The notes beneath the pieces were generated by a model. The model searched no databases and was not told the origin of the DNA. It saw nothing but the letters and a program-made list of their open reading frames with translations. DNA of 64,000 nt from Bacillota bacterium. Lineage in GTDB: Bacteria; Bacillota_I; Bacilli_A; RF39; UBA660. This document shows positions 1-64,000 of this stretch, piece after piece. Positions within the stretch are counted from its first letter, which is position 1. Each line of letters opens with the position of its first letter. The position numbers and the translations under genes are program-made. Location: NCBI GenBank assembly GCA_015059485.1, contig SVAH01000002.1:1-64000 (forward strand), written 5' to 3'.

Positions 1-29
1 TTGTCAAGTATATATTTTTATGTTATCAT
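1..29 (+). promoter_or_regulatory. Promoter of small RNA, locus copy 1
   Basis: A -35 TTGTCA at 1-6 and a -10 TATCAT at 24-29 are separated by 17 bp, near consensus for the housekeeping sigma factor. It would start a short RNA at about 36. The same arrangement (TTGTCA, 17 bp, TATTAT) recurs at 20796-20824. The complement of 2-7 reads TTGACA, so a divergent minus-strand promoter could extend left of the window, as it does in the second copy. Confidence 0.7.
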
Positions 30-35
30 TTAATT

Positions 36-127
36 AGGTGAGAAACAGATATCCAATTTGGATAGATATTTACCACCTTTTGTGGGTAAACATCTTTACT
101 CGAGTTAGAGAAAGATGTTTTTTATTT
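36..127 (+). ncRNA. Putative antitoxin-like small RNA, copy 1
   Basis: A short transcript is predicted from the promoter at 1-29. It contains a small hairpin (TATCC/GGATA, about 50-65), a second hairpin (TTTACCAC/GTGGGTAAA, 69-90) and ends in a strong terminator: AAACATCTTT at 88-97 pairs with AAAGATGTTT at 111-120, followed by T-rich sequence. No SD-led ORF is visible in it. It converges on the 26-aa peptide gene and carries the repeat at 85-97, which is complementary to the peptide mRNA leader. By analogy with par/Fst type I systems it may be the antitoxin RNA. Boundaries are estimated. Confidence 0.6.
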
Positions 128-282
128 TAACCTAGAAGTTTTATTATTATGTATAATAAAATAAAAATTATTTTATAAAGTGTTGTGTCTTTTGTATCTT
201 TCTTCATAAAACTACCGCCTTTCAATTTTAAGTAAACCAAAACCCCCAAGTAATTCTCCAAGGTTAGGCGGTAAACATCTTT
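85..282. repeat. 13-bp direct repeat pair linking sRNA and peptide leader
   Basis: GGTAAACATCTTT occurs at 85-97 and again at 270-282. Because the two transcripts run toward each other, the first copy lies in the sRNA and the second is read as its reverse complement in the peptide mRNA leader. The two RNAs can therefore form 13 consecutive base pairs. This is the topology of the DRa/DRb repeats in the pAD1 par locus. Confidence 0.75.
127..207 (-). CDS. Small hydrophobic peptide (toxin-like), 26 aa, copy 1
   Basis: A 26-residue ORF starts at ATG 207-205 and stops at 127-129, just where the convergent sRNA terminates. The N-terminus is charged (MKKDTKDTT) and is followed by one hydrophobic stretch (IIFILLYIII) and a short tail, as in type I toxin peptides of the Fst/TxpA/Ldr kind, although no specific similarity is recognised. 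The SD is AGGCGG (220-215), an unusual variant that stays complementary to the leader segment at 266-273. The peptide at 20917-21003 has the same length class, layout and surroundings, which argues that this is a real gene. Membrane action is inferred, not shown. Confidence 0.65.
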   Translation of the reverse strand: MKKDTKDTTLYKIIFILLYIIIKLLG

Positions 283-300
283 TTTCTCTGCTTCTCAATG
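208..300 (-). promoter_or_regulatory. Peptide mRNA leader with SD-sequestering stem, copy 1
   Basis: On the minus strand the leader contains TACCGCCT (273-266), which is exactly complementary over 8 nt to AGGCGGTA spanning the SD (220-213). Folding would hide the ribosome binding site. The same leader segment overlaps the sRNA target repeat (282-270). In copy 2 the stem is TACCTCC with GGAGGTA; the difference is a compensated base pair (G-C to T-A), so pairing is conserved while sequence is not. Confidence 0.6.
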
Positions 301-344
301 ACTCTATAATAGAGTCTATTTTTTCTTTTTCAAGGCTTTCGACA
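300..344 (-). promoter_or_regulatory. Peptide promoter with palindromic -10 and TGTCGAA box, copy 1
   Basis: Minus-strand -35 TTGAAA (333-328) and -10 TATTAT (311-306) are 16 bp apart. The -10 is the centre of a perfect palindrome, GACTCTATAATAGAGTC (300-316). Immediately upstream of the -35, TGTCGAA (344-338) matches the core Spo0A box. Copy 2 conserves the promoter, the palindrome (imperfectly) and the box. Regulation by Spo0A is an inference. Confidence 0.6.
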
Positions 345-379
345 AATATAGAAAAAACTAGAACTAATGCGACAAAAAA

Positions 380-399
380 ACACTTCATTTGTGAAGTGT
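380..399 (-). terminator. Terminator of the 413-1102 gene
   Basis: The perfect inverted repeat ACACTTCA TTTG TGAAGTGT is followed on the minus strand by a run of seven T (380-374). It separates the membrane protein gene from the peptide locus. Confidence 0.8.
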
Positions 400-412
400 C
401 TTTTATTTAAAA

Positions 413-1102
413 TTACTTATCTTCGCTATCACTTAAACCTTCTTTTATACCTTTTGCAATCTCTCCAGCCGCATTACCAATTGAAGGTGAAATTTGTTCA
501 ATTCCTTCTTTCGCAACAGGTATAACTTGTTGAGCTTGGAAAGCAAGTATTTCTCTTCTTTTTGCAATTAGATATACACTTAAAGAAACTATTATTCCAA
601 AAAACAATACCATTCCACCAGTTGCACAATAAGTAAACTTATAATCTTCTGATTTTGCTAAATCATAATATACTTTATAATTTGCGGTTTCTAGTTTAAA
701 TTTTTCATTTTCTAAATCTTGAATCTTAGAACTAATAGTAGAAGCTTCTCTATGACATTGATTAACAGTTGCATACCAATCAGAATCACTCATATTTAAT
801 GAATCACATTCTTGTTTTTTATTATTATATTGCTCATTTAAAGTTTCTAATTCTTTTGCTATTTCATCTAATCTAGCATTTGCAGCATTAACTTTTTCTT
901 CTGATTCTTTATATGCAGCATCATATCTCTCTTTGTTTATTCTTTCAGCTTCTTTTTTAGAAGAATTAGTTTTGATAATGCCTGTTGCAATCAATCCTCC
1001 ACCTATTAACAGCGAAATAATGAATATAATTAATGATATTCTAATTATTTTCTTTTTTGCCTGTTGGTATTTTTCTTCATTTAAATATTTCTTTTCATTC
1101 AT
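413..1102 (-). CDS. Two-TM coiled-coil membrane protein, unknown function
   Basis: The product is about 229 aa. After a lysine-rich N-terminus comes a membrane segment (about residues 20-43, IISLLIGGGLIATGI), then about 90 residues of predicted coiled coil rich in E, K, N and Q with a pair of cysteines (QECDSL, NQCHRE), then a second membrane segment (about 160-183) and a cytosolic tail (EGIEQISPSIGNAAGEIAKGI). The two segments would place the coiled coil outside the cell. The start is the ATG at 1102, 10 nt after AGGAG; an upstream in-frame TTG is only one base from that SD and is unlikely. I do not recognise the family. Confidence 0.7.
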   Translation of the reverse strand: MNEKKYLNEEKYQQAKKKIIRISLIIFIISLLIGGGLIATGIIKTNSSKKEAERINKERYDAAYKESEEKVNAANARLDEIAKELETLNEQYNNKKQECDSLNMSDSDWYATVNQCHREASTISSKIQDLENEKFKLETANYKVYYDLAKSEDYKFTYCATGGMVLFFGIIVSLSVYLIAKRREILAFQAQQVIPVAKEGIEQISPSIGNAAGEIAKGIKEGLSDSEDK

Positions 1103-1234
1103 TTTAGTCAAACTCCTTTCTTGTCACATTATATCATATATTTTAAAAAAATGCACTATACCGTAAATTTTTGTCGCGATATTAATGAGAAAATTAAATT
1201 AGTTAATCATATAACTAAGGAAAGTGTGATATAT

Positions 1235-1465
1235 ATGGAAAATGATAATATATACTATCTAATTTCTCAGAATATAAAAAAACAACGCAAATTAAAAGGT
1301 TGGACTCAAGTTAAACTTGCAATGGAAAGTAATATAAGTGTTGATTACCTAAAAAAGATTGAAACAAAAAGTGGATGTGATAAACAGTTTTCATTAGATA
1401 CAATCCAAAAAATATCTAAAGCGTTAAACATTGATATCAAAGAGCTATTTAATAAACTAGATTAA
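1235..1465 (+). CDS. Small HTH (Xre/Cro-CI type) regulator
   Basis: This 76-aa protein is essentially one HTH_3 domain: MENDNIYYLISQNIKKQRK, then LKGWTQVKLAMESNISVDYL as the helix-turn-helix, then SLDTIQKISKALNIDIKEL. It has no C-terminal domain, so it is a minimal DNA-binding protein. The start chosen is ATG 1235 with AAGGAAAG about 10 nt upstream; the open frame extends further back without an SD. It is divergent from the coiled-coil membrane protein gene and may regulate it. A bidirectional terminator follows. Confidence 0.75.
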   Translation: MENDNIYYLISQNIKKQRKLKGWTQVKLAMESNISVDYLKKIETKSGCDKQFSLDTIQKISKALNIDIKELFNKLD

Positions 1466-1469
1466 TAAT

Positions 1470-1498
1470 AAAAAGTCGATTAAATTTATCGACTTTTT
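1470..1498. terminator. Bidirectional terminator between HTH gene and pheT
   Basis: AAAAAGTCGAT and ATCGACTTTTT form a hairpin with A/T runs on both sides, serving the plus-strand HTH gene and the minus-strand pheST operon. Confidence 0.85.
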
Positions 1499-1505
1499 AT
1501 TATAA

Positions 1506-3881
1506 TTATTTATCTCTTAATTTAGCATCCAATTTTGATGTTACATCATTTGCTATTTTATTAAACACTTCCATTACTTCATCATCTGATAAAGTTCTTG
1601 ATGCATCTGAGAATATTAAGCTAAAAGCTATTGATTTTTCATCACTTCCAACATTTTCTCCAGTATAAACATCAAATACATCTATGTTGCTAAGTAATCT
1701 TCCTCCAGATTTTTTAATAATGTCTATAATTTCTTTAGCACTTACTTCTTTTTTAACAATAAATGCAATATCTTTTGTGATTTCTGGATACTTAGAAGAC
1801 TCTTTAAACTTAAGTGGCTTAATACTAAATTCATATAGTTTAGTCATAGACATTTCAGCAACATATATTTCATCTTTATAAAGTGATGGATGAACTCTAC
1901 CAATAATACCAACTTTTTGTCTATCTATTAAAATATCTGCACTAATACCTGGATGTAGTTCATCTACTTTAGATACTTCAAATGAATATCTGTTTTTAAA
2001 TCCAAGATAGTTAAGTAAGTTTTCAACTATTCCTTTTAATGTATAAAAATCTGCTTTTATGTTATTATGTGACCAATTATTTTCTATATAATTACCTTTT
2101 ATTAACATAGCAACTTTATGATCTTCTACATAGTTTTTATCGTATGTCTTAGCTATTTCGTATATTAAAATGTTATTTACTTTTCTAGCTTTATTATATT
2201 CATAATTTTCAAGTAATGAATTTAATAATGATATTCTAAGTGAAGATTTATCAGAACTCATTGGATTTGGTAAATCTAATATTTCCTTATTATCATAATT
2301 AAATTTACAAGCTTTTTCCCTAGATACTAAAGTATAATTTCTTACCTCAGACAAACCTAATGTTCTAAGACGTTTTGTTATTTCTTTTCTTATTTTTACA
2401 TCTCCAACATATACTCCTCTTTTAGTAGGAACTACAGGTAATGTATCAGATAAATTATTATATCCATAGAGTCTACCAATTTCTTCTGCTATATCAGCTT
2501 TATTAGCTTCAATATCAAGTCTTCTTCTTGGAACTGTTATAGTAAATTTATCTTTATCTAATTTATATTCAAAATCTAATTTTTCAAGTTGTTCTTCTAT
2601 ATCTTTATCTGTCATGTCCAATCCTAAAACTTTATTAAGTTCATCTTTTGTTACTTCAACAATCTTAGGACTTTTATCAACTTCATCATGTATTAATTCT
2701 CCAGATAAAACATCTGCATTTGCATATTCTTCTAATAATGATAAACATCTATCCATAGCATTAATTGTATATTCATAATTTAGACCTTTACCATATCTTT
2801 TAGAGGCTTCTGATTTCAAGTTCAATCTACTTGCAGTTTTTGTAATAGAAAATGCATCAAAGATAGCTGCTTCAATAAAAATATTTTTAGTATTATCATC
2901 TACTTCTGTATTTTCTCCACCCATAACACCCGCAATACATGTTGGCTTACTTCCATCTGTAATTACTATATCGTTTGGAGTAAGATTTCTTTCTATTTTA
3001 TCAAGTGTAATAACTTTTTCATCTTCTTTAGCATCTCTAACTAATACTTCACTACCTAGTTTATCTGCATCAAAGAAATGTGTAGGTTGTCCATATTCTA
3101 ACATTACAAAGTTAGATATATCTACTACATTATTAATTGGTCTCATACCTGCAGCAATAATTCTTTTTTTAATCCAATCTGGTGATTCTTTTATTTCTAC
3201 ATTTCTTACCATTCTTCCAATATAATATGGACATCTATCAGTTTCAACAGTTAATTTAACATAATTTTTAACATCATCATTAACTTCTGTATATTTGCTT
3301 TTTGGATATTTAACTTTTCTTCCTAATACTGTACCAATTTCATGTGCAAAACCAATATGATAGTAACAATCATTATTTCTATGTTTATGAACATCTAATT
3401 CATATAATGTATTATTACATCCAAGATATTCCATAGCATCAACACCAACTGGTGCATCTTTTGGTAGTTCTTCTATTCCTTTGTTATAGTTTTCTTCTGT
3501 TTTTTCTTCAAGTCCTAGTTCAAATAAAGCACATATCATACCATTTGATTCAACACCACGAATTTTTCCAGCTTTAATTTCAAAATTACCAGGAAGTACT
3601 GCACCAGGTAAAGCTACGATTACTTTTAAATCTTTTCTTACGTTAGGTGCTCCACATACAATTTGTATCTCTTCTTTACCAACATTAACTTTGCAAACAT
3701 GTAAGTGATCACTATCTGGATGATCGCTACATTCTATAACTTCACCTACTACTAAGTTATCAATATGATTTGTTATAACATCTTCAATATTTATACCTGC
3801 TTTAGTTATTTTTTCGGCAAGTTCTTTTAAATCCTGATCATCTATGTCTATATAATCTTTTACCCAATCAAGTGATATCAT
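1506..3881 (-). CDS. pheT: Phenylalanine--tRNA ligase beta subunit
   Basis: The 791-aa product has the full bacterial PheT layout: N-terminal EMAP-II-like tRNA-binding domain (about 40-150; DHPDSDHLHVCKVNVG), B3/B4 editing domain (YYIGRMVRNVEIKESPDWIKKR), B5 DNA-binding-like domain (about 400-475), catalytic-like core and C-terminal anticodon-binding fold (SSKYPEITKDIAFIV). Together with PheS it charges tRNA-Phe in the cytoplasm. Its ATG overlaps the pheS stop codon by one base (TAATG), so it is translationally coupled and shares the T-box control. Length is normal. Confidence 0.97.
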   Translation of the reverse strand: MISLDWVKDYIDIDDQDLKELAEKITKAGINIEDVITNHIDNLVVGEVIECSDHPDSDHLHVCKVNVGKEEIQIVCGAPNVRKDLKVIVALPGAVLPGNFEIKAGKIRGVESNGMICALFELGLEEKTEENYNKGIEELPKDAPVGVDAMEYLGCNNTLYELDVHKHRNNDCYYHIGFAHEIGTVLGRKVKYPKSKYTEVNDDVKNYVKLTVETDRCPYYIGRMVRNVEIKESPDWIKKRIIAAGMRPINNVVDISNFVMLEYGQPTHFFDADKLGSEVLVRDAKEDEKVITLDKIERNLTPNDIVITDGSKPTCIAGVMGGENTEVDDNTKNIFIEAAIFDAFSITKTASRLNLKSEASKRYGKGLNYEYTINAMDRCLSLLEEYANADVLSGELIHDEVDKSPKIVEVTKDELNKVLGLDMTDKDIEEQLEKLDFEYKLDKDKFTITVPRRRLDIEANKADIAEEIGRLYGYNNLSDTLPVVPTKRGVYVGDVKIRKEITKRLRTLGLSEVRNYTLVSREKACKFNYDNKEILDLPNPMSSDKSSLRISLLNSLLENYEYNKARKVNNILIYEIAKTYDKNYVEDHKVAMLIKGNYIENNWSHNNIKADFYTLKGIVENLLNYLGFKNRYSFEVSKVDELHPGISADILIDRQKVGIIGRVHPSLYKDEIYVAEMSMTKLYEFSIKPLKFKESSKYPEITKDIAFIVKKEVSAKEIIDIIKKSGGRLLSNIDVFDVYTGENVGSDEKSIAFSLIFSDASRTLSDDEVMEVFNKIANDVTSKLDAKLRDK

Positions 3882-4927
3882 TATATATCCTCCCTTCTAT
3901 CAAAATTAGCAGTTTCCCTTAAATCTGTATTATAGAAAGTTCTAATATCATTTATACCGTATTTTAACATCGCACATCTTTCAGCACCAAAACCAAATGC
4001 AAATCCAGACCAAATATTTGGATCATATCCGCATCCTTTTAATACATCATAATGAACAACTCCAGCTCCACCAATTGTTATCCATCCTGTATTTTTACAA
4101 ATATTACATCCTTTTCCTTTACATCCAAAACATGAAATATCCATTTCTACTGATGGCTCTGTAAATTGATAATAACTTGGTCTAAATCTAGTCACTGTAT
4201 CTTTACCAAATAATTTTTTACATATTACTGTTACTGTTCCTTTTAAATCTGATAATGAAATATCTTTATCAACTAGCAAACCTTCTATTTGTGTAAATTG
4301 ATGTGAATGAGTTGCATCATCATCATCTCTTCTATAAGCCTTACCTGGACATATGATTCTAACAGGTTCCTTTCCCTCTTTAGCTAACATAGTTCTTGCT
4401 TGTACTGGTGATGTGTGAGATCTAAGTAGCATCTCATCACCTTTAACATAAAATGTATCTTGAGCATCTCTTGCTGGATGTCCTTTTGGAAGTCCTAGAA
4501 GTTCAAAATTAAATCTATCTTCTTCTATTTCTGGGCCATCTACTACATCATATCCCATAGACATAAATACACTTTCAAAGTCTTCAATAACACTCTCAAG
4601 TATATTAGGTGCACCACACAAAATCTTTGTTGCAGGTAAACTTATATCTATTGTTTCTTTAGCAAGTTTTTCATTCAATATAGCATCTTCTAATTCTTTA
4701 TTTTTAGAATCTACTAATGATGTTATTTCTTGCTTTGTCTCATTAACTAATTTTCCAAATGTTTTTTTATCCTCAACAGACATATCTTTAAGTGATGAAA
4801 GTAAATCATTAAGTTCACTTTTTTTACCAAGATATTTTGATTTAACATTGGCAAGATCAGCTGGTTTTAAACAAGCAATTATTTCTTCTTGTGCTTTTTT
4901 TAGTATTGTTTCTAAGTTTTCTTTCAT
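3881..4927 (-). CDS. pheS: Phenylalanine--tRNA ligase alpha subunit
   Basis: The 348-aa product has an N-terminal coiled coil for tRNA binding (about 1-90) and a class II catalytic core: motif 2 is FRPSYYQFTEPSVEMD, and motif 3 near the end is FAFGFGAERCAMLKYG. It carries a Cys pair region (CFGCKGKGCNICKNTGW) typical of bacterial PheS. The start is ATG 4927 with AAAGGA 8-10 nt upstream; an open extension to 4960 runs into the T-box terminator and is not used. It is the first gene of pheST. Confidence 0.97.
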   Translation of the reverse strand: MKENLETILKKAQEEIIACLKPADLANVKSKYLGKKSELNDLLSSLKDMSVEDKKTFGKLVNETKQEITSLVDSKNKELEDAILNEKLAKETIDISLPATKILCGAPNILESVIEDFESVFMSMGYDVVDGPEIEEDRFNFELLGLPKGHPARDAQDTFYVKGDEMLLRSHTSPVQARTMLAKEGKEPVRIICPGKAYRRDDDDATHSHQFTQIEGLLVDKDISLSDLKGTVTVICKKLFGKDTVTRFRPSYYQFTEPSVEMDISCFGCKGKGCNICKNTGWITIGGAGVVHYDVLKGCGYDPNIWSGFAFGFGAERCAMLKYGINDIRTFYNTDLRETANFDRREDI

Positions 4928-4943
4928 AATATCATTCCTTTCT

Positions 4944-5181
4944 AAAATAAAAACGCCCACTTACATACGTAAGGGACGAAAAAAACTTTTTCCGCGGTAC
5001 CACCCAAATTCAAGGTTATACTTGCACTCTTTTGTAGTTTATAGCACTACCAACTTTTGAAACTCCATCTTTTGAAATTCATTTTATTAATTATCTGTTA
5101 GTAATTTCACCTGGTCTTTATACTAACTCTCTAAAAAAGATTAATAAAACTACTTAGAAAGACTTCTTCATTTCCTTCATA
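4944..5181 (-). promoter_or_regulatory. T-box riboswitch (Phe) upstream of pheST
   Basis: The minus strand contains the diagnostic T-box sequence GGGTGGTACCGCGGA (5005-4991), followed by a terminator hairpin (4978-4954; CGTCCCTTAC with GTAAGTGGGCG) and a T run. Upstream lies a Stem I region with a GAATTTC element around 5080-5074 that offers TTC, a Phe codon, as specifier. Uncharged tRNA-Phe would stabilise the antiterminator and switch on pheST. Confidence 0.93.
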
Positions 5182-5187
5182 TTTGAT

Positions 5188-5216
5188 ATTTTAACACTGA
5201 TTTATTCTAAAATCAA
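5188..5216 (-). promoter_or_regulatory. Promoter of the pheST T-box transcript
   Basis: -35 TTGATT (5216-5211) and -10 TAAAAT (5193-5188) are 17 bp apart, positioned to start the T-box leader. The -35 abuts the stop codon of the upstream gene. Confidence 0.65.
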
Positions 5217-5217
5217 G

Positions 5218-5919
5218 TTAATATTCATTTACTTCATCTATATCATTATTTAATGACTTTATTTTATTTTTTAACACTACCATATGTGGATACGCATTCA
5301 TCAAACGTTTATATAAAAATGATCTTTGCGATATTAGACTTCTTACATATTTTGTTATTTCTTCTGTTGAATCTTTTTCAACTTTTAACTTAGGTATTTT
5401 TAATCTAAACATTATATGATATGAAACCAAATTATCCATTATAAAAAATGCAATTAGTATTAAAGAAAGTGTTGAAATCGTTTGGTTAGACATTCTGTTA
5501 ATTATAGATAGAATAAAAGGATGTAAATAATAAACAACTAAACTTCCAAGTATACCAAATGGTATCATTGTTTCTAAACAAATTCTACCATTTATATTAT
5601 ATTTCCATCTTGAATAATCCCACCATCTTGCTTTAAATATTTTTTCCATAATATAACTTGTAAAGTATTCAAGTACTGAACAAATTATTATAGACATACA
5701 AAATAGTGCAAAGAAATTTTCACTAAACTTTGTTAATAAAAATATTATTAATATACAACCCCATCCATATATTGGACACCAAGGTCCAATTAAAAAACCT
5801 CTGTTAATTAATCTTTTATTTTCTATGGATTTACATGTTACTTCTAAAAACCATCCTAAAAAAGAATAGATTATAAAAAGTAGAAAAAGATATTCAAGTT
5901 TAAATAATGTTATTTTCAT
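5218..5919 (-). CDS. Putative ABC-transporter type IV-like membrane protein (PF06541 type)
   Basis: The 233-aa product opens with YSFLGWFLEVTCKSIENK and GFLIGPWCPIYGWG, the signature of the PF06541 family annotated as putative ABC transporter permease (CmpB-like). At least five membrane segments are visible, followed by a basic cytosolic tail (KTKVEKDSTEEITKYVRSLI region). No ATPase partner is adjacent, and the family's real role is not established. Start ATG has GGTGG 5 nt upstream. Confidence 0.75.
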   Translation of the reverse strand: MKITLFKLEYLFLLFIIYSFLGWFLEVTCKSIENKRLINRGFLIGPWCPIYGWGCILIIFLLTKFSENFFALFCMSIIICSVLEYFTSYIMEKIFKARWWDYSRWKYNINGRICLETMIPFGILGSLVVYYLHPFILSIINRMSNQTISTLSLILIAFFIMDNLVSYHIMFRLKIPKLKVEKDSTEEITKYVRSLISQRSFLYKRLMNAYPHMVVLKNKIKSLNNDIDEVNEY

Positions 5920-5954
5920 ACTACCACCATATCTATTATAGCATTAATTAAAAA

Positions 5955-5976
5955 AAATAGAATTAAAATTCTATTT
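5955..5976 (-). terminator. Terminator of mscL
   Basis: AAATAGAATT and AATTCTATTT form a hairpin overlapping the mscL stop region, followed on the minus strand by a T run. Confidence 0.8.
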
Positions 5977-6396
5977 CTTTTGTTTTTTTAATTCGTCTCT
6001 TATTTCTTTTAATAATTCAAGTTGTGGATCAGCTTTTACTTCTTCCTCTTCTTTTTTCTTTCCAACAGCTGCTAATTTGTTTACAAATTTAAGTAGGCAA
6101 AATAGTACAAATGCCATAATAACAAAGTTAATAACAGCTGTTATAAAATCTCCATATCTTATAACTTGCCCACCATAAATTTTTATAGTTCCACCAACTT
6201 CTGCTCCTCCAATACCGTTAATTAAAGGATTAATAAAATCATTTGTTAATGCTGTAACTATATCTCCAAAAGCTGCACCAATTATGACACCGACTGCCAT
6301 ATCCATCACATTTCCACGTAAAATGAATGATTTAAATTCTCCCATAAATCCTTTTCCATTTTTTAAGATTTTTTCTTTATTAATCTTTTTTTCCAT
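5971..6396 (-). CDS. mscL: Large-conductance mechanosensitive channel MscL
   Basis: The 141-aa product has the MscL signature: an amphipathic N-terminal helix (GFMGEFKSFILRGNVMDMAV), TM1 with VGVIIGAAFGDIVTALTNDF, a short periplasm-side loop with KIYGG, TM2 (AVINFVIMAFVLFCLLKFVN) and a charged cytoplasmic helix (QLELLKEIRDELKKQ). It releases osmolytes on hypo-osmotic shock. ATG 6396 with AGGTGAT upstream is the start; the longer open frame to 6447 has no SD. Confidence 0.95.
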   Translation of the reverse strand: MEKKINKEKILKNGKGFMGEFKSFILRGNVMDMAVGVIIGAAFGDIVTALTNDFINPLINGIGGAEVGGTIKIYGGQVIRYGDFITAVINFVIMAFVLFCLLKFVNKLAAVGKKKEEEEVKADPQLELLKEIRDELKKQKK

Positions 6397-6489
6397 CTCT
6401 ATCACCTGGCTATATTGTACGATATTTTTATTAAAATTGCAAAACAATTTAATTTTTCTATTTTAAAATTTTTAATAAATATAAATTAA

Positions 6490-6512
6490 AAATAGGCTAT
6501 TTTAGCCTATTT
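6490..6512 (-). terminator. Terminator of rlmH
   Basis: AAATAGGCTA TTT TAGCCTATTT overlaps the last codons of rlmH, with a T-rich flank on the minus strand. Confidence 0.75.
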
Positions 6513-6944
6513 ATGATATGTTTCATTATTATTTATTTTAAATGCACGATATATTTGTTCAAGTAATAAGCCTCTAAAAAATCCATGTGGAAATGTTACT
6601 CTTGAAAAACTTATACTTTTTGATGCTATTTTTTTTATATCATCATGTATTCCAATTGAACTTCCAATTACAAAGTCAATAGTACTATAATTTATAAATG
6701 TTTTATCTATTAATTCTGCAAATTTTTCACTTGTTATTAAGTCTCCATTTATATCACAAGTAATTATATAATCGTTTTTATTAATATATTTTAGTATACT
6801 ATCTCTTTCTTTTTCTAGTGAATTTTCATCTTTTATTTCAACAATTTCTAATTTATGATATTTGTTAATTCTTTTTAAATAATCATTAACTAAATCATTT
6901 AGATATTGTTCTTTTAATTTACCTGAACAAATAATTTTTATCAT
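6507..6944 (-). CDS. rlmH: 23S rRNA pseudouridine-1915 N3-methyltransferase
   Basis: The 145-aa SPOUT methyltransferase carries the SAM-binding knot sequence FVIGSSIGIHDDI and the C-terminal LLLEQIYRAFKINNNETYHK, both diagnostic of RlmH. The usual GGSxG is GSSIG here. It is about 10 residues shorter than most homologues. It methylates Psi1915 of helix 69 in 70S ribosomes. It overlaps the stop of the preceding MBL-fold gene by 4 bp (ATGA), and the walJ-rlmH pairing is common in Firmicutes. Confidence 0.93.
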   Translation of the reverse strand: MIKIICSGKLKEQYLNDLVNDYLKRINKYHKLEIVEIKDENSLEKERDSILKYINKNDYIITCDINGDLITSEKFAELIDKTFINYSTIDFVIGSSIGIHDDIKKIASKSISFSRVTFPHGFFRGLLLEQIYRAFKINNNETYHK

Positions 6945-7705
6945 ATCTCAATCACTTCTCCAACTTCATCTTGTCTTGCACATTTAATATCTTTAAAGTC
7001 TATATTATATTCTTTAAATGTATTCTTTATTGTCTCTAAAGCCTTTTCTTCCTTGTTGTTCGTTTCACTTAAATGCATTAAAACTATTTTTTTAGTTTTA
7101 TCCCCTACTAATTTACTTAGATAAAAACTAGAATCATTATTTGATAAATGTCCATTTGAACCAACTACTCGCTGCTTTAAAAACTTGGGATAAGGACCAT
7201 TCATGAGCATTTCTATATCATGATTACTTTCAAATAGATATACATTTTTATTATTCAACTTTCTAAAATTCTTTTGATTTATATATCCTGTATCTGTAAC
7301 ATAAACAATAGATTTACCGTTTTCTTCAAATATAAAGTTTCTAGTATCAGCAGCATCATGACTTGCTTTGATACAGTTAATTTTTAAACTTCCTAAATCT
7401 ATGTCATCATCAAATATAACAATTTTGTCATATTCTTTTATATCAGGAAGCATTAAAAATGTTTTTTGATTTATAAGTATAGTAGGTTTATATTTTTTAG
7501 CAAAAACAGGTAGTGCTGAAACGTGATCTTTATGATCATGACTAATTATAACATAATCAATTTCACTTGGATCTACATTTATACTTTCTAAACATTCTGT
7601 TAAATATTTAGAATTTCTACCTGCATCTACTAAAATTTTATATTCATCTGTTTCTATATATGTGGCATTTCCTTTAGAACCACTTGATAATACACAAACC
7701 TTCAT
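6941..7705 (-). CDS. MBL-fold metallohydrolase, WalJ/YycJ-like
   Basis: The 254-aa beta-lactamase-fold hydrolase has the metal motif SHDHKDH (HxHxDH) near residue 56, the distal ligands KASHDAAD and YVTDTGY, and GHLSN, as in YycJ/WalJ. WalJ is a cytoplasmic exonuclease linked to the WalRK locus and replication; here walRK is absent and the neighbours are an M23 peptidase, dnaB and rplI. Its ATG overlaps the upstream stop (TAATG) and its own stop overlaps rlmH. Confidence 0.88.
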   Translation of the reverse strand: MKVCVLSSGSKGNATYIETDEYKILVDAGRNSKYLTECLESINVDPSEIDYVIISHDHKDHVSALPVFAKKYKPTILINQKTFLMLPDIKEYDKIVIFDDDIDLGSLKINCIKASHDAADTRNFIFEENGKSIVYVTDTGYINQKNFRKLNNKNVYLFESNHDIEMLMNGPYPKFLKQRVVGSNGHLSNNDSSFYLSKLVGDKTKKIVLMHLSETNNKEEKALETIKNTFKEYNIDFKDIKCARQDEVGEVIEI

Positions 7706-9189
7706 TATCTATATAACTGCCAAGGATTAAAGAATACTCCACCTTCATAAGGCATTCCAATTGAAGCTGAAAAATGTAGATGTGTACCTGTTGAGAATCC
7801 AGTTGAACCCATAAGTCCAATTACTTGGCCTCTTGAAACAGTTTGACCAACATTAACTTTCTGTGCAGATAAGTGTGCATACATTGTATAATAATTATTA
7901 TCATGTTGAATAATTACATATTTACCTAATGAATAATGCGTTGATGATGTTACTACAACTCCATCTCTAGCTGCATATATAGGTGATCCATGTCCAGTTC
8001 CAGATATATCAAGTCCATAGTGCATTTTACCCCAACGATACGCAAACTCTGATGTAATAAGATATGGTGAATTTGTTGGCCATCCCCAAGCTCCACCAAC
8101 ATCAACAAATGATCCTGAAATATAACCACTTCCACCACCAGAACTATATCTTTTACCTTTAGTAGTAATTTCTGTTACTGGTTCTCTTATGGTTTCTTTG
8201 CTTACTACTTCAACACCTTGGTTTTGTTCTCCGTTAACTACTCTAACTTTTTGAGTAAACCTTGTAATACCAGTTACACCTGCTTGAGTGACTTGACTGT
8301 AATCACTTGGTTTTGAATTATCATATTTAGTCTCTTTTTCTAAAACTGATTCAACATCTTGCACAACGTGTAGTTCTTCAATTAAAGTAAGTTGTGGATT
8401 AATCAAAGCAATATTAACTTTTTGACCAATAGCAAGTAAACTATTCTCGTCTCTAAACTTTGGATTTGCCACTAAAAATTCTTGAGGGTTCAATTCATTA
8501 GCTTCTGAAATACTTGCAATAGTGTCACCTTGTTTAACTTCATAGCTTTTTTTCTCAGTGTTATCTCCAAATAATAAGAAACTTGTTAAATCTTTCTCAT
8601 CAGTATATATTTTATCGTTTGCACTAATATATGTTTTCTTTATATTAATTTTTTCTTTAAAATACATATGTTCAATTATTTGTCCAGTTTCAATAATTTC
8701 ATCTTGGGAATTATTAATATACTTATTAAATTCTTCTTCCGATATAAAAGCTGTTACAACATTTTTTAAAGCTTTTTTAAATATTTTCTTATCTAAAACA
8801 TTTATAACTATATTCTTTTTAGAATCTTCTTCATCAGTAATAGTTATTTGATATCCTTCAATTGTAAAATCTTCTTTATCTTTGATTTTATCATATATTT
8901 TAGTTACATCAGTTATATTGTCATCATATGTTGTGTATTCCATTATTTCAAAACCTAAAGGTGGATATACTTTATTAACGTTATATTTATTTTTTATATC
9001 TTTTTGTTCATTATCAATTAGATCATATAATTCATCTGCATCGGCAATTAGTCCCATTTTTTGACCATTAAGATATACTTGATATACTTCCTTAGGTTCT
9101 TCATATTTTTTTGTCCTAGTAAAAAATATTAAAAAACTAACAACTATTATACAAGTAACAATCGTTATTATTTTTTCTTTTGATTTCAT
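7705..9189 (-). CDS. Cell-wall M23 metallopeptidase with LysM and G5 domains
   Basis: The product is about 494 aa. An N-terminal membrane anchor (IITIVTCIIVVSFLIFF) is followed by about 180 residues of unknown fold, a LysM domain (YEVKQGDTIASISEANELNP), a G5 domain (about 285-350) and a C-terminal M23 domain with HYGLDISG, an HDNNYYTMYAHL strand and HLHFS, the Zn-binding and catalytic positions of lysostaphin-type endopeptidases. It probably cuts peptidoglycan cross-bridges outside the membrane. The third of three consecutive ATG codons is best spaced from AAAGGTGG. It is tightly linked to dnaB and walJ. Confidence 0.9.
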   Translation of the reverse strand: MKSKEKIITIVTCIIVVSFLIFFTRTKKYEEPKEVYQVYLNGQKMGLIADADELYDLIDNEQKDIKNKYNVNKVYPPLGFEIMEYTTYDDNITDVTKIYDKIKDKEDFTIEGYQITITDEEDSKKNIVINVLDKKIFKKALKNVVTAFISEEEFNKYINNSQDEIIETGQIIEHMYFKEKINIKKTYISANDKIYTDEKDLTSFLLFGDNTEKKSYEVKQGDTIASISEANELNPQEFLVANPKFRDENSLLAIGQKVNIALINPQLTLIEELHVVQDVESVLEKETKYDNSKPSDYSQVTQAGVTGITRFTQKVRVVNGEQNQGVEVVSKETIREPVTEITTKGKRYSSGGGSGYISGSFVDVGGAWGWPTNSPYLITSEFAYRWGKMHYGLDISGTGHGSPIYAARDGVVVTSSTHYSLGKYVIIQHDNNYYTMYAHLSAQKVNVGQTVSRGQVIGLMGSTGFSTGTHLHFSASIGMPYEGGVFFNPWQLYR

Positions 9190-9202
9190 CATCATACCAC
9201 CT

Positions 9203-10549
9203 TTACTCTTCATCCCCACTTACCTTTAAATAATTTTTAAAACAACTTTTATTAAGTTCAAATAATAAGTTTATTAGTCCAACTGCTCCTTTACGATGCT
9301 TAGCAATAATAAGTTCTGCTGGAACAATTTCTAGTTTTTCAGCTGACTTTGCTTCATGGTAATCTGCACGATTTATAAATAAAACCATGTCTGCATCTTG
9401 TTCAATAGAACCAGATTCACGTAAATCCGCCAGTCTTGGTTGTTTGGTTTCACTACGCTCTGCATTACGAGAAAGCTGTGCTAGTGCAATTACAGGTACT
9501 TTTAATTCCATTGCAAGTTGCTTAAATGATCTTGAAATATCAGACACCTCAACTTGTCGTGATTCACTACGAGAACCTGTAGTAACTAACTGTAAGTAGT
9601 CGATTACTACAAGTCCCAAGCCTTTTTCTGAATTTGCAAGTCTTCTACATTTAGCTTTTATCTCTGGTGCTGTTATTGATGTATTATCTTCAATATATAT
9701 ATTAGTTTCTGCAAGCTGTGAAATAGCTTCATTATATTTTTTCCAATCGTTACTATTAAGCATACCATTTTGAAATTTACTACCTTCAATTTGGCCAACT
9801 GCCGAAATCATACGATTGACTAATTGTTCTGCTGTCATTTCTAAGTTGAAAATTGCAACAGCCTTGTCTGTAGACATTGCAGCATTGGTCGCAACATTTA
9901 GTGCAAATGCTGTTTTTCCCATACCTGGACGAGCAGCTATTATTATAAGTTCACCTTCATGAAAACCAGCTGTTTCTTTATCTAAATCATAAAATCCTGA
10001 AGGTATTCCAGTCATTGATGATTTATTTTTTGCTCTTTGTTCAAGTTGTTCTTGTGCACTTCTTAAAACATCACTTATGGTTCTAAATTCACTTGTTTGT
10101 CTTGCTTTAATTACATTTAAAATATTTTTTTCAGCTGTATCAAAAAGACCAGTTAAATTACCATCTTCTTCATAACTATCTGATATTATATCTGTTGCTG
10201 TTTCAATTAATTTTCTTCTCAATGCTTTTTCTTTTACTATTTTTATATAATAATCCAAATTAGCAGCTGTTGCTACTGAATCTATTATCTCAGATAGGTA
10301 TTCTATCCCACCAACTGCATTTAAATTTTTTTGTTTATCTAATTCATTTTTTACTGTTGTTATATCTATAGGTGTTCTTGCTTTATATAATTCATTTAAT
10401 GCTTGAAAGACTTTCTTATTTGCTTCACTATAAAACATAGAAGCATCTACTTCTTCAACTATCTTTTCAAGTGCATATTTATCTAAAAAAGCTACACCTA
10501 AAACAGACATTTCCGCATCTAAATTTTGTGGCATTTTTCTGTTTGCCAT
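9203..10549 (-). CDS. dnaB: Replicative DNA helicase DnaB
   Basis: The 448-aa product has the N-terminal DnaB domain (PQNLDAEMSVLGVAFLDK), a linker, and the RecA-like core with Walker A (ARPGMGKTAFAL), Walker B region (LVVIDYLQLV), RESGSIEQDADMVLF (motif H4 with arginine finger region) and SRNAERSETKQPRLADL. Length is normal (the family is called DnaC in Bacillus). ATG 10549 is preferred over an upstream GTG that lies between SD and ATG. It follows rplI directly, the usual Firmicutes order. Confidence 0.97.
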   Translation of the reverse strand: MANRKMPQNLDAEMSVLGVAFLDKYALEKIVEEVDASMFYSEANKKVFQALNELYKARTPIDITTVKNELDKQKNLNAVGGIEYLSEIIDSVATAANLDYYIKIVKEKALRRKLIETATDIISDSYEEDGNLTGLFDTAEKNILNVIKARQTSEFRTISDVLRSAQEQLEQRAKNKSSMTGIPSGFYDLDKETAGFHEGELIIIAARPGMGKTAFALNVATNAAMSTDKAVAIFNLEMTAEQLVNRMISAVGQIEGSKFQNGMLNSNDWKKYNEAISQLAETNIYIEDNTSITAPEIKAKCRRLANSEKGLGLVVIDYLQLVTTGSRSESRQVEVSDISRSFKQLAMELKVPVIALAQLSRNAERSETKQPRLADLRESGSIEQDADMVLFINRADYHEAKSAEKLEIVPAELIIAKHRKGAVGLINLLFELNKSCFKNYLKVSGDEE

Positions 10550-10558
10550 TTCCTTCAC

Positions 10559-10999
10559 CTACTTTTTCAACACAACACTAATATTAAATTCAACCCTCTT
10601 ATGTAATTTTATATTTACTATATGACTTCCAAGGGAATCAAGTCCACTTGTTGGATGAATCAACTTTTTATCAATTTGGAATCCTTTATTTTTTAATTCA
10701 TCACTAATTTGTTTAGTAGATATTGTCCCAAAAACTCTATCTTCTTTTCCTGTTTTTACTTTAAATGATATTTCTTTATTTTCAAGTTTCTTCTTAATTT
10801 CATTAAGTGATGCAACTAAAGAATCTTCTTCATCATTCCTTTTTTTGATTTGATTATCAAGTACTTCTTTGCTTCTTTTTGTTTCCATTACTGCAAGGCC
10901 ATTTTTAATTAAAAAGTTATTAGCATATCCATCACTAACATTTATGATGTCATCTTTTTTTCCTTGACCTTTCACATCTTTAAGTAATATAACTTTCAT
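10559..10999 (-). CDS. rplI: 50S ribosomal protein L9
   Basis: The 146-aa product starts with [36 protein letters not shown], the RNA-binding N-domain, followed by the long connecting helix ([19 protein letters not shown]) and the C-domain ([18 protein letters not shown]). It binds domain V of 23S rRNA at the base of the L1 stalk. SD GGGAGG precedes the ATG. It is first in rplI-dnaB. Confidence 0.97.
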
Positions 11000-11040
11000 T
11001 ATATACCTCCCAAATATCTACTATCTATTATAACATAAAA

Positions 11041-11060
11041 AAGTAGATTTTGTATCTACT
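11041..11060 (-). terminator. Terminator of the deacetylase gene
   Basis: AGTAGAT TTTGT ATCTACT hairpin with an adjacent A run (T run on the minus strand) lies just downstream of the polysaccharide deacetylase gene and before the rplI promoter region. Confidence 0.75.
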
Positions 11061-11092
11061 CTTTTCTTATTTTATTACTATTCATTCTTTAT

Positions 11093-11860
11093 TTAAAATG
11101 GCATATACATTCTTAAAACAAATTTCCAATATGGATAGGTTGTTGAAAAACTATATCTCGGAATTAGATATCTATTATCTTTATTATCAAATTTTCTATA
11201 TTCAATATCTCCACCAAATGCAAACGCTAATTTATAATTATTCTTTTTTAAAACTTTAATGTAATTATCAGAATATCTTCCATAAGGATATGCAAAATAT
11301 TTTGTATCAACTACATTTTCCATCATTTTAAAATCTTCTTCTAATTCTTCTTCACTCTTATTATATGCCTCTTCAAAATGATTTTGATATGTATGAGATG
11401 CTATTTCAATATTAGGATAATCTTTATTTATTATTTCTAATTCATCTTTAGATATAAAGTCAGAATTAGTTCTATCTATATTTTCTCCTAAATAAAATAA
11501 TGTAGCATTAAAGTTATATTCTTTTAATATAGGAAAAGCAAGTTCATATGCATTTTTCCAACCGTCATCAAAAGTTATAAGAACAGATTTTCTTGGAAGT
11601 TCACATTTCTTATCCATATAACATTCAACATCTTTTAATGTTAATGTTTTATAGTGATGATCACGTAAATATTTCATTTCTTTTTTAAATTCGTCTACAT
11701 TTTTTTGCATATTATTCTTTGGAATTCCACTAGTAAATTCATGATATGTAAGTATTGCATATTTTTTTGGAAAAAAATATGGAAATATAATTAATAATAA
11801 TATTATTATAATAGGAATACTGATAACTATAATCTTATTTCCACTAATCACTTTTTTCAT
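11093..11860 (-). CDS. Membrane-anchored polysaccharide deacetylase
   Basis: The 255-aa product has an N-terminal membrane anchor (IIVISIPIIIILLLIIF) and a NodB-type domain: motif 1 LITFDDGW with the catalytic Asp and metal Asp, motif 2 EIASHTYQN with SxxxH in the variant form, and motif 3 YFAYPYGRYSD. An N-terminal ILTYHEF is typical of the PgaB/IcaB-like subgroup. It probably removes N-acetyl groups from an extracellular glycan. ATG 11860 has AAAGGTGAT upstream. It stands alone with its own terminator. Confidence 0.85.
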   Translation of the reverse strand: MKKVISGNKIIVISIPIIIILLLIIFPYFFPKKYAILTYHEFTSGIPKNNMQKNVDEFKKEMKYLRDHHYKTLTLKDVECYMDKKCELPRKSVLITFDDGWKNAYELAFPILKEYNFNATLFYLGENIDRTNSDFISKDELEIINKDYPNIEIASHTYQNHFEEAYNKSEEELEEDFKMMENVVDTKYFAYPYGRYSDNYIKVLKKNNYKLAFAFGGDIEYRKFDNKDNRYLIPRYSFSTTYPYWKFVLRMYMPF

Positions 11861-11933
11861 ACAATCACCTTTTAAACTATATATTATTTTAACATTTATC
11901 ATCTCAAATTAAAAGAGCTTCTCAAAGAAAAAA

Positions 11934-11950
11934 ACTCTCAATATGAGAGT
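11934..11950 (-). terminator. Terminator after tRNA-Asn
   Basis: ACTCTCA ATA TGAGAGT with a run of T on the minus strand follows the tRNA gene by about 14 nt. Confidence 0.75.
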
Positions 11951-11963
11951 CTTATATTCTAAA

Positions 11964-12039
11964 TGGCGCCTCTTGTAGGACTCGAACCTACGACCTAACG
12001 GTTAACAGCCGTGCGCTCTACCGACTGAGCTAAAGAGGC
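11964..12039 (-). tRNA. tRNA-Asn (GTT)
   Basis: The minus strand folds as a standard cloverleaf: acceptor GCCTCTT with AAGAGGC, D-arm TAGCTCAGTCGGTAGAGC, anticodon loop CTGTTAA with GTT, T-arm GTAGGTTCGAGTCCTAC, and an encoded CCA at 11966-11964. Confidence 0.97.
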
Positions 12040-12116
12040 ATCAACAAGTAAATTATATACTATTATTATTAACTTTGTCAATATTTTTTATACATAATTT
12101 ACTTATTTTTATAAAA

Positions 12117-12485
12117 TTAAGCTAATTCTACTTCTGCTCCAGCTTCTTCAAGTTGAGCTTTGATGTTGTTAGCTTCATCAGCAGGAACGTTTTCTTTAAC
12201 ATTTCCACCATTGTCAGCTAAAGCTTTAGCTTCTACTAATCCTAATCCAGTGATTTCTTTTAAGATTTTAATAACAGCAATCTTATTTCCACCAGCTGAT
12301 TTTAATACTACAGTTTTAGCAGCATTATCTTCTTGAGCTTCTCCACCAGCAGGTGCAGCTGCTACAGCTACAGCAGATGGATCAACACCAAATTCTTCTT
12401 TCATAGCGTCAACTAATTCTTTAACTTCTAAAATAGTCATTTCTTTTAATCCATTAATGAATTCTTCTTTTGTAAATTTTGCCAT
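12117..12485 (-). CDS. rplL: 50S ribosomal protein L7/L12
   Basis: The 122-aa acidic stalk protein has the N-terminal dimerisation helix pair (FTKEEFINGLKEMTILEVKEL), an Ala/Gly-rich hinge (VAVAAAPAGGEAQ) and the factor-binding C-domain (TGLGLVEAKALADNGG; KTVVLKSAGGNKIAVIKILKE). It recruits translation GTPases. It lies 19 bp behind rplJ in the same transcript. Confidence 0.98.
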   Translation of the reverse strand: MAKFTKEEFINGLKEMTILEVKELVDAMKEEFGVDPSAVAVAAAPAGGEAQEDNAAKTVVLKSAGGNKIAVIKILKEITGLGLVEAKALADNGGNVKENVPADEANNIKAQLEEAGAEVELA

Positions 12486-12504
12486 TCTAAATTCCTCCTC
12501 TTTC

Positions 12505-12996
12505 TTATTTTTCTAGGCTTTCTGCATATAGGTTTAATCCTATAGACAAATCACGAACATATTGAATCATACCACCAGCAAGCATTGTTAACAATCCTTC
12601 GTATGATGGAATATTCGCATATTCATTTATAGTAGTTAAGTCAGCAACATCACCACTAATAACACCAACTCTTATACTAAGTTTATCATGACTTTTTGCA
12701 AAATCAGCAATTACTTTAATTGGTTCAAGTAAATTTTCACCAAATAGTATAGCGTTTGGTCCTTCTAAGAAACCATCAAGATCAATTTTTAGATCATCTA
12801 AAGCTCTTTTTAATAAAGTATTTTTGTATACTTTAACTTCAGCTTTAGCATCTCTAAGTTGTCTTCTTAAGTCACTTAGTTCGTCTACTGTTAATCCTTG
12901 ATATTGAAATAGAATTACTGATTCACTATTTTTTACTTTATCAGAGATTTCAGCAACGATTTGTTTCTTTTCCTCAAGAACTTTAGTACTTGCCAT
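12505..12996 (-). CDS. rplJ: 50S ribosomal protein L10
   Basis: The 163-aa product (MASTKVLEEKKQIVAEISDK) has the conserved ILFQYQGLTVDELSDLRRQLR and the C-terminal helix that binds L7/L12 dimers. The start is ATG 12996 after AAGGAGG; the open frame extends to 13059 into the leader and is not coding. L10 binds its own leader in Firmicutes, which fits the structured region directly upstream. Confidence 0.97.
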   Translation of the reverse strand: MASTKVLEEKKQIVAEISDKVKNSESVILFQYQGLTVDELSDLRRQLRDAKAEVKVYKNTLLKRALDDLKIDLDGFLEGPNAILFGENLLEPIKVIADFAKSHDKLSIRVGVISGDVADLTTINEYANIPSYEGLLTMLAGGMIQYVRDLSIGLNLYAESLEK

Positions 12997-13023
12997 ATAA
13001 TTCCTCCTTGTTCTTATTTTATT

Positions 13024-13145
13024 AAAAAAGCTCTCCCAAAAGGAAAGCTTAAAACACATAAAAGTATATTAAGATTTCCCTCGGCATGATTATTAAGAAT
13101 TTCTTCCCATGCTGTCTTTGGTTAAATCGCTTTTTCAAACATTAT
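13024..13145 (-). promoter_or_regulatory. L10 leader with attenuator
   Basis: The 100-nt gap between rplA and rplJ holds an RNA-like segment (GCATGGGAAGAAATTC ... CATGCCGAGGGAAATC region on the minus strand) followed by a terminator hairpin AAGCTTTCC TTTT GGGAGAGCTT and T run at about 13050-13025. This is the layout of the Firmicutes L10 leader (Rfam L10_leader), by which L10(L12)4 represses rplJL. The match is by recognition of layout and motifs, not a covariance search. Confidence 0.75.
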
Positions 13146-13161
13146 TCTATTACACATTTAA

Positions 13162-13860
13162 TTAAATGTCAAATGAATTTTTATCTAATTTAATTCCAGG
13201 ACCCATTGTAGGTGCAATAGTGATATTAGTAATAAATTTACCTTTAACACTTGCTGGTTTTAATTTAGAAATTGTACTAACAATATATGTTAAGTTATCA
13301 GCTAATTTATTTTCATCAAATGAAACTTTACCAACAACTGTATGAATGTTTCCAAAAGTATCAGTTCTAAATTCTACCATACCTTTTTTAACATCTTCAA
13401 TAGCTTTAACTGGATTTGGAGTAACTGTTCCAGTCTTAGGATTTGGCATTAAACCTTTAGGTCCTAAAACTTTACCAATTTTACCAAGCTCTGGCATCAT
13501 ATCTGGAGTTGCAATGATTACATCAAAATCAAACCAATTTTCTTTTTGAATTTTTTCAATCATGTCTTTTTCTCCAACATAATCAGCACCAGCATTTTTT
13601 GCATCAGTTGCTGCAGTTCCTTTAGCAATAACTAAAATCTTTTTTGATTTTCCTGTACCATGAGGTAATACTAATGAACCTCTTAATTGTTGATCAGCTT
13701 TTTTAGGGTCAACATTAAGTTTAATAGCTACTTCTACAGTTCCATCAAATTTAGTTATTGAAGTTTCTTTAACTAATTTAATTGCTTCTTCAACAGAATA
13801 TTCTTTTGATTTTTCTATTTTACTTGAAGCTTCCACATATTTTTTACTAGCTTTTTTCAT
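13162..13860 (-). CDS. rplA: 50S ribosomal protein L1
   Basis: The 232-aa L1 (SKKYVEASSKIEKSKEYSV; signature IGKVLGPKGLMPNPKTGTVT) forms the mobile stalk near the E site and often represses its own operon. It lies 70 bp behind rplK and before the rplJL leader, the usual L11-L1-L10-L12 order. Upstream secE/nusG are not in this stretch; an unrelated HTH gene faces away instead. Confidence 0.98.
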   Translation of the reverse strand: MKKASKKYVEASSKIEKSKEYSVEEAIKLVKETSITKFDGTVEVAIKLNVDPKKADQQLRGSLVLPHGTGKSKKILVIAKGTAATDAKNAGADYVGEKDMIEKIQKENWFDFDVIIATPDMMPELGKIGKVLGPKGLMPNPKTGTVTPNPVKAIEDVKKGMVEFRTDTFGNIHTVVGKVSFDENKLADNLTYIVSTISKLKPASVKGKFITNITIAPTMGPGIKLDKNSFDI

Positions 13861-13929
13861 ATCTTTTCCTCCTAACTGTGGTTTATTTGGCGGATTTTTT
13901 ATTTGAAAAATATAAATATTTTATTGTAA

Positions 13930-14358
13930 TTAATCTTCTTTGATTTCAACACCCATGTTTTTAGCTGTACCAGCAATAATATTCATTGCTGCATCAACAT
14001 CATAAGCATTTAAATCTGGCAATTTAGTTTCTGCTATTTCTTTTAATTGAGATTTAGTTAAAGATCCAACTACTTCATTTGCACCTTTACTACTTCCTTT
14101 TTTTATTTTAGCAGCTTGTTTAATTAAGAATCCAGCTGGTGGAGTCTTTAAAACAAAATCAAATGTTCTGTCATCATATACTGAGATTTCACAAGGAATA
14201 ATTGTTCCCATTTTTTCTCTTGTTGCATCATTGAATTTAGTACAGAACTCAGAAATATTGATACCAGCAGGTCCTAGAGCTGTTCCAACTGGTGGAGCAG
14301 GTGTTGCCTTACCAGCTTCAATTTGTAATTTAATTTTTCTAACGATTTCTTTAGCCAC
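13930..14358 (-). CDS. rplK: 50S ribosomal protein L11
   Basis: The 142-aa product (VAKEIVRKIKLQIEAGKATP) has the proline-rich N-domain (PPVGTALGPAGINISEFC) and rRNA-binding C-domain (IIAGTAKNMGVEIKED). The start is a GTG at 14358, 8 nt after AGGAGG; an in-frame GTG three codons earlier overlaps the SD. It binds the GTPase-associated region of 23S rRNA. Confidence 0.97.
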   Translation of the reverse strand: MAKEIVRKIKLQIEAGKATPAPPVGTALGPAGINISEFCTKFNDATREKMGTIIPCEISVYDDRTFDFVLKTPPAGFLIKQAAKIKKGSSKGANEVVGSLTKSQLKEIAETKLPDLNAYDVDAAMNIIAGTAKNMGVEIKED

Positions 14359-14391
14359 GATATACACCTCCTATAAAAATTTGGTTCGCGT

Positions 14392-14426
14392 AAGTGGTCT
14401 GGGCAAATCCGCATTCCCTTCCACTT
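14392..14426 (-). promoter_or_regulatory. Hairpin in rplK leader, possible L1-binding site
   Basis: About 35 nt upstream of the rplK start the minus strand folds as AAGTGG/CCACTT enclosing an AA:AGA internal loop and a GGG/CCC inner stem. No T run follows, so it is not a terminator. Feedback control of L11-L1 mRNA by L1 at a leader hairpin is known in many bacteria; assigning that role here is an inference. Confidence 0.4.
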
Positions 14427-14641
14427 TTTTACAACAGTTACTAATAAAATATATAACTGCAGTCAAGATAATAACACATTATTTCTTTAAAAGCAAGTTT
14501 TTTGTTATATATTCTAGCAATTTATATTAAAAATAAGGTATAATTATTATAATGTTAACTTTAGTTGACAAATTTCAAAGTGAAATTGGTAGAATGCAAC
14601 TATGTTTTTTTGTAAAATTATTTTTGAAAGAGGTGAAAAAT

Positions 14642-15268
14642 ATGAGTCTAGGAGAAAGACTTACTAAGTTAAGAAAGGAAAAAGGATTATCACAAGAAGA
14701 AGTTGCTGATAAACTTAATGTTACAAGACAAACAATTTCTAAATGGGAAACAGATACTTCAACTCCAGATTTTGATAAAATTGTTCCATTATGCAGATTA
14801 TATAATTTAACAACTGATGAATTATTGACAGGTAATAGCAAATGTGAAGAACCTAATAATGAATTATCAGAGGAAGAGAAAAAAAGAAAAAAAATTGGAG
14901 GCTTAACATTTAGTATTTTTTTATACTTCGTTGCTGTTGCTTGGATTATGAGTAGTGTTGCTGCATTTAAATTTAACCCTGTTTTATCTGCTGCTATATT
15001 TTTAATTATTTGTGGAATATCAACTAGTATACTAATATATTCTTTAATAATTTATAAAAGGAAAAAGACTGAGGAAGAAGAAAAACAACACAAAATATAT
15101 AAACAAATTGATGATGTGTTAGCTATATTTACGGTAATACTATATTTCATAATAAGCTTTACTACTATGTTATGGCACATTACTTGGATTATCTTTATAA
15201 TATATGGTCTAATAAGTGAAATAATAAAACTATTTTTTATGTTAAAGGAGAATAAAAATGAAAAATAA
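14642..15268 (+). CDS. HTH regulator with C-terminal membrane domain
   Basis: The 208-aa product has an N-terminal Xre-type HTH (MSLGERLTKLRKEKGLSQEE, then TRQTISKWETDTSTPDFDKI) followed by four hydrophobic segments (about 85-205). Membrane-tethered HTH proteins of this type are common in Firmicutes and usually sense envelope conditions. ATG 14642 has AAAGAGGTG upstream. The gene overlaps the next by 11 nt, so the two are probably one functional unit. Confidence 0.82.
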   Translation: MSLGERLTKLRKEKGLSQEEVADKLNVTRQTISKWETDTSTPDFDKIVPLCRLYNLTTDELLTGNSKCEEPNNELSEEEKKRKKIGGLTFSIFLYFVAVAWIMSSVAAFKFNPVLSAAIFLIICGISTSILIYSLIIYKRKKTEEEEKQHKIYKQIDDVLAIFTVILYFIISFTTMLWHITWIIFIIYGLISEIIKLFFMLKENKNEK

Positions 15269-16046
15269 AGGAATAATAATTTTTTTAATAACACTACTAT
15301 TATGTTTAACTATTTTTATATCCACATTATTTGTACTATTATTAAACGGAAAAGTCAATTTAGGAAAATTACAAATGTTTGCTAAATCTGCAAACAAAGA
15401 AATATATAATAATACACTTGATGATTTTCCCAAAAATATTGTAATAGATGTTGATAGCGCTAATATCAATATAAAACACAGTAAAGATGAAAAAGTTCAT
15501 TTAATTGTGTATGGTGATGAAAATAAAAATAAATTAGATGTTAATAATACTAATAGTACTTTGAAAATTAAATACAAAAGGCATAATTGCCATTTCATGT
15601 GTTTCAATATTAAAAAAGGGAAAATCGACTTATTTATTCCAGAATTTTACGATGGAGATTTTAATATAAAAAGTGATGTTGGTGATATCTATCTTGATTC
15701 ATTTATTAATTCATATTTAAATATTGATGCTGATGTTGGGAATGTTAATGTTAAAGATATTAATATTACAAAAATTAAAAGTGATGTTGGTAACGTTAAT
15801 GTTAATAACATTACTGGATACTTTGATATAGATGTAGATACCGGTGATATTACTATTGATTATGCCAATATAGATCGTGATTCAAAAATAAATGTTGATG
15901 TTGGAGAAATAACTGTTAATAATATAGACGATATTAATATAGATGCAAAAACTGATGTTGGTGAAAAAAATATAAAAAATAACAATAAAAATTCTGATAT
16001 TACACTAAAAGTTAGAAATGATGTTGGTGATATTAACATAAATTAA
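15258..16046 (+). CDS. DUF4097-type beta-repeat membrane-anchored protein
   Basis: The 262-aa product has an N-terminal membrane segment (IIIFLITLLLCLTIFISTLF) and a repetitive C-terminal half with the recurring phrase DVG(D/N/E)(I/V)xVN at about 17-20 residue spacing (SDVGDIYLDS, ADVGNVNVKD, SDVGNVNVNN, VDTGDITIDY, VDVGEITVNN, TDVGEKNIKN, NDVGDINI). This is the DUF4097 adhesin-like beta-solenoid pattern. It is often encoded with small membrane regulators, as here. It lies 11 nt inside the end of the HTH gene. Confidence 0.8.
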   Translation: MKNKGIIIFLITLLLCLTIFISTLFVLLLNGKVNLGKLQMFAKSANKEIYNNTLDDFPKNIVIDVDSANINIKHSKDEKVHLIVYGDENKNKLDVNNTNSTLKIKYKRHNCHFMCFNIKKGKIDLFIPEFYDGDFNIKSDVGDIYLDSFINSYLNIDADVGNVNVKDINITKIKSDVGNVNVNNITGYFDIDVDTGDITIDYANIDRDSKINVDVGEITVNNIDDINIDAKTDVGEKNIKNNNKNSDITLKVRNDVGDININ

Positions 16047-16070
16047 AACTGTAAGTTAAACTTACAGTTT
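16046..16070 (+). terminator. Terminator of the HTH-DUF4097 pair
   Basis: AAACTGTAAG TTAAA CTTACAGTTT followed by CTTTTTTT on the plus strand. Confidence 0.85.
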
Positions 16071-16076
16071 CTTTTT

Positions 16077-17834
16077 TTAATCATTATACCATTTATTAAT
16101 AATATCAACGTTAGTACTCTTTGGCATTGGATTTGGTATTTCAAATTGTGTTATTAATGGTATCTTAAATGCTGTACCAAATAGAAGTGCTGAACCAGGT
16201 CTTAAAGATTTTACTTTTTCAATAGCATCCATAGTAACATTTGAAGCTATTGAAGAAATTATTTTAATATCTTCTGGATAATACATTCTAAATATGATAA
16301 AGTTAGAACATTGTGATAAAGCTGTCGCTGATAATTCACTTAATCTTTGAGTAATGAGACCTAAAATAAGACCATACTTACGACCTTCTTTAGAAATTCT
16401 ATCAAAGATATTATATCCAATAACATCTATATCTGTATCTCTTTGGATATATCTATGTGCTTCCTCAACAACTACATTAATTGGAAAACTTCCTCTATCT
16501 TCAATTGATGTAACAAATCTATAAAAGATCTTACAGAATATTTTAATGATTGTTTTTCCAAATCTATCATCTACTCCATTAAAGTCTACATCTATTATTT
16601 GAACATTTTCTCCATTTGGAGACATAAATAAATTTCTAATAAAATTATCTCTAGAAACAAATCCATTATAATCAAAGAATTTCTTTTGTTCACCATTTAT
16701 TATTGAATGCAATTGAGTTTTAACTTTATTAAGCTTTTCATAAATACCAGGATTATTTAATCCACCTTCGCTTACTATTGCAAATTCAAGTGCATAGTAC
16801 AAATCATCTAATGAATATTCTGTTGGTGTCACAGTTATTTGCTCTATATTAATATCAGAATATTGTTTTAAATATTCCATAACAAGTTCAACCGCAAGTA
16901 ATTTTCCTTGTGAATCTATATTAAAACATTGTCTCATAGTACGATTATAACCTGGTTGACTAATTGTTGTTTCTAAATTAATGTCTTCAGTATTATATTT
17001 TGACAAAAATGCTAAAGCTTGATCTCTAATTTGTTGTGCTGATTTACCACTTGATAGCATATCAAGTAACCCTTTAGCAATTATATCATTTTTATATTTT
17101 TTACATATTTCATCATTACTTTTAAAGATATAAACATATGCTAATGTTTTTTCAAGAGTTGTTAATAAGTCTGGATCTTTTAAATTCAACAATAATGCCA
17201 AATCATCAGCATCAAGTAAATATGGTGGAATCTTAATAATTTCATCATTTTCTTTTAGGTTAGTTTCTGATGTATAAAATTTCACATTTATTCCTGGATG
17301 TGTATCAATATTTGTTAATGCTGAACGATACTCACCATATGCATCAAATATTATAATATGACTATTAATTGGATTCTTCTTATTATCAGCAAATATATTT
17401 TGAAGAATTCTAGAAACACCACATGATTTTCCTGAACCAGTATTACCAATTACCGCAAAATGATTTGAAAAAAAGTCATTTACATTAACTGATATATTAA
17501 ATCCATCGTATACAGATGATTGTCCAAGTAATAAATTTTGTGGTAATGTTATATTTTGATTACCTATTATTTGTTCAAGTTCATTTTTATATACTAATCT
17601 ACAATTAGCTTTGGATGATGGAAAAATATCTACGCCTGATGCAAATTTATCATTTGCAAAGAAACCTACTAGTGTTATTTGAAATTCTTGTTCATTTACA
17701 AATGTTATTTCTCCAACTAATTTAATTCTATCTTCAAATACTACATGATAACCAATATAGCTAGTTAAAGATTCTTTTTTTAAATTATCTACATGAATAG
17801 TTTTATCTTCTATTTTTAATATTTTTCCGAACAT
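16077..17834 (-). CDS. HerA/DUF87-family ATPase
   Basis: The 585-aa product has an N-terminal HAS-barrel-like beta region (MFGKILKIEDKTIHVDNLKK; VGEITFVNEQEFQITLVG) and a FtsK/HerA ATPase core with Walker A IGNTGSGKSCGVSRIL, Walker B INVVVEEAHRYIQRD and a KYGLILGLITQRLSEL sensor. HerA proteins are hexameric DNA translocases, usually paired with the NurA nuclease; no NurA-like gene is next to it. Stand-alone HerA-like proteins of this type are widespread in Firmicutes, with roles in repair or phage defence. The start ATG has AAGGG 9 nt upstream. Confidence 0.8.
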   Translation of the reverse strand: MFGKILKIEDKTIHVDNLKKESLTSYIGYHVVFEDRIKLVGEITFVNEQEFQITLVGFFANDKFASGVDIFPSSKANCRLVYKNELEQIIGNQNITLPQNLLLGQSSVYDGFNISVNVNDFFSNHFAVIGNTGSGKSCGVSRILQNIFADNKKNPINSHIIIFDAYGEYRSALTNIDTHPGINVKFYTSETNLKENDEIIKIPPYLLDADDLALLLNLKDPDLLTTLEKTLAYVYIFKSNDEICKKYKNDIIAKGLLDMLSSGKSAQQIRDQALAFLSKYNTEDINLETTISQPGYNRTMRQCFNIDSQGKLLAVELVMEYLKQYSDINIEQITVTPTEYSLDDLYYALEFAIVSEGGLNNPGIYEKLNKVKTQLHSIINGEQKKFFDYNGFVSRDNFIRNLFMSPNGENVQIIDVDFNGVDDRFGKTIIKIFCKIFYRFVTSIEDRGSFPINVVVEEAHRYIQRDTDIDVIGYNIFDRISKEGRKYGLILGLITQRLSELSATALSQCSNFIIFRMYYPEDIKIISSIASNVTMDAIEKVKSLRPGSALLFGTAFKIPLITQFEIPNPMPKSTNVDIINKWYND

Positions 17835-17891
17835 ACTAATCAACCCTTTACCTTATTAATATAATAACATAAAAATTAATTATTAACAAAT

Positions 17892-17925
17892 AAAAACTTA
17901 TAGATTGTACACTCTATAAGTTTTT
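17892..17925 (-). terminator. Terminator of the 17914-18695 gene pair
   Basis: AAAAACTTATAGA and TCTATAAGTTTTT form a long hairpin with T run on the minus strand; the stem covers the last codons of the 120-aa gene. Confidence 0.85.
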
Positions 17926-18276
17926 AGAATCAAATCCATGAGTTTTATAAACATCACAGTCTATATAAGCCTTATAATTAATAACATCTTTATTTGATAA
18001 AATCACATAACCATTACACTTTTTATTATCAACCTCTAATTTTTCTATTAATCCAGCACTTTTTAATTCTTCATACTTTATTAATATTTTTTCATTATTA
18101 ACTGGATATTTAAAATCGGTAGCAGTATATTTTTTAGTTATCTCGACTAATTTCTTCTCTAATAATTTGTATTTTTTGGATTTATTTTTATAAATAAAAC
18201 CAATTGAAGTCAATCCACCAATCAACACTATTGCTAAAAAGATCCAAATAACCCATATTTTTTTCATTTTATCCAT
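17914..18276 (-). CDS. Small single-TM protein, paralogue of its upstream neighbour
   Basis: The 120-aa product has an N-terminal membrane helix (IWVIWIFLAIVLIGGLTSIG) and an extracytoplasmic domain with two cysteines in KKCNGYVIL and YIDCDVYKTHGF. The same pattern (GLI-x-K, KxCxGYxV, IxCxxYxTxGY) occurs in the next gene upstream, so the two are paralogues. The Cys pair probably forms a disulfide. Similar short pilin-like or secreted domains occur in gut Firmicutes, but I cannot name the family. Its ATG overlaps the upstream stop (TAATG). Confidence 0.65.
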   Translation of the reverse strand: MDKMKKIWVIWIFLAIVLIGGLTSIGFIYKNKSKKYKLLEKKLVEITKKYTATDFKYPVNNEKILIKYEELKSAGLIEKLEVDNKKCNGYVILSNKDVINYKAYIDCDVYKTHGFDSKNL

Positions 18277-18695
18277 TATTCAATTCTCCAACTTTGATAT
18301 CCAGAAGTAACATAATTTTTACATTTTATAAATGATTCACTAACTAATAAATTGTCTTCGTTTTTCTTTACTACTGAATAACCTTTACATTTATCCCCAG
18401 ATACTTTTAAATCTTCTTTGTCAATTAATCCTTTATCTATTAGTTTACTAGTACTTATTGTTACAACTCCTGTTGTAATATCTCTATTATAAAATCTATT
18501 TATATATTCCATAGAAACATCATCTAACGTTCCTTCTAAATCTTGATAATAAAATGAATCTATTGCTTCTCCTTCAGTATTTGCAAAGCCATTATATAAA
18601 CTAATTATATGAAAAGTAATAATTAATAAAAATAATAATAATATTGAACTACCTATAATATAAGACCTAAATCCCCAACCATTTTTATTTAGCAT
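18276..18695 (-). CDS. Small single-TM protein, paralogue of downstream neighbour
   Basis: The 139-aa product has a membrane helix at about 13-33 (IIGSSILLLFLLIITFHIIS) and an outside domain ending in KLIDKGLIDKEDLKVSGDKC-KGYSVV and SFIKCKNYVTSGYQ. It shares the two-Cys C-terminal pattern of the 120-aa protein encoded next to it. The pair is presumably co-expressed. Function is unknown; a role at the cell surface is inferred from topology. Confidence 0.65.
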   Translation of the reverse strand: MLNKNGWGFRSYIIGSSILLLFLLIITFHIISLYNGFANTEGEAIDSFYYQDLEGTLDDVSMEYINRFYNRDITTGVVTISTSKLIDKGLIDKEDLKVSGDKCKGYSVVKKNEDNLLVSESFIKCKNYVTSGYQSWRIE

Positions 18696-18754
18696 TCAAC
18701 CACGTCCTTTAGATTGCTATTATAATAAATTTATCATGATTTTACAACAATATT

Positions 18755-19036
18755 TTATAATCCTGTACTGTCCTGTCTTTCTCTAATGAATATTGGTCCA
18801 AATTCTTTTGCAGTTATTGAATGTCTATTATATTTATACATTTTATATCCTAAACCAACACATTCATATGTTTCACCATCATCATACTTATGATTAAATT
18901 CTTTAATACAGAACTTTAATGGTTTATCATTTTTAGCATTCATATAATCTGTAAATACTATTACAACCCACGAAATCAAAACAACTGTAAATATAGTATT
19001 AAATATTTTTCTTACAACATCTTTCCAATTTTTCAT
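18755..19036 (-). CDS. Small membrane protein, unknown
   Basis: The 93-aa product (MKNWKDVVRKIFNTIFTVVL) has one N-terminal membrane helix (IFNTIFTVVLISWVVIVF) and an outside domain with two Cys (KFCIKEFNHKYDDG, YECVGLGYKMYKYNR). Similar short proteins are familiar in AT-rich gut Firmicutes but without a known role. ATG 19036 follows AAGGTGAT; it sits behind dus on the same strand. Confidence 0.6.
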   Translation of the reverse strand: MKNWKDVVRKIFNTIFTVVLISWVVIVFTDYMNAKNDKPLKFCIKEFNHKYDDGETYECVGLGYKMYKYNRHSITAKEFGPIFIRERQDSTGL

Positions 19037-19089
19037 TGATATCACCTTCTATAATACATTATATATAATTTTCTTATAAATTTCTATAT

Positions 19090-20070
19090 CTAATAATTAT
19101 TTTCTTGCAAATAATTATCTAAAATACTATATAATTCTTTTTTAGATTTACAACTACATACTTTAACTTTATATTCTTTACTATTTGGCATGCCAGCCAA
19201 GTAATATAAAATGTTAGTTCTCATCTCAAGTAAAGCTACTGTTTCATTTTTATCTTTTTCAAGTAATTCATAGTGTCTCTTTATCATTTTAATTTTTTCT
19301 TCTAATGAAACAATTTCTGGCTCTTTACCATTTTCTAAATATTCTACACATTCTTTTATTAACCAAGGATTACCCAAGCATCCTCTTCCTATCATTACTG
19401 CATCGCAACCTGTTTCATCTAACATTTTTTTTGCAAGATAACAACTTGTGACATCGCCATTTCCAATTACTGGAATAGATACTGATTCTTTTACTTTTTT
19501 TATTATATCCCAATTAGCTAAACCACTATATCCTTGTGCTCTTGTTCTTGGATGAACTGTTATAGCACTAGCACCAGCGCTTTCAATTACTTTAGCTACT
19601 TCTACTGCATTAATGCTTTTATCATCCCAACCGGAACGAATTTTAACTGTTACAGGTACATCTACTGTATTAACTACAGCTCTTACTATTTCAAATATTT
19701 TTTGCGGATTTTTCAAAAGAGCACTACCAGCTTGTGATTTTACTGCAACCTTAGGTACTGGGCACCCCATATTTATATCAATAATATCTGGTTTCATTAT
19801 TTCCATTACTCTTTTTGCAGCTTCAATAAATGATTCTTTATCACTTCCAAATATTTGTTGAGCAATAGGTCTTTCTTCATCACTCATTTTAAGCATATCT
19901 AATGTTTTTTTACTATCGTAAACTATTGCTTTATCTGAAACCATTTCAGCAAATATTAATCCTGCTCCCATTTCTTTTATAATTTTTCTATATGAAGTAT
20001 TAGAAAAACCAGCCATTGGAGCCATAACTATTTTATTTTTTATTTCTATATTTCCAATTTTAAATTCCAT
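19090..20070 (-). CDS. dusB: tRNA-dihydrouridine synthase (DusB-like)
   Basis: The 326-aa flavoprotein has the Dus signature: MAPMAGFSNTSYRKI at the N-terminus, DINMGCPVPKV with the catalytic Cys (NMGCP), VTVKIRSGWDD, ITVHPRTRAQGYSG, VIGNGDVTS and DAVMIGRGCLGNPW for FMN phosphate binding. It reduces uridine in tRNA D-loops with NADPH. DusB versus DusA/C subtype is inferred from Firmicutes usage. ATG 20070 has AGGTGAT upstream. Confidence 0.93.
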   Translation of the reverse strand: MEFKIGNIEIKNKIVMAPMAGFSNTSYRKIIKEMGAGLIFAEMVSDKAIVYDSKKTLDMLKMSDEERPIAQQIFGSDKESFIEAAKRVMEIMKPDIIDINMGCPVPKVAVKSQAGSALLKNPQKIFEIVRAVVNTVDVPVTVKIRSGWDDKSINAVEVAKVIESAGASAITVHPRTRAQGYSGLANWDIIKKVKESVSIPVIGNGDVTSCYLAKKMLDETGCDAVMIGRGCLGNPWLIKECVEYLENGKEPEIVSLEEKIKMIKRHYELLEKDKNETVALLEMRTNILYYLAGMPNSKEYKVKVCSCKSKKELYSILDNYLQENNY

Positions 20071-20128
20071 AGAAATCACCTGTTAATAATATACTAAATA
20101 TCATAGTAAAAAAGCAAGTATTAAAAAA

Positions 20129-20149
20129 ATAGAGATTTATAATCTCTAT
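20129..20149 (-). terminator. Terminator of the coiled-coil surface protein gene
   Basis: ATAGAGATT TAT AATCTCTAT, with a T run on the minus strand, overlaps the gene's last codon. Confidence 0.8.
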
Positions 20150-20748
20150 CTACAAGCTATGTAGGTAATTGTTCCTGATTGATATGCTTGGCCAACATTA
20201 TGAAGAATAACAGAATTTTCAAGCATACGATAATAATCATCTAATACATACCAAGATAATTTTCCATTTGAAGATTCAAAATAATGTGTAGTCGATCTTT
20301 TTTTATCATAAATGAAAGTATAGTTATAAACATCAACTTGTATCGCCAAAAAGGAAGGTATAAACTTATTCTCTATAACACATCCGCTATTAGTCCCACA
20401 TGCACTCGTCAATGTAGCTGTTCCTCTTATGCAATCAGTTGTTGAGATTCCATTTAGCTGCGTTTGCAAGTCACTTATTGTTGCATCTTTTGCTGATACT
20501 TGACCTGTTAGCGTTGTTATCTGATTATTTAGATTACTTATTGCTTGATCTTTACTCGTTATTTGACTATTTAAATTATTTACTGTTGTATTTTGTGTTG
20601 TATATAATGTATCTAGGGCTTTATCTAGTGTTGTTTCTTTATATTCTATATCACTTGCATAATACTTTCTTGCTGCATATACACTTATACTTCCAGTTAG
20701 TATTATTGTTACTATTACTAGTAGTATTCTACTTTTTAATATCTTCAT
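20146..20748 (-). CDS. Surface protein: TM anchor, coiled coil, Cys-rich head
   Basis: The product is about 200 aa. An N-terminal membrane helix (ILLVIVTIILTGSISVYA) is followed by SDIEYKETTLDKALDTLYTT, then about 45 residues of heptad-like coiled coil with near-repeats (NNLNSQITSKDQAISNLNNQ, then TTLTGQVSAKDATISDLQTQ), then a head with four cysteines (TDCIRG, SACGTNSGC, YIACR). The head is anchored and displayed outside. ATG 20748 is chosen because the earlier ATG touches the SD AGAGGA. Its promoter spacer carries ten G, which suggests phase variation; the terminal domain may be variable between strains. Confidence 0.7.
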   Translation of the reverse strand: MKILKSRILLVIVTIILTGSISVYAARKYYASDIEYKETTLDKALDTLYTTQNTTVNNLNSQITSKDQAISNLNNQITTLTGQVSAKDATISDLQTQLNGISTTDCIRGTATLTSACGTNSGCVIENKFIPSFLAIQVDVYNYTFIYDKKRSTTHYFESSNGKLSWYVLDDYYRMLENSVILHNVGQAYQSGTITYIACR

Positions 20749-20771
20749 ATACATTCCTCTATTCTAAGTCT

Positions 20772-20802
20772 ATTTTACCCCCCCCCCAGGTGTACTTGTC
20801 AA
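20772..20802 (-). promoter_or_regulatory. Promoter with G10 tract in the spacer (putative phase switch)
   Basis: Minus-strand -35 TTGACA (20802-20797) is consensus and -10 TAAAAT (20777-20772) is good, but the spacer is 19 bp because it contains ten consecutive G. Two fewer G would restore the optimal 17 bp. Homopolymer length change by replication slippage would tune or switch expression of the surface protein, as known for porA of Neisseria meningitidis. The -35 overlaps almost exactly the opposite-strand -35 of the sRNA promoter. Confidence 0.65.
20778..20787. repeat. Homopolymer C10/G10 tract
   Basis: Ten consecutive C on the plus strand are extraordinary in sequence this AT-rich. The run lies precisely between promoter elements of the surface protein gene. 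Its exact length is also the kind of feature sequencing can miscall. Confidence 0.9.
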
Positions 20803-20824
20803 GTATATTTTTTTGTGTTATTAT
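20796..20824 (+). promoter_or_regulatory. Promoter of small RNA, locus copy 2
   Basis: -35 TTGTCA (20796-20801), 17-bp spacer and -10 TATTAT (20819-20824). It matches the copy-1 promoter in sequence and spacing, and predicts a start at about 20831. Confidence 0.75.
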
Positions 20825-20830
20825 CTATTT

Positions 20831-20917
20831 AAGTGAGGAGCAGATATCCTTCGGGCTAGATGCTTACCACTTTGCGGTTAGCATCTTTATTCAATAAGAA
20901 TAAGATGCTTTTTATTT
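20831..20917 (+). ncRNA. Putative antitoxin-like small RNA, copy 2
   Basis: An ~87-nt RNA is predicted, with GTGAGGAGCAGATATCC near its 5' end (copy 1: GTGAGAAACAGATATCC), a hairpin GATGCTTACC/GGTTAGCATC, and a terminator AGCATCTT (20880-20887) with AAGATGCT (20902-20909) followed by TTTTATTTT. It ends at the stop codon of the convergent 28-aa peptide gene. GGTTAGCATC within it pairs with the peptide mRNA leader (GATGTTTACC) with one mismatch and one wobble. Role as antitoxin is inferred from layout. Confidence 0.6.
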
Positions 20918-21075
20918 TAAATTAAATATAGCAAGTAGCCAATAATCAGTAGTAAAATAAAAATTATTATACTTTGCAAAAATAACCTAGTATCCTTGTT
21001 CATTATAACTACCTCCTTTGATTATTAACCAAAACCCACCTGAATAATTCGCCCAGATAGTTGGAGGTAAACATC
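20876..21075. repeat. Direct repeat pair of locus copy 2
   Basis: GGTTAGCATC (20876-20885) and GGTAAACATC (21066-21075) are the diverged counterparts of the perfect 13-bp repeats of copy 1, in the same places: one in the sRNA, one in the antisense of the peptide leader. Confidence 0.65.
20917..21003 (-). CDS. Small hydrophobic peptide (toxin-like), 28 aa, copy 2
   Basis: A 28-residue ORF (MNKDTRLFLQ, then SIIIFILLLIIGYLLYLI) with a polar, charged start and an uninterrupted membrane-spanning tail. ATG 21003 follows a perfect AAAGGAGG SD at 7-9 nt. The reading frame, the MxKDT start, the SD-sequestering leader, and the sRNA that ends at the stop codon are all shared with the 26-aa peptide at 127-207, while much of the third-position and residue sequence has diverged. 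It resembles type I toxins in size and topology; no match to a named toxin is recognised. Confidence 0.7.
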   Translation of the reverse strand: MNKDTRLFLQSIIIFILLLIIGYLLYLI

Positions 21076-21093
21076 AGAAACTCTGCTTTTCAA
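21004..21093 (-). promoter_or_regulatory. Peptide mRNA leader with SD-sequestering stem, copy 2
   Basis: TACCTCC in the leader (21069-21063) is complementary to GGAGGTA at the SD (21016-21010). Copy 1 pairs CGCC with GGCG at the same place, so one pair has covaried. The sRNA-complementary segment (21075-21066) overlaps the anti-SD arm. Confidence 0.6.
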
Positions 21094-21139
21094 AGTCTCT
21101 ATTATAGAGATTCTTTTTTTATTTTCAATACTTTCGACA
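21094..21139 (-). promoter_or_regulatory. Peptide promoter with palindromic -10 and TGTCGAA box, copy 2
   Basis: -35 TTGAAA (21128-21123), 16-bp spacer, -10 TATAAT (21106-21101). The -10 is the centre of an imperfect palindrome (21094-21112). TGTCGAA at 21139-21133, directly upstream of the -35, matches the Spo0A box core, in the same position as in copy 1. Confidence 0.6.
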
Positions 21140-21175
21140 AATATAGCCAAAACTAGAACTTTTATGACATAAAAA

Positions 21176-21198
21176 AACTTGAAATTATATTTCAAGTT
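21176..21198 (-). terminator. Terminator of pduL
   Basis: AACTTGAAAT TAT ATTTCAAGTT overlaps the end of the gene and is followed by a T run on the minus strand. Confidence 0.8.
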
Positions 21199-21742
21199 CT
21201 ACTTCATCGCCATTATTTAGCATTAAACTATTAGCATCATCAGTATCTATGTGGAATTCTAAAACTCCATTATCAGTTATTTTTATAAATGCTTTAATCT
21301 CTCCACCCTTTGGGCCATCTACTTTTACTCTTACTTCTTGATCATTTTTTACTTTTAATGCATCTGCCATTGCTTGATTCATATGAATATGTCTATTTGC
21401 AATTATACAGCAACTTTTCAAATTATAACTTCCCTCATCTGATGTAACTATTAAATCAACTGCATCTTTTAAGTCTCCACTTTTTCTAACAGGTGGTTTA
21501 ACACCAAGTAATCTTGCATCTTTAGTTGATATTTCTATCTGATTATACTTTCTAAAAGGTCCCACTATTCTAACATTTTCTATTTTTTTGTCTCCCCATT
21601 CAATAGTTAAGGTCTCATTAGCGGCAAATTCTCCTTTTTGACCAATATCTTTTTTTTTGGTAATCTTCTTTGTAAATAGCATATTATATGCTTCTTCAGT
21701 TAAATGTATATGTCTATTGCTTATTGCTACTTTTACCTTCAA
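21185..21742 (-). CDS. pduL: PduL-type phosphate acyltransferase
   Basis: The 185-aa product carries the two PduL halves with ISNRHIHLTEEAYN and ANRHIHMNQAMADAL, whose histidines bind Zn, plus VDGPKGGEIKAF. It interconverts acyl-CoA and acyl-phosphate (propanoyl or acetyl). No microcompartment shell or acetate kinase gene is nearby, so it probably serves as the housekeeping phosphotransacetylase in fermentation. The start is TTG at 21742, with GAGGG 8 nt upstream; the nearby ATG is out of frame. It lies 10 bp behind the gpmI-like gene. Confidence 0.9.
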   Translation of the reverse strand: MKVKVAISNRHIHLTEEAYNMLFTKKITKKKDIGQKGEFAANETLTIEWGDKKIENVRIVGPFRKYNQIEISTKDARLLGVKPPVRKSGDLKDAVDLIVTSDEGSYNLKSCCIIANRHIHMNQAMADALKVKNDQEVRVKVDGPKGGEIKAFIKITDNGVLEFHIDTDDANSLMLNNGDEVELEI

Positions 21743-21752
21743 AATTCATCCC

Positions 21753-23258
21753 TCAATTCTTTATTAAACTTTCAGTTTCTTGCATCTCATTTGGAAGTGC
21801 TATATCCATATATTCAAGTATAGTAGGTGCTACGTTACAAAGACTACCACCATCTTCTAGTTCAATATTTGGATCTGTAACTATAAATGGTACTTTATTT
21901 AATGTGTGTGTTGTTATTATTTCATTACCATTAGTCTTCATTTCTTCTGCATTGCCATGACTTCCTAGTATAAATACTGTATAAAAGTTTTCTTCTGCCT
22001 CTTCTACTAATTTATTTAAACATAAGTCAACTGCCATAACCGCTTTGCATGTTGCATCATAATTACCTGTATGTGCTACTGAATCTGCATTTGCATAGTT
22101 AACTAAAATAAAGTCTACATCTCTTTGCATGCAACCAATTGCTTTTTTAGTTATTTCAACTGCACTCATTTGAGGTTTTTTATCATAACTTTTTACATCT
22201 TGAGATGGAACTTGATATCTTGTACATCCTTCAACTTGCCCAACAAAATCACAATCAAATACAGAAGTTATATAATTAAATTTATCTTCCTCAGCAATCC
22301 TTACCTGTGTTAAACCTAATTTTGATAAATATACTCCAAGAGGATTATTAATTTTATCACTATCTAAAAAATTTATTGCATTTATTCCTTTTCCCATATT
22401 AAAGAAAGTATATACTTTTAAATTTTCAACATCTGTTTTGTTAAATTCATTAAAATTAGGATTAGTCAAAGCTTCTAATATTTGTTTAGATGAATCACTT
22501 CTATAATTCATCCATATAACAACATCATTATCAGTTAATTTATTCAAATTGGCAGTAGCAATTGGAGGTATTATTTCATCATCTATTTCTTTGTCATAGC
22601 ATTTTTTCAATACATCTTCAATGCTTCTGGTTCTAACACCTCTACCATTTACTATTAACTCATAATAATTCTTTGTGAGTTCATAATCAGAACTTCTATC
22701 CATGGCATAGTATCTTCCACATATAGTACCAATAGATGCATCTTTATTATCTTCTATTTTTTCCTCTAATACTTTAACAAGTTTTATAAATTCATAATTT
22801 TTAGTATTCTTTCCATCTGTAATTAAATTAAAATTAATATTGTTTATTCCAAAGTCTCTAAGTATATCATATATTTTTATAAAATGATCCATATGTGAAT
22901 GAACACTACTACTAGAAAATAATCCCATTATATGAACATTTTTTTCAGTTTCTTTTAAGTAACTAATCATATTTAAGAATTCTTCATTTTCTTCAATCTT
23001 TTTATCTAAAAAATCATCTACTAATTCTTTATTTGTTAATAACTTATGCCCTGCCGCAATCGTCATATAATTTAGTTTTCCATCAGGGATTTGTCCTTCA
23101 TTATAGCCAAGTTCTTCACCACATGCATCAAGAGTAGTATGTGGATATTTATCCCATATTTTTAAAATATTAACAGGGTTTGCATCCAATACTGCATTAC
23201 CATGTCTTTCTTCTCTGTATCCAAAACCGTCCATAATAACAGTTATAATTTTTTTCAT
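21753..23258 (-). CDS. Phosphoglycerate mutase-like protein (GpmI family) with altered active site
   Basis: The 501-aa product aligns along its whole length with cofactor-independent phosphoglycerate mutase (IMDGFGYREERHGNAV; SSSVHSHMDHF; ICGRYYAMDRS; QVRIAEEDKFNYIT; NYANADSVAHTG; TTHTLNKVP). But the catalytic GNSEVGH is replaced by PDGKLNY with no gap, so the nucleophile Ser is Gly; TADHGNAD is LGSHGNAE, losing an Asp ligand; DGRD is DGKN; FNFRPDRA is MNYRSDSS. The first metal site (D, H, H) looks intact, the second does not. It may be inactive as a mutase or have a new substrate. ATG 23258 has AAGGA upstream. Confidence 0.8.
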   Translation of the reverse strand: MKKIITVIMDGFGYREERHGNAVLDANPVNILKIWDKYPHTTLDACGEELGYNEGQIPDGKLNYMTIAAGHKLLTNKELVDDFLDKKIEENEEFLNMISYLKETEKNVHIMGLFSSSSVHSHMDHFIKIYDILRDFGINNINFNLITDGKNTKNYEFIKLVKVLEEKIEDNKDASIGTICGRYYAMDRSSDYELTKNYYELIVNGRGVRTRSIEDVLKKCYDKEIDDEIIPPIATANLNKLTDNDVVIWMNYRSDSSKQILEALTNPNFNEFNKTDVENLKVYTFFNMGKGINAINFLDSDKINNPLGVYLSKLGLTQVRIAEEDKFNYITSVFDCDFVGQVEGCTRYQVPSQDVKSYDKKPQMSAVEITKKAIGCMQRDVDFILVNYANADSVAHTGNYDATCKAVMAVDLCLNKLVEEAEENFYTVFILGSHGNAEEMKTNGNEIITTHTLNKVPFIVTDPNIELEDGGSLCNVAPTILEYMDIALPNEMQETESLIKN

Positions 23259-23304
23259 AATATCAAATTCCTTACGTATACAATATATCATAAACTAAAT
23301 AAAA

Positions 23305-23325
23305 AGACAATTTATATCATTGTCT
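23305..23325 (-). terminator. Terminator behind the receiver-domain remnant
   Basis: AGACAAT ... ATTGTCT hairpin with T run on the minus strand. The segment AAGACAATTTATATCAT is repeated at the end of spo0A (about 23564-23580), where it is also part of the terminator. Confidence 0.7.
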
Positions 23326-23338
23326 ATTTATTAATTGG

Positions 23339-23491
23339 CTATTTAAATTCTTTAAATATTTCATCTATTTTGTCATTTTCTTCTTTAGATAGCTTTGAAG
23401 AAACTGAATCATTTTTAAATATCTTATCTAATTTTTCTTTTATTTGTTCTTTTTTAAATGTCTTAGCTATATAATCTATAAATCCTTCATT
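23339..23491 (-). pseudogene. Receiver-domain C-terminal remnant (internally deleted gene)
   Basis: Frame NEGFIDYIAKTFKKEQIKEK LDKIF is the C-terminal end of a response-regulator receiver domain (the conserved K-P is K-T here), followed by a 20-residue acidic tail. There is no in-frame start; the ATG nearest the SD (23490-23488) reads only four codons. A strong promoter and SD (AAGAGGGGGA) precede it, so it looks like a gene that lost its middle. A sister fragment with KPFKK lies at 49839-49960. Confidence 0.65.
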
Positions 23492-23516
23492 GTTTTCCCC
23501 CTCTTATATGTCTATA

Positions 23517-23545
23517 ATTGTAGCACAAAAACCAATTTTTGTCAA
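23517..23545 (-). promoter_or_regulatory. Strong promoter ahead of the receiver remnant
   Basis: -35 TTGACA (23545-23540), 17-bp spacer, -10 TACAAT (23522-23517), followed by AAGAGGGGGA. It could also drive the gpmI-like gene if the terminator at 23305 is leaky. Confidence 0.6.
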
Positions 23546-23569
23546 ATTTATGTAAACAAAAAAGACAAT

Positions 23570-24334
23570 TTATATCATAACAACTTTATTGTCTAATCTT
23601 AATCTATCAGTTAATGTAACTATAAATTCAGCATTTGTTGGTTTACTTTTCTCATAATCTAGACTATTTCCAAAATATTTTTCCATTAAACGATAATCCC
23701 CTCTAGTCCAGCTAACTTCAATAGCATGACGAATTGCTCGTTCAACACGTGATGATGTAGTTTGATAACGTGTTGCAAGTTCAGGATATATTTCTTTTGT
23801 TATTCCCTTTAACATCGCAGGTTCTTTATACATCATAAGTATTCCATCTCTAATATATTGATATCCTTTTATATGTGAAGGCACTCCTAAATTATGTAAC
23901 ATTTCTGATATTTTAACTCTTAATTCATTTTCTCTATCACTGGTTTTTAATTCTTTAAAATTCATTATTTCTAAAATTCTTTTTTCTAGTGATTCCATAT
24001 TAAATGGTTTTAACATATAATAATCTATATTATATTCAGATACTGCTTTTACAGTATATTCTTTTTTATAACTTGTAAGTATAATAACATGTTTCTTTAT
24101 ATTTCTTTCTTTCATTTCTTCAAGGATTGTTATACCATCTAACTCTGGCATTATTAAATCCATAATTATTAGATCGTATTCATTTTGATAATTAATAATT
24201 TTATCTAATCCTTCTTTTCCGTTTACTGCAGTTAATACTAAATCGATTACTTCATGTTTACTAAAATAATTTTTTACTCTGTTGACTGAATTTTGATTAT
24301 CATCAATCATGAGTACATTAATTTTGTTTGACAT
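23570..24334 (-). CDS. spo0A: Sporulation master regulator Spo0A
   Basis: The 254-aa product has an N-terminal receiver domain (VLMIDDNQNSVNRVKNYF; phospho-acceptor Asp in YDLIIMDLIMPELDG; Thr/Ser in VIILTSYKK; Lys in YMLKPF) and the Spo0A C-terminal DNA-binding domain (HNLGVPSHIKGYQYIRDGI; TSSRVERAIRHAIEVSWTRGD). It is phosphorylated through a relay or kinases and binds TGTCGAA boxes. Presence implies sporulation ability or recent ancestry. Two exact boxes lie upstream of its own gene. Its terminator stem covers the stop codon. Confidence 0.95.
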   Translation of the reverse strand: MSNKINVLMIDDNQNSVNRVKNYFSKHEVIDLVLTAVNGKEGLDKIINYQNEYDLIIMDLIMPELDGITILEEMKERNIKKHVIILTSYKKEYTVKAVSEYNIDYYMLKPFNMESLEKRILEIMNFKELKTSDRENELRVKISEMLHNLGVPSHIKGYQYIRDGILMMYKEPAMLKGITKEIYPELATRYQTTSSRVERAIRHAIEVSWTRGDYRLMEKYFGNSLDYEKSKPTNAEFIVTLTDRLRLDNKVVMI

Positions 24335-24403
24335 GATTTTTTACCTTTCCTTTTCTAATTATTATATTTACCGCAATTACAAACTCATTATAAAAGAAAA
24401 AAA

Positions 24404-24429
24404 GACAAAATACTAGAGTTTATTTTGTC
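24404..24429 (-). terminator. Terminator of the glycolytic operon after tpiA
   Basis: GACAAAAT ... ATTTTGTC hairpin followed on the minus strand by TTTTTTTCTTTT, between tpiA and spo0A. Confidence 0.8.
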
Positions 24430-24462
24430 GAATTGTGTCAATTTACATATTTTTTTGTCGAA
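24426..24462. promoter_or_regulatory. Two TGTCGAA motifs (Spo0A-box-like) between tpiA and spo0A
   Basis: TGTCGAA occurs at 24426-24432 and 24456-24462, in the same orientation and 30 bp apart, about three helical turns. They lie 90-130 bp upstream of the spo0A start, right after the tpiA stop codon. Autoregulation by Spo0A is known in Bacillus; here it is an inference from the motif. Confidence 0.5.
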
Positions 24463-25137
24463 TCATGTAAGTTTTTTTATTATTTTTTGTAAAACTGTGA
24501 TATCTAATGACGAATTTGATATTAAAAAGCCATCAATATTTTCAAATTTTAGCAGCTTTTCAATATTAATTTCATCTACCCCTCCACCATATATAATATT
24601 TTTATTAGTAATTTTACTTAAAAAATTAATTATTTCATTTGTATATTCATAATCTAATTTATTACTACCACCTATTGCAAAAAATGGTTCATATGCAATT
24701 ATTGCATCATTTTTTAAAACATCTTTTATTGAAAAGTATTCACTTTCTAAACTATTCTTTGTTTCTTCAATACTTGAACCATTATCTGTAAAACAATATA
24801 TTACTTTAATATTATTATTATTAGCATTTATTATTTTTCTTTTTAATATATCAATTGTTTCATAATACTTTTTTCTTCTTTCTGGATGACCTATTATTAC
24901 ATATTTAACTGATAATGATCTTAATTGCCTACCTGTTATATCTCCAGTAATAGTATCACAATCATAAACAGATATATCTTGTGAAGCTAATTCATATTCA
25001 ATAAAATTATATATATATGGTAAACTTGGCGCTATTATTAAATTTAGGTTATCAACCTTTATATTTTTTAATTTTTTTGTATATTCTTTTACTTCTTTAT
25101 ATGTAAGCTTATTTTTATGATTACAAATTAAATACAT
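24463..25137 (-). CDS. tpiA: Triosephosphate isomerase, divergent
   Basis: The 224-aa product keeps the three catalytic positions: Asn/Lys in CNHKNK, His in YVIIGHPERR and Glu in AYEPFFAIGG. It is about 25 residues short and changes phosphate-binding loops: AIGTG is AIGGS, YGGSV is YGGGV, and the usual VGGASL is ISNSSL. Ser after the catalytic His is Pro. It lies 2 bp behind pgk in a gap-pgk-tpiA operon, so it is probably the working isomerase, but a weak one or with altered kinetics is possible. Confidence 0.85.
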   Translation of the reverse strand: MYLICNHKNKLTYKEVKEYTKKLKNIKVDNLNLIIAPSLPYIYNFIEYELASQDISVYDCDTITGDITGRQLRSLSVKYVIIGHPERRKKYYETIDILKRKIINANNNNIKVIYCFTDNGSSIEETKNSLESEYFSIKDVLKNDAIIAYEPFFAIGGSNKLDYEYTNEIINFLSKITNKNIIYGGGVDEINIEKLLKFENIDGFLISNSSLDITVLQKIIKKLT

Positions 25138-25139
25138 TA

Positions 25140-26327
25140 TTATTCCTCATCTATTCCAGAAAGTCCAGGTAGATTTTCATCTGTTAAGAATTTTAATGTC
25201 GCTCCTCCACCACTTGAAAGATAAGTAAAACTATCAGCATATCCAAAAATATTTATTGCACTTACAGAATCTCCACCACCTGCTACTAAAGTACATTCAC
25301 TTTCTTTTAACATTCTTAAAAACTCTTTAGTACCGTTTGAAAATCTTTCATCTTCATATATTCCCATTGTTCCATTAACAAATACAGTCTTACTATTTAA
25401 AACTGCTGTTTTATATTTTTCTATAGTTTTATTTCCACAATCTACTATTATATCATCACTATCAAGTTCATTTAAATGTTTATATTTTATATATGATTTA
25501 TCATAAGTTGTTGCTACTATTACATCAAGTGGTAACATTATTTTTTCTCTATAATTTAATAATAATTCTTTAACTTTTTCTAAAATAGTTGGATTTTTAC
25601 TTGCAAGAGACTCTCCAATATTTATATTTAATACTTTCAAAAATGTATTAGCTATTCCACCAGTTAATAATAAATAATCACATTTATTTAAAAAACTTTC
25701 TATTAACTCAATTTTGTCTTCTATTTTTGCTCCACCCATAACTACAGTAAGAGGTTTTGCACCTTCAATAATATATTTTTTTAATGAATTCAATTCTTTT
25801 TCTACTAAGAAACCAATACAACTTGGAACATATTTACTAATACCATAAGTTGATGCATGTTTTCTATGAGCAGATGCAAATGCATCCATTACAAACACAT
25901 CACAAAGTGAAGCCCAATACATTGATAATTGTGGATCACATCCACTTTCTAAATTACCGTTTAAATCTTCAAATCTAGTGTTTTCAAGTAATAATATATC
26001 TTTTGGCAAAAGTGCATCTACTTGTAAATATAAATTTACTGCTCTTGTTTCATGTGAAAAATATATATCCCTTTTAAGTAATTCTTTAAGTCTTATATAC
26101 ACTGGTTCTAAAGAATTGATAACTTTATCTTCTTTGGTTTTTACTTTTCCAAAGTGACTAAGTATTACTATTTTACAATTTTGCTCTATTAAATAATTAA
26201 TTGTTTCAAGTGATTCTCTAATTTTACTATCATCAAGTATTATTCCATCTTTTATTGGTACATTAAAATCACATCTTAAAACAACTTTCTTATCTTTTAA
26301 ATCAGTATTTTTTAATGTTTTATACAC
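25140..26327 (-). CDS. pgk: Phosphoglycerate kinase
   Basis: The 395-aa product has the substrate loop VVLRCDFNVPIKDG, SHFGK, LLENTRF, DAFASAHRKHASTYG, the ATP-side MGGAKIEDKI, GGIANTFL, NGTMGIYEDERF (usually NGPMG) and GGGDSVSAI. It makes ATP and 3-phosphoglycerate from 1,3-bisphosphoglycerate. The start codon is GTG at 26327 after AGGAGG. It is encoded between gap and tpiA. Confidence 0.95.
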   Translation of the reverse strand: MYKTLKNTDLKDKKVVLRCDFNVPIKDGIILDDSKIRESLETINYLIEQNCKIVILSHFGKVKTKEDKVINSLEPVYIRLKELLKRDIYFSHETRAVNLYLQVDALLPKDILLLENTRFEDLNGNLESGCDPQLSMYWASLCDVFVMDAFASAHRKHASTYGISKYVPSCIGFLVEKELNSLKKYIIEGAKPLTVVMGGAKIEDKIELIESFLNKCDYLLLTGGIANTFLKVLNINIGESLASKNPTILEKVKELLLNYREKIMLPLDVIVATTYDKSYIKYKHLNELDSDDIIVDCGNKTIEKYKTAVLNSKTVFVNGTMGIYEDERFSNGTKEFLRMLKESECTLVAGGGDSVSAINIFGYADSFTYLSSGGGATLKFLTDENLPGLSGIDEE

Positions 26328-26338
26328 TTATACCCCTC

Positions 26339-27343
26339 CTATTCAAATAGTTTTTTTGCTGTTCTAATCATTTGTGCAGTATATCCAAGTTCATTGTCAT
26401 ACCACGCAACGACTTTAACTAATTGTTTTCCTCCATCTTCAACTATATTAGTAGATAGTCCGTCCACTAAAGAACCGCATTTTTTCCCTAGAATATCACT
26501 AGATACTACTGGATCCATAGTAAGTTTCAATGTTTCATTTTGATTATTTTTTATTAAATTATTTATTTCATCTATGCTAGTATTATTAGTAAGTTCAAGT
26601 ACAACGTCTATTACTGATCCATCAGAAACAGGGACACGATATGCATTTCCATCAAGTTTTCCTTTTAATTCTGGAATTACTTCTCCAATTGCTTTAGCTG
26701 CACCAGTTGTTGCAGGAACTATATTAGTGGCACATGCTCTTCCTCTTCTTGATTTATATCCTTTTTTATGAGCTATATCTAAAGTTGCCTGATCATTAGT
26801 ATATGCATGAATTGTTGTCATAAATCCTTTTACAATTTTATTATTATCATTTATAACTTTTAAAACTGGTGCTAAACAGTTAGTTGTACAAGAGGCAGCA
26901 GATATTATTTGCTCACTCCCATCTAATGTATTATCATTTACATTATAAACAATAGTTTTCATATTTCCTTTTCCTGGTGCTGATATAAGCACTTTTTTAG
27001 CCCCTGCTTCAATATGTGACATAGCTTTCTCATATTCAGTATAAAGACCAGTACATTCAATTACTAAATCAACACCTAATTCTCTCCATGGTAAGTTTCT
27101 AGCATCACGTTCTGCATATACTTTTACTCTTTTTTTATTATTAATAATTATTTCATCATTATCATAGGATATTTGTTCTTCATGAAAAGAACGATGATTA
27201 GTATCATATCTAAGTAAATATGATAATTCCTCTGCATCTGTTAAATCGTTAATTGCTACTATATCGAAATCAGGACTTACTATCATTTCTCTAAATGCAA
27301 GTCTTCCTATTCTTCCAAATCCATTAATTGCTACTTTAATCAT
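26339..27343 (-). CDS. gap: Glyceraldehyde-3-phosphate dehydrogenase
   Basis: The 334-aa product has the NAD Rossmann start (MIKVAINGFGRIGRLAFREM), catalytic Cys in ISAASCTTNCLAPVLK, His in TTIHAYTND, phosphate sites RRGRACATNIVPATTGAAKA and WYDNELGYTAQMI. Asp at the end of the second strand (NDLTD) suggests NAD rather than NADP use. Its ATG lies 8 nt inside the end of the nucleoside kinase gene, so the operon reads kinase-gap-pgk-tpiA. Confidence 0.97.
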   Translation of the reverse strand: MIKVAINGFGRIGRLAFREMIVSPDFDIVAINDLTDAEELSYLLRYDTNHRSFHEEQISYDNDEIIINNKKRVKVYAERDARNLPWRELGVDLVIECTGLYTEYEKAMSHIEAGAKKVLISAPGKGNMKTIVYNVNDNTLDGSEQIISAASCTTNCLAPVLKVINDNNKIVKGFMTTIHAYTNDQATLDIAHKKGYKSRRGRACATNIVPATTGAAKAIGEVIPELKGKLDGNAYRVPVSDGSVIDVVLELTNNTSIDEINNLIKNNQNETLKLTMDPVVSSDILGKKCGSLVDGLSTNIVEDGGKQLVKVVAWYDNELGYTAQMIRTAKKLFE

Positions 27344-28991
27344 AAAAATCACCTTTCCATCCTATAAATTCTCTAAGTATTGAACTACTAGCTACATACT
27401 CACTACTAACTGAATAAAATCTTTTCAAAAATTCAATCAATCTTCTTGTTTCTTCATAATACTTTGAATCATATGTTACTGAATAAAGAAGTGGTTCTAC
27501 AAATACTTTTAATACATTAAGTTCATATGGAAGTGCAGTATTAATTATAGTATCTGCTTGAGGTATATAAGGGAATATATATTTTTCTTCTCCTTCTCTA
27601 ACAGATTGCCATGATTCAATAGATTCAGATACTGATCTTCCCCTTGTTCTAAAATCTCTTATAATCCTTCTAATTAATCTTAAATCAACAGTTGAAATAT
27701 AATTATGTGGATCTATATTAAGTGGTATAAAAGGACTTAAATATATTTTATATTTCATACTTTTATCTATTTTTGGAGTCATTTCATCATTTAAGGAATG
27801 TAATCCTTCAATTAATATTATTCCATTTTCTTCAAGCTTAATTTTCTTCCCAGTACGCGCACTAGTTCCTAATGCAAAATCATATACAGGAAGAGTAATT
27901 TCTTCTCCACTAATTAATTTATCCAAATCTTCATTTAATTCTTCTAATTTAATTGCTCTTAAACATTCAAAATCATAATTGCCATTTTCATCTTTTGGAG
28001 TTTTTACTTTATCAACAAAATAATCATCTGCTGATATACATACTGCTTTAACTCCTAATATATTTAAATATGTAGTTAATCTTTTAGTAGTTGTGGTTTT
28101 ACCACTTGATGATGGCCCAGCGATTAGAACCACTTTTATATTTTTATTTTTAGCTATTTCACTTGCTGCATATCCAACTCGATTATTAAAAGTTAGTTCA
28201 CATGCTGATATAAACTGTCCAATATCACTTTTTGCTATTAATCCATTAAGATTTGATAAGTATGGAACATTTACTTTTTTTAACCATTCTTTGCCCTCAT
28301 AAAATGAATCTATAATATTTTGATAGTGAACATATTCTGGAACTCTTCCTTCTGTTCTTTTAGATGGAAGAATTAATACAAATCTATTATCTCCAACATA
28401 TCTAATATCAAACTTATCAATTGCACCAGTTGAATATGGCATTTCAGTATAAAAATAATTAAGTTCATCTTTTAATCTATATATATTTACTATATCAAAT
28501 GACTTATTATAAATATTTTTAGCTTTTTCTTTTTCGCCTTGTAATTTATAGTATTTAATAGCTTCTTTTTTATATATATTTAATTTTTCAAATTTAATAT
28601 CTTCTGCAATTATTGATGCCATTTTTCCTTTCACTTTAGGAATATCAACATTTTCTATTAATACATCTTCGACAGTTGCAAGTATTCCCTTTGGTACACT
28701 ATGTTCAAATATTACTTTAGAACCTGGGAATATATCTCTAATAGCAAGAATAAAAATAAACTTTAATGCAGCTTGATACATTTTGTAGCCATTTTCATCT
28801 GTTACATCCACAAAATTTATATTACAATCTTCATCACATTTCATATCTAATGAAAAAAGTTCATTATTAATTTTGGCTGCTAATATCTTATTTCTTCTAT
28901 TACGATCAAACTCTCTACTTATTTCATAATAGGTTAAACCAGCTGGATAATTCTTAGTTTCGTTTCCTACTGTTACTCTAATATTTTTCAT
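27336..28991 (-). CDS. Nucleoside (uridine) kinase fused to TGS and ThrRS-like N-domains
   Basis: The 551-aa product begins with a TGS-like domain (RVTVGNETKNYPAGLTYYEI), then a segment like the second additional domain of threonyl-tRNA synthetase (FEHSVPKGILATVEDVLIE), and ends with a PRK/uridine kinase domain with P-loop IAGPSSSGKTTTTKRL, DDYFVDK and IILIEGLHSLND. This fusion is a known Firmicutes/Thermotogae type described as nucleoside kinase. ATG 28991 has AAAGGTG upstream. Its place in a glycolytic operon is notable. Confidence 0.87.
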   Translation of the reverse strand: MKNIRVTVGNETKNYPAGLTYYEISREFDRNRRNKILAAKINNELFSLDMKCDEDCNINFVDVTDENGYKMYQAALKFIFILAIRDIFPGSKVIFEHSVPKGILATVEDVLIENVDIPKVKGKMASIIAEDIKFEKLNIYKKEAIKYYKLQGEKEKAKNIYNKSFDIVNIYRLKDELNYFYTEMPYSTGAIDKFDIRYVGDNRFVLILPSKRTEGRVPEYVHYQNIIDSFYEGKEWLKKVNVPYLSNLNGLIAKSDIGQFISACELTFNNRVGYAASEIAKNKNIKVVLIAGPSSSGKTTTTKRLTTYLNILGVKAVCISADDYFVDKVKTPKDENGNYDFECLRAIKLEELNEDLDKLISGEEITLPVYDFALGTSARTGKKIKLEENGIILIEGLHSLNDEMTPKIDKSMKYKIYLSPFIPLNIDPHNYISTVDLRLIRRIIRDFRTRGRSVSESIESWQSVREGEEKYIFPYIPQADTIINTALPYELNVLKVFVEPLLYSVTYDSKYYEETRRLIEFLKRFYSVSSEYVASSSILREFIGWKGDFYD

Positions 28992-29028
28992 AATATCAAC
29001 ACCTTTATTCTCTAATAATTTTATCATT

Positions 29029-29055
29029 AAAAAGCACTTTTTTAAAGTGCTTTTT
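29029..29055 (-). terminator. Terminator of rel
   Basis: AAAAAGCACTTT and AAAGTGCTTTTT form a strong hairpin with T run directly after the rel stop codon. Confidence 0.9.
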
Positions 29056-29057
29056 AA

Positions 29058-30506
29058 TTATTTATTAAATTCTTTTATTCTTTTTCTAGCATGAGTTGTT
29101 TTTATAAATTTAAGCCAATCTTCATTTGGACCATGTAATTTTTCATTAATAACTATATAAACTCTATCATTATTTTGTAATTCATAATCAATTGGAACTC
29201 TCCTTTGATTAACCATTGCATATTCTATTTTATCACCAAAATTATCTCCTAATTTGTAAGCAAAATCAATCGGAGTTGATCCAATTGGCAATTCATATCT
29301 ATTTCCAGAAATATCATACACATATATTTGCTCTCCAAATGTCTCATCAAAAAAATGTTTTACAAAATCATCATTGTCGCTAAACATACTATTAATATCA
29401 TTAACAGAGCTATAAAATTTACATTCTTTTCTAAGCTTTTCTTGCATAACATTTCTTGCATCATCTTGCCCAAATTTCCAATAATAAGTTAATCCAAATG
29501 ACGCTACTGCATCCATTTCAAAGGTTCTTATTTGAGCTTGTACAAGCATTTTATTTGGGCCAAAAACTGTTGTATGAATTGACTTATACATATTTGTTTT
29601 AGGATTAAAAATATAATCTTTAAATTTGTCATTTAATGGATTATAAAGTGAATGAATATGTCCAAGTGTTAGATAACATTCTGGTATATTTTCAACCATT
29701 ATTTTAATAGAATGCAAATCATGTAAATCATAAATATCTCTAACATTTTCATCTTTTTGAATTTGCCTATAAACTCCATATACATTTTTAGTTCTTATTT
29801 TAGCATCATTTAATATACAATCTCTATCTAATAAATATTGAATTTTTAAAAGCATTTCTTGTAATCCTTCTTTACTCTCTTGATCAACTTTTTCAATTTG
29901 TTCTTTTAATGATTCATATATCTCTAAATTAATATATTTTAATGATAAATCTTCAAGATAACTTTTTATTCTATATGCTCCAATATAATATGCAAGTGGT
30001 GCATATAACTTAAGAGTTTCTAAGGCATTTTCTTTTTGTTTAATTTCTGTTTTATATTGTAGTGTTCTCATATTGTGTAATCTATCTGCCAATTTTATAA
30101 TTATTATTCTAACATCAGATCTTATACTAGTTATAATCTTCCTTGTATTTGCATTTATTAATTCTTTTTTATTTAAGTGGTCATCTTCTTTGATTTTTGT
30201 AACACCATCTACTAATTCAGCAACAGTCTCATTGAAATCATCTTTTATTTCTTCTTTTAAAAGATTAGTATCTTCAAGCGTATCATGTAAAAGTCCCGCG
30301 CAAATTGTATCACAATCGGCCCCTAGTTGTGCCAATATACATGCAACATTTATAGGGTGTATTATATATGCCTCTCCACTATCTCGTACTTGTCCATTAT
30401 GTAATTGTGACGCAAGTTCATACGCTTTCATTATCATGTTTTTTTCATTAATAGGGTAAATTGATATTAATGTTTTAAAATCTTCAAAATTAAAAAGTTC
30501 ATCCAT
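29058..30506 (-). CDS. rel: Bifunctional (p)ppGpp synthetase/hydrolase, C-terminally short
   Basis: The 482-aa product has an HD hydrolase domain (AYIIHPINVACILAQLGAD, GLLHDTLEDT), a synthetase domain (KFKDYIFNPKTNMYKSIHTT; QAQIRTFEMDAVASFGLTYYW) and a TGS domain (IYVYDISGNRYELPIGSTP). It then stops after a short helical piece (THARKRIKEF). Normal Rel proteins (~730 aa) continue with helical, zinc-finger and ACT/RRM domains that sense deacylated tRNA on the ribosome; these are absent. Both catalytic domains look intact. AAAGGAGG precedes the ATG. Confidence 0.9.
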   Translation of the reverse strand: MDELFNFEDFKTLISIYPINEKNMIMKAYELASQLHNGQVRDSGEAYIIHPINVACILAQLGADCDTICAGLLHDTLEDTNLLKEEIKDDFNETVAELVDGVTKIKEDDHLNKKELINANTRKIITSIRSDVRIIIIKLADRLHNMRTLQYKTEIKQKENALETLKLYAPLAYYIGAYRIKSYLEDLSLKYINLEIYESLKEQIEKVDQESKEGLQEMLLKIQYLLDRDCILNDAKIRTKNVYGVYRQIQKDENVRDIYDLHDLHSIKIMVENIPECYLTLGHIHSLYNPLNDKFKDYIFNPKTNMYKSIHTTVFGPNKMLVQAQIRTFEMDAVASFGLTYYWKFGQDDARNVMQEKLRKECKFYSSVNDINSMFSDNDDFVKHFFDETFGEQIYVYDISGNRYELPIGSTPIDFAYKLGDNFGDKIEYAMVNQRRVPIDYELQNNDRVYIVINEKLHGPNEDWLKFIKTTHARKRIKEFNK

Positions 30507-30528
30507 ATAAATACCTCCTTTACAAAAA

Positions 30529-30555
30529 ATATTAGAGACATAAAATCTCTAATAT
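30529..30555 (-). terminator. Terminator/attenuator between leader ORF and rel
   Basis: ATATTAGAGA CATAAAA TCTCTAATAT hairpin, followed on the minus strand by TTTTTTG and then at once by the rel SD. Transcripts from the promoter at 30683 must pass it to reach rel. Confidence 0.75.
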
Positions 30556-30558
30556 TCT

Positions 30559-30624
30559 TCAATTAAAATTAAGGCATATTGAAAACATAAAACTATTAAA
30601 AAGTATATTACTGCTTTTTTTCAT
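30559..30624 (-). CDS. Possible 21-aa leader peptide upstream of rel
   Basis: A 21-codon ORF (MKKSSNILFN, then SFMFSICLNFN) with AAGGAG 9 nt before its ATG. It lies between a consensus promoter (30683-30655) and a terminator (30555-30529) that sits just ahead of rel. This is the arrangement of translational attenuation leaders, where stalling or failure to translate changes terminator folding. No codon is strongly over-represented, and I could not find a clear antiterminator. It could instead be a small membrane peptide. Confidence 0.45.
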   Translation of the reverse strand: MKKSSNILFNSFMFSICLNFN

Positions 30625-30654
30625 AAGCCTCAACTCCTTATGTAATTTTCAATA

Positions 30655-30683
30655 ATTTTAAATCATATGAAGCCAAATGTCAA
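30655..30683 (-). promoter_or_regulatory. Promoter of the rel leader
   Basis: -35 TTGACA (30683-30678), 17-bp spacer, -10 TAAAAT (30660-30655); one of the best promoters in the window. Confidence 0.75.
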
Positions 30684-30702
30684 TTTTTTGCAAAGAAATA
30701 AA

Positions 30703-30730
30703 AAAGCAAATCATTCACTTAATTTGCTTT
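30703..30730 (-). terminator. Terminator of eno
   Basis: AAAGCAAAT ... ATTTGCTTT, with a T run on the minus strand, overlaps the last codons of eno. Confidence 0.8.
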
Positions 30731-31934
30731 CTATTTTCATCAGTCTATTATATTTTGCTATTCTCTCACCTCTTGATAAAGAACCTGTCTTTATAAAAGG
30801 AATATTAAGTCCTACAGCAAAATCTGCTATAAATGTATCCTCTGTTTCACCACTTCTATGTGAAATAACCATTTTATAATTATTTCTTCTTGCAAGTGTT
30901 ATTGTCTTTATCATTTCGGTTACTGTTCCAATTTGGTTTGCTTTTAAAAGTATAGCATTTCCTGCTTTTTCATCAATTCCTTTTTGTAAATACTTACTGT
31001 TAGTAACGAAATAATCATCTCCAACTAACATAATTCTATTTCCAAGTATATTTGTTAATTTTGATAACGCTTCAAAATCATCTTCATAAAATGGATCTTC
31101 AATGGATATAATTGGATATTTTCTAATTATATTTTGATAAAAATCAATCATTTCATCCACAGATAAAAGTTTATTATCTAATCTGTATTTTCCATCTTCA
31201 TATATTTCTGATGCTGCAACATCTAAAGCTATAAATACATCAACACCTGGTTTATAACCAGCTGTACTAATAGATTCTACTATTAAATCTAACGCTTGCG
31301 TATTATGAGATAAATCTGGTGCAAAACCGCCTTCATCTCCAACACCTGTTGAAAATCCTTGTTCTTTTAGAATTTTTTTCAATGTGTGGAATATTTCACT
31401 TCCACATCTTACTCTCTCTTTAAAAGATTTTACTACAGGAACAATCATAAACTCTTGAATATCTAGATTATTATCTGCATGTTTTCCACCATTTAAAATG
31501 TTCATCATAGGTATTGGTAATGATACTTTACCACTAGATAATATTTCATATAATTCTTTATTTTCAATTTTTGCAAGTGCTTTAACTGCACATAATGATA
31601 CTGCTAATATTGCATTAGCACCCAAATTAGATTTATCTTGAGTGCCATCAAGTTCTAGCAATTTTTTATCTACATCAGCAGGATTTAATGTCATACCGAC
31701 TATTTCTTTTTTTATAATAGTATTAACATTATTAACTGCTTTTAAAACTCCAAGTCCCATGTATCTATCATCTTTATCTCTTAATTCTAAAGCTTCTCTA
31801 CTACCAGTTGATGCTCCTGATGGAACTGATGCAGAAACTTTAATCCCATTATCTACTTCCATTTCTACTTCTACTGTTGGATTACCTCTAGAATCTAATA
31901 TTTCATAAGCTTTTATATTTTTTATTATTGGCAT
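30711..31934 (-). CDS. eno: Enolase
   Basis: The 407-aa product (MPIIKNIKAYEILDSRGNPT) has the loop SVPSGASTGSREA, the metal ligands in FIALDVAASE, SIEDPFYEDD and LVGDD, and the signature ILLKANQIGTVTEM plus SHRSGETEDTFIADFAVGL. It is about 20 residues shorter than the usual enolase, mainly at the C-terminus. It converts 2-phosphoglycerate to PEP. It is transcribed separately from gap-pgk-tpiA. Confidence 0.96.
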   Translation of the reverse strand: MPIIKNIKAYEILDSRGNPTVEVEMEVDNGIKVSASVPSGASTGSREALELRDKDDRYMGLGVLKAVNNVNTIIKKEIVGMTLNPADVDKKLLELDGTQDKSNLGANAILAVSLCAVKALAKIENKELYEILSSGKVSLPIPMMNILNGGKHADNNLDIQEFMIVPVVKSFKERVRCGSEIFHTLKKILKEQGFSTGVGDEGGFAPDLSHNTQALDLIVESISTAGYKPGVDVFIALDVAASEIYEDGKYRLDNKLLSVDEMIDFYQNIIRKYPIISIEDPFYEDDFEALSKLTNILGNRIMLVGDDYFVTNSKYLQKGIDEKAGNAILLKANQIGTVTEMIKTITLARRNNYKMVISHRSGETEDTFIADFAVGLNIPFIKTGSLSRGERIAKYNRLMKIESKLSE

Positions 31935-31995
31935 TTCTATCACCTTCCTTATTTAGTATATCAGTATAATTTTTTTTGTACAAGAAAAAAGACAG

Positions 31996-32598
31996 TTATT
32001 CACTGTCAACTTTACTAATTATTTTTTTTGCTCTTTTCTTTAATAAATTAGAATAACTAGCATTAATAATACCAATTAAAATTGAGAATACTGCTACTAA
32101 TTCTAATGAACTAAAACTTCCAAATGGATAAAACAATAATAAATTTCCAACTGCTATAATAAGTAAAGACATCACTAATATAACTAAAAAGCTTTCATCT
32201 TTTATTCTTAATAAATTAACAGATAGAAGTAAAGTTTTTAAACCATTTATAATTATATAAACGCCATAATAAATTGGCAAATAGTTAATGAATTTAATTA
32301 TATTAGTAAACATAAATATAGCAACAATAATATAAAGTATTCCAAATATTAAATTTGATTTATAAAGTGAATTTGAATTTGGCATAACAGCAGAATAAAT
32401 ATTTATGATTGCCTCAAGAATAATAAGAATTCCAAGTACATTGGCTACTGCGTTATCAGAGATCATTTTATTCATAAATATAACTACTCCTACAATTATA
32501 AATAATATTGAAAGAACTATTTCATAAACTCTGATCTTATTAAATGCTTTTTCATCCTTTTTTAAATTTTTACCAACAAATTTATCAATTATACTCAT
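31996..32598 (-). CDS. DUF308/HdeD-like membrane protein
   Basis: The 200-aa product has six hydrophobic segments in pairs (YEIVLSILFIIVGVVIFMNK; VLGILIILEAIINIYSAVM; NLIFGILYIIVAIFMF and so on), the repeating pattern of DUF308 (HdeD-like) proteins. Function is not established in Gram-positives; HdeD in E. coli is linked to acid resistance. It is a single gene with SD CAAGGAG, between eno and a divergent aminoacyltransferase gene. Confidence 0.75.
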   Translation of the reverse strand: MSIIDKFVGKNLKKDEKAFNKIRVYEIVLSILFIIVGVVIFMNKMISDNAVANVLGILIILEAIINIYSAVMPNSNSLYKSNLIFGILYIIVAIFMFTNIIKFINYLPIYYGVYIIINGLKTLLLSVNLLRIKDESFLVILVMSLLIIAVGNLLLFYPFGSFSSLELVAVFSILIGIINASYSNLLKKRAKKIISKVDSE

Positions 32599-32719
32599 AA
32601 AATCAACTCCTTGTTAGCTATAGTATATCATTTTAATTAAATAAAATAAAGAAAAATATTGATTTTAAAGTTTTTTTTTGATATTATATTCTCTTAATTT
32701 GGAAAGAGGGAGATTAAGT

Positions 32720-33970
32720 ATGATAAGAGAATTAAAATATAATGAATTTGAAGAATTTGCTAATAATCATATACTTGCTAATAGGTATCAAACTATTAAT
32801 TATGCAATGTTAATGGCAGAGTATGACTATGACTTTGATTTAATTGGTTATTTTGAAAATAATATTTTAGTTGCTGCATCATTAATTATCTTTAAGAATA
32901 TTACTACATTTAAAAGATATGGATATGCGCCTAAAGGTTTTTTAATAGATTACTTAAATCCTCATTTGCTTGAAAGATTCACTAAAGAATTAGTAAGTTA
33001 TTATCAAAGACAAAATGTATTATTCATAAAAATTAATCCTGAACTTGTTATAAACGAAATTGATTTAAAAACAAAAGAGAAAACATTACATAAAAATGTT
33101 GTTGCCAAAAATTATCTAGCAGAAAATAACTACTACAAACTAAAAGACAATTTGTATTTTGAATCAAGATTGCCTAGATTTAATGCGTTTGTAGATTTAA
33201 CGCATTATGATATTAATAATATATCTAAGCAAACAAGAAACAAAATAAGAAGAGCTGCCGCTAGAGGACTTCAGTTTGAACTTGCTGAAAATAACGGAAT
33301 AGATATTTTATATGAATTTATAAAAAAGAAAAGAGCTAAAGACGTTGTTTATTATAAAAGATACTACAACATGTATAAAAAAACTAGTAGTGTTGATATT
33401 TTCTTAGTTAGTATAGACTATGATAAATATTTACTAAATGCTCAAAAAGAATATGATTTCGAACTTGATAAAAACGCTAAATCTAATAGCACTTTAATAC
33501 ATAATAATTCTAAGAAAAATATTAACAAAAAAATGGAATCTGATAGAATTCTAATTTCATACAAAAATGATGTTATTGAAGCAACTGAAGGAAGCAATAA
33601 AAATAAAAAAGTATATATTGCTGGTGCTATGGTTGTTAAACATAATAATAGAGTTGATATTGTAATGAGTGGTTATGATACTACATATAGACATTATAAT
33701 GCAAACTATTTCTTACATCATTGTATTATGGAATACTATAAAAAATCCTATGATGTATTAGATCTAAATGGTGTAACTGGGGACTTTACTGATAAGAATC
33801 CATATCAAGGATTAAATGAATTTAAATTTGGATTTAATCCTAAAATATATGAATTTATTGGTGAATATGATTTAATTTTAAAACCTATGGCTTATAGAAA
33901 AATGTATAATAATGGTACATTAGCTAGAGCACTTAATAAAGAAGAAAAAGAATTACTACAATTTGGGTAA
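32720..33970 (+). CDS. FemAB-family aminoacyltransferase
   Basis: The 416-aa product has the FemX/FemAB pattern of two GNAT-like halves: NRYQTINYAMLMAEYDYDF, YAPKGFLIDYLNPHLLERFT, SKQTRNKIRRAAARGLQFEL and a C-terminal YDVLDLNGVTGDF and LNEFKFGFNPKIYEFIGEYD. Such enzymes add amino acids from aminoacyl-tRNA to the lipid II stem peptide, building cross-bridges. ATG 32720 follows GAGGGAG. It is convergent with the serine hydrolase gene, another cell-wall candidate. Confidence 0.87.
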   Translation: MIRELKYNEFEEFANNHILANRYQTINYAMLMAEYDYDFDLIGYFENNILVAASLIIFKNITTFKRYGYAPKGFLIDYLNPHLLERFTKELVSYYQRQNVLFIKINPELVINEIDLKTKEKTLHKNVVAKNYLAENNYYKLKDNLYFESRLPRFNAFVDLTHYDINNISKQTRNKIRRAAARGLQFELAENNGIDILYEFIKKKRAKDVVYYKRYYNMYKKTSSVDIFLVSIDYDKYLLNAQKEYDFELDKNAKSNSTLIHNNSKKNINKKMESDRILISYKNDVIEATEGSNKNKKVYIAGAMVVKHNNRVDIVMSGYDTTYRHYNANYFLHHCIMEYYKKSYDVLDLNGVTGDFTDKNPYQGLNEFKFGFNPKIYEFIGEYDLILKPMAYRKMYNNGTLARALNKEEKELLQFG

Positions 33971-33977
33971 TTCTTTT

Positions 33978-35024
33978 TTAACTTCCATAAACATCTAAAT
34001 GACACCTTTTTTGTCTTTCTTCATGAAATATATTATGTAATTCATTTATTTCTTTTGATATATCATTAACTATTTCTATGTATTTTCCTCTTCCGTGGCT
34101 TGTCATTATTGAAACATAGTATGGTTCATCATAAAAAGCTATTCCAACATCATGATAATAAGTATCATATTGACCGTACTTATGAGCAATTATTATATTA
34201 TCACTACCTGTTAAATTTAAAGCATTAGTATCATCATTCAACATTATTTTCTTTAAAAAATCACTATACTTTGTTTTACTATTTATTATTTCATATGCAT
34301 GATGTAAATAAATATTCATATCAACTGTATTTTGATTTCCAAAAGTATCACCTGAAGTTACAGATATTTTAGTTGCTCCTAAGCCTTTTGCATATTCTCT
34401 TAAAGTAGATGTACCTATATAGTTTATAAGCATAAAATGTGCACTATTATCACTATAAGTAATTGCATATTCAATCAAATCTTTTAAACTAACTTCCTCG
34501 CCTATTTTTCTTGTCTTCATTCCTTTAGAAAAATCAGCTTTATATTTTGCTTCATATTTAATTTTAGTATTTTCTAAATCAACATTACCTTTTTCCGCTT
34601 CGTCGAGCAAATACATCGCTTCAACTATTTTTATTAAACTAGCTCCATAGTATTCTTGCTCTTCTTTATATTTATAAGAAAAACCAGTATTTATATCTTC
34701 ATAATAAACAGAAGCTCTATATTTACTATAAATATATGAGTCCAATTTTGAAATTTTATCATTCAAAACATCCGTATTATCTTTTTCATTATATTTTTCA
34801 GTCAAACATTTATTATATTCATTAAGCAACTTTTCTTGTTTCTTTTTTTCTTCATTTTTTTTATTTGAAAAAACACTTTTTATCTTATTATTGTCAGAAA
34901 ACTTTTCATCATTGTTCATTATTTTTGAACCAATAACAAAAATCAAACAAATAAATACGACTAATATAATAAAATTTTTAACTTTTAATCTCATTTTCTT
35001 CTTTTTTCTTCTTTTTTTAGTCAT
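33978..35024 (-). CDS. Class A beta-lactamase-like serine hydrolase, membrane anchored
   Basis: The 348-aa product has a very basic N-terminus (MTKKRRKKKKMRLKVK), one membrane helix (FIILVVFICLIFVIGS), a charged linker and a penicillin-recognising fold: SxxK in GASLIKIVEAM, SDN in TYSDNSAHFML and a KxG-type motif in AHKYGQYDTYYHD. The omega-loop Glu of true beta-lactamases is not obvious. It could be a carboxypeptidase-like or beta-lactamase-related wall enzyme; resistance is not implied. Confidence 0.78.
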   Translation of the reverse strand: MTKKRRKKKKMRLKVKNFIILVVFICLIFVIGSKIMNNDEKFSDNNKIKSVFSNKKNEEKKKQEKLLNEYNKCLTEKYNEKDNTDVLNDKISKLDSYIYSKYRASVYYEDINTGFSYKYKEEQEYYGASLIKIVEAMYLLDEAEKGNVDLENTKIKYEAKYKADFSKGMKTRKIGEEVSLKDLIEYAITYSDNSAHFMLINYIGTSTLREYAKGLGATKISVTSGDTFGNQNTVDMNIYLHHAYEIINSKTKYSDFLKKIMLNDDTNALNLTGSDNIIIAHKYGQYDTYYHDVGIAFYDEPYYVSIMTSHGRGKYIEIVNDISKEINELHNIFHEERQKRCHLDVYGS

Positions 35025-35098
35025 ATTAATTCTCCTATACAAATAGAGTTTATCACTTAAAAAAAAATATTGCAATAAACGCAATACTTTATTTACTT

Positions 35099-35794
35099 TT
35101 AATTTGTAAAGAAATCATCAAATAAGTACTCTTCATCTACTAACATTTCTTCAGTTAGTTTTTCTCTAGCATCTTCTTGTTTATCTGAAATACCTTCAGT
35201 TAGTTTAACAGCATTACCATCTTTTATATATATGAAATTTGGAGCATATATTCTTTTTTCACCAACTACTACATCTTTTCCTTCTGAATCTGTCAAAGTA
35301 TAATCAAGCAATACTCCTGATAATTTTTCAAGTAATTTTTTGTATTCTTCTGAACCTTCAAACACTTTTATAGGTTTATTCTTTTTCCCCAGCTTATAAG
35401 TATCTCTTAATATTTCATTTCCTTCATCATCCCATATAGATACATAGTAAATTTTTTTTATTTTCTTTTTATTTGCCATCTCAATAGCTTTTTCAATAAC
35501 TGATCTACACCATGGACATTGTTTATCACCAAAATATAAATAAAAAGTTTCTTTATTTTCCATTTTAGCTAGTACATCAGATGCATTAATTTTTTCAAAT
35601 GGATTATCTTTTGAAATTGAAACACTACGATGTTTCTTTCCATTCTTATTTTTTTTCCCATTTAATGATTCATAATCTTTTTTAAACGCTAAGGCTTCTT
35701 TGCTATATTCCTTTTTATTATCTTTTTTATTATCACACCCAGTGATTAAGACCATTGATAAAATTAATATCAATAAAAAAATTTTGTTTTTCAT
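35099..35794 (-). CDS. Lipoprotein with thioredoxin-like CPWC motif
   Basis: The 231-aa product has a lipoprotein signal (ILILSMVLITGC, lipobox ITGC) and a domain with YLYFGDKQCPWCRSVIEKAI, a CxxC thiol redox motif, followed by YYVSIWDDEGN and PNFIYIKDGN (cis-Pro region). It is predicted to act outside the membrane in disulfide exchange. Two other thioredoxin-like proteins lie at 51-53 kb. Start with AGGAGG. Confidence 0.82.
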   Translation of the reverse strand: MKNKIFLLILILSMVLITGCDNKKDNKKEYSKEALAFKKDYESLNGKKNKNGKKHRSVSISKDNPFEKINASDVLAKMENKETFYLYFGDKQCPWCRSVIEKAIEMANKKKIKKIYYVSIWDDEGNEILRDTYKLGKKNKPIKVFEGSEEYKKLLEKLSGVLLDYTLTDSEGKDVVVGEKRIYAPNFIYIKDGNAVKLTEGISDKQEDAREKLTEEMLVDEEYLFDDFFTN

Positions 35795-35864
35795 ACCTTA
35801 CCTCCTAATATAATTTTATCATATCCAATTAACTTATACCAGAAAAAAACTAGAATTCTTTATT

Positions 35865-36560
35865 CTAGTTACAATTTTCTTTTAACTCAAGTGGTATTTT
35901 ATAAGTTACTATTTTATTATTATTTTTCTTTGCATTAATTTCAAGTACTAAAGAATTATTATTGTAATTTTTACAAGCCTTAGAATAATTGTCAATATTT
36001 AATTTCAATTTTTTTAAATATTCTTCTAAAGTTATATCACTTTGTTTGGAAGTTTCTTTATCAATTTCAACTAATTTTCCTCTTTGTCTTTCATACAATA
36101 CACTTTCAATATTCTTATATTTAACTTCGTCATCGCCACCACAGTATTCTATATTAGAAATATAAATAGAAGATTTTTTCTTATCATATGCAATAGAACC
36201 AGATACTTCAAATTCATCACAACTAGTTGATATAGTTTTAAAGTTATATGAATCATTAATATATATTGATAAAAAAACAATAACCCCTACTAAAGCAAAA
36301 AATATTAATGTCAAAAATATTCTTGTTATAATTTTAGTTTTTTTACTTTTAGTTACTTTACCATCTAATATATCATCTACACTTATGTTAAAATCTTTAC
36401 TCATTTGTTTTATTATAGCAACATCCGGTATATTTTTACCGTTTTCCCATTTGCTAACAGCCTGATACGTCACATTGTATTTATCTGCTAACTTTTTTTG
36501 AGTTAAGTTATTTTCTTTTCTTATTTTTTTTATAAATTCACTTACTTTCAACGGATCCAT
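35865..36560 (-). CDS. HTH regulator with TM and extracytoplasmic domain
   Basis: The 231-aa product has an Xre-type HTH (FIKKIRKENNLTQKKLADKY, VTYQAVSKWENGKNIPDVAI), a single membrane helix (IFLTLIFFALVGVIVFLSIY) and an outside domain with two Cys (STSCDEFEVSG, EYCGGDDEV). The layout is that of a one-component envelope sensor. ATG 36560 has GGGAGG 8 nt upstream and lies 23 nt inside the preceding gene, so it is coupled to it. Confidence 0.8.
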   Translation of the reverse strand: MDPLKVSEFIKKIRKENNLTQKKLADKYNVTYQAVSKWENGKNIPDVAIIKQMSKDFNISVDDILDGKVTKSKKTKIITRIFLTLIFFALVGVIVFLSIYINDSYNFKTISTSCDEFEVSGSIAYDKKKSSIYISNIEYCGGDDEVKYKNIESVLYERQRGKLVEIDKETSKQSDITLEEYLKKLKLNIDNYSKACKNYNNNSLVLEINAKKNNNKIVTYKIPLELKENCN

Positions 36561-37173
36561 GCAGTAAACCTCCCTCATTCATTATTTTAAAACCTGATAA
36601 TAATAAAGCAATTATATAATCAAATGATGTAAAAATAATACACCATATCAATGACATCTTAATACTTTGCTTTCGTACCATCAAAAATGGATATGGCCCA
36701 TCAACAATTCCTAAAATATTTAATGTTATAAGTATAATAGCATAAATTATTGTAAATGATAATGCTATAATTGTATCTTTTCTTTTAAAATCATCTAATT
36801 TATCCAAAAATAAAAAACTAATAATTGTAAGTAACGGACAAATTAGATGGTGATATAGTAATGATCCTTTAAATAAGAAAAAATTAAAATCAAACTTATA
36901 CATAGGAATTAATATAAATAGAACTACTAAAAAAGTTACTGTCATACATATAGTTGTCATATATTTAAATAATTGCACATTTCTTGGAATATCCTTTTTT
37001 CTTATCAAATAATAGCAAAATAATAATGAACTTCCTAATGCTAATATATTACTATCTTCTGTATAATATTCAAAACTAATTTTGCCATTGTTTTTAATTG
37101 TTAATATAAAACCTATTATTTCAAATAAAATTATTAACAAATTAAAAATTAATGATTTCTTATTTTTTTTCAT
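36538..37173 (-). CDS. Pr6Pr-like multispanning membrane protein
   Basis: The 211-aa product has six hydrophobic segments (LIFNLLIILFEIIGFIL; FEYYTEDSNILALGSSLL; TTICMTVTFLVVLFIL; GSLLYHHLICPLLTIISFLF and two more). FxxYTxxSN and the LYHHxxxPLL motif are those of the Pr6Pr/AIG1-like family of six-TM proteins. Function is unknown. It overlaps the HTH-TM regulator by 23 nt. Confidence 0.65.
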   Translation of the reverse strand: MKKNKKSLIFNLLIILFEIIGFILTIKNNGKISFEYYTEDSNILALGSSLLFCYYLIRKKDIPRNVQLFKYMTTICMTVTFLVVLFILIPMYKFDFNFFLFKGSLLYHHLICPLLTIISFLFLDKLDDFKRKDTIIALSFTIIYAIILITLNILGIVDGPYPFLMVRKQSIKMSLIWCIIFTSFDYIIALLLSGFKIMNEGGLLHGSVESK

Positions 37174-37256
37174 ATTTCTATTACTCCTTAGTAATTTTTT
37201 ACCTATAATATTCTATCATATACTTTCATTTTTTTTAAGTATAAAAATACTATTTG

Positions 37257-37901
37257 TCATATAACGTTTACATTTTTATACTTTTTAATAGCTTTATAAT
37301 ATTCTTTGTATAAATTATCAGTTAAATAATATATTTTTTTTGCTTCATCAGTCCTTAAATATTTAATATTGCATTTCCAAAATGGAAATATTTTTAATCT
37401 ATTTCTATCAAGTGCATCTGCATCTTTTAATACATCTGATAAAAGTTGAATTTTTTTTCTTTCCTCTTTTTTTACATTATCATTAAAAATAATAAGATTA
37501 TCACTTACTGCATGAGTTTTTATGAGTTCTTTAATAAAATTTACTTCCTGGGATGTCAGTTTATCATTTAATATTTTTTCTGCTACTGTTGCTCCAACAA
37601 CACCATGATTTCTATCACTGGCGCCTATTGTTCTTCCTGAATCATGAAAAAGACCAGCATATAACAAAATATTCCAATCTTTATTTGAAAGTTTTATTCC
37701 TTTTAAATTTATTATCCAAGCTGAATAAATTAATACTTTTTCAATATGTTTTAAATCATGATACATTACTTTTGTTTTAGTATATAATTTATTTTTTATA
37801 CCAAAGTTAATAAAACTTTCTATTTTATTAATTTGATTTTTATTTATTTTAGTTACTTTTAAAAATAAACTATCCATATATTTTATATAACTATGTTCCA
37901 T
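37257..37901 (-). CDS. HD-domain phosphohydrolase
   Basis: The product is 214 aa. HD metal positions are visible as MYHDLKHIEKV (H...H), LYAGLFHDSGRTIG (HD) and a distal SDVLKDADALDRNR (D), close to YfbR/YedJ-like HD hydrolases. Substrate is unknown; nucleotides are likely. ATG 37901 follows AGGTG. It is divergent from the MarR-type regulator. Confidence 0.8.
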   Translation of the reverse strand: MEHSYIKYMDSLFLKVTKINKNQINKIESFINFGIKNKLYTKTKVMYHDLKHIEKVLIYSAWIINLKGIKLSNKDWNILLYAGLFHDSGRTIGASDRNHGVVGATVAEKILNDKLTSQEVNFIKELIKTHAVSDNLIIFNDNVKKEERKKIQLLSDVLKDADALDRNRLKIFPFWKCNIKYLRTDEAKKIYYLTDNLYKEYYKAIKKYKNVNVI

Positions 37902-37948
37902 CGTACACCTCATATCATTCAATAATATTATAACAAATAATATGAAAC

Positions 37949-37988
37949 TTGACTATTTCAAGTATTTTATATACAATATAATTGTATA
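37949..37988 (+). promoter_or_regulatory. Promoter and operator of the MarR/OhrR-type gene
   Basis: -35 TTGACT (37949-37954), 17-bp spacer, -10 TACAAT (37972-37977). The -10 is inside a perfect 8-3-8 inverted repeat, TATACAATATAATTGTATA (37970-37988), similar to OhrR operators (TACAATT-AATTGTA). Autorepression is expected. Confidence 0.75.
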
Positions 37989-38012
37989 CAATTTAGTGAA
38001 AGGATGATTTAT

Positions 38013-38474
38013 ATGAGCGATAAATATGATAAGATGAAATTAGATAATCAAATTTGTTTTGCATTTTATGTTTGTTCAAAAGAAATCATTAGAAAATATC
38101 AAGATTTATTAAAACCATACAATTTAACATATACCCACTATATAACAATGCTTGCGTTATTTGAACAAGATAATGTTATGGTTAAAGAATTAGGCAAAAA
38201 ATTATATTTAGATTCAGGAACACTAACTCCACTTTTAAAAAAACTTGAAGCACATGGGTATATTACAAGAGAAAAAAGTTTACATGATGAAAGAAACGTT
38301 TATGTTAAACTTACTGCAGAAGGTTGGGAACTTAGAGATAAGATGATAGATATTCCAGATAAAATAATTGATAAAATGTTTGAAAATGCACCTCAAAAAC
38401 CTAAAAATTCTAACTTTTTACTATCAACAGTGCATGAAATTAATAAAATTATGACAAAAAAAAGAAAAAAATGA
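38013..38474 (+). CDS. MarR-family regulator, OhrR-like
   Basis: The 153-aa product has the winged helix (TYTHYITMLALFEQDNVMVKEL, SGTLTPLLKKLEAHGYITRE, HDERNVYVKLT) and an N-terminal LDNQICFAFYVCSKEIIRKY that matches the OhrR start, including the reactive Cys position (LDNQxCF). OhrR proteins sense organic hydroperoxides and repress ohr; no ohr gene is next to it here. ATG 38013 has AAAGGATG upstream. The operator lies over its own promoter. Confidence 0.85.
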   Translation: MSDKYDKMKLDNQICFAFYVCSKEIIRKYQDLLKPYNLTYTHYITMLALFEQDNVMVKELGKKLYLDSGTLTPLLKKLEAHGYITREKSLHDERNVYVKLTAEGWELRDKMIDIPDKIIDKMFENAPQKPKNSNFLLSTVHEINKIMTKKRKK

Positions 38475-38491
38475 TTGATTTTTTTCTTTTT
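38459..38491 (+). terminator. Terminator of the MarR gene
   Basis: AAAAAGAAAAAAAT and ATTTTTTTCTTTTT form an A/T hairpin over the stop codon, ending in a T-rich stretch. Confidence 0.6.
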
Positions 38492-38525
38492 CTATGTCAT
38501 AATATTAAATGTCAGGAGAAATTAT

Positions 38526-38599
38526 GCGGGTGTAGTTTAATGGTAGAGCTTCAGCCTTCCAAGCTGATAACGTGGGTTCGATTCCCATCACCCGCTCCA
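38526..38599 (+). tRNA. tRNA-Gly (TCC)
   Basis: Cloverleaf with acceptor GCGGGTG/CACCCGC, D-arm GTTTAATGGTAGAGC, anticodon CTTCCAA (TCC), T-arm GTGGGTTCGATTCCCAT and encoded CCA (38597-38599). Its 3' end GCTCCATT is the attachment core for the elements that follow. Confidence 0.97.
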
Positions 38600-38630
38600 T
38601 TGGGAAATCTGCTCGAACTTTTCGAGTTTT
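38594..38630 (+). mobile_element. Left attachment site (attL-like) and tRNA-Gly terminator
   Basis: GCTCCATTGGGAAA, then hairpin CTCGAA CTT TTCGAG (38612-38626) and T's. GCTCCATTxGAAA plus a TCGAA-containing hairpin recurs at 41637 and 48062, marking the ends of integrated elements. The tRNA itself remains complete. Confidence 0.65.
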
Positions 38631-38682
38631 GATAGATAACTAATTCAGAAATGGATTAGTTTTTTTATATTTATTTAAAAAA

Positions 38683-39546
38683 ATAGTTCCAGACTTTTAT
38701 ATAGCAAATGCGACTATTCACTTTGATGAACACTCTCCTCATATGCACATAGTTGGTGTTCCAGTTAAAGAAAATTGTAAAACAGGTTTATCGATACAAG
38801 TTGGTAAAACATCAATATTTATCAAAGAATCATTAGTAGTTATTCAAGATAAAATGAGAGAAAGATGTATTAATGAATTTAATATTGCCTATGGTTTAGA
38901 ATCTAAACTTAAGGAAAAACAAAAAGGTAAAAATAGAGATATAACTTCATACGAAAGAAAACTCTTTAATGAAAGAGTTAAAGGATTAAAACAAGAAATC
39001 TCCAATCTTGAAAATGAAGTATCTAATTTAGAAGATAATAAAAAATCTATTAATAAACAAATAACTAAATTAAAAAAAGATAAAAACGATATAAATGATG
39101 AAATTGATAAAAAGAGAAAAATAAATAATAAAATTATTATTAAATCTAAAAATCAACTTTGGGATGAAAACGAAAAATTAAAAGAAGAAAACGAAGATTT
39201 AAAAAGGTTAAATTATCAGTATGAGCATAGATACAACGATTTAAAGGAAAAAACTGATTATCTTATTAATCACTTAAACAAAGTCTTTCAAAAATTACCA
39301 GAATTTATTAAAACAATAGTTGACCATTTATTTAATCATAGTGGTTTAGGTTTAAAATATTTCAAGCAACAGTATGATCCAGAAATTAAAAGGAAAGAAC
39401 AAAGTATATTTAAAGGATTTAATTTATTTAATAAGAAAGAAATTGAAAAAGCAACTAAACATATTAACTATGAAATGAATGAATATGCCGAGGAATTTTA
39501 TGATGATAAAAAAGATAAAGAAAGAGACGATGACTTATCATTGTAA
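38683..39546 (+). pseudogene. 5'-truncated MobV/Pre_Mob relaxase gene, remnant 1
   Basis: The frame IVPDFYIANATIHFDEHSPH MHIVGVPV contains the HxDExxPHMH metal/catalytic motif of Pre_Mob (MobV) relaxases, then a long coiled-coil region (about residues 85-190) and LDKVF-like NHLNKVFQKLPEFIKTIVDH. The open frame reaches back only to 38644 without a start codon, and the conserved N-terminal DNA-binding motifs are missing. It begins about 50 bp after the tRNA-Gly attachment core. The 267-residue piece from 38743 has an ATG but no SD and lacks function on its own. Confidence 0.8.
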
Positions 39547-39571
39547 TTTACTGTCTTTATCTATGTATAAT

Positions 39572-39596
39572 TTATCATCTTTTATGATAATTGTTT
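39572..39596 (+). terminator. Terminator behind mob remnant 1
   Basis: TTATCAT CTTTT ATGATAA followed by TTGTTTTT. Confidence 0.65.
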
Positions 39597-39639
39597 TTAT
39601 TACAAATGTTTAATAACATTAAAAGTGTAAAACTAAAAA

Positions 39640-39665
39640 AAGAATTAATTTAAGTTAATCCTTTT
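39640..39665 (-). terminator. Terminator of the 41445-39666 gene cluster
   Basis: GAATTAA/TTAATCC imperfect hairpin with a long T run on the minus strand, directly after the 44-aa gene. Confidence 0.55.
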
Positions 39666-39800
39666 TTAAAAATCTACTTCTTCTGGATTTTCTACTGATT
39701 CAAGCAGTTCATCAAGTTTATCCATTTTTTCAATTATTTCAAATTTTATTTTTTTTATTTCTTCCTTTATATTAGAAATCATTACTTTATTATCTTCCAT
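39666..39800 (-). CDS. 44-aa acidic coiled-coil protein in element 1
   Basis: A short ORF (MEDNKVMISNIKEEIKKIKF, then EIIEKMDKLDELLESVENPE) begins at ATG 39800, 9 nt after GGAGG, and overlaps the end of the preceding gene by 11 nt (ATGGAAGATAA). It reads as one amphipathic helix. The overlap and SD make it a credible third gene of the operon. Function is unknown. Confidence 0.65.
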   Translation of the reverse strand: MEDNKVMISNIKEEIKKIKFEIIEKMDKLDELLESVENPEEVDF

Positions 39801-40446
39801 AAGATTGTCCTCCATTAAGTGCATTTATTTGATTTTGAACATCTTGTATTTGTTTATCTAATCCATCACGCATCTTAACTAGTCCTTCTAATTGAAGTTT
39901 TAGTCCTTCTAATACATCTTTTGTTGGTGAATTTTCTTCTGCTTGTTCTTTTTTCTTTTTATCTTCAATATATTCTAAATAAAAACCTCTAAAATCAGCA
40001 TTACCTAATAACCTCATTCTTGCAAAGAAACGATTATCTGGATTTAAAACTTCTTCCATAGAAACAACTGATGAGTTTTCTTCTCTAAATCTTCTAACAA
40101 TTGCTTCTAATTCTCCAAGATCTCTACCAAATCCTAATCTTCTCAAATCTTTTGCTAATCTTTTATCATCTTTTATAGAATAAGAATATTCAGATTCTAA
40201 TAAAACATCATTTACAAGTTCTTCACCTAAATATCTATATCTCATAATTTGAATTAAAGCTCCTAAATAATGAGCATTAAGTCTATTAAATTGTGTTTGA
40301 TCATAGTTTAATAAATCATCGATAGTTTCAATACCTCTTTTATTTAAGGCAGTAACAATTATTCCTGATGCATTACTTTTTTTATTATCTACTACATCTG
40401 GAAATAAAAATTTGTCATCTACTAACTTTGTATTTACATCCATCAT
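39790..40446 (-). CDS. Unknown protein with HhH-like N-domain and C-terminal coiled coil (element 1)
   Basis: The 218-aa product contains ALNKRGIETIDDLLNYDQTQ, which resembles a helix-hairpin-helix or alpha-CTD-type sequence, then SIKDDKRLAKDLRRLGFGRD and a C-terminal coiled coil (LKLQLEGLVKMRDGLDKQIQ). It has no signal or membrane segment. It is encoded between the 326-aa and 44-aa genes in one operon in an integrated element, with GGAGG SD. I do not recognise the family; DNA or RNA contact is only a guess. Confidence 0.65.
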   Translation of the reverse strand: MMDVNTKLVDDKFLFPDVVDNKKSNASGIIVTALNKRGIETIDDLLNYDQTQFNRLNAHYLGALIQIMRYRYLGEELVNDVLLESEYSYSIKDDKRLAKDLRRLGFGRDLGELEAIVRRFREENSSVVSMEEVLNPDNRFFARMRLLGNADFRGFYLEYIEDKKKKEQAEENSPTKDVLEGLKLQLEGLVKMRDGLDKQIQDVQNQINALNGGQSYGR

Positions 40447-40464
40447 AAATATTCCTCCTTTAAT

Positions 40465-41445
40465 TTACTTAGAATTTCCTTTTAAAGTCTCATTTTGCGT
40501 GATTATATCTTTCATTGAATTTGTTTCAAGTTCACGCAATTTTTTTATGCTTTCTTCAAATTGTGTTTGATCAATTTTACCAGTATTTAAAGCGTGTAGT
40601 AAATCTTGATATTTTATTTCTAGTAATTCAAACAACTCTTTTAATCTAGCCATTAAAACACTATCAATATATTTTTCAAATCTATTGCAAAATCCTCGTC
40701 TTTCAAATAAATCAGCAATCATAGAAATAGCAGTATCTCTTGAAATAAAACTATGTTGATGTGCTTGATCTATTTCTCTCATTTGAGTAAATGTTGTTCT
40801 ATCAATTTCATCAAAAGATTCTGGTACATCAGCAAAAAATCTCGTAAAACCTCTTTTATCAATTGTTTGTCTAACTAAATTTAATGTTTTATTATCATCA
40901 ACTAAAATTGAATTGTTAATAGGTAAATCTCTTGGAACTTCAACCTCATTAATTTCTTTTGGTGTTATTATACTACTAATTGGTGTCTTTTCAATATAAT
41001 TGTTAATTGACCTTTCTTCTGATTGAACTGGTGCTTTCATCATTTCATCAAGAATTTCCATAAATTCATCCATATCTTCACGACTCATACTATCTAATTG
41101 TGATAGACTTGGAAATTTTTTACTATAAAACTTTGGTGTTCCAAAACAATGATAATCATACATTTTATCTTCTGGTACATTTTCACTTTCATATTGATAA
41201 TTAACATCAGATAAATCTAAAGAACAGATTATATTTCCATTTTCATCAATTATTACATTTTTTAATACAGAAACAACTTGTGGCAAATCTCTTCCACGAA
41301 CTATCTTTAAATTATCTGGTATTTCTATAATTAAAGCATCTCGTTCCCATTCTTTACCAGATTTAAAAGTATCTTGAATATTTATTCCATATTGATTTAA
41401 AATGCCTACATTTGGCAAAACTCCATTATGGCAAAATATTTTCAT
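40465..41445 (-). CDS. Unknown 326-aa protein, first gene of element-1 operon
   Basis: The product is soluble. It has an N-terminal beta-rich stretch (MKIFCHNGVLPNVGILNQYG; DALIIEIPDNLKIVRGRDLP), an acidic middle (LSQLDSMSREDMDEFMEILD) and a helical C-terminus (ARLKELFELLEIKYQDLLHA) ending in ELETNSMKDIITQN. An extended -10 (TGGTATAAT at about 41475-41467) and GAGGAGGAG lie upstream. It shares no family I can name. Its context, between a relaxase remnant and an attachment site, points to an accessory role. Confidence 0.65.
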   Translation of the reverse strand: MKIFCHNGVLPNVGILNQYGINIQDTFKSGKEWERDALIIEIPDNLKIVRGRDLPQVVSVLKNVIIDENGNIICSLDLSDVNYQYESENVPEDKMYDYHCFGTPKFYSKKFPSLSQLDSMSREDMDEFMEILDEMMKAPVQSEERSINNYIEKTPISSIITPKEINEVEVPRDLPINNSILVDDNKTLNLVRQTIDKRGFTRFFADVPESFDEIDRTTFTQMREIDQAHQHSFISRDTAISMIADLFERRGFCNRFEKYIDSVLMARLKELFELLEIKYQDLLHALNTGKIDQTQFEESIKKLRELETNSMKDIITQNETLKGNSK

Positions 41446-41554
41446 ATTTACTCCTCCTCTTAATAATTATACCATATATTTTCTCTGTTTTTGCTTTTTT
41501 ACTATAAATTTTCAACAAAATAAAAATTTTATGATACAAATTGTGAAAATTATG

Positions 41555-41672
41555 GTACAATGTTTATTAGAAATTGATACAGATTGTATTAATTCCTAAT
41601 TGTGATAATTAAGTTGTAAATAACTTAACCAATCGCTCCATTTGAAATAAACGTCGAACTAATCGACGTTTT
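41555..41672 (+). mobile_element. Internal attachment site (attR of element 1 / attL of element 2)
   Basis: About 90 bp (GTATTAATTC, AATTGTGAT, AAGTTGTAAATAACTTAACC) end in AATCGCTCCATTTGAAA and a hairpin CGTCGA ACTAA TCGACG with T's. Nearly the same block recurs at 47985-48100. The core GCTCCATT equals the 3' end of tRNA-Gly. This fits tandem insertion of two elements at the same tRNA. Confidence 0.7.
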
Positions 41673-41696
41673 AATTTTATTTAAAAATATCTTACA

Positions 41697-41897
41697 AAAA
41701 AATTTAAATATCATAACGATAGAAATAATAAAAGCTTAATAACTGATAAAGAACATAGAGTTATATTTAATCCACCTAGAACAATTAATAAATTAGAGAT
41801 AAATAAAGCACTTAGTTCTATTAATAGAGAAATGGATGAAGCTGCTGAAGAATTTTATCATACTAAGAAAGAAAAAGACGATGGCTTATCATTATAA
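41697..41897 (+). pseudogene. C-terminal MobV relaxase remnant 2
   Basis: A short open stretch ends INREMDEAAEEFYHTKKEKD and DGLSL, closely matching the end of mob remnant 1 (INYEMNEYAEEFYDDKKDK ... DDDLSL). Only about 65 C-terminal residues remain; there is no start. It starts about 50 bp after the second attachment site, the same relative position as remnant 1. Confidence 0.75.
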
Positions 41898-41905
41898 GTC
41901 ATCGT
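41879..41905 (+). terminator. Terminator at mob remnant 2
   Basis: CGATG-CTTAT CATT ATAAG-CATCG with a T-rich tail overlaps the stop codon; it can also serve the convergent minus-strand gene. Confidence 0.65.
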
Positions 41906-41909
41906 TCTT

Positions 41910-42917
41910 TTATAATTCAACATTTTTACTATTACCATCTAATTTAAAATTAAATGGATATATTATAGTTTTTTCATTTGTTAAATCTTTTTGTTTTATA
42001 TCAATTATTCTTTCAATAGTAGGACTAGTATTAATAGTTACTATTTTTGATTTAACTTCTTTAACAAACTTAGAAGCATTTTCTGTTGATGTAGTGAATA
42101 TAGCTGAACTATATTTGCTACCATTATAATTAATTTGAGCAATGGCTTCATCAACATCATTTACTATTATAGCACTAGAATGGTCTATTTTAGTATCACT
42201 ATTTATATATAATTGAATATTTAAACCAGTATTTAATATTTTATTTAAAAAGTCTATATGAGAAGTATCTTCTATGTATATATCAAAATTTTCATAACCA
42301 CTAACAATAGTTTTATTTTTAGATTTATTTAAAATCATGTTTTGTAAACTATGGTTACCTATACAAACAACTAAATCAATATTAGCAAAATTTGATAATA
42401 CTTCATCAAAGTTCTCTGATACATATATTTGTACTAAATACTTAGATATATTAAATTGTTCTAAAACACTTTGTATTATTTGAATTAATAACTGATTAGT
42501 TCCAAACATAAACCCATTATTTGAAAATATTGTTGTATTACCAGCCATTATATTTCTAATAACCATTTCAATGATAGTATATGGATTACCATCAGTAATA
42601 ACAACAACATTACCACAATCCATTACTTGAGTTCCATATACTATCCTTTTTTCTTCATCTTTTTGTGAAAGAGTAACATCACCATAAAATACATTTTCTT
42701 TTTCTAAATTAGAAAATATATTATTAATAATATTAAAATCTATTATAAAACCATTATTGTTCTTTTTATCAATATTATTTGCTTGTACAATGGTTTCTTT
42801 ATTACTTTCTAAGGCCTTTTTTATTTGAGTAATTATTGGTTTTGTATTTTTACTTAATATATCTTTATTAACTTGTAAAGCATTTGATATTATTTTATTA
42901 ATATTATTATCTTGCAT
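41910..42917 (-). CDS. Aldehyde dehydrogenase-fold (ProA-like) protein lacking the catalytic Cys (element 2)
   Basis: The 335-aa product resembles gamma-glutamyl phosphate reductase/ALDH in order: SNKETIVQANNID, TQVMDCGNVVVITDGNPYTI, IRNIMAGNTTIFSNNGFMFG, IDLVVCIGNHSLQNM, TIVSGYENFDIYIEDTSHID, then VNDVDEAIAQINYNGSKYSS and IVTINTSPTIERI. Where ProA has the nucleophilic Cys the text reads INSDTKIDHSS. It is thus probably non-catalytic or repurposed. Its ATG (42917) lies 11 nt inside the giant gene's end, so the two are co-translated. Confidence 0.7.
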   Translation of the reverse strand: MQDNNINKIISNALQVNKDILSKNTKPIITQIKKALESNKETIVQANNIDKKNNNGFIIDFNIINNIFSNLEKENVFYGDVTLSQKDEEKRIVYGTQVMDCGNVVVITDGNPYTIIEMVIRNIMAGNTTIFSNNGFMFGTNQLLIQIIQSVLEQFNISKYLVQIYVSENFDEVLSNFANIDLVVCIGNHSLQNMILNKSKNKTIVSGYENFDIYIEDTSHIDFLNKILNTGLNIQLYINSDTKIDHSSAIIVNDVDEAIAQINYNGSKYSSAIFTTSTENASKFVKEVKSKIVTINTSPTIERIIDIKQKDLTNEKTIIYPFNFKLDGNSKNVEL

Positions 42918-45900
42918 GACCAACACCTCTTTCTTTATCCATTTCATCAGTTAATCCAGTAATTTTTGCATACATTTCTTTTTGTTTTTCATCTAAAGAT
43001 GAAACATCAATTTCTTTATCACTAGCAATTTGCTCTAAAGCCAATCTCATTTGCATTACAACTTGATTTTCAATATCCATTTGTTGTTGTTCATTATCAA
43101 CTTTAGTATTGAATAATAAATCACCAACTCTTAATTTATCACCATTAACATCATATATAATAGCAAAATTTGGATTCATTATTATTCTAGCAGTTTCTGG
43201 ATTTAAACCATAATTTATTGCTATTTCAGTAACGAGATGTTCTGAATCTGCATAATCACTAACAGAAGTATCTAAATTTCTTGGATCTTCTTTAGTAACT
43301 ATTTCTAGTTTTTCTAAAGATAGTAAAGATTTTTCTGTAAAATTAGAATCACTATATTCAACAAAAGCATCACTATGTACTGGAAGTGTATCACCATCAA
43401 ATTCTTTTCTATCATCTCGTTCTTCTAAAATATATTGTGTTGTAGAATCACTTGTATAAAGTCCTCTAGATAATTTTACTGGTTCTTCAAAAGGTAATGG
43501 CCTTGAAATAGTCCCCTTATCAACTGCAGAATTTTGCTTTAATGATTCAGCAATATCATTATAACCTAAACCAACAGTTATTTTTCCTAATCTTAAACCA
43601 TCGTATTGTTCTTGAGTAATTTTTCCACTTTCAAGAAGTTCTCTATATACTTTTTCATCTGATTCGATTAAATCATGTGCCGCTTGTTTATAGATTTCAA
43701 ATACTTCGTCAGTGAATCCTTTTCTTCCTAATTCTGGATGTTCTTTAACAGCTCTTGCAAATGCTTTGTCTGGTATTTCAATATTATCAAAGCACAATAC
43801 ATCTTTATTTCTCCATACCCAACTTTGAGCGACTATATTTCCTTGTTCATCTTTAATTACAAATACACGACCATTTTTATCAACCATACTATGTTCCATA
43901 CATACTTCAGCACAGTTATTTAACTCTTGACAACAATCTGTTAAAGTTCCTATTGCCATTGCCAATGGATCATCTAATCTTAATGTTTCATAAGTATATT
44001 TACCACTTGTTTTTTCAGCACTTTGTTCAATTCTAGGAATACTACTAAATGTTCTTTGCTTACCATAATTATATATTTGTTGTAATGTATTAAAATCTGC
44101 TTGACTATATCCTGCAATAGCTGATATTTCAGCAACTCGTTCATTACCAACATTAACTGAAGTAAACTTATTTGTTTGTACATAACTTACTGCTAGTTCC
44201 CAAGTTAAAGCTCTATTACTATTTATTGCTTTAATATCAGAAAATTGTCTTTGTACACTTGCTACCAAACTAACATACTCTGGACTTGCCATAATTTTAT
44301 CCATATTTGCAAGTAAGAATTCCCTAAAATCAGCATCATATTTTAACTCAAATCCACCAAATAATTGATGTGCTTTATCTGGAGTAAGAATTGGAACTTC
44401 TCTGAATTTTTCCAATACATTTCTAATAGCCTGTGCTGATTTAGGACAACTTTGGGCATTAATAGTTAAAGTATAAGAGCCATCCTCATTTTTTCTATAT
44501 ATTTGAGTAAATATATTTCTTGAAAAATCAATTCCAACATTTTCTTGTTTCAATGATTCCATCAAATTTAATAAAGATTGAGTATCTAACAAATCAATAA
44601 ATGGATTATTTTTAATGTGCTCCATCATTTTTTGATAAGATTCTTCAACTTTTGAACTAGGGAAAGATTCTCTTGTTGTATGAACATTACCCTCAGAATC
44701 TGTATAACTTCTTGATTTGACACCAAAAAATACTCCTCTTTGACTATGAAGATTGATTTGTTGATCTATCTGTTCAAATATATATGCTTGTTCTGAATCA
44801 ATTTTCTTAGGTAAACCAGTTAATAAATCTTGTAATTTTTTAAATCCTCTTTGATCTTGATCAAATGCACCAAAGGAATATGCTAGTTTTAACATAGCAT
44901 CTCTTGATTCTGGAGTCTGGGCAAAGTTTTTAATTTTCATCAAGTTGCTCCAATTAGATCCAGATGATAGAAATTTATCTGCCTCCTCAAGTCTAAAGTT
45001 TTGCATTACAACAAAATCTGGAATAAATTTCCCACCAGTTTTATCATACCAACTTTTCATCAATTCAATTTGATGAGATCTCATCATTTCTTTAACAGTC
45101 TCAGCTCTATTAATACCTAATTTAATTCCTTTTTCTTCTCCAAATACTTCTAAATATTGTATTAATTCTTTCTTCAGATAATTATTTCTAAGTAAAGAAG
45201 TAGTTAATGCTTTATCTTTTAAGAATGGTAGCCAATCTTTATGTTTTTGTAATACTTCAAATGACATAGGATAGTTATTACTATAATTATAGAAATATTG
45301 TTTTAATTCTTCTGGGGCATCTTCACTTAGGAATAATTTTGGTTCTCTTTCTTTTAGAAAACTTGGTGCATCATCTGGACGATAAGCAAGATTACCTAAT
45401 TTACTTTCCCTAACAATAACGTCTTCAATTAATTTTGAAACCTCTTCAAAAGATAGTCCATCTTGATGTTGCATACTAAGATCTAAATATTTACCATTTC
45501 TTATAGTAATATCTTTATTAAGATGTTGAGCAATACCATCCATGTATCTTCCATATTTAGCACATAATTGTAAAAATTTTTCATTACCAAATATTTCCAA
45601 TAATTCTAAATCACTATATTTTTTTTCAGAAGTTCGACCATATCCAGTATCCAAGAATATTCTTCCTTGATAATGATTTCCATCCTTTTTACCAAATGCA
45701 ACTAATAAATTTTTATCTTTAAGATAATCTGCTAATTCTGGATATTTCTTTACATCATCGAAACTCAATGTTCTACTATAAAATGCTTTTGTTAATCTTT
45801 GTTTTTCTTCTCGTGATATGTTAGTTAAATTTTCAAAATTAACAAATAATTTTGGATAATCCGAAACAAAGTCAGAAACACTTGCTAAATATGAGTAATT

Positions 45901-47856
45901 CATTTTTCCTTTTATAATTTTATTATATATCGAATTTCTTAAAGATTTTTCAATTGTTTGCTCATTTTCTATTTCATTATATAAACTTGATATTATAATA
46001 TCAGAAAGAGCAACACCATATTTTGAAACTAATTGTAATAATTTTTCATTGCCATACCTTGAAATATATTCACTCACAAAATTTATATCCATTGGCATAA
46101 TTCTTCCTTGTTCATCAACCAAACTTGGAACACTCAATTTTATATTAGCTCTAAGAGTATTTAATAGGTTTTTATCAGTTAAATATGGAATATACTCCTT
46201 ATGTTGAAACAAAAATTCTGGTGTAATTTTATTTCTATAAAAGGCATCTTTTAATTCTTCTGGGGCATTAATATCAACAAATATTTCTGGATGTTTATCC
46301 CTAAATTCCCCCTCAACAAAATCATAATCTGGAAAATCAGCAAATACATTATGTTGTTTCATATGATCAAGACATTTTGCTAGTTGGTCTAAGAATTCTT
46401 CATATTGTAAAGTACCATTTTTAAAATCTATACCATCTTTAGCCAATTCAGAAGGACTATGCATTCTAAAGTAACTAGCAAATGCTTGAAACATTTGTAA
46501 GTCAGTATTATTATTGATAGAAAAGAATTGAGTCTCTTTTTCAAATCTTTTTATATTATCTAAGTTCAAAGTATCAATAACTCGTTGTTGCATTTTATCC
46601 AATGGAAATAATGATGTATCATAAGCCATTAATTGTTCAGTTCTACCAGTTCCTAATTTATTATGTGCAGTTAAAAAAATTGCTAAATAGTTTGTTATTT
46701 TTTGCTTTACATCATCAGTTTGATTTAAATTCAACTTCTCACTTGCAGATGCAAAATTACAGAATTGATAAGTTAAATGACTCTTAATGATGTAATTAAA
46801 TATTTCTGGATATGCTTCAATATATCGTGGTAAATTTTCTTCACCTAAAGCATCAGCAAGTTCACCAATATCAATTTCATCAGTAACTTGCGAAATAGGA
46901 ATGTTTCTAAATAATGAAATATTATTCATTATATCATCAAGTGTTAATCTTCCAGTATAGTATCTTTGCCTTAAATCATCTGGTATATTTTCACCTATAA
47001 GTAAAATATCATTGTTTTCTTTAACAAATTGCTCTGGCAATCTTTCAAGAATTATATTATTATATCTTTTATGATTTTTAAAAAGTGCTTTTCTCATATA
47101 TGAATAACATACATTTTTTATTTGAGTAACATCTGCATTTTTCAATTCTTCTTCAAAATCGTTTTGTGTAAAAGGATCAGAAATAATATAATCTACACTA
47201 CTACTAAGTAGGAATGATATTTCATGTACTACTTTATAATCATCTTTTGAATTAACATATAATTGCATTGCTTTTTGAAATCCTATTTTATTAATTAAAT
47301 CTCTTGTTGAATAATCAAAGCAATTTATAAATTGTTTCGATTGCAATTCTTGGATTTGATTGATAGATAATGAAAATAAGTCCTCCATATTTAATTGCAT
47401 ATTATAAAATTTTTGTTTAACTGAACTAGGGAAAGAATCAGAAAGAAATAAACTAGGATTGTTTTTAATAACATCAGAATCAAAATGTTCAGAATTTAAT
47501 ATTCTGTTTCTACCTCTAATATTTTCTATTTTACAACTTTTATAATTAGTATAAGGAGAATAATCTAACATATAAAAATCAATATTTGCATTTGTTTTAG
47601 AAAAATCTGCTATATGATTTTCATCAGCAATTATTTTCATATTCATCCATTCAGCATATGGAATATCACTTAAATCGTAACTTAATAATCTATTTTGAAT
47701 TGCTAAATATTCTTCTGTAAGCCTTTTTTCATCAGCATCATGATTATAATTTTCATCATTTTTATGTTGTTTATAAAGATCAGCAACTTGTTTAATAATA
47801 GATGCTAATTGTTTTTTTATTTTTCTAAATTGATCTAAAGTCATTTTTTCAATCAT
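42907..47856 (-). CDS. Giant 1649-aa repeat protein of element 2, unknown
   Basis: The largest gene of the window. Residues ~1-1000 are helical repeats with a recurring phrase, APEELKDAFYRNKITPEFLF or variants (IPDDLRQRYYTGRLTLDDIM; APEELKQYFYN), then YIPYLTDKNLLNTL. Toward the C-terminus a distinct domain reads LAMAIGTLTDCCQELNN, CMEHSMVDKNGRVFVIKDEQ, GNIVAQSWVWRNKDVLCFDN, as in large proteins of phages and conjugative elements I recall only loosely. No signal peptide or TM is seen. It could be a delivered or structural factor; function is unknown. Confidence 0.75.
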   Translation of the reverse strand: MIEKMTLDQFRKIKKQLASIIKQVADLYKQHKNDENYNHDADEKRLTEEYLAIQNRLLSYDLSDIPYAEWMNMKIIADENHIADFSKTNANIDFYMLDYSPYTNYKSCKIENIRGRNRILNSEHFDSDVIKNNPSLFLSDSFPSSVKQKFYNMQLNMEDLFSLSINQIQELQSKQFINCFDYSTRDLINKIGFQKAMQLYVNSKDDYKVVHEISFLLSSSVDYIISDPFTQNDFEEELKNADVTQIKNVCYSYMRKALFKNHKRYNNIILERLPEQFVKENNDILLIGENIPDDLRQRYYTGRLTLDDIMNNISLFRNIPISQVTDEIDIGELADALGEENLPRYIEAYPEIFNYIIKSHLTYQFCNFASASEKLNLNQTDDVKQKITNYLAIFLTAHNKLGTGRTEQLMAYDTSLFPLDKMQQRVIDTLNLDNIKRFEKETQFFSINNNTDLQMFQAFASYFRMHSPSELAKDGIDFKNGTLQYEEFLDQLAKCLDHMKQHNVFADFPDYDFVEGEFRDKHPEIFVDINAPEELKDAFYRNKITPEFLFQHKEYIPYLTDKNLLNTLRANIKLSVPSLVDEQGRIMPMDINFVSEYISRYGNEKLLQLVSKYGVALSDIIISSLYNEIENEQTIEKSLRNSIYNKIIKGKMNYSYLASVSDFVSDYPKLFVNFENLTNISREEKQRLTKAFYSRTLSFDDVKKYPELADYLKDKNLLVAFGKKDGNHYQGRIFLDTGYGRTSEKKYSDLELLEIFGNEKFLQLCAKYGRYMDGIAQHLNKDITIRNGKYLDLSMQHQDGLSFEEVSKLIEDVIVRESKLGNLAYRPDDAPSFLKEREPKLFLSEDAPEELKQYFYNYSNNYPMSFEVLQKHKDWLPFLKDKALTTSLLRNNYLKKELIQYLEVFGEEKGIKLGINRAETVKEMMRSHQIELMKSWYDKTGGKFIPDFVVMQNFRLEEADKFLSSGSNWSNLMKIKNFAQTPESRDAMLKLAYSFGAFDQDQRGFKKLQDLLTGLPKKIDSEQAYIFEQIDQQINLHSQRGVFFGVKSRSYTDSEGNVHTTRESFPSSKVEESYQKMMEHIKNNPFIDLLDTQSLLNLMESLKQENVGIDFSRNIFTQIYRKNEDGSYTLTINAQSCPKSAQAIRNVLEKFREVPILTPDKAHQLFGGFELKYDADFREFLLANMDKIMASPEYVSLVASVQRQFSDIKAINSNRALTWELAVSYVQTNKFTSVNVGNERVAEISAIAGYSQADFNTLQQIYNYGKQRTFSSIPRIEQSAEKTSGKYTYETLRLDDPLAMAIGTLTDCCQELNNCAEVCMEHSMVDKNGRVFVIKDEQGNIVAQSWVWRNKDVLCFDNIEIPDKAFARAVKEHPELGRKGFTDEVFEIYKQAAHDLIESDEKVYRELLESGKITQEQYDGLRLGKITVGLGYNDIAESLKQNSAVDKGTISRPLPFEEPVKLSRGLYTSDSTTQYILEERDDRKEFDGDTLPVHSDAFVEYSDSNFTEKSLLSLEKLEIVTKEDPRNLDTSVSDYADSEHLVTEIAINYGLNPETARIIMNPNFAIIYDVNGDKLRVGDLLFNTKVDNEQQQMDIENQVVMQMRLALEQIASDKEIDVSSLDEKQKEMYAKITGLTDEMDKERGVGHAR

Positions 47857-47877
47857 TTAATACACCATCCCTAAATT

Positions 47878-47929
47878 GTTTGACCTATTACTAACAAAAG
47901 GTCAAACTACTATCCTATATATAATTATA
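47878..47929 (-). promoter_or_regulatory. Promoter -10 and inverted repeat upstream of the giant gene
   Basis: A -10 TATAAT (47929-47924) is followed in the leader by a perfect 9-bp inverted repeat, GTTTGACCT (47878-47886) and AGGTCAAAC (47899-47907), with a 12-nt loop. No T run follows, so it is a candidate operator or RNA hairpin controlling the giant gene and its partner. Confidence 0.55.
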
Positions 47930-47984
47930 ACATTATTTTTACAAATTTTATCATTTATATTGGAAACATTAATAATTTATGGTA

Positions 47985-48110
47985 AGTTTTATATAGAAAT
48001 TGATGCTAGTATGTATTAATTCTCAATTGTGATGGAAAAGTTGTAAATAACTTAACCAATCGCTCCATTAGAAAATTCGTCGAACTTTATAGTTCGACTT
48101 TTTTATTTAG
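47985..48110 (+). mobile_element. Right attachment site (attR-like) of element 2
   Basis: The end block of 41555-41672 recurs: GTATTAATTC, AATTGTGAT, AAGTTGTAAATAACTTAACC, AATCGCTCCATTAGAAA, then hairpin GTCGAACT TTAT AGTTCGAC with T's. It closes a composite island running from tRNA-Gly to here. No integrase gene is seen within it. Confidence 0.7.
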
Positions 48111-48131
48111 ATATATTTTATAATAAATTGG

Positions 48132-49799
48132 TTAATTTGATAAAATAGTTTTATTTATTTCCTTTTTATCTATTGGCGGAATATAATACTTATTATGCCT
48201 AACAATTTTTATTCTTTCTGATTTTTTTAGTATAGTAGCTGCCTTTAATAAGTCTATTCTAGTTGCTAAATAATCATAGTTTTCATATTCTTTATTAATA
48301 TATTCATTATATCCAAAAGATTTTTCACATGTTATAAATATTGTACCATATTCCATGCTTTCTAAATCCTCTAATGCTACAGGAACAAAATCATTTGTCC
48401 CCATCTCTGTTCCACCAATAACATAAGTATCATAATTGCTAAATTTTCCAGTACTATTATCTGTTGATAATATTTCTTTTGCTTCTTCTTTTGTTATTTC
48501 ACTTCCAGATATTATTACATATCTAACAACATTTTCTTTTAGTGCCTCTTCTAAAGATAATATTTCTTCTTCTTTTTTTTCAATATACGAATTTTCTTCA
48601 TTAATATAATCACTATTAAAATAGTATCTACATATATCCTTATTTAGCATTACCAAACTTATTGCTTCATCTTCTTTATAATCACTTTTATATTTATTTT
48701 TATACAATGTTATTAATAAATTTTCTAACTTAATATTATTTTCATCTCTTTTATCTTCATCATAGGTAGTAATCAATTTTGTAAACTCTTTAAACTCTTC
48801 TTCGCTAAGATAATTTTTTACTTCCTGATCTATTCTATAATGATCACCTGTAAAATTGTATTCCCATACTGGATCTGGTCCAATTATTTCCATTAATATT
48901 TTTACTAGTTTAACTTCTTCACAATATGATGATATTTTACTAGTATTATAATATTCATATGATATTAATTCAGCACATGCTTCTTTTATTAAATTCCTTT
49001 CATAATTAGCTTGAAATAAATGAATAATCTCATGAGCAATTGTGTCTTTTTCTTCAGAAAAATTTTCATGATAATTTTTTACATGTATTATATTTGGATC
49101 TGTATAATCTACATATCCAAGTGTACCTTTAGATGCATTATAATCTGAAGCAAAATCAGTGATATCTAGATTTTCTAGTCTTTCTTTCAATACATATGCA
49201 TTTTTTATATTTCCTTTTATATATGGAAGTATATCTGAACATAATTTTTCATTATATAAATATGATTTTTCTTCATTAGTTAGATTAGGTGAGGAATAAA
49301 TAAGATTTCTTATATCATTTACTGTTAATTCTTTAGCAAATTCTTGTTTTTGCATGTAAGTTCTAGTAAATGGAATATCTAATCCTGATTCTGAAAGATA
49401 AACACAAAATCCAATTATTGCTGTGCAACTTGCAATAACTGCAAAATTTTTAAATCCGTCTATATTAAATTCAAATTTTTTGCTTAATTTATTATTAGTA
49501 TTTCTTTTTTCTAAAATATTTGATATTCCATTATTTATAAATAGCATTTCAAAATCTTCTTTTTTATTTTTAAAATAATGCTTTAACCCAGTTATATTAT
49601 CAATAAAAATGTCATACTCATCTTTATTACCTAAACATTTATAATCATATGATAACAGAAAACATCTTAAATAATTAAAAACACTATCATCTATTCTTTT
49701 ATATGTATTATCATTTTTAAAGACTATTCCATCATATTTATCTTTATCTATATATAATTCTATAGTACTATCTTCATCTTTAATATATATTCTTTGCAT
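48132..49799 (-). CDS. Membrane-anchored HExxH metallopeptidase-like protein
   Basis: The 555-aa product has about 110 N-terminal residues predicted cytosolic (IYIKDEDSTIELYIDKDKYD), one membrane helix (FAVIASCTAIIGFCVYLSES, about 114-135) and a large outside part with DTIAHEIIHLFQANYERNLI (HExxH) followed by EACAELISYEYY, whose Glu could be the third zinc ligand. The rest is acidic and has no familiar domain. It lies just outside the tRNA-Gly island. Protease activity is inferred from the motif. Confidence 0.7.
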   Translation of the reverse strand: MQRIYIKDEDSTIELYIDKDKYDGIVFKNDNTYKRIDDSVFNYLRCFLLSYDYKCLGNKDEYDIFIDNITGLKHYFKNKKEDFEMLFINNGISNILEKRNTNNKLSKKFEFNIDGFKNFAVIASCTAIIGFCVYLSESGLDIPFTRTYMQKQEFAKELTVNDIRNLIYSSPNLTNEEKSYLYNEKLCSDILPYIKGNIKNAYVLKERLENLDITDFASDYNASKGTLGYVDYTDPNIIHVKNYHENFSEEKDTIAHEIIHLFQANYERNLIKEACAELISYEYYNTSKISSYCEEVKLVKILMEIIGPDPVWEYNFTGDHYRIDQEVKNYLSEEEFKEFTKLITTYDEDKRDENNIKLENLLITLYKNKYKSDYKEDEAISLVMLNKDICRYYFNSDYINEENSYIEKKEEEILSLEEALKENVVRYVIISGSEITKEEAKEILSTDNSTGKFSNYDTYVIGGTEMGTNDFVPVALEDLESMEYGTIFITCEKSFGYNEYINKEYENYDYLATRIDLLKAATILKKSERIKIVRHNKYYIPPIDKKEINKTILSN

Positions 49800-49838
49800 A
49801 CATCTAACTCCTTGTATTTTTAGTATAACATAAAAAAA

Positions 49839-49960
49839 TTAGACATTGAATATTTTGTCTAATTTTTCTTTTATTTGTTCTTTTTTAAATGGCTTAGCTA
49901 TATAATCTATAAATCCTTCATTTAAATATCTGTCTGCAGCTGCTGCACTACTTATGTGTA
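49839..49960 (-). pseudogene. Receiver-domain C-terminal remnant 2
   Basis: Frame SSAAAADRYLNEGFIDYIAK followed by PFKKEQIKEKLDKIFNV is the end of a hybrid histidine kinase/response regulator receiver domain with the conserved Lys-Pro. It has no start codon and is out of frame with the 52-aa ORF that runs into it. The DNA is nearly identical to 23400-23491, so the two fragments derive from one gene family. Confidence 0.7.
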
Positions 49961-50110
49961 AATTTTTCTTTCTTTTCCAGCATTTATAATTTCACTCATT
50001 TTTACAAAATTTATATTTCTTAGTTTAGCTATTTTTCCCATAGTTTTATCCATTTTAATTGGATCTTGTAAATACTCTCTAACCATTTCATGAGTTGGTA
50101 TTTTCTCCAT
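49952..50110 (-). CDS. 52-aa ORF fused by frameshift to a receiver remnant
   Basis: MEKIPTHEMVREYLQDPIKM, DKTMGKIAKLRNINFVKMSE, then IINAGKERKIYT. ATG 50110 follows AGAGGGGGAG at a good distance, the same SD sequence as precedes the remnant at 23339. It ends within the receiver fragment in another frame. It is therefore probably the 5' end of a two-component gene whose middle is deleted, though it may still be translated. Confidence 0.45.
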   Translation of the reverse strand: MEKIPTHEMVREYLQDPIKMDKTMGKIAKLRNINFVKMSEIINAGKERKIYT

Positions 50111-50179
50111 AGTAACTCCCCCTCTTTTAACTAAATACGTTTTACAAAAAAACAGCAGAGGGGCCAAGTTTATATAAAC

Positions 50180-51289
50180 TTATTCTGCTATTTCAATTAA
50201 TATCTTTAAAAATTTTTCTATATCTTCTTCTTTAGTTAAATGCGAAATACTTATTCTAATAGTATTTGATGCCAAATTTTCATCGCCCGTAATAGCAAGT
50301 ACTGATTTAGATGGTGCACTACCTAGAGCACATGCTGTTGTCGTTGATAAATATATTCCTTTATTATTTAACTCATTTAATATTCTTTTAGTATCTTTAT
50401 TTATTAAGCTAATATTTAATGTATTTGGTATAGTATTTAATGGACTATTAATATGAACATAATCTAATTTAGAAAGTCCTTCTCTAATTCTTTTGTTTAA
50501 TTTTTTAATATGTGAATATCTTTCATCCAATTTATTAATTGCTATTTCTAAAGCTTTTTTTGTTGCAAGAACATTTGCCACTACTGGTGTACCGCTTCTA
50601 TATATAGTAGTACTTTTTCCACCATGTATAAGTGGAGTTAATTTAATATTATTTCTATTAACAAGTACTCCCATGCCATTTAATCCATAAAATTTATGTG
50701 GTGCAAATGTAATAAAATCTACATTACTATAATCTATATTAGTTTTACCAATTGCTTGTGTAGCATCAGTATGAAATACACAATTTTCATATTTTTTTAC
50801 AATATTTACAATTTCATTTATTGGTTGAATAGTTCCAAGTTCTGAATCAACAGAAGCAATACTTACAAGAATTGTATTATCATCTAATTCGCTCTTTAAT
50901 TCTTCTAAGTCTATTATTCCATCTTTTGTAAGTGGAATAACACTAACATCATAACCATGACTAGCCAAAAAGTTACATGGGGCAACTATACTTGAATGTT
51001 CTAAAGCAGATATTATAATTTTATTACCATATTTTTTATAACTTTCAGCTATGCCTTTAATTACTAAATTATTAGATTCTGATGAACCACTAGTATATAT
51101 AATTCCTTCTTTATTTGTTTTAAAAATATCTGCTATAAACTCTGATGCATCATCTATTTTTTCTTTTGCTTCTACTCCTAAATAATGTGAACTATTAGGA
51201 TTTGCTATATATTTTTTTGTAGCTTCTACATACTCATTTAATACATCATTATCAACTGGTGTATTAGCTGCATAATCTAGATATATCAT
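50180..51289 (-). CDS. Cysteine desulfurase (NifS/IscS-like)
   Basis: The 369-aa PLP enzyme has MIYLDYAANTPVDNDVL, ASVDSELGTIQPI, HTDATQAIGKTNIDY, the PLP Lys in TFAPHKFYGLNGMG, GTPVVANV and the active-site Cys loop STTTACALGSAPSKS. It supplies sulfur for Fe-S clusters or tRNA thiolation; no iscU or thiI partner is adjacent. Hydrogenase and tRNA modification would need it. SD GGAGG; it follows the thioredoxin/CcdA-like pair by 12 bp. Confidence 0.92.
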   Translation of the reverse strand: MIYLDYAANTPVDNDVLNEYVEATKKYIANPNSSHYLGVEAKEKIDDASEFIADIFKTNKEGIIYTSGSSESNNLVIKGIAESYKKYGNKIIISALEHSSIVAPCNFLASHGYDVSVIPLTKDGIIDLEELKSELDDNTILVSIASVDSELGTIQPINEIVNIVKKYENCVFHTDATQAIGKTNIDYSNVDFITFAPHKFYGLNGMGVLVNRNNIKLTPLIHGGKSTTIYRSGTPVVANVLATKKALEIAINKLDERYSHIKKLNKRIREGLSKLDYVHINSPLNTIPNTLNISLINKDTKRILNELNNKGIYLSTTTACALGSAPSKSVLAITGDENLASNTIRISISHLTKEEDIEKFLKILIEIAE

Positions 51290-51301
51290 ATTAATTCCTC
51301 C

Positions 51302-52477
51302 TTAAAAGTTTAACATTAACCACTCTGGTTTAACAATTAAAAGTAATCCCATTATAATCATAATAATTGAACTAATTAAAGTACAAAGTTTATTATATTT
51401 ATTTGTAACACCAGTTGCCTCAATAGTAATCATTGATATTATAAAAACTACCATATCATCTACCATATAGAAAAATATATAAATAAGTAAATATATAATC
51501 TTAACTAGTCCATTAACATTATTAATAGTTAATATTTCATTAAATATAACAGGAAAACCTAAAGAACATGCAAGTTCTATTAAATTAACACTTGCAGCAA
51601 GAGTTATTATTCCAATCAAAGATAAAATAAAACTTTTACTACTCATAATATTTTTCATTTTAGTAATTATTTTTTTTCTTTTTTTATCATCAACAACTGT
51701 ACAGCCTGCTTCTTCTTTTCTAGTTTTTAAGTATTTTCTAAAGTTTAAAATACCTGCAACTAATATAAATATTGCTATAGCTATTTTTAAATAACTTATT
51801 GTTGCTACACTAAGTACAAAATTAATACCTAAAAGTGATAAGAAATACACTAAAGCAGAAATAAATAAGAATGTAATTCCTAAGAACCATGATTTCTTTT
51901 TATCTTTCATACCAAATAGCATATTTATTAAAAATAGTAGTATCCACATAGCACATGGATTAAATCCATCTATAAATCCAAGTATTATAGCAACTAACCA
52001 TATTGATACATTTTTCATATTAACATTTCCAAGTATTGGTATTGTAACTTGGTCTTTATTAGAATCTATTTCACTATATTCTTTAATTTTAGTTTCTATT
52101 CTTGATGAAATGGTATCAGAAAAACCTATAAATACTGTATCACCTATTACAGTAAATGGTACTCCATCAGATTTCTTTCCTAAAGATGTTGCAACTGCAT
52201 CCATCATTTTAGCGTTATTTTTATCATGCCATACTTCAAACATATTTATATTTAAATAATCTTTATATTCTTCTTTTATGCTCTCTAACCACTTTCTTTC
52301 TTGTTCACAATGAGGACATTCTTGTCCATGAAATAAATATAAATTTATTTTTTCATTATCTATTTTAGTCCCAGTTATTGGTGATACTTTATCAACATAA
52401 TCTTTAGATATAGCATATGAATTAATTGGCAATAATAAAACAATACTTATTAAAAATATTAATATTTTTCTTTTCAT
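51302..52477 (-). CDS. Thioredoxin-like/CcdA-like membrane redox protein
   Basis: The 391-aa product has a signal sequence, an outside thioredoxin-like domain with LYLFHGQECPHCEQERKWLE (CPHC) and GVPFTVIGD (cis-Pro), and a six-TM DsbD/CcdA-like domain starting at GFIDGFNPCAMWILLFLINM (Cys in a membrane helix) with a second helix Cys (LIELACSLGFPVIF). Electrons may pass from the cytosolic thioredoxin encoded upstream through the membrane Cys pair to the outside CPHC. ATGA overlap with that gene supports a joint role. Confidence 0.85.
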   Translation of the reverse strand: MKRKILIFLISIVLLLPINSYAISKDYVDKVSPITGTKIDNEKINLYLFHGQECPHCEQERKWLESIKEEYKDYLNINMFEVWHDKNNAKMMDAVATSLGKKSDGVPFTVIGDTVFIGFSDTISSRIETKIKEYSEIDSNKDQVTIPILGNVNMKNVSIWLVAIILGFIDGFNPCAMWILLFLINMLFGMKDKKKSWFLGITFLFISALVYFLSLLGINFVLSVATISYLKIAIAIFILVAGILNFRKYLKTRKEEAGCTVVDDKKRKKIITKMKNIMSSKSFILSLIGIITLAASVNLIELACSLGFPVIFNEILTINNVNGLVKIIYLLIYIFFYMVDDMVVFIISMITIEATGVTNKYNKLCTLISSIIMIIMGLLLIVKPEWLMLNF

Positions 52478-52746
52478 ATTAAGTCACAATCCTTTATAAA
52501 TTTAACTATTTCATCATAGTTTTTTTCTCCAATTAGTCTACTAATTTCTTTATCTTCTTTATAACAAATAACAACCGGTAATTTATCACCAATTTCTAAC
52601 TTTTTCACTTCATCTTCATCAAAATCATAATCTAATGTTTCAATCTCAATATCATTATAATTATCTTTTAATTTTTTTAAATCTTTTTTCAACAACAAAC
52701 ATGACGGACACCATACTGCCGATATTACTATTAATTTTTTATTCAT
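52474..52746 (-). CDS. Small thioredoxin-like protein
   Basis: The 90-aa product (MNKKLIVISAVWCPSCLLLK) has a WCPSC motif, a DYDFDEDE middle strand and KLPVVICYK (cis-Pro). It has no signal peptide, so it is cytosolic. It overlaps the CcdA-like gene by 4 bp (ATGA) and probably feeds it electrons. Start ATG 52746 with AGAGGAAG. Confidence 0.85.
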   Translation of the reverse strand: MNKKLIVISAVWCPSCLLLKKDLKKLKDNYNDIEIETLDYDFDEDEVKKLEIGDKLPVVICYKEDKEISRLIGEKNYDEIVKFIKDCDLI

Positions 52747-52839
52747 AATACTTCTTCCTCTCATTATAAATGATATATTAAATCGAAATTAATTGCAATA
52801 AAATATTAGTTGAACGAACTAAACCTTAAGTTGAATTAA

Positions 52840-52862
52840 AAAAGAACTATTTTTCATAGTTC
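52840..52862 (-). terminator. Terminator of the ASCH gene
   Basis: GAACTAT TTTTC ATAGTTC with a T run on the minus strand, covering the stop codon. Confidence 0.7.
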
Positions 52863-53245
52863 CATATTCCAAGTTGTCCTTTAACTTTAATTGGTTTATC
52901 TAATACTTCAATATTATCTAAAATCCAGGCATATCTTCCAACTTCATATCGTCCACAAATATATTCCTGATGATTATTACTTTTTATTTCATTAATAAAA
53001 TCTTCTGTCATTTCTATACAATCTACTAAATTGCATTTACATAATATATATCCATTTCCCATTTCTAAATTTCCAATTAATTTAACTAGTTCTTTTCTTT
53101 CATATATTTTTTTATCAATTGAAGCAATACTTGCTTGTATATATAACTCACCACGATACTTAGTTTTCCAACTTCTAGTTTCTATCTTTTTTACTCCATT
53201 TTTTATTAATGTTGCAAATGGTTCTTTTATAGTTAATACTTTCAT
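52847..53245 (-). CDS. ASCH-domain protein
   Basis: The 132-aa product opens with MKVLTIKEPFATLIKNGVKK and IETRSWKTKYRGELYIQAS, the ASCH/PUA-like signature (W-P..I..G.K..E.R), and ends RYAWILDNIEVLDKPIKVKG. ASCH domains bind RNA; some (YqfB type) are amidohydrolases for N4-acetylcytidine. Which applies here cannot be told. It overlaps the phosphatase gene by 4 bp (ATGA). Confidence 0.85.
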   Translation of the reverse strand: MKVLTIKEPFATLIKNGVKKIETRSWKTKYRGELYIQASIASIDKKIYERKELVKLIGNLEMGNGYILCKCNLVDCIEMTEDFINEIKSNNHQEYICGRYEVGRYAWILDNIEVLDKPIKVKGQLGIWNYEK

Positions 53246-53667
53246 ACGTTTTCCTCTTTTATTTTTTTGATTAATTCTATACACCCGTTATATATATCAT
53301 CATATGTTTTATCAAAGTCACCTGTATACCAAGGATCATCTACATCTTTATCTAATAACTTAACTATTTTTTTACTATTGTTAAACATTCTTTTTAAATT
53401 TCTCATATTATATTCATCAAAGCCCACTATTAAATCATAATAATCTAAATCATCCATTGTTACTCTCGATGCATAATGTTTACTATAAGGAATATTATGT
53501 TTATCAAGAACTTCTTTTGTACCATAATGTATATCATTACCTATTTCTTCATTAGATGTTGCCTTTGAAGATATTAGCCATTCATTATTTGTCAAATACT
53601 TTAAAATATATTCTGCCATTGGTGATCTACAAATGTTTCCATGACATACAAACAATATTTTTTTCAT
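53242..53667 (-). CDS. Low-molecular-weight protein-tyrosine phosphatase
   Basis: The 141-aa product begins MKKILFVCHGNICRSPMAEY with the P-loop C-x4-CR(S) (CHGNICRS) and has the acid loop DVDDPWYTGDFDKTYDDI. Family members dephosphorylate tyrosine or arginine on proteins. ATG 53667 with AGGATT upstream. It sits 10 bp behind gmk. Confidence 0.93.
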   Translation of the reverse strand: MKKILFVCHGNICRSPMAEYILKYLTNNEWLISSKATSNEEIGNDIHYGTKEVLDKHNIPYSKHYASRVTMDDLDYYDLIVGFDEYNMRNLKRMFNNSKKIVKLLDKDVDDPWYTGDFDKTYDDIYNGCIELIKKIKEENV

Positions 53668-53676
53668 ACACAAATC

Positions 53677-54357
53677 CTATATTTTTAAATCACTATTATC
53701 AAATTCTTTATCAATTAAAAGTTCATGTAATTCTTCTTCTTCGTTAGCAAGATATACTTCTTCAATTCTATCAACACGACACTTTTCTGATAGTAGTATA
53801 GAATTAGTCTTAGCTACTGCATCTTCTAAATCATCATTAATAACTACATAATTGTATTTTGTAACTTCATTTATTTCTCTATATGCAGTTTTAAATCTAT
53901 TTATTATTTTTTCTTTATCTTCTGTTTTTCTATCAACTAATCTTCTTCTAAGTTCTGCCATTGATGGTGGTAATATAAAAATGAATATTGCTTCTTTAAT
54001 TAATTCTTTTACTTTTAACGCTCCTTGGATTTCAATTACAAGTAAAACATCTTTACCAGAATTAAGTTTATCTGTAATACCAGATTTTGGAGTTCCATAA
54101 TAGTTCCCATTGTACTCAGCATATTCTAAAAATTCATTTTCTTTTATTCTCTTTTCAAATTCTTCTCTGCTTAAGAAATAATAATCTACTCCATCTTTTT
54201 CTTGCCCTCTTGGACTTCTAGTAGTTGCAGAAATTGATAGGCATGTATCTCTATTAATTTTAAGTAATCTTTCAACAATACTATCTTTTCCTGCTCCAGA
54301 TGGGCCAGATATAACAATCAAATTACCTCTTTTATTAGTTTTTATTATATTCGACAT
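53677..54357 (-). CDS. gmk: Guanylate kinase
   Basis: The 226-aa product has P-loop VISGPSGAGKDSIVERLL, GMP-binding SATTRSPRGQEKDGVDYYFL, FLEYAEYNGNYYGTP and LRRRLVDRKTEDKEKI. It converts GMP to GDP. The C-terminal acidic tail (EEVYLANEEEELHELLID) is a little longer than usual. SD GGGAGG. Confidence 0.97.
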   Translation of the reverse strand: MSNIIKTNKRGNLIVISGPSGAGKDSIVERLLKINRDTCLSISATTRSPRGQEKDGVDYYFLSREEFEKRIKENEFLEYAEYNGNYYGTPKSGITDKLNSGKDVLLVIEIQGALKVKELIKEAIFIFILPPSMAELRRRLVDRKTEDKEKIINRFKTAYREINEVTKYNYVVINDDLEDAVAKTNSILLSEKCRVDRIEEVYLANEEEELHELLIDKEFDNSDLKI

Positions 54358-54405
54358 TTAAAAGCCTCCCTCTTTTTTCTATATTATAACACCTTTTTAA
54401 TTAAA

Positions 54406-54430
54406 AAAAGTACTCAAATAAGTACTTTTC
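54406..54430 (-). terminator. Terminator of hsp20
   Basis: AAAGTACT CAAATA AGTACTTTT with a T run on the minus strand. Confidence 0.75.
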
Positions 54431-54436
54431 TTCAAT

Positions 54437-54856
54437 TTATTTAATTTCAATTTGTTTTACTTCTTTTTTATTTTCGATTTGTTCTTTTTTAGGAATAGTT
54501 ACTTTTAATATTCCATTTTTAAACTCAGCATCAATATCTTCTTCAACAATATCATCACCAACATAGAAACTACGAGAACATTCGCCAACAAATCTTTCTC
54601 TTCTTACATATTTTTCATCACTATCTCCATTATCCTCTTTTTCTACTTTAGCATTAATTTTAAGATATCCATCTTCTAGTGATAGATTAATATTGTCTTT
54701 ATCATATCCTGGTAAATCCATATCAATAATGTAGCTATTCTTTGTCTCTTTAATATCAGTTTTCATTAAATTATTTTTTTTACTGTTAAAGAACATATCA
54801 TCACCAAAGAAATTATCAAACAAATCAAAATCATTTCTTTTTGGCATTAACATCAT
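54437..54856 (-). CDS. Small heat-shock protein (Hsp20/alpha-crystallin)
   Basis: The 139-aa product has a short N-terminal arm (MPKRNDFDLFDNFFGDDMFF), an alpha-crystallin domain (MKTDIKETKNSYIIDMDLPG, DGYLKINAKVEKE, CSRSFYVGDDIVEEDIDAEF, NGILKVTIPKKE) and the GILKVTIPK strand typical of the family. It holds unfolding proteins. ATG 54856 follows AAAGGAAG. A CIRCE operator lies about 100 bp upstream. Confidence 0.93.
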   Translation of the reverse strand: MMLMPKRNDFDLFDNFFGDDMFFNSKKNNLMKTDIKETKNSYIIDMDLPGYDKDNINLSLEDGYLKINAKVEKEDNGDSDEKYVRRERFVGECSRSFYVGDDIVEEDIDAEFKNGILKVTIPKKEQIENKKEVKQIEIK

Positions 54857-54957
54857 ATAAATCATCTTCCTTTCATAATGTGTTATCATTACAGGTAGCA
54901 CATAAATATAATTTTAATACCTGTAGGTTTTACTACAATTATGTTATACCACTAAAA

Positions 54958-54984
54958 TTAGCACTTGTCAATAGTGAGTGCTAA
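54958..54984. promoter_or_regulatory. CIRCE operator upstream of hsp20
   Basis: TTAGCACTT-N9-GAGTGCTAA matches the CIRCE consensus (TTAGCACTC-N9-GAGTGCTAA) with one change. HrcA binds CIRCE and represses until heat shock. Confidence 0.93.
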
Positions 54985-55009
54985 TTTTTGGTATTATTCT
55001 ACATTTATT

Positions 55010-56902
55010 TTACTTTGAAATAATACTAGTAATTAAATTACTAATTTCAGTTGGATTTTCAATAGATAATCCTTCAATTAATCTTGCCTGTGCATAAAGA
55101 ATCTTAGCATAATCTTTTAATGCATCTTTATCTTCATTATATAATTTTGCAAGTTTGCTTGCTATATCATGATTTTCATTTATTTCAAGTATTTTTTCTG
55201 CTTTTACGTTATCAACACCTGGAATAGCATTCATTGCTTTTTCCATTTCAACAGTTATTTCTCCAGCAGAAGATAAACAAACTGGATGATTATTTAATTT
55301 ATTAGTAAATTTAATATCTTTAACTTCAGGAATTGCTTCTTTCATAATATTAAACATGTCTTTAGATTCTTCATTTTTCTTATTTAATTTTTCTGTTTCT
55401 TCTTTTGAGTCTAATTCTAATCTATCATCACAAACATTTTTAAAATCTTTATCTGCATATTTTCCTAACATTTTGATTGCAAATTCATCAACATAATCTT
55501 TACAATATAAAACTTCAAATCCTTTAGATTTTACTGCATCAACTTGTGGAATCAAATCAATCTTATCAACAGATTCTCCACAAGCATAATAAATTTCTTT
55601 TTGATCTACATTCATTCTTTCAACATATTCTTTTAATGTTGTTAGTTTTTTATCATTAGATGAAACAAACATAATTAAGTCTTGAAGTTTATCTTTATTC
55701 ATACCATAATCAGCATATACACCATATTTAAGTTGCATTCCAAAAGCTTCATAGAATTTATTATAATCTTCACGTTCATTATCTCTCATATTTTCTAATT
55801 CTTTTAAAATTTTTGTTTCTAATGATTTAGCTATTGTTTTTAACACTCTATTTTGTTGAATTGTTTCTCTTGAAATATTAAGAGGTAAATCAGATGAATC
55901 AACTACCCCTTTTAAGAAACTAAAATAATCAGGTACTAAATCTTGACATTTTTCCATTATAAGAACACCATTTGAATATAATTGTAACCCTTTTTCATAT
56001 TCTTTAGTATAAAAATCAAATGGAGCATGAGACGGAATATAAACAAGTGCATTATATTCAATTGTTCCTTCTGCTTTAGTATGAATATGTTTAATTGGCT
56101 TTTCATAATCAAAGAATTTATCAGAATAGAATGTATCATATTCTTCAGCTTTTATATCTTTTTCTTTTCTCTTCCATAGAGGCACTAAATCATTTATTAC
56201 TTCTACTTCTGTTACTGTTTCATATTCATCTTTATCATTTTCATTTTCTTTATCTTTTAAATGTTGATGAGTTACTTCCATCTTAATTGGATAAGTTATA
56301 TAATTACTATATTTTTTTATTAATGTTTGTATTTCATAATCTTCTAAGTATATACTATAATTCTCTAAATCACTATCTTCTCTTATTGTTAAAATAACAT
56401 CTGTACCATAATTATCACGAGATCCTTCATTAATAGTATAGCCATCTATTCCTTCTGATTCCCATATATATGCATCATCACTACCATAAGCTTTTGATAT
56501 TACTTCTACTTTTGATGCAACCATAAATGCTGAATAAAAACCAACACCAAATTGTCCAATTATATCAATATCTTTTTTATGTTCATTATTTTCTTTAAAA
56601 TCTTCAGATCCACTTTTTGCAATAGTACCTAAATTTTTTTCAAGTTCTTCTTTGGTCATACCAATACCATTATCAGAAATAATTAGTTTTCTACTATCTT
56701 TATCTATAGATATATTTATTTCTAATTTATCTTTAGATACTTTCATTTTTTTATCAGTTAATGATTCATAATGAAGTTTATCCAAAGCATCTGATGCATT
56801 AGATACTATTTCTCTTAAGAATACCTCCTTGTTTGTATAAATGGAATTAATCATTAAATCCATTAGTTTTTTACTTTCAGTTTTAAATTCTTTCTTTTTC
56901 AT
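55010..56902 (-). CDS. htpG: Molecular chaperone HtpG (Hsp90)
   Basis: The 630-aa product has the GHKL ATPase domain (YTNKEVFLREIVSNASDALD; ISDNGIGMTKEEL; GQFGVGFYSAFMVA; EGIDGYTI), middle domain (HAPFDFYTKEYEKGLQLYSN; PLNISRETIQQN) and C-terminal dimerisation domain. Length is normal. A CIRCE element lies 39-65 bp upstream of its start, which puts it in the HrcA regulon together with hsp20. Confidence 0.97.
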   Translation of the reverse strand: MKKKEFKTESKKLMDLMINSIYTNKEVFLREIVSNASDALDKLHYESLTDKKMKVSKDKLEINISIDKDSRKLIISDNGIGMTKEELEKNLGTIAKSGSEDFKENNEHKKDIDIIGQFGVGFYSAFMVASKVEVISKAYGSDDAYIWESEGIDGYTINEGSRDNYGTDVILTIREDSDLENYSIYLEDYEIQTLIKKYSNYITYPIKMEVTHQHLKDKENENDKDEYETVTEVEVINDLVPLWKRKEKDIKAEEYDTFYSDKFFDYEKPIKHIHTKAEGTIEYNALVYIPSHAPFDFYTKEYEKGLQLYSNGVLIMEKCQDLVPDYFSFLKGVVDSSDLPLNISRETIQQNRVLKTIAKSLETKILKELENMRDNEREDYNKFYEAFGMQLKYGVYADYGMNKDKLQDLIMFVSSNDKKLTTLKEYVERMNVDQKEIYYACGESVDKIDLIPQVDAVKSKGFEVLYCKDYVDEFAIKMLGKYADKDFKNVCDDRLELDSKEETEKLNKKNEESKDMFNIMKEAIPEVKDIKFTNKLNNHPVCLSSAGEITVEMEKAMNAIPGVDNVKAEKILEINENHDIASKLAKLYNEDKDALKDYAKILYAQARLIEGLSIENPTEISNLITSIISK

Positions 56903-56940
56903 TTAATCACTCTTTTCCATTTATTAATATACTCTTCTTA

Positions 56941-56967
56941 TTAGCACTTGTCAACAAAGAGTGCCAT
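56941..56967. promoter_or_regulatory. CIRCE operator upstream of htpG
   Basis: TTAGCACTT-N9-GAGTGCCAT; the right arm has two changes from consensus, the left arm and spacing match the hsp20 copy. Confidence 0.85.
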
Positions 56968-56986
56968 TTTGTATAAAAAAATAAAA

Positions 56987-57003
56987 AGGTATTACTACCT
57001 TTC
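56987..57003 (-). terminator. Terminator of the lipoprotein gene
   Basis: AAAGGTA TTAC TACCTTT (approximately) with T run on the minus strand. Confidence 0.7.
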
Positions 57004-57005
57004 TA

Positions 57006-57428
57006 TTATTCTTCAGTACATTTATAACCTTGTTTTTCAAGTTCTTTCTTAGTATCTTCTGGACTTCCCATTTTATCTTTTTCATCTTTAGCAATTTTAT
57101 CAACCTCTAAATCAGAAGTAACAAATAAATGTTTATCTTCAACTTTCTTTTCACAATTTTTAAATGCATCACTAAATTCATCCATAGAACTCTTTACTAG
57201 TTCACAGAAATCTTGTTTTTCAACTGTTTCAATTTGTTTATCAGTATAATCAGATAAATCCATATCATATTTAAAGTCCATAGTTTTAACTTCATTTCCT
57301 TTAAATCCAATATTAAATGTTACGTCTACTCCACTTGCAGTTTGTTTACAAACAAGTTTAGTTTCCTTTCCACATCCAGTAGTTAATAATACTACTAATG
57401 CTACTACTAAAATTTTACTCTTTCTCAT
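57006..57428 (-). CDS. Small lipoprotein, DUF1307/YehR-like
   Basis: The 140-aa product has a lipoprotein signal (MRKSKILVVALVVLLTTGCG, lipobox TTGC) and a domain with four further Cys (KLVCKQTA, DFCELVKS, KNCEKKV, GYKCTEE). The charge pattern and DLEVDKIAKDEKD suggest the DUF1307/YehR-type lipoproteins of Firmicutes. Role unknown. Confidence 0.75.
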   Translation of the reverse strand: MRKSKILVVALVVLLTTGCGKETKLVCKQTASGVDVTFNIGFKGNEVKTMDFKYDMDLSDYTDKQIETVEKQDFCELVKSSMDEFSDAFKNCEKKVEDKHLFVTSDLEVDKIAKDEKDKMGSPEDTKKELEKQGYKCTEE

Positions 57429-57494
57429 ACTTCTCCTCCTACTTATATGATATCATTTATATACTATTTAAGCAACTTAAAAAGAAACATTTTA

Positions 57495-58328
57495 TTAAAT
57501 AAAAATATCAACAATTATTCCAACAATTACTCCAACTACGTATATAACAGATAAAATAGTAATATTTTCTTTAATATTTTTATTTGTTCTAAATAACACT
57601 AGTAAACCAAGACCACATCCAGTTAATAAACCTGATAGTAATGTTCCAATAGTTATAAGTTCAGATAAATAAAGTTCAGTTATAATAACACTACTTGCAC
57701 AATTAGGAATAAGTCCAATTAAACTAGCAATAAAATAAGTCAATATATTTTTGTTTAATAATAGATTAGATAAGTTTTCTTCTCCTATTTTAAAAATAAT
57801 TGTGTTAATTAATAAATTTGCTATTAATATAAATAATGCTATTTTCAAAGTATGTTTAATACTAGATATGAATAAATTTTCATGATCGCAATGACAATGT
57901 TCTTTGTGACAAACTTCTTCAACTTCTATTTTGCCTTTATCTCTTATTATTAAATCTACTATAAAACCAATAATAATTCCAATAATAATTTTAAAACCTA
58001 TTATTTCCAAAATTACTCCAATATTAGTTCTCTCACTTAACATTATAGGTAACATCTCATCACTTGTTGATAAAAATACAGCTATTACTGTACCCATAGT
58101 AATTACTTTACTTGAAAACAAATTTGATGCTACTACTCCAAAACCACATTGAGGTAGGCCGCCTAATAGTCCACCTAGTATTGGACCATATTTTTTATTT
58201 TCAGTTAGTATTTTTTTACTCTTATTACTGAATTTATGTTCTATAAATTCAAGTATTATAAATGTTACTAATAAATATGGTAATAATTTTAATGTGTCAA
58301 CAATTCCATCAATTATAAATTCTTTCAT
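57495..58328 (-). CDS. Putative metal exporter, ArsP_2/'putative manganese transporter' family
   Basis: The 277-aa product has about eight to ten membrane helices in two similar halves (GPILGGLLGGLPQCGFGVVA with CG/Q in a helix; ASLIGLIPNCASSVIITELY) and a His/Cys-rich cytosolic loop (CHKEHCHCDHENL). This pattern is that of PF11449. The substrate is probably a transition metal. It starts one base after the stop of the Fur-family gene, so metal-dependent control is likely. Confidence 0.82.
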   Translation of the reverse strand: MKEFIIDGIVDTLKLLPYLLVTFIILEFIEHKFSNKSKKILTENKKYGPILGGLLGGLPQCGFGVVASNLFSSKVITMGTVIAVFLSTSDEMLPIMLSERTNIGVILEIIGFKIIIGIIIGFIVDLIIRDKGKIEVEEVCHKEHCHCDHENLFISSIKHTLKIALFILIANLLINTIIFKIGEENLSNLLLNKNILTYFIASLIGLIPNCASSVIITELYLSELITIGTLLSGLLTGCGLGLLVLFRTNKNIKENITILSVIYVVGVIVGIIVDIFI

Positions 58329-58329
58329 A

Positions 58330-58719
58330 TTACTTACTCACCTCACTACATTTTTTACATAGACCATCAATCATTATATTTTCTTGACTAGGTTTAAATT
58401 TATGTTTATTAGAAATATGTTCTGTTAATTCTTTAATACATTCACAATCAACATGTATTAAATTACCACATGATACACACTTTAAATAAAAATGATTATC
58501 TTTATTACATTTTTCTAAATATTGATAATATGTTTCATTATTACTACCAATATTCTTTCTTAATACTCCATCAGACACAAGCTTGTCCACTAATCTATAT
58601 ATTGTCGTTAAACCAGTTTTACTATCTAACTCATTATAAATATCTTTAATAGTAAACGTATTTTTTTTACTTTTAATTGCATTTAATATTATTTCTTTTT
58701 GCTTTGTATTATATGTCAT
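58330..58719 (-). CDS. Fur-family metalloregulator
   Basis: The 129-aa product has a winged helix (TIKDIYNELDSKTGLTTIYRLVDKLVSDGVL) and a metal domain with HFYLKCVSCGNLIHVDCECI and MIDGLCKKCSEV, giving two CxxC pairs for structural zinc. Fur, Zur and PerR subtypes cannot be separated safely; coupling to a metal exporter suggests a zinc- or manganese-type sensor. The 7-1-7 box at its own promoter implies autoregulation. Confidence 0.88.
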   Translation of the reverse strand: MTYNTKQKEIILNAIKSKKNTFTIKDIYNELDSKTGLTTIYRLVDKLVSDGVLRKNIGSNNETYYQYLEKCNKDNHFYLKCVSCGNLIHVDCECIKELTEHISNKHKFKPSQENIMIDGLCKKCSEVSK

Positions 58720-58740
58720 AAATTCACCCTTTCATTAATT

Positions 58741-58779
58741 TGAAAATCATTTTCATTTTATATTATACACAATATTTTC
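58741..58779 (-). promoter_or_regulatory. Promoter and Fur-type 7-1-7 box
   Basis: TGAAAAT-C-ATTTTCA (58741-58755) is a perfect 7-1-7 palindrome like Fur/PerR/Zur boxes. It lies just downstream of a -10 TATAAT and -35 TTGCAA (16-bp spacer) on the minus strand, at about +1, where binding would block transcription of the regulator-exporter operon. Confidence 0.8.
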
Positions 58780-58792
58780 TTTATTGCAATAA

Positions 58793-58815
58793 AAAAATTG
58801 GATTTTTATCCAATT
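58793..58815 (-). terminator. Terminator of the sortase substrate gene
   Basis: ATTGGAT TTTT ATCCAAT with T run on the minus strand, adjacent to the stop codon. Confidence 0.75.
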
Positions 58816-58818
58816 CTT

Positions 58819-60225
58819 TTATCTAATACTCTTTCTTTTCTTTAAAGAAATTATTAAAGCTATAAATCCTAAGACACTTATGCCAGCAAGTGCAAAGTAA
58901 GCAATAACATTATCACCTGTTTTGGGATTACTTATTTTTGTTTTTGTAGCTATTGCATAATTAGAAAAACTTTTAGTTCTAAATGAAATAGTATTTGTCA
59001 CAGGATCATATGATTCAATTTCTATAATTTCAAATTCTTCTCCATCATGAATATTATGTACAAGTACTATATCATCTGCTGTTAAACCATCTGCTAGCTT
59101 AATAGTTATAAGTGCTGATTCTTTTAATTCAGATATTTTATTTGACCATACGTCTTTATCATCATCTTTACCTTTATAATAAACATTATACAAATCAATA
59201 TCTAAGTAGTTAGTAATTTTATAATCTTTTGCAGCCTTTTCAAAATCTTTTATCTTTGATGAATCTAATTCAATGTCATTTACTGTTAATTGTGCAGAAC
59301 CACCAGAAAGTTCTTTATTCGAAAGAGTAATATTACCGCTTTCAATTTTTTTAGAATTTGCTTTTACTATATCTGATGTCTTTTTAAATGTTGCAGAGAA
59401 ATGTATATTTCCACTTGAATCTGGCATAGTAAATTCAAATCTATTCATTGTTCCTGTAGCTTTTATTGGTTGTCCATTAATTGAAATACTTGTTAACTGA
59501 TATCCATATTCTGGAATAAATTCAAATACAGCTCTTGTTCCTGGAAGAACAAATATTTGTCCAAAACCTTTATTTAATCCATATTTATCACTTTTTGATC
59601 CATCAGGTTGTTCTTGAAAATTAATATAATGACTAGGATCAATTTTATTATTTTCTCTATCATATACTTCGATTACTTTTGCATAACCGTGTTCTATTTT
59701 AAAATCTTTAGCCCACTCTTCGTCTTCAGGAGTTGGTGCTTTCCAATCAGGATTAGTCCAAATAATTGTTCTTGGAATTGTTTGTTGTGAACTTATTCCA
59801 GCGCCACGTACAGTATACTTGCTTGCTGCTGGTACTTCTATTTCATAAATATGTGCTGTAAAGTTTGGAATTGATGTATCTTCTGTTACAGTAACTTCTG
59901 GAGAATTTTCTGTATAATTAACCCCATTAATATTAAATGTAGTTACCTCTGGTTCTCCAAATGATGCAATAAATTTTAACACATTCGTTCCTGATGATGC
60001 TACTCCTGCATTATTAACAGTACCATCAAATGAATTTTGAGGGCCATTTTGATCATCAAATACTGTCATGTCATTAATCCACATGTTCATGCTAGTATTT
60101 TCAAATAATACATCAAATTCAATGTCATCATATAATGCTGCTTTAACGTTTGCTGGAATCATCATGCTGAATGTGATTGCTACTACTAAAAGTAGTCCAC
60201 AAAATTTACTTACAAATTTCTTCAT
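58819..60225 (-). CDS. Sortase-anchored surface protein (NPKTG)
   Basis: The 468-aa product has a signal peptide (FCGLLLVVAITFSMMIPANVKA), a beta-rich ectodomain with FEFIPEYGYQLTSISINGQP and FTMPDSSGNIHFSATF (the pattern of bacterial repeat/InlB-B-like domains), a domain with TIKLADGLTADDIVLVHNIH and FRTKSFSNYAIATK typical of Firmicutes surface proteins, and a sorting signal NPKTGDNVIAYFALAGISVL with a basic tail KKRKSIR. NPKTG is an LPXTG variant. Ligand unknown. Confidence 0.88.
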   Translation of the reverse strand: MKKFVSKFCGLLLVVAITFSMMIPANVKAALYDDIEFDVLFENTSMNMWINDMTVFDDQNGPQNSFDGTVNNAGVASSGTNVLKFIASFGEPEVTTFNINGVNYTENSPEVTVTEDTSIPNFTAHIYEIEVPAASKYTVRGAGISSQQTIPRTIIWTNPDWKAPTPEDEEWAKDFKIEHGYAKVIEVYDRENNKIDPSHYINFQEQPDGSKSDKYGLNKGFGQIFVLPGTRAVFEFIPEYGYQLTSISINGQPIKATGTMNRFEFTMPDSSGNIHFSATFKKTSDIVKANSKKIESGNITLSNKELSGGSAQLTVNDIELDSSKIKDFEKAAKDYKITNYLDIDLYNVYYKGKDDDKDVWSNKISELKESALITIKLADGLTADDIVLVHNIHDGEEFEIIEIESYDPVTNTISFRTKSFSNYAIATKTKISNPKTGDNVIAYFALAGISVLGFIALIISLKKRKSIR

Positions 60226-60287
60226 ATCATTCCTTCTTTCTTACGATAAGTTTATCACATAAAAATAAAATTTTGAATACCTATTTT

Positions 60288-60839
60288 TTAACAATTTACA
60301 TCTTTTTTATATAAATAACAATTATCATCATGAGAATAGATAATTCCAATTGCTTGCAAGTATGAATATATTATTGTACTACCAACAAATTTCATTCCTC
60401 TTCTTTGTAATTCTTTAGATATTTTATCAGATAATTCATTAGTTACTTTATCATTTTCATATATTATTTTTCCATGAGTATATTTCTTTAAAAAACTATA
60501 AAAACTACCATACTCATCTACTATATTTTTAAATATTTTAGCATTATTAATACTTGCATTGATTTTTAATTTATTTCTTATAATATTTTTATTATTTAAT
60601 AATTCATTAATTTTATTTTCATCATATAAAATAACTTTATTCAAATCAAAATTATCATAAGCTTTTCTAAAACTCTCTCTTTTATTTAAAATACATTCCC
60701 ATGATAAACCTGCTTGGAAAGATTCTAATATTAACATTTCAAATAAATAATTATCTTTTAAATTTAATACTCCCCATTCTTCATCATGATATTTAACATA
60801 TAATTTATTTTTATCATTACACCATTTACATCTATTCAT
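60288..60839 (-). CDS. tag: DNA-3-methyladenine glycosylase I
   Basis: The 183-aa product begins NRCKWCNDKNKLYVKYHDEEWG and has the EMLILESFQAGLSWECILNKRE helix, NAKIFKNIVDEYGSF and the C-terminal IGIIYSHDDNC. Zinc ligands of Tag (an N-terminal Cys and His, a C-terminal His and Cys) are visible. It removes 3-methyladenine from DNA. Its ATG overlaps the upstream stop by 4 bp (ATGA), placing it in the hydrogenase operon. Confidence 0.93.
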   Translation of the reverse strand: MNRCKWCNDKNKLYVKYHDEEWGVLNLKDNYLFEMLILESFQAGLSWECILNKRESFRKAYDNFDLNKVILYDENKINELLNNKNIIRNKLKINASINNAKIFKNIVDEYGSFYSFLKKYTHGKIIYENDKVTNELSDKISKELQRRGMKFVGSTIIYSYLQAIGIIYSHDDNCYLYKKDVNC

Positions 60840-62095
60840 TCTTCACCTTTTAACTTATTGATAATTTCTAAGGCTGCATTTCTTCCACTACGAGCTGCCC
60901 AAGAAACAGTACTTTTTGCGCCAGTAACATCTCCTCCAGCATATACTTTTTCAATTGAAGTATGTCCTTTAGTATCTATCATTATTTGATTTTTACTATT
61001 TAATTTCAAATTTAATTTATCAAGTAAATTCTTATCTGTAGATGCACCAATAGCACTTATAACATAATCACATTCTAAATTATATTCAGATCCTTCAATA
61101 TTAACTGGTGATAATCTTAATTCTCCTTCTTTTTTTACTAACTTAGTTTTAATTAAATTAATACCAGAAACTTTTTTATCACCAGTTATTTTTAATATAT
61201 TAGTTTGTAATAAAAATTCTATTCCTTCATTTTTAGCTTCTTCTATTTCTTTTTTATCTGCAGGCATTTCATCCTCACTTCTTCTGTAAGTAATAATAAC
61301 TTTTTTAGCATTTTTTCTTTTAACAAAACGAGCTATATCCATTGCAACATCTCCACCACCACAGATTACAACAATTTTATTGACAAAATTAATATCTAAT
61401 TTATATTCAAGTATTTCGTTAGCTCCATATACATTTTTCAATTCTTCGCCTAAAACATTCATTTTATTTGATACATTAGCACCTATACCTATAAATACTG
61501 CATCATGTTCTTTTTGTAATTGTTCTAATGTAATATCTTCTCCAAATTTGCAATTATATTTAACATCTATGCCTAAATTTATTATTTTATCAACAGTATC
61601 CTTTACTATATCTTTAGGTAATCTAAAATCAGGAATACCATGAACAAGTAGTCCTCCTAAATAATCATATTTTTCATAAATTGTAACACCAATACCATTT
61701 TTTCTAAGAAAAGCTGCACAAGTAAGTGATGAAGGTCCTGAACCAATAACTGCTACTTTGTATTTTGTTTCATCTGGAACATCAATAGTCCAATTATTTT
61801 TTATAGATAAATCTCCAATAAAAGTTTCTAAATCTCCTATATTAACAGGTTCATAAGATACACCTTTTACACACATTCCCTGGCATTGTTTTTGATGTGG
61901 ACATATTCTTCCACAAACCGATTCCAAAAAAGTAGTTTTTGATAATATTTTATATCCTTCTTCATATTTTTCTTCTTTTATCATTTTTATAAAATCAGTT
62001 ATATCATTATATAAAGGACAGCCTGTTTGACAAGGTTTAGTTATACAAGATTCACAATAATTTGCTTTCTTTTTTATATCTTCAATATTATTCAT
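60836..62095 (-). CDS. GltD-like NAD(P)H-dependent FeS flavoprotein
   Basis: The 419-aa product has an N-terminal FeS domain (CESCITKPCQTGCPLYNDIT; ESVCGRICPHQKQCQGMCVK), an FAD-binding GSGPSSLTCAAFLRKNGI, GLLVHGIPDFRLPKDIV, an NAD(P)-binding VVICGGGDVAMDIARFVKRK and YAGGDVTGAKSTVSWAARSG. This is the glutamate-synthase small-subunit/NfnB-like fold. No large glutamate synthase is present; its partner is the hydrogenase, with an 8-nt overlap, so it probably moves electrons between NAD(P)H and ferredoxin or the hydrogenase. Confidence 0.88.
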   Translation of the reverse strand: MNNIEDIKKKANYCESCITKPCQTGCPLYNDITDFIKMIKEEKYEEGYKILSKTTFLESVCGRICPHQKQCQGMCVKGVSYEPVNIGDLETFIGDLSIKNNWTIDVPDETKYKVAVIGSGPSSLTCAAFLRKNGIGVTIYEKYDYLGGLLVHGIPDFRLPKDIVKDTVDKIINLGIDVKYNCKFGEDITLEQLQKEHDAVFIGIGANVSNKMNVLGEELKNVYGANEILEYKLDINFVNKIVVICGGGDVAMDIARFVKRKNAKKVIITYRRSEDEMPADKKEIEEAKNEGIEFLLQTNILKITGDKKVSGINLIKTKLVKKEGELRLSPVNIEGSEYNLECDYVISAIGASTDKNLLDKLNLKLNSKNQIMIDTKGHTSIEKVYAGGDVTGAKSTVSWAARSGRNAALEIINKLKGEE

Positions 62096-63431
62096 GCTTA
62101 TCACCTCTTAATAAATAAGATTTATCTTCATAAGTAGTATGCAATAATTTTTTAGCAAGTTCTGAATTTGGTTTATCTAAAAATTCTTCATATATAAATT
62201 TTATTTCAGGATTTTCATGACACAATCTTAAATTCATTTTTTTATCTTCATCATATAAAGCATTACTTCTTGCTTCTTTTGTTTCAGCCATATATAACAT
62301 AGTAGATTTTGGTTGTCCACCACCAGCAATACATCCACCAGTACAATTCATAACTTCAACAAAATCATAATGTACTTCCTCTTTTAACAATTTATCAATT
62401 AAAATTCTAGCATTTCTAATGCCATTACAAACCGCCACTTTTATTTTCCTTCCGTTGATATCTACGTTTGCTTCTTTTATACCTTTAATTCCCCTTAATG
62501 AAGTAAACTCTAACTCTTCTTTTTTTAAATTCTTATTAGTTAAGAAATAATAGGCTGTTCTAAGCGCTGCTTCACAGACTCCACCAGATGATCCAAATAT
62601 TACTCCAGCACCTGATCCAGTTTTAAGTGGTGAATCAAAGTTAGAATCTCCTATATCATAAACATTAATATTTTCTTCTTTAATTAATAAAGCAAGTTCT
62701 CTAGTTGTTAATATATAATCTGTGTCTTTTGTTGTTACATTTAATTCATTTCTATTAATTTCTGATTTCTTAGCTGTGCATGGTGCCACTACTACATTTA
62801 TTATATCCTGTGGATTAGTATCTATTTTTTGTGCAAAATAAGTTTTAATTATTGATGATTGTATAGCGATTGGACTTTTAGTTGTTGATAAGTTGTTTAA
62901 AAGACTTGGATAAAATATTTCTAAGTATTTTACCCATGCAGGACAACAACTAGTAAATTGTGGAATTCTTGTGTTATTTTTGAGCCTCGTAACAAATTCC
63001 ATAGCTTCTTCCATAATTGTTAAGTCTGCTCCAAATGTTATATCAAATACGTAATCAGCCCCTAGAGATTTTAATAAAGAAGGTATTTTCTTTTCAAGAT
63101 TGATTCCAACTTCTAAACCTAAGTCTTCACCTAGCGCTACTCTAACTGCCGGAGCAACGCTAAATATAACTTTCTTATTATTTTTATCTTTCAATATTTT
63201 TTTAACTTTTAAATAATCAAATTTTTCATGTATTGCCTCTGTTGGACATATATTACTACACTGTCCACAGTTAATACATAATGGTTCTGCATCAGGTCTT
63301 TCTTCAAGTAATTTACTAGAAATAATTTCATCAACACATACTTTTTTACAATAACCACACTTAATACATTTATTATAATCTTTTACTATAGCATCATTAT
63401 TTTTAGATATTGGTACTTCTAATTCATACAT
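62088..63431 (-). CDS. [FeFe] hydrogenase large subunit
   Basis: The 447-aa product starts with two 4Fe-4S motifs (CIKCGYCKKVC, CINCGQCSNICPTEA) and has the three H-cluster signatures: TSCCPAW, VAPCTAKKSE (usually MPCxxK, so M is A) and EVMNCTGGCIAGGGQP. It then keeps the C-terminal small-subunit helix region (LCHENPEIKFIYEEFLDKP). It has no NuoG-like 2Fe-2S N-domain, so it is a short M2-type enzyme. It evolves or takes up H2. ATG 63431 follows GGAGG. Confidence 0.9.
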   Translation of the reverse strand: MYELEVPISKNNDAIVKDYNKCIKCGYCKKVCVDEIISSKLLEERPDAEPLCINCGQCSNICPTEAIHEKFDYLKVKKILKDKNNKKVIFSVAPAVRVALGEDLGLEVGINLEKKIPSLLKSLGADYVFDITFGADLTIMEEAMEFVTRLKNNTRIPQFTSCCPAWVKYLEIFYPSLLNNLSTTKSPIAIQSSIIKTYFAQKIDTNPQDIINVVVAPCTAKKSEINRNELNVTTKDTDYILTTRELALLIKEENINVYDIGDSNFDSPLKTGSGAGVIFGSSGGVCEAALRTAYYFLTNKNLKKEELEFTSLRGIKGIKEANVDINGRKIKVAVCNGIRNARILIDKLLKEEVHYDFVEVMNCTGGCIAGGGQPKSTMLYMAETKEARSNALYDEDKKMNLRLCHENPEIKFIYEEFLDKPNSELAKKLLHTTYEDKSYLLRGDKHE

Positions 63432-63477
63432 AACTAACCTCCATACTATAAACATTATAGCATGAATATTTGTGTTC

Positions 63478-64000
63478 TTACTTTTTATTATTAATATTTA
63501 CTTCTTTTAAAAATTTTTTCTTATTAAGTATTCTTACTTTACAACTACTATCTAACAAGATCTTAGCTTCTTGTTCTTCCTTTTCTATATTTAATACTAA
63601 CTCTTCAACCATTTCTATGTCTTCTTTTTTTATATTATTATCACTATTCATAAATATTTCATATATTACTTTCTTATACTTATCAAATTTATCTTTATCT
63701 ATTTTTCTATATATATAATTCGCACTTTCTGTTATTCTAGATTCCTTTAATAAGCTTTCATATTTTGCAAAAAATAAATTAATTAACGGATATGAAATAT
63801 ATTCTTTATCTTCTAAATTAGGTAAATCATCAAAAAATGAAATACCTTTTTCATGTAATCTATCTGTTATTATTCTAGCTACTTTATCATTTATTAGTTC
63901 TTCAAAATAAACATCTGATGGATCTAGCATTGGATTTGAAATATACATACCATTTTTTTCTAATTGAGCATATTTTCCATCCTCAGTGGCAATTGCTATA
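63478..64000 (-). CDS. Unknown soluble protein, 5' end outside window
   Basis: The frame is open from the stop at 63478 to the window edge, with IAIATEDGKYAQLEKNGMYI upstream of the first internal ATG, so that ATG is not necessarily the start. Visible text is helical and acidic (NDKVARIITDRLHEKGISFF; KKEDIEMVEELVLNIEKEEQ) and ends KKKFLKEVNINNKK. There is no signal peptide or known motif in the visible part. It is separated from the hydrogenase gene by 46 bp. Confidence 0.6.
   Translation of the reverse strand, partial: IAIATEDGKYAQLEKNGMYISNPMLDPSDVYFEELINDKVARIITDRLHEKGISFFDDLPNLEDKEYISYPLINLFFAKYESLLKESRITESANYIYRKIDKDKFDKYKKVIYEIFMNSDNNIKKEDIEMVEELVLNIEKEEQEAKILLDSSCKVRILNKKKFLKEVNINNKK

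Follow-up and report, generated by a model that had tools for sequence, protein, structure and literature searches.

Promoter homopolymers that govern surface-protein genes have been described in several bacteria. In Neisseria fetA slippage of a poly-C tract between the -10 and -35 elements is established, and the length of the tract sets transcription (PMC5320596). The locus described here resembles Neisseria fetA/frpB and porA in having a homopolymer between the -35 and the -10 (PMC5320596); however, those are single outer-membrane-protein genes of a Gram-negative pathogen, whereas here a multigene family of low-GC Bacilli is involved. In Mycoplasma hyorhinis, according to a secondary account (PMC10502178, citing Citti and Wise 1995), every vlp promoter carries a homopolymeric A tract and indels in it switch transcription. 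The likeness to vlp, as far as that account describes it, lies in a surface-protein family in which each gene has its own promoter homopolymer. The contrasts are that the tract is poly-A in a wall-less pathogen as against poly-G here, and that the Vlp proteins, which are lipoproteins, have repeats of variable size. The proteins considered here lack a lipobox cysteine and are predicted to combine a coiled coil with exchangeable tips. Further, unlike vlp, the family genes studied here are scattered over many contigs. The present system is one that works like vlp but lies outside the Vlp family.

Within the Bacilli, a length-variable intergenic homopolymer with a measured effect on transcripts is known from Spy1336/R28-Spy1337 of Streptococcus pyogenes (PMC7098570). 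It shares with our locus its occurrence in Bacilli and the position 5' of a surface-protein gene, but it is a T tract between two genes and concerns one locus only (PMC7098570). The arrangement TTGACA...Gn...TAAAAT, with variable length behind identical flanks, was itself recovered in streptococcal orthologs (L350-L354) and in paralogs of S. sciuri (L252, L260, L264). The genes downstream of the streptococcal poly-G spacers are, however, unrelated to the family studied here, and we located no published study of these spacers. For uncultivated gut Firmicutes, the open-access literature (subscription journals and bioRxiv being outside the scope of the search) yielded no description of poly-G promoter spacers. 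This fits the rarity of such reports remarked upon in the preliminary description of this DNA, yet the arrangement is common in the genomes of these organisms. The mechanism is already known; its extent in uncultivated Bacilli seems to have gone unreported.

The G10 promoter and its predicted surface protein

The window, i.e. the whole 64-kb stretch of DNA that was analysed, is part of a contig (C12) of a draft genome of 1.41 Mb in 35 contigs that is 74% complete. Direct reading of the minus strand around position 20800 gives the order TTGACA-AGTACACCT-GGGGGGGGGG-TAAAAT-AGACTTAGAATAGAGGAATGTATATGAAG, with a -35/-10 spacer of exactly 19 nt composed of nine mixed bases and ten G (Table 1). The same reading confirms both the coordinates and the counts of the preliminary description, which had set the two promoter elements 19 bp apart with ten G between them. 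The tract is the sole run of at least eight G in the window; dinucleotide shuffles of the window give a mean of 0.08 matches to such a run, and none of 100 shuffles reaches the observed three (overlapping) matches. The usual intramolecular G-quadruplex needs four separate G-runs, and a G-quadruplex reading of the tract was dropped because one run cannot provide these.

Table 1. Coordinates of the promoter, its gene product and the adjoining candidate module (nucleotide positions in the window unless residues are given)
Feature	Position	Strand	Remarks
-35 element TTGACA	20802-20797	minus	6/6 vs consensus; same in paralogous promoters
G10 homopolymer GGGGGGGGGG	20787-20778	minus	within spacer 20778-20796
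-10 element TAAAAT	20777-20772	minus	5/6 vs consensus; conserved in paralogs
Shine-Dalgarno GAGG	20759-20756	minus	7 nt 5' of probable start ATG 20748
Surface-protein gene, 200 aa	20146..20748	minus	start probably second ATG (20748)
N-terminal membrane helix	residues 4-28		AlphaFold2 model
Coiled coil, 60 residues	residues 40-100		AlphaFold2 model
C-terminal beta-sandwich domain	residues about 105-199		AlphaFold2 model
Putative antitoxin RNA promoter TTGTCA/TATTAT	20796-20824	plus
Structured RNA, putative antitoxin	about 20826-20920	plus	overlaps 28-aa ORF; fold z-score -2.9
28-aa hydrophobic ORF, putative toxin MNKDTRLFLQSIIIFILLLIIGYLLYLI	20917-21003	minus

The ORF finder starts the downstream gene at 20754, which gives 202 aa. 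Its product was modelled with AlphaFold2 from a 13-member family alignment (mean pLDDT 79.8, rising to about 90 in the C-terminal beta-sandwich block) and is predicted to be a surface structure comprising an N-terminal membrane helix, a coiled coil and an extracellular-type beta domain. The earlier designation as an anchored surface protein stands as regards the anchor, which would be the N-terminal hydrophobic helix, and does not extend to an LPXTG-type C-terminal tail, which is absent from the end of the protein (...SGTITYIACR). A lipobox cysteine is likewise absent from its N-terminus (...SVYAARKYY...). Searches with Pfam, NCBIfam and PHROGs returned coiled-coil background matches only, those from Pfam and NCBIfam falling below the curated cut-offs. 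In a Foldseek search of a viral library the C-terminal part matched phage tail-fibre domains over roughly 100 residues (best E 7e-4), with rmsd values of 3.3-4.1 among the better matches; we read these weak matches as a moderate fold similarity only. A Foldseek search against the PDB gave no significant match, the best being galectin-7 at an insignificant E of 0.13, and a lectin fold for the tip domain is not claimed. Since a coiled coil and a tail-fibre-like C-terminal domain occur together in the model, the protein can be pictured as a stalk that is anchored in the membrane and bears a putative binding tip.

Poly-G spacers across the paralog family and other Bacillota

Pattern-search counts over the draft genome, in which homopolymer lengths are consensus values, recovered nine runs of at least eight G. 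All nine lie in -35/-10 spacers directly 5' of members of the same surface-protein family, which has about 16 genes in this genome; contig C19 ends within the family gene that lies behind its run. Eight of the nine promoters have the form TTGACAAGTAyACyT-Gn-TAwAAT, while the ninth, on C31, is arranged differently as TTGACA-AT-G10-TAGCATGA-TATAAT, with the tract again inside the spacer. The tracts are G10 in seven cases and G9 and G11 in one each. Two further members of the family have G7 tracts, and three have broken tracts (GGGAGTGGG, GGTGGGGTGG and GTGGGGGCAG), the last of which precedes a truncated paralog. Paralogous promoters with identical flanks carry G9 and G10, those with near-identical flanks G7 and G11, and the -35/-10 spacings across the family are 16, 18, 19 and 20 nt, straddling the 17-nt optimum. 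A 5' UTR/start motif (ATAGAGGAATGTATATGAA) is present 12 times in the genome. The family is modular, because its members have in common an N-terminal helix and a linker, YYASDIxYKxTTLDxALDTLYT, but differ in their C-terminal parts.

One contig of 38.6 kb (L325 and L326, G000 C3:1-38597) encodes four members of the family. Several others (C8, C9 and C19) terminate within a family member or close to one, a hint that the assembly breaks at the repeats of the family and that there are further members.

Based on ribosomal protein L1, the nearest named genomes (70-74% identity) are MAGs that bear the label 'uncultured Bacilli bacterium', and the 'Lapin' names of their bins suggest that these relatives are from rabbit gut. 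The genome of the window would accordingly belong to class Bacilli and may fall in the RF39 group. The pattern TTGAC-N(3-16)-G7-N(0-12)-TANNAT was searched for in 386 genomes belonging to the same family, with its reversed form as the control. Matches were found in 124 genomes, covering 68 of 150 genera and exceeding 40 in some genomes, against about four genomes with one match each for the reversed pattern. A further sample of 392 genomes was drawn from the phylum, and each of these shares class or family with the genome of the window; a stricter pattern has matches in 22 of them, and its reversed form in none. Among 12 positive genomes with listed places, 66 of 95 runs of at least nine G lie inside a TTGAC...TANNAT spacer. 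Genome G021 of the same family has 38 runs of at least nine G with zero matches to the TTGAC-based promoter pattern; perhaps these are associated with a different -35 or another position of the tract.

Beyond the family, the matches listed in a database scan include MAGs named Lachnospiraceae, Clostridia, Bacilli and others, as well as named isolates of Streptococcus, Mediterraneibacter and Schaedlerella. A scan of viral contigs for the arrangement gave only nine scattered matches; therefore, these contigs provided no population sample. The products encoded behind the tracts, surveyed with one poly-G gene per genome (n=25), have a strongly hydrophobic segment within their first 70 residues in 21 of 25 cases, as compared with 15 of the 56 ORFs in the window (27%; p=4e-9), so that the tracts favour genes for membrane or secreted products. 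In the relatives, poly-G genes include those for type IV pilin-like proteins (GFTLIELLAVI) and large secreted proteins, and in another genus (G232) they include homologs of the window's own surface-protein family (MKKIVFGFIIGVLVSGGVVYATTLIDSKDVTYTPSNNEFNANNVEDALDKLY).

Tract length, promoter spacing and competing explanations

Differences in tract length behind closely similar flanks recur at several levels of relatedness. Among 12 groups of promoters with identical flanks in a single genome, hand-picked and thus illustrative, 10 contain more than one tract length; the large groups from G080 and G182 consist mostly of one length. The streptococcal orthologs L350-L354, from five genomes and with 1-10 substitutions per 460 nt of flank, have tracts of G11, G11, G10, G8 and GAGGGGGG (GAG6), giving spacings of 20, 20, 19, 17 and 17 nt, respectively; L350 and L353 differ in the flank by one substitution and in the tract by three bases and the interruption. 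The paralogs of S. sciuri have the same flank with G14, G15 and G8. In the window's own lineage, hypervariability of the tract is supported by these comparisons of sequence, short of being demonstrated because some genomes of the family are nearly constant in length. As for the streptococcal copies themselves, the gene behind the tract (MEQFNQEQLYGVV...) is a non-surface-looking one, and in one copy the interrupting A seems to have fixed the spacing at its 17-nt optimum.

The position of the tract and the spacing of the promoter elements were compared at loci collected with a pattern demanding TANNAT at most 12 nt from the tract, and the -10 hexamers were scored with a fixed matrix without spacing preference against a shuffled control. 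Across genera, the placement of the tract ranges from directly after TTGAC to directly before the -10, while 24 of 36 genomes have their best -10 at a distance of 16-20 nt from the -35, as against 21% of shuffled controls (p=3e-9, mode 19). In Streptococcus, the same holds for 14 of 18 (p=1e-8). Spacing that is held while the tract moves is expected of a tract acting via the -35/-10 distance and not of a position-fixed binding site.

This observation bears on a rival proposal, in which a shared regulator uses the G-tract as a binding site or structural promoter element of fixed length, the family being co-regulated and no variation in length intended. Genomes G080 and G182, in which tens of promoters have one tract length (mostly G9 and mostly G10, respectively) and conserved flanks, speak for such an element, although length that is nearly constant over many promoters would be yielded by a fixed element and equally by biased slippage with an equilibrium length. 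However, from genus to genus the tract shifts its place in the spacer with the spacing staying at 16-20 nt, and its length differs behind identical flanks, so that the conserved quantity is the spacing and not the position of the tract. We consider a fixed element unlikely.

The near identity of promoter, 5' UTR and N-terminal coding sequence among the paralogs could also be taken to mean that the tract is neutral baggage carried along with recent gene duplications. This we regard as very unlikely, since the arrangement recurs in 68 genera with unrelated flanks and genes and also in Streptococcus, the window's own genome is otherwise without runs of at least eight G, and the tract has decayed before the truncated paralog.

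Promoter switching by DNA inversion, with the G-tract incidental, has to be weighed inasmuch as invertible promoters are, as is generally held, the best-known phase-variation device of gut bacteria (see the review PMC11868660); it is highly improbable for this promoter, around which no flanking inverted repeats, the mark of an inverton, were found. An origin in sequencing or assembly, such as the poly-G calls of two-colour chemistry, is scarcely credible even for draft genomes with inexact homopolymer lengths, given that the tracts are contig-internal and occur on both strands, each time framed by the same pair of promoter boxes, and that named isolates of Streptococcus and of Mediterraneibacter have them in their genomes too.

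Proposed switch, its reach and an adjoining candidate module

A slippage switch in the promoter spacer, controlling transcription of the surface protein, is in our judgement very probably the best explanation of these sequence patterns. The phase-variable tract put forward at the outset is supported in that all nine long G-runs precede paralogs, the spacing is held near 16-20 nt across genera and near-identical streptococcal orthologs are hypervariable in tract length. Mechanistically, replication slippage at this locus would add or remove single G residues in the G10 run, and each gain or loss would shift the distance between the perfect -35 and the good -10 around the 17-nt optimum. The predicted promoter output is weak or off at G10 (19 nt), intermediate at G9 (18 nt) and strong at G8 (17 nt), and the direction and size of this transcriptional effect, like surface display itself, are to be read as predictions. 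The gene product would be a membrane-anchored coiled-coil protein displayed on the surface with a variable tip domain. Since most of the about 16 family genes have their own G-tract, many combinations of displayed proteins would be expected in a population, with adhesion or escape from phages or immunity as a possible selective reason.

A 2025 review treats it as an open question why genomes rich in phase-variable loci seem confined to pathogens, and suggests bias in the databases as one of the causes (PMC11868660, section 8). In uncultivated Bacilli akin to gut MAGs the number of poly-G promoters in a genome ranges between a few and about 40, and they are located before genes for surface and pilin-like proteins. 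On balance we lean towards the view that a whole lineage of uncultivated gut-type Bacilli with reduced genomes possesses large poly-G-spacer phasomes, which would occur at lower density in other Bacillota as well. A 1.2-Mb genome would have up to about 40 surface-protein promoters that switch independently; most of these would default to the weak 18-19-nt spacing, and each cell would show only a few of its many coiled-coil proteins, whose tips would be exchangeable and similar to tail fibres. If such switching is true, these bacteria would be as phase-variable as Campylobacter or Neisseria, and this would bear on the encounters of gut commensals with phages, antibodies and mucus.

Finally, a putative type I toxin-antitoxin module (20796-21003) adjoins the poly-G promoter, and searches of it against Rfam and NCBIfam gave no match. 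The -35 boxes of the poly-G promoter and of the candidate antitoxin RNA promoter overlap at 20796-20802 in a near-palindrome (CTTGACAAG), and because of this overlap the two divergent promoters could be mutually exclusive. The end element of the module has 10 copies in the genome; of the nine copies read, several precede genes of the surface-protein family. The putative toxin/antisense-RNA module recurs at the left edge of the window (1-150), where this second copy has the element at 19-42 on the minus strand and a peptide ending in MKKDTKDTTLYKIIFILLYIIIKLLG.
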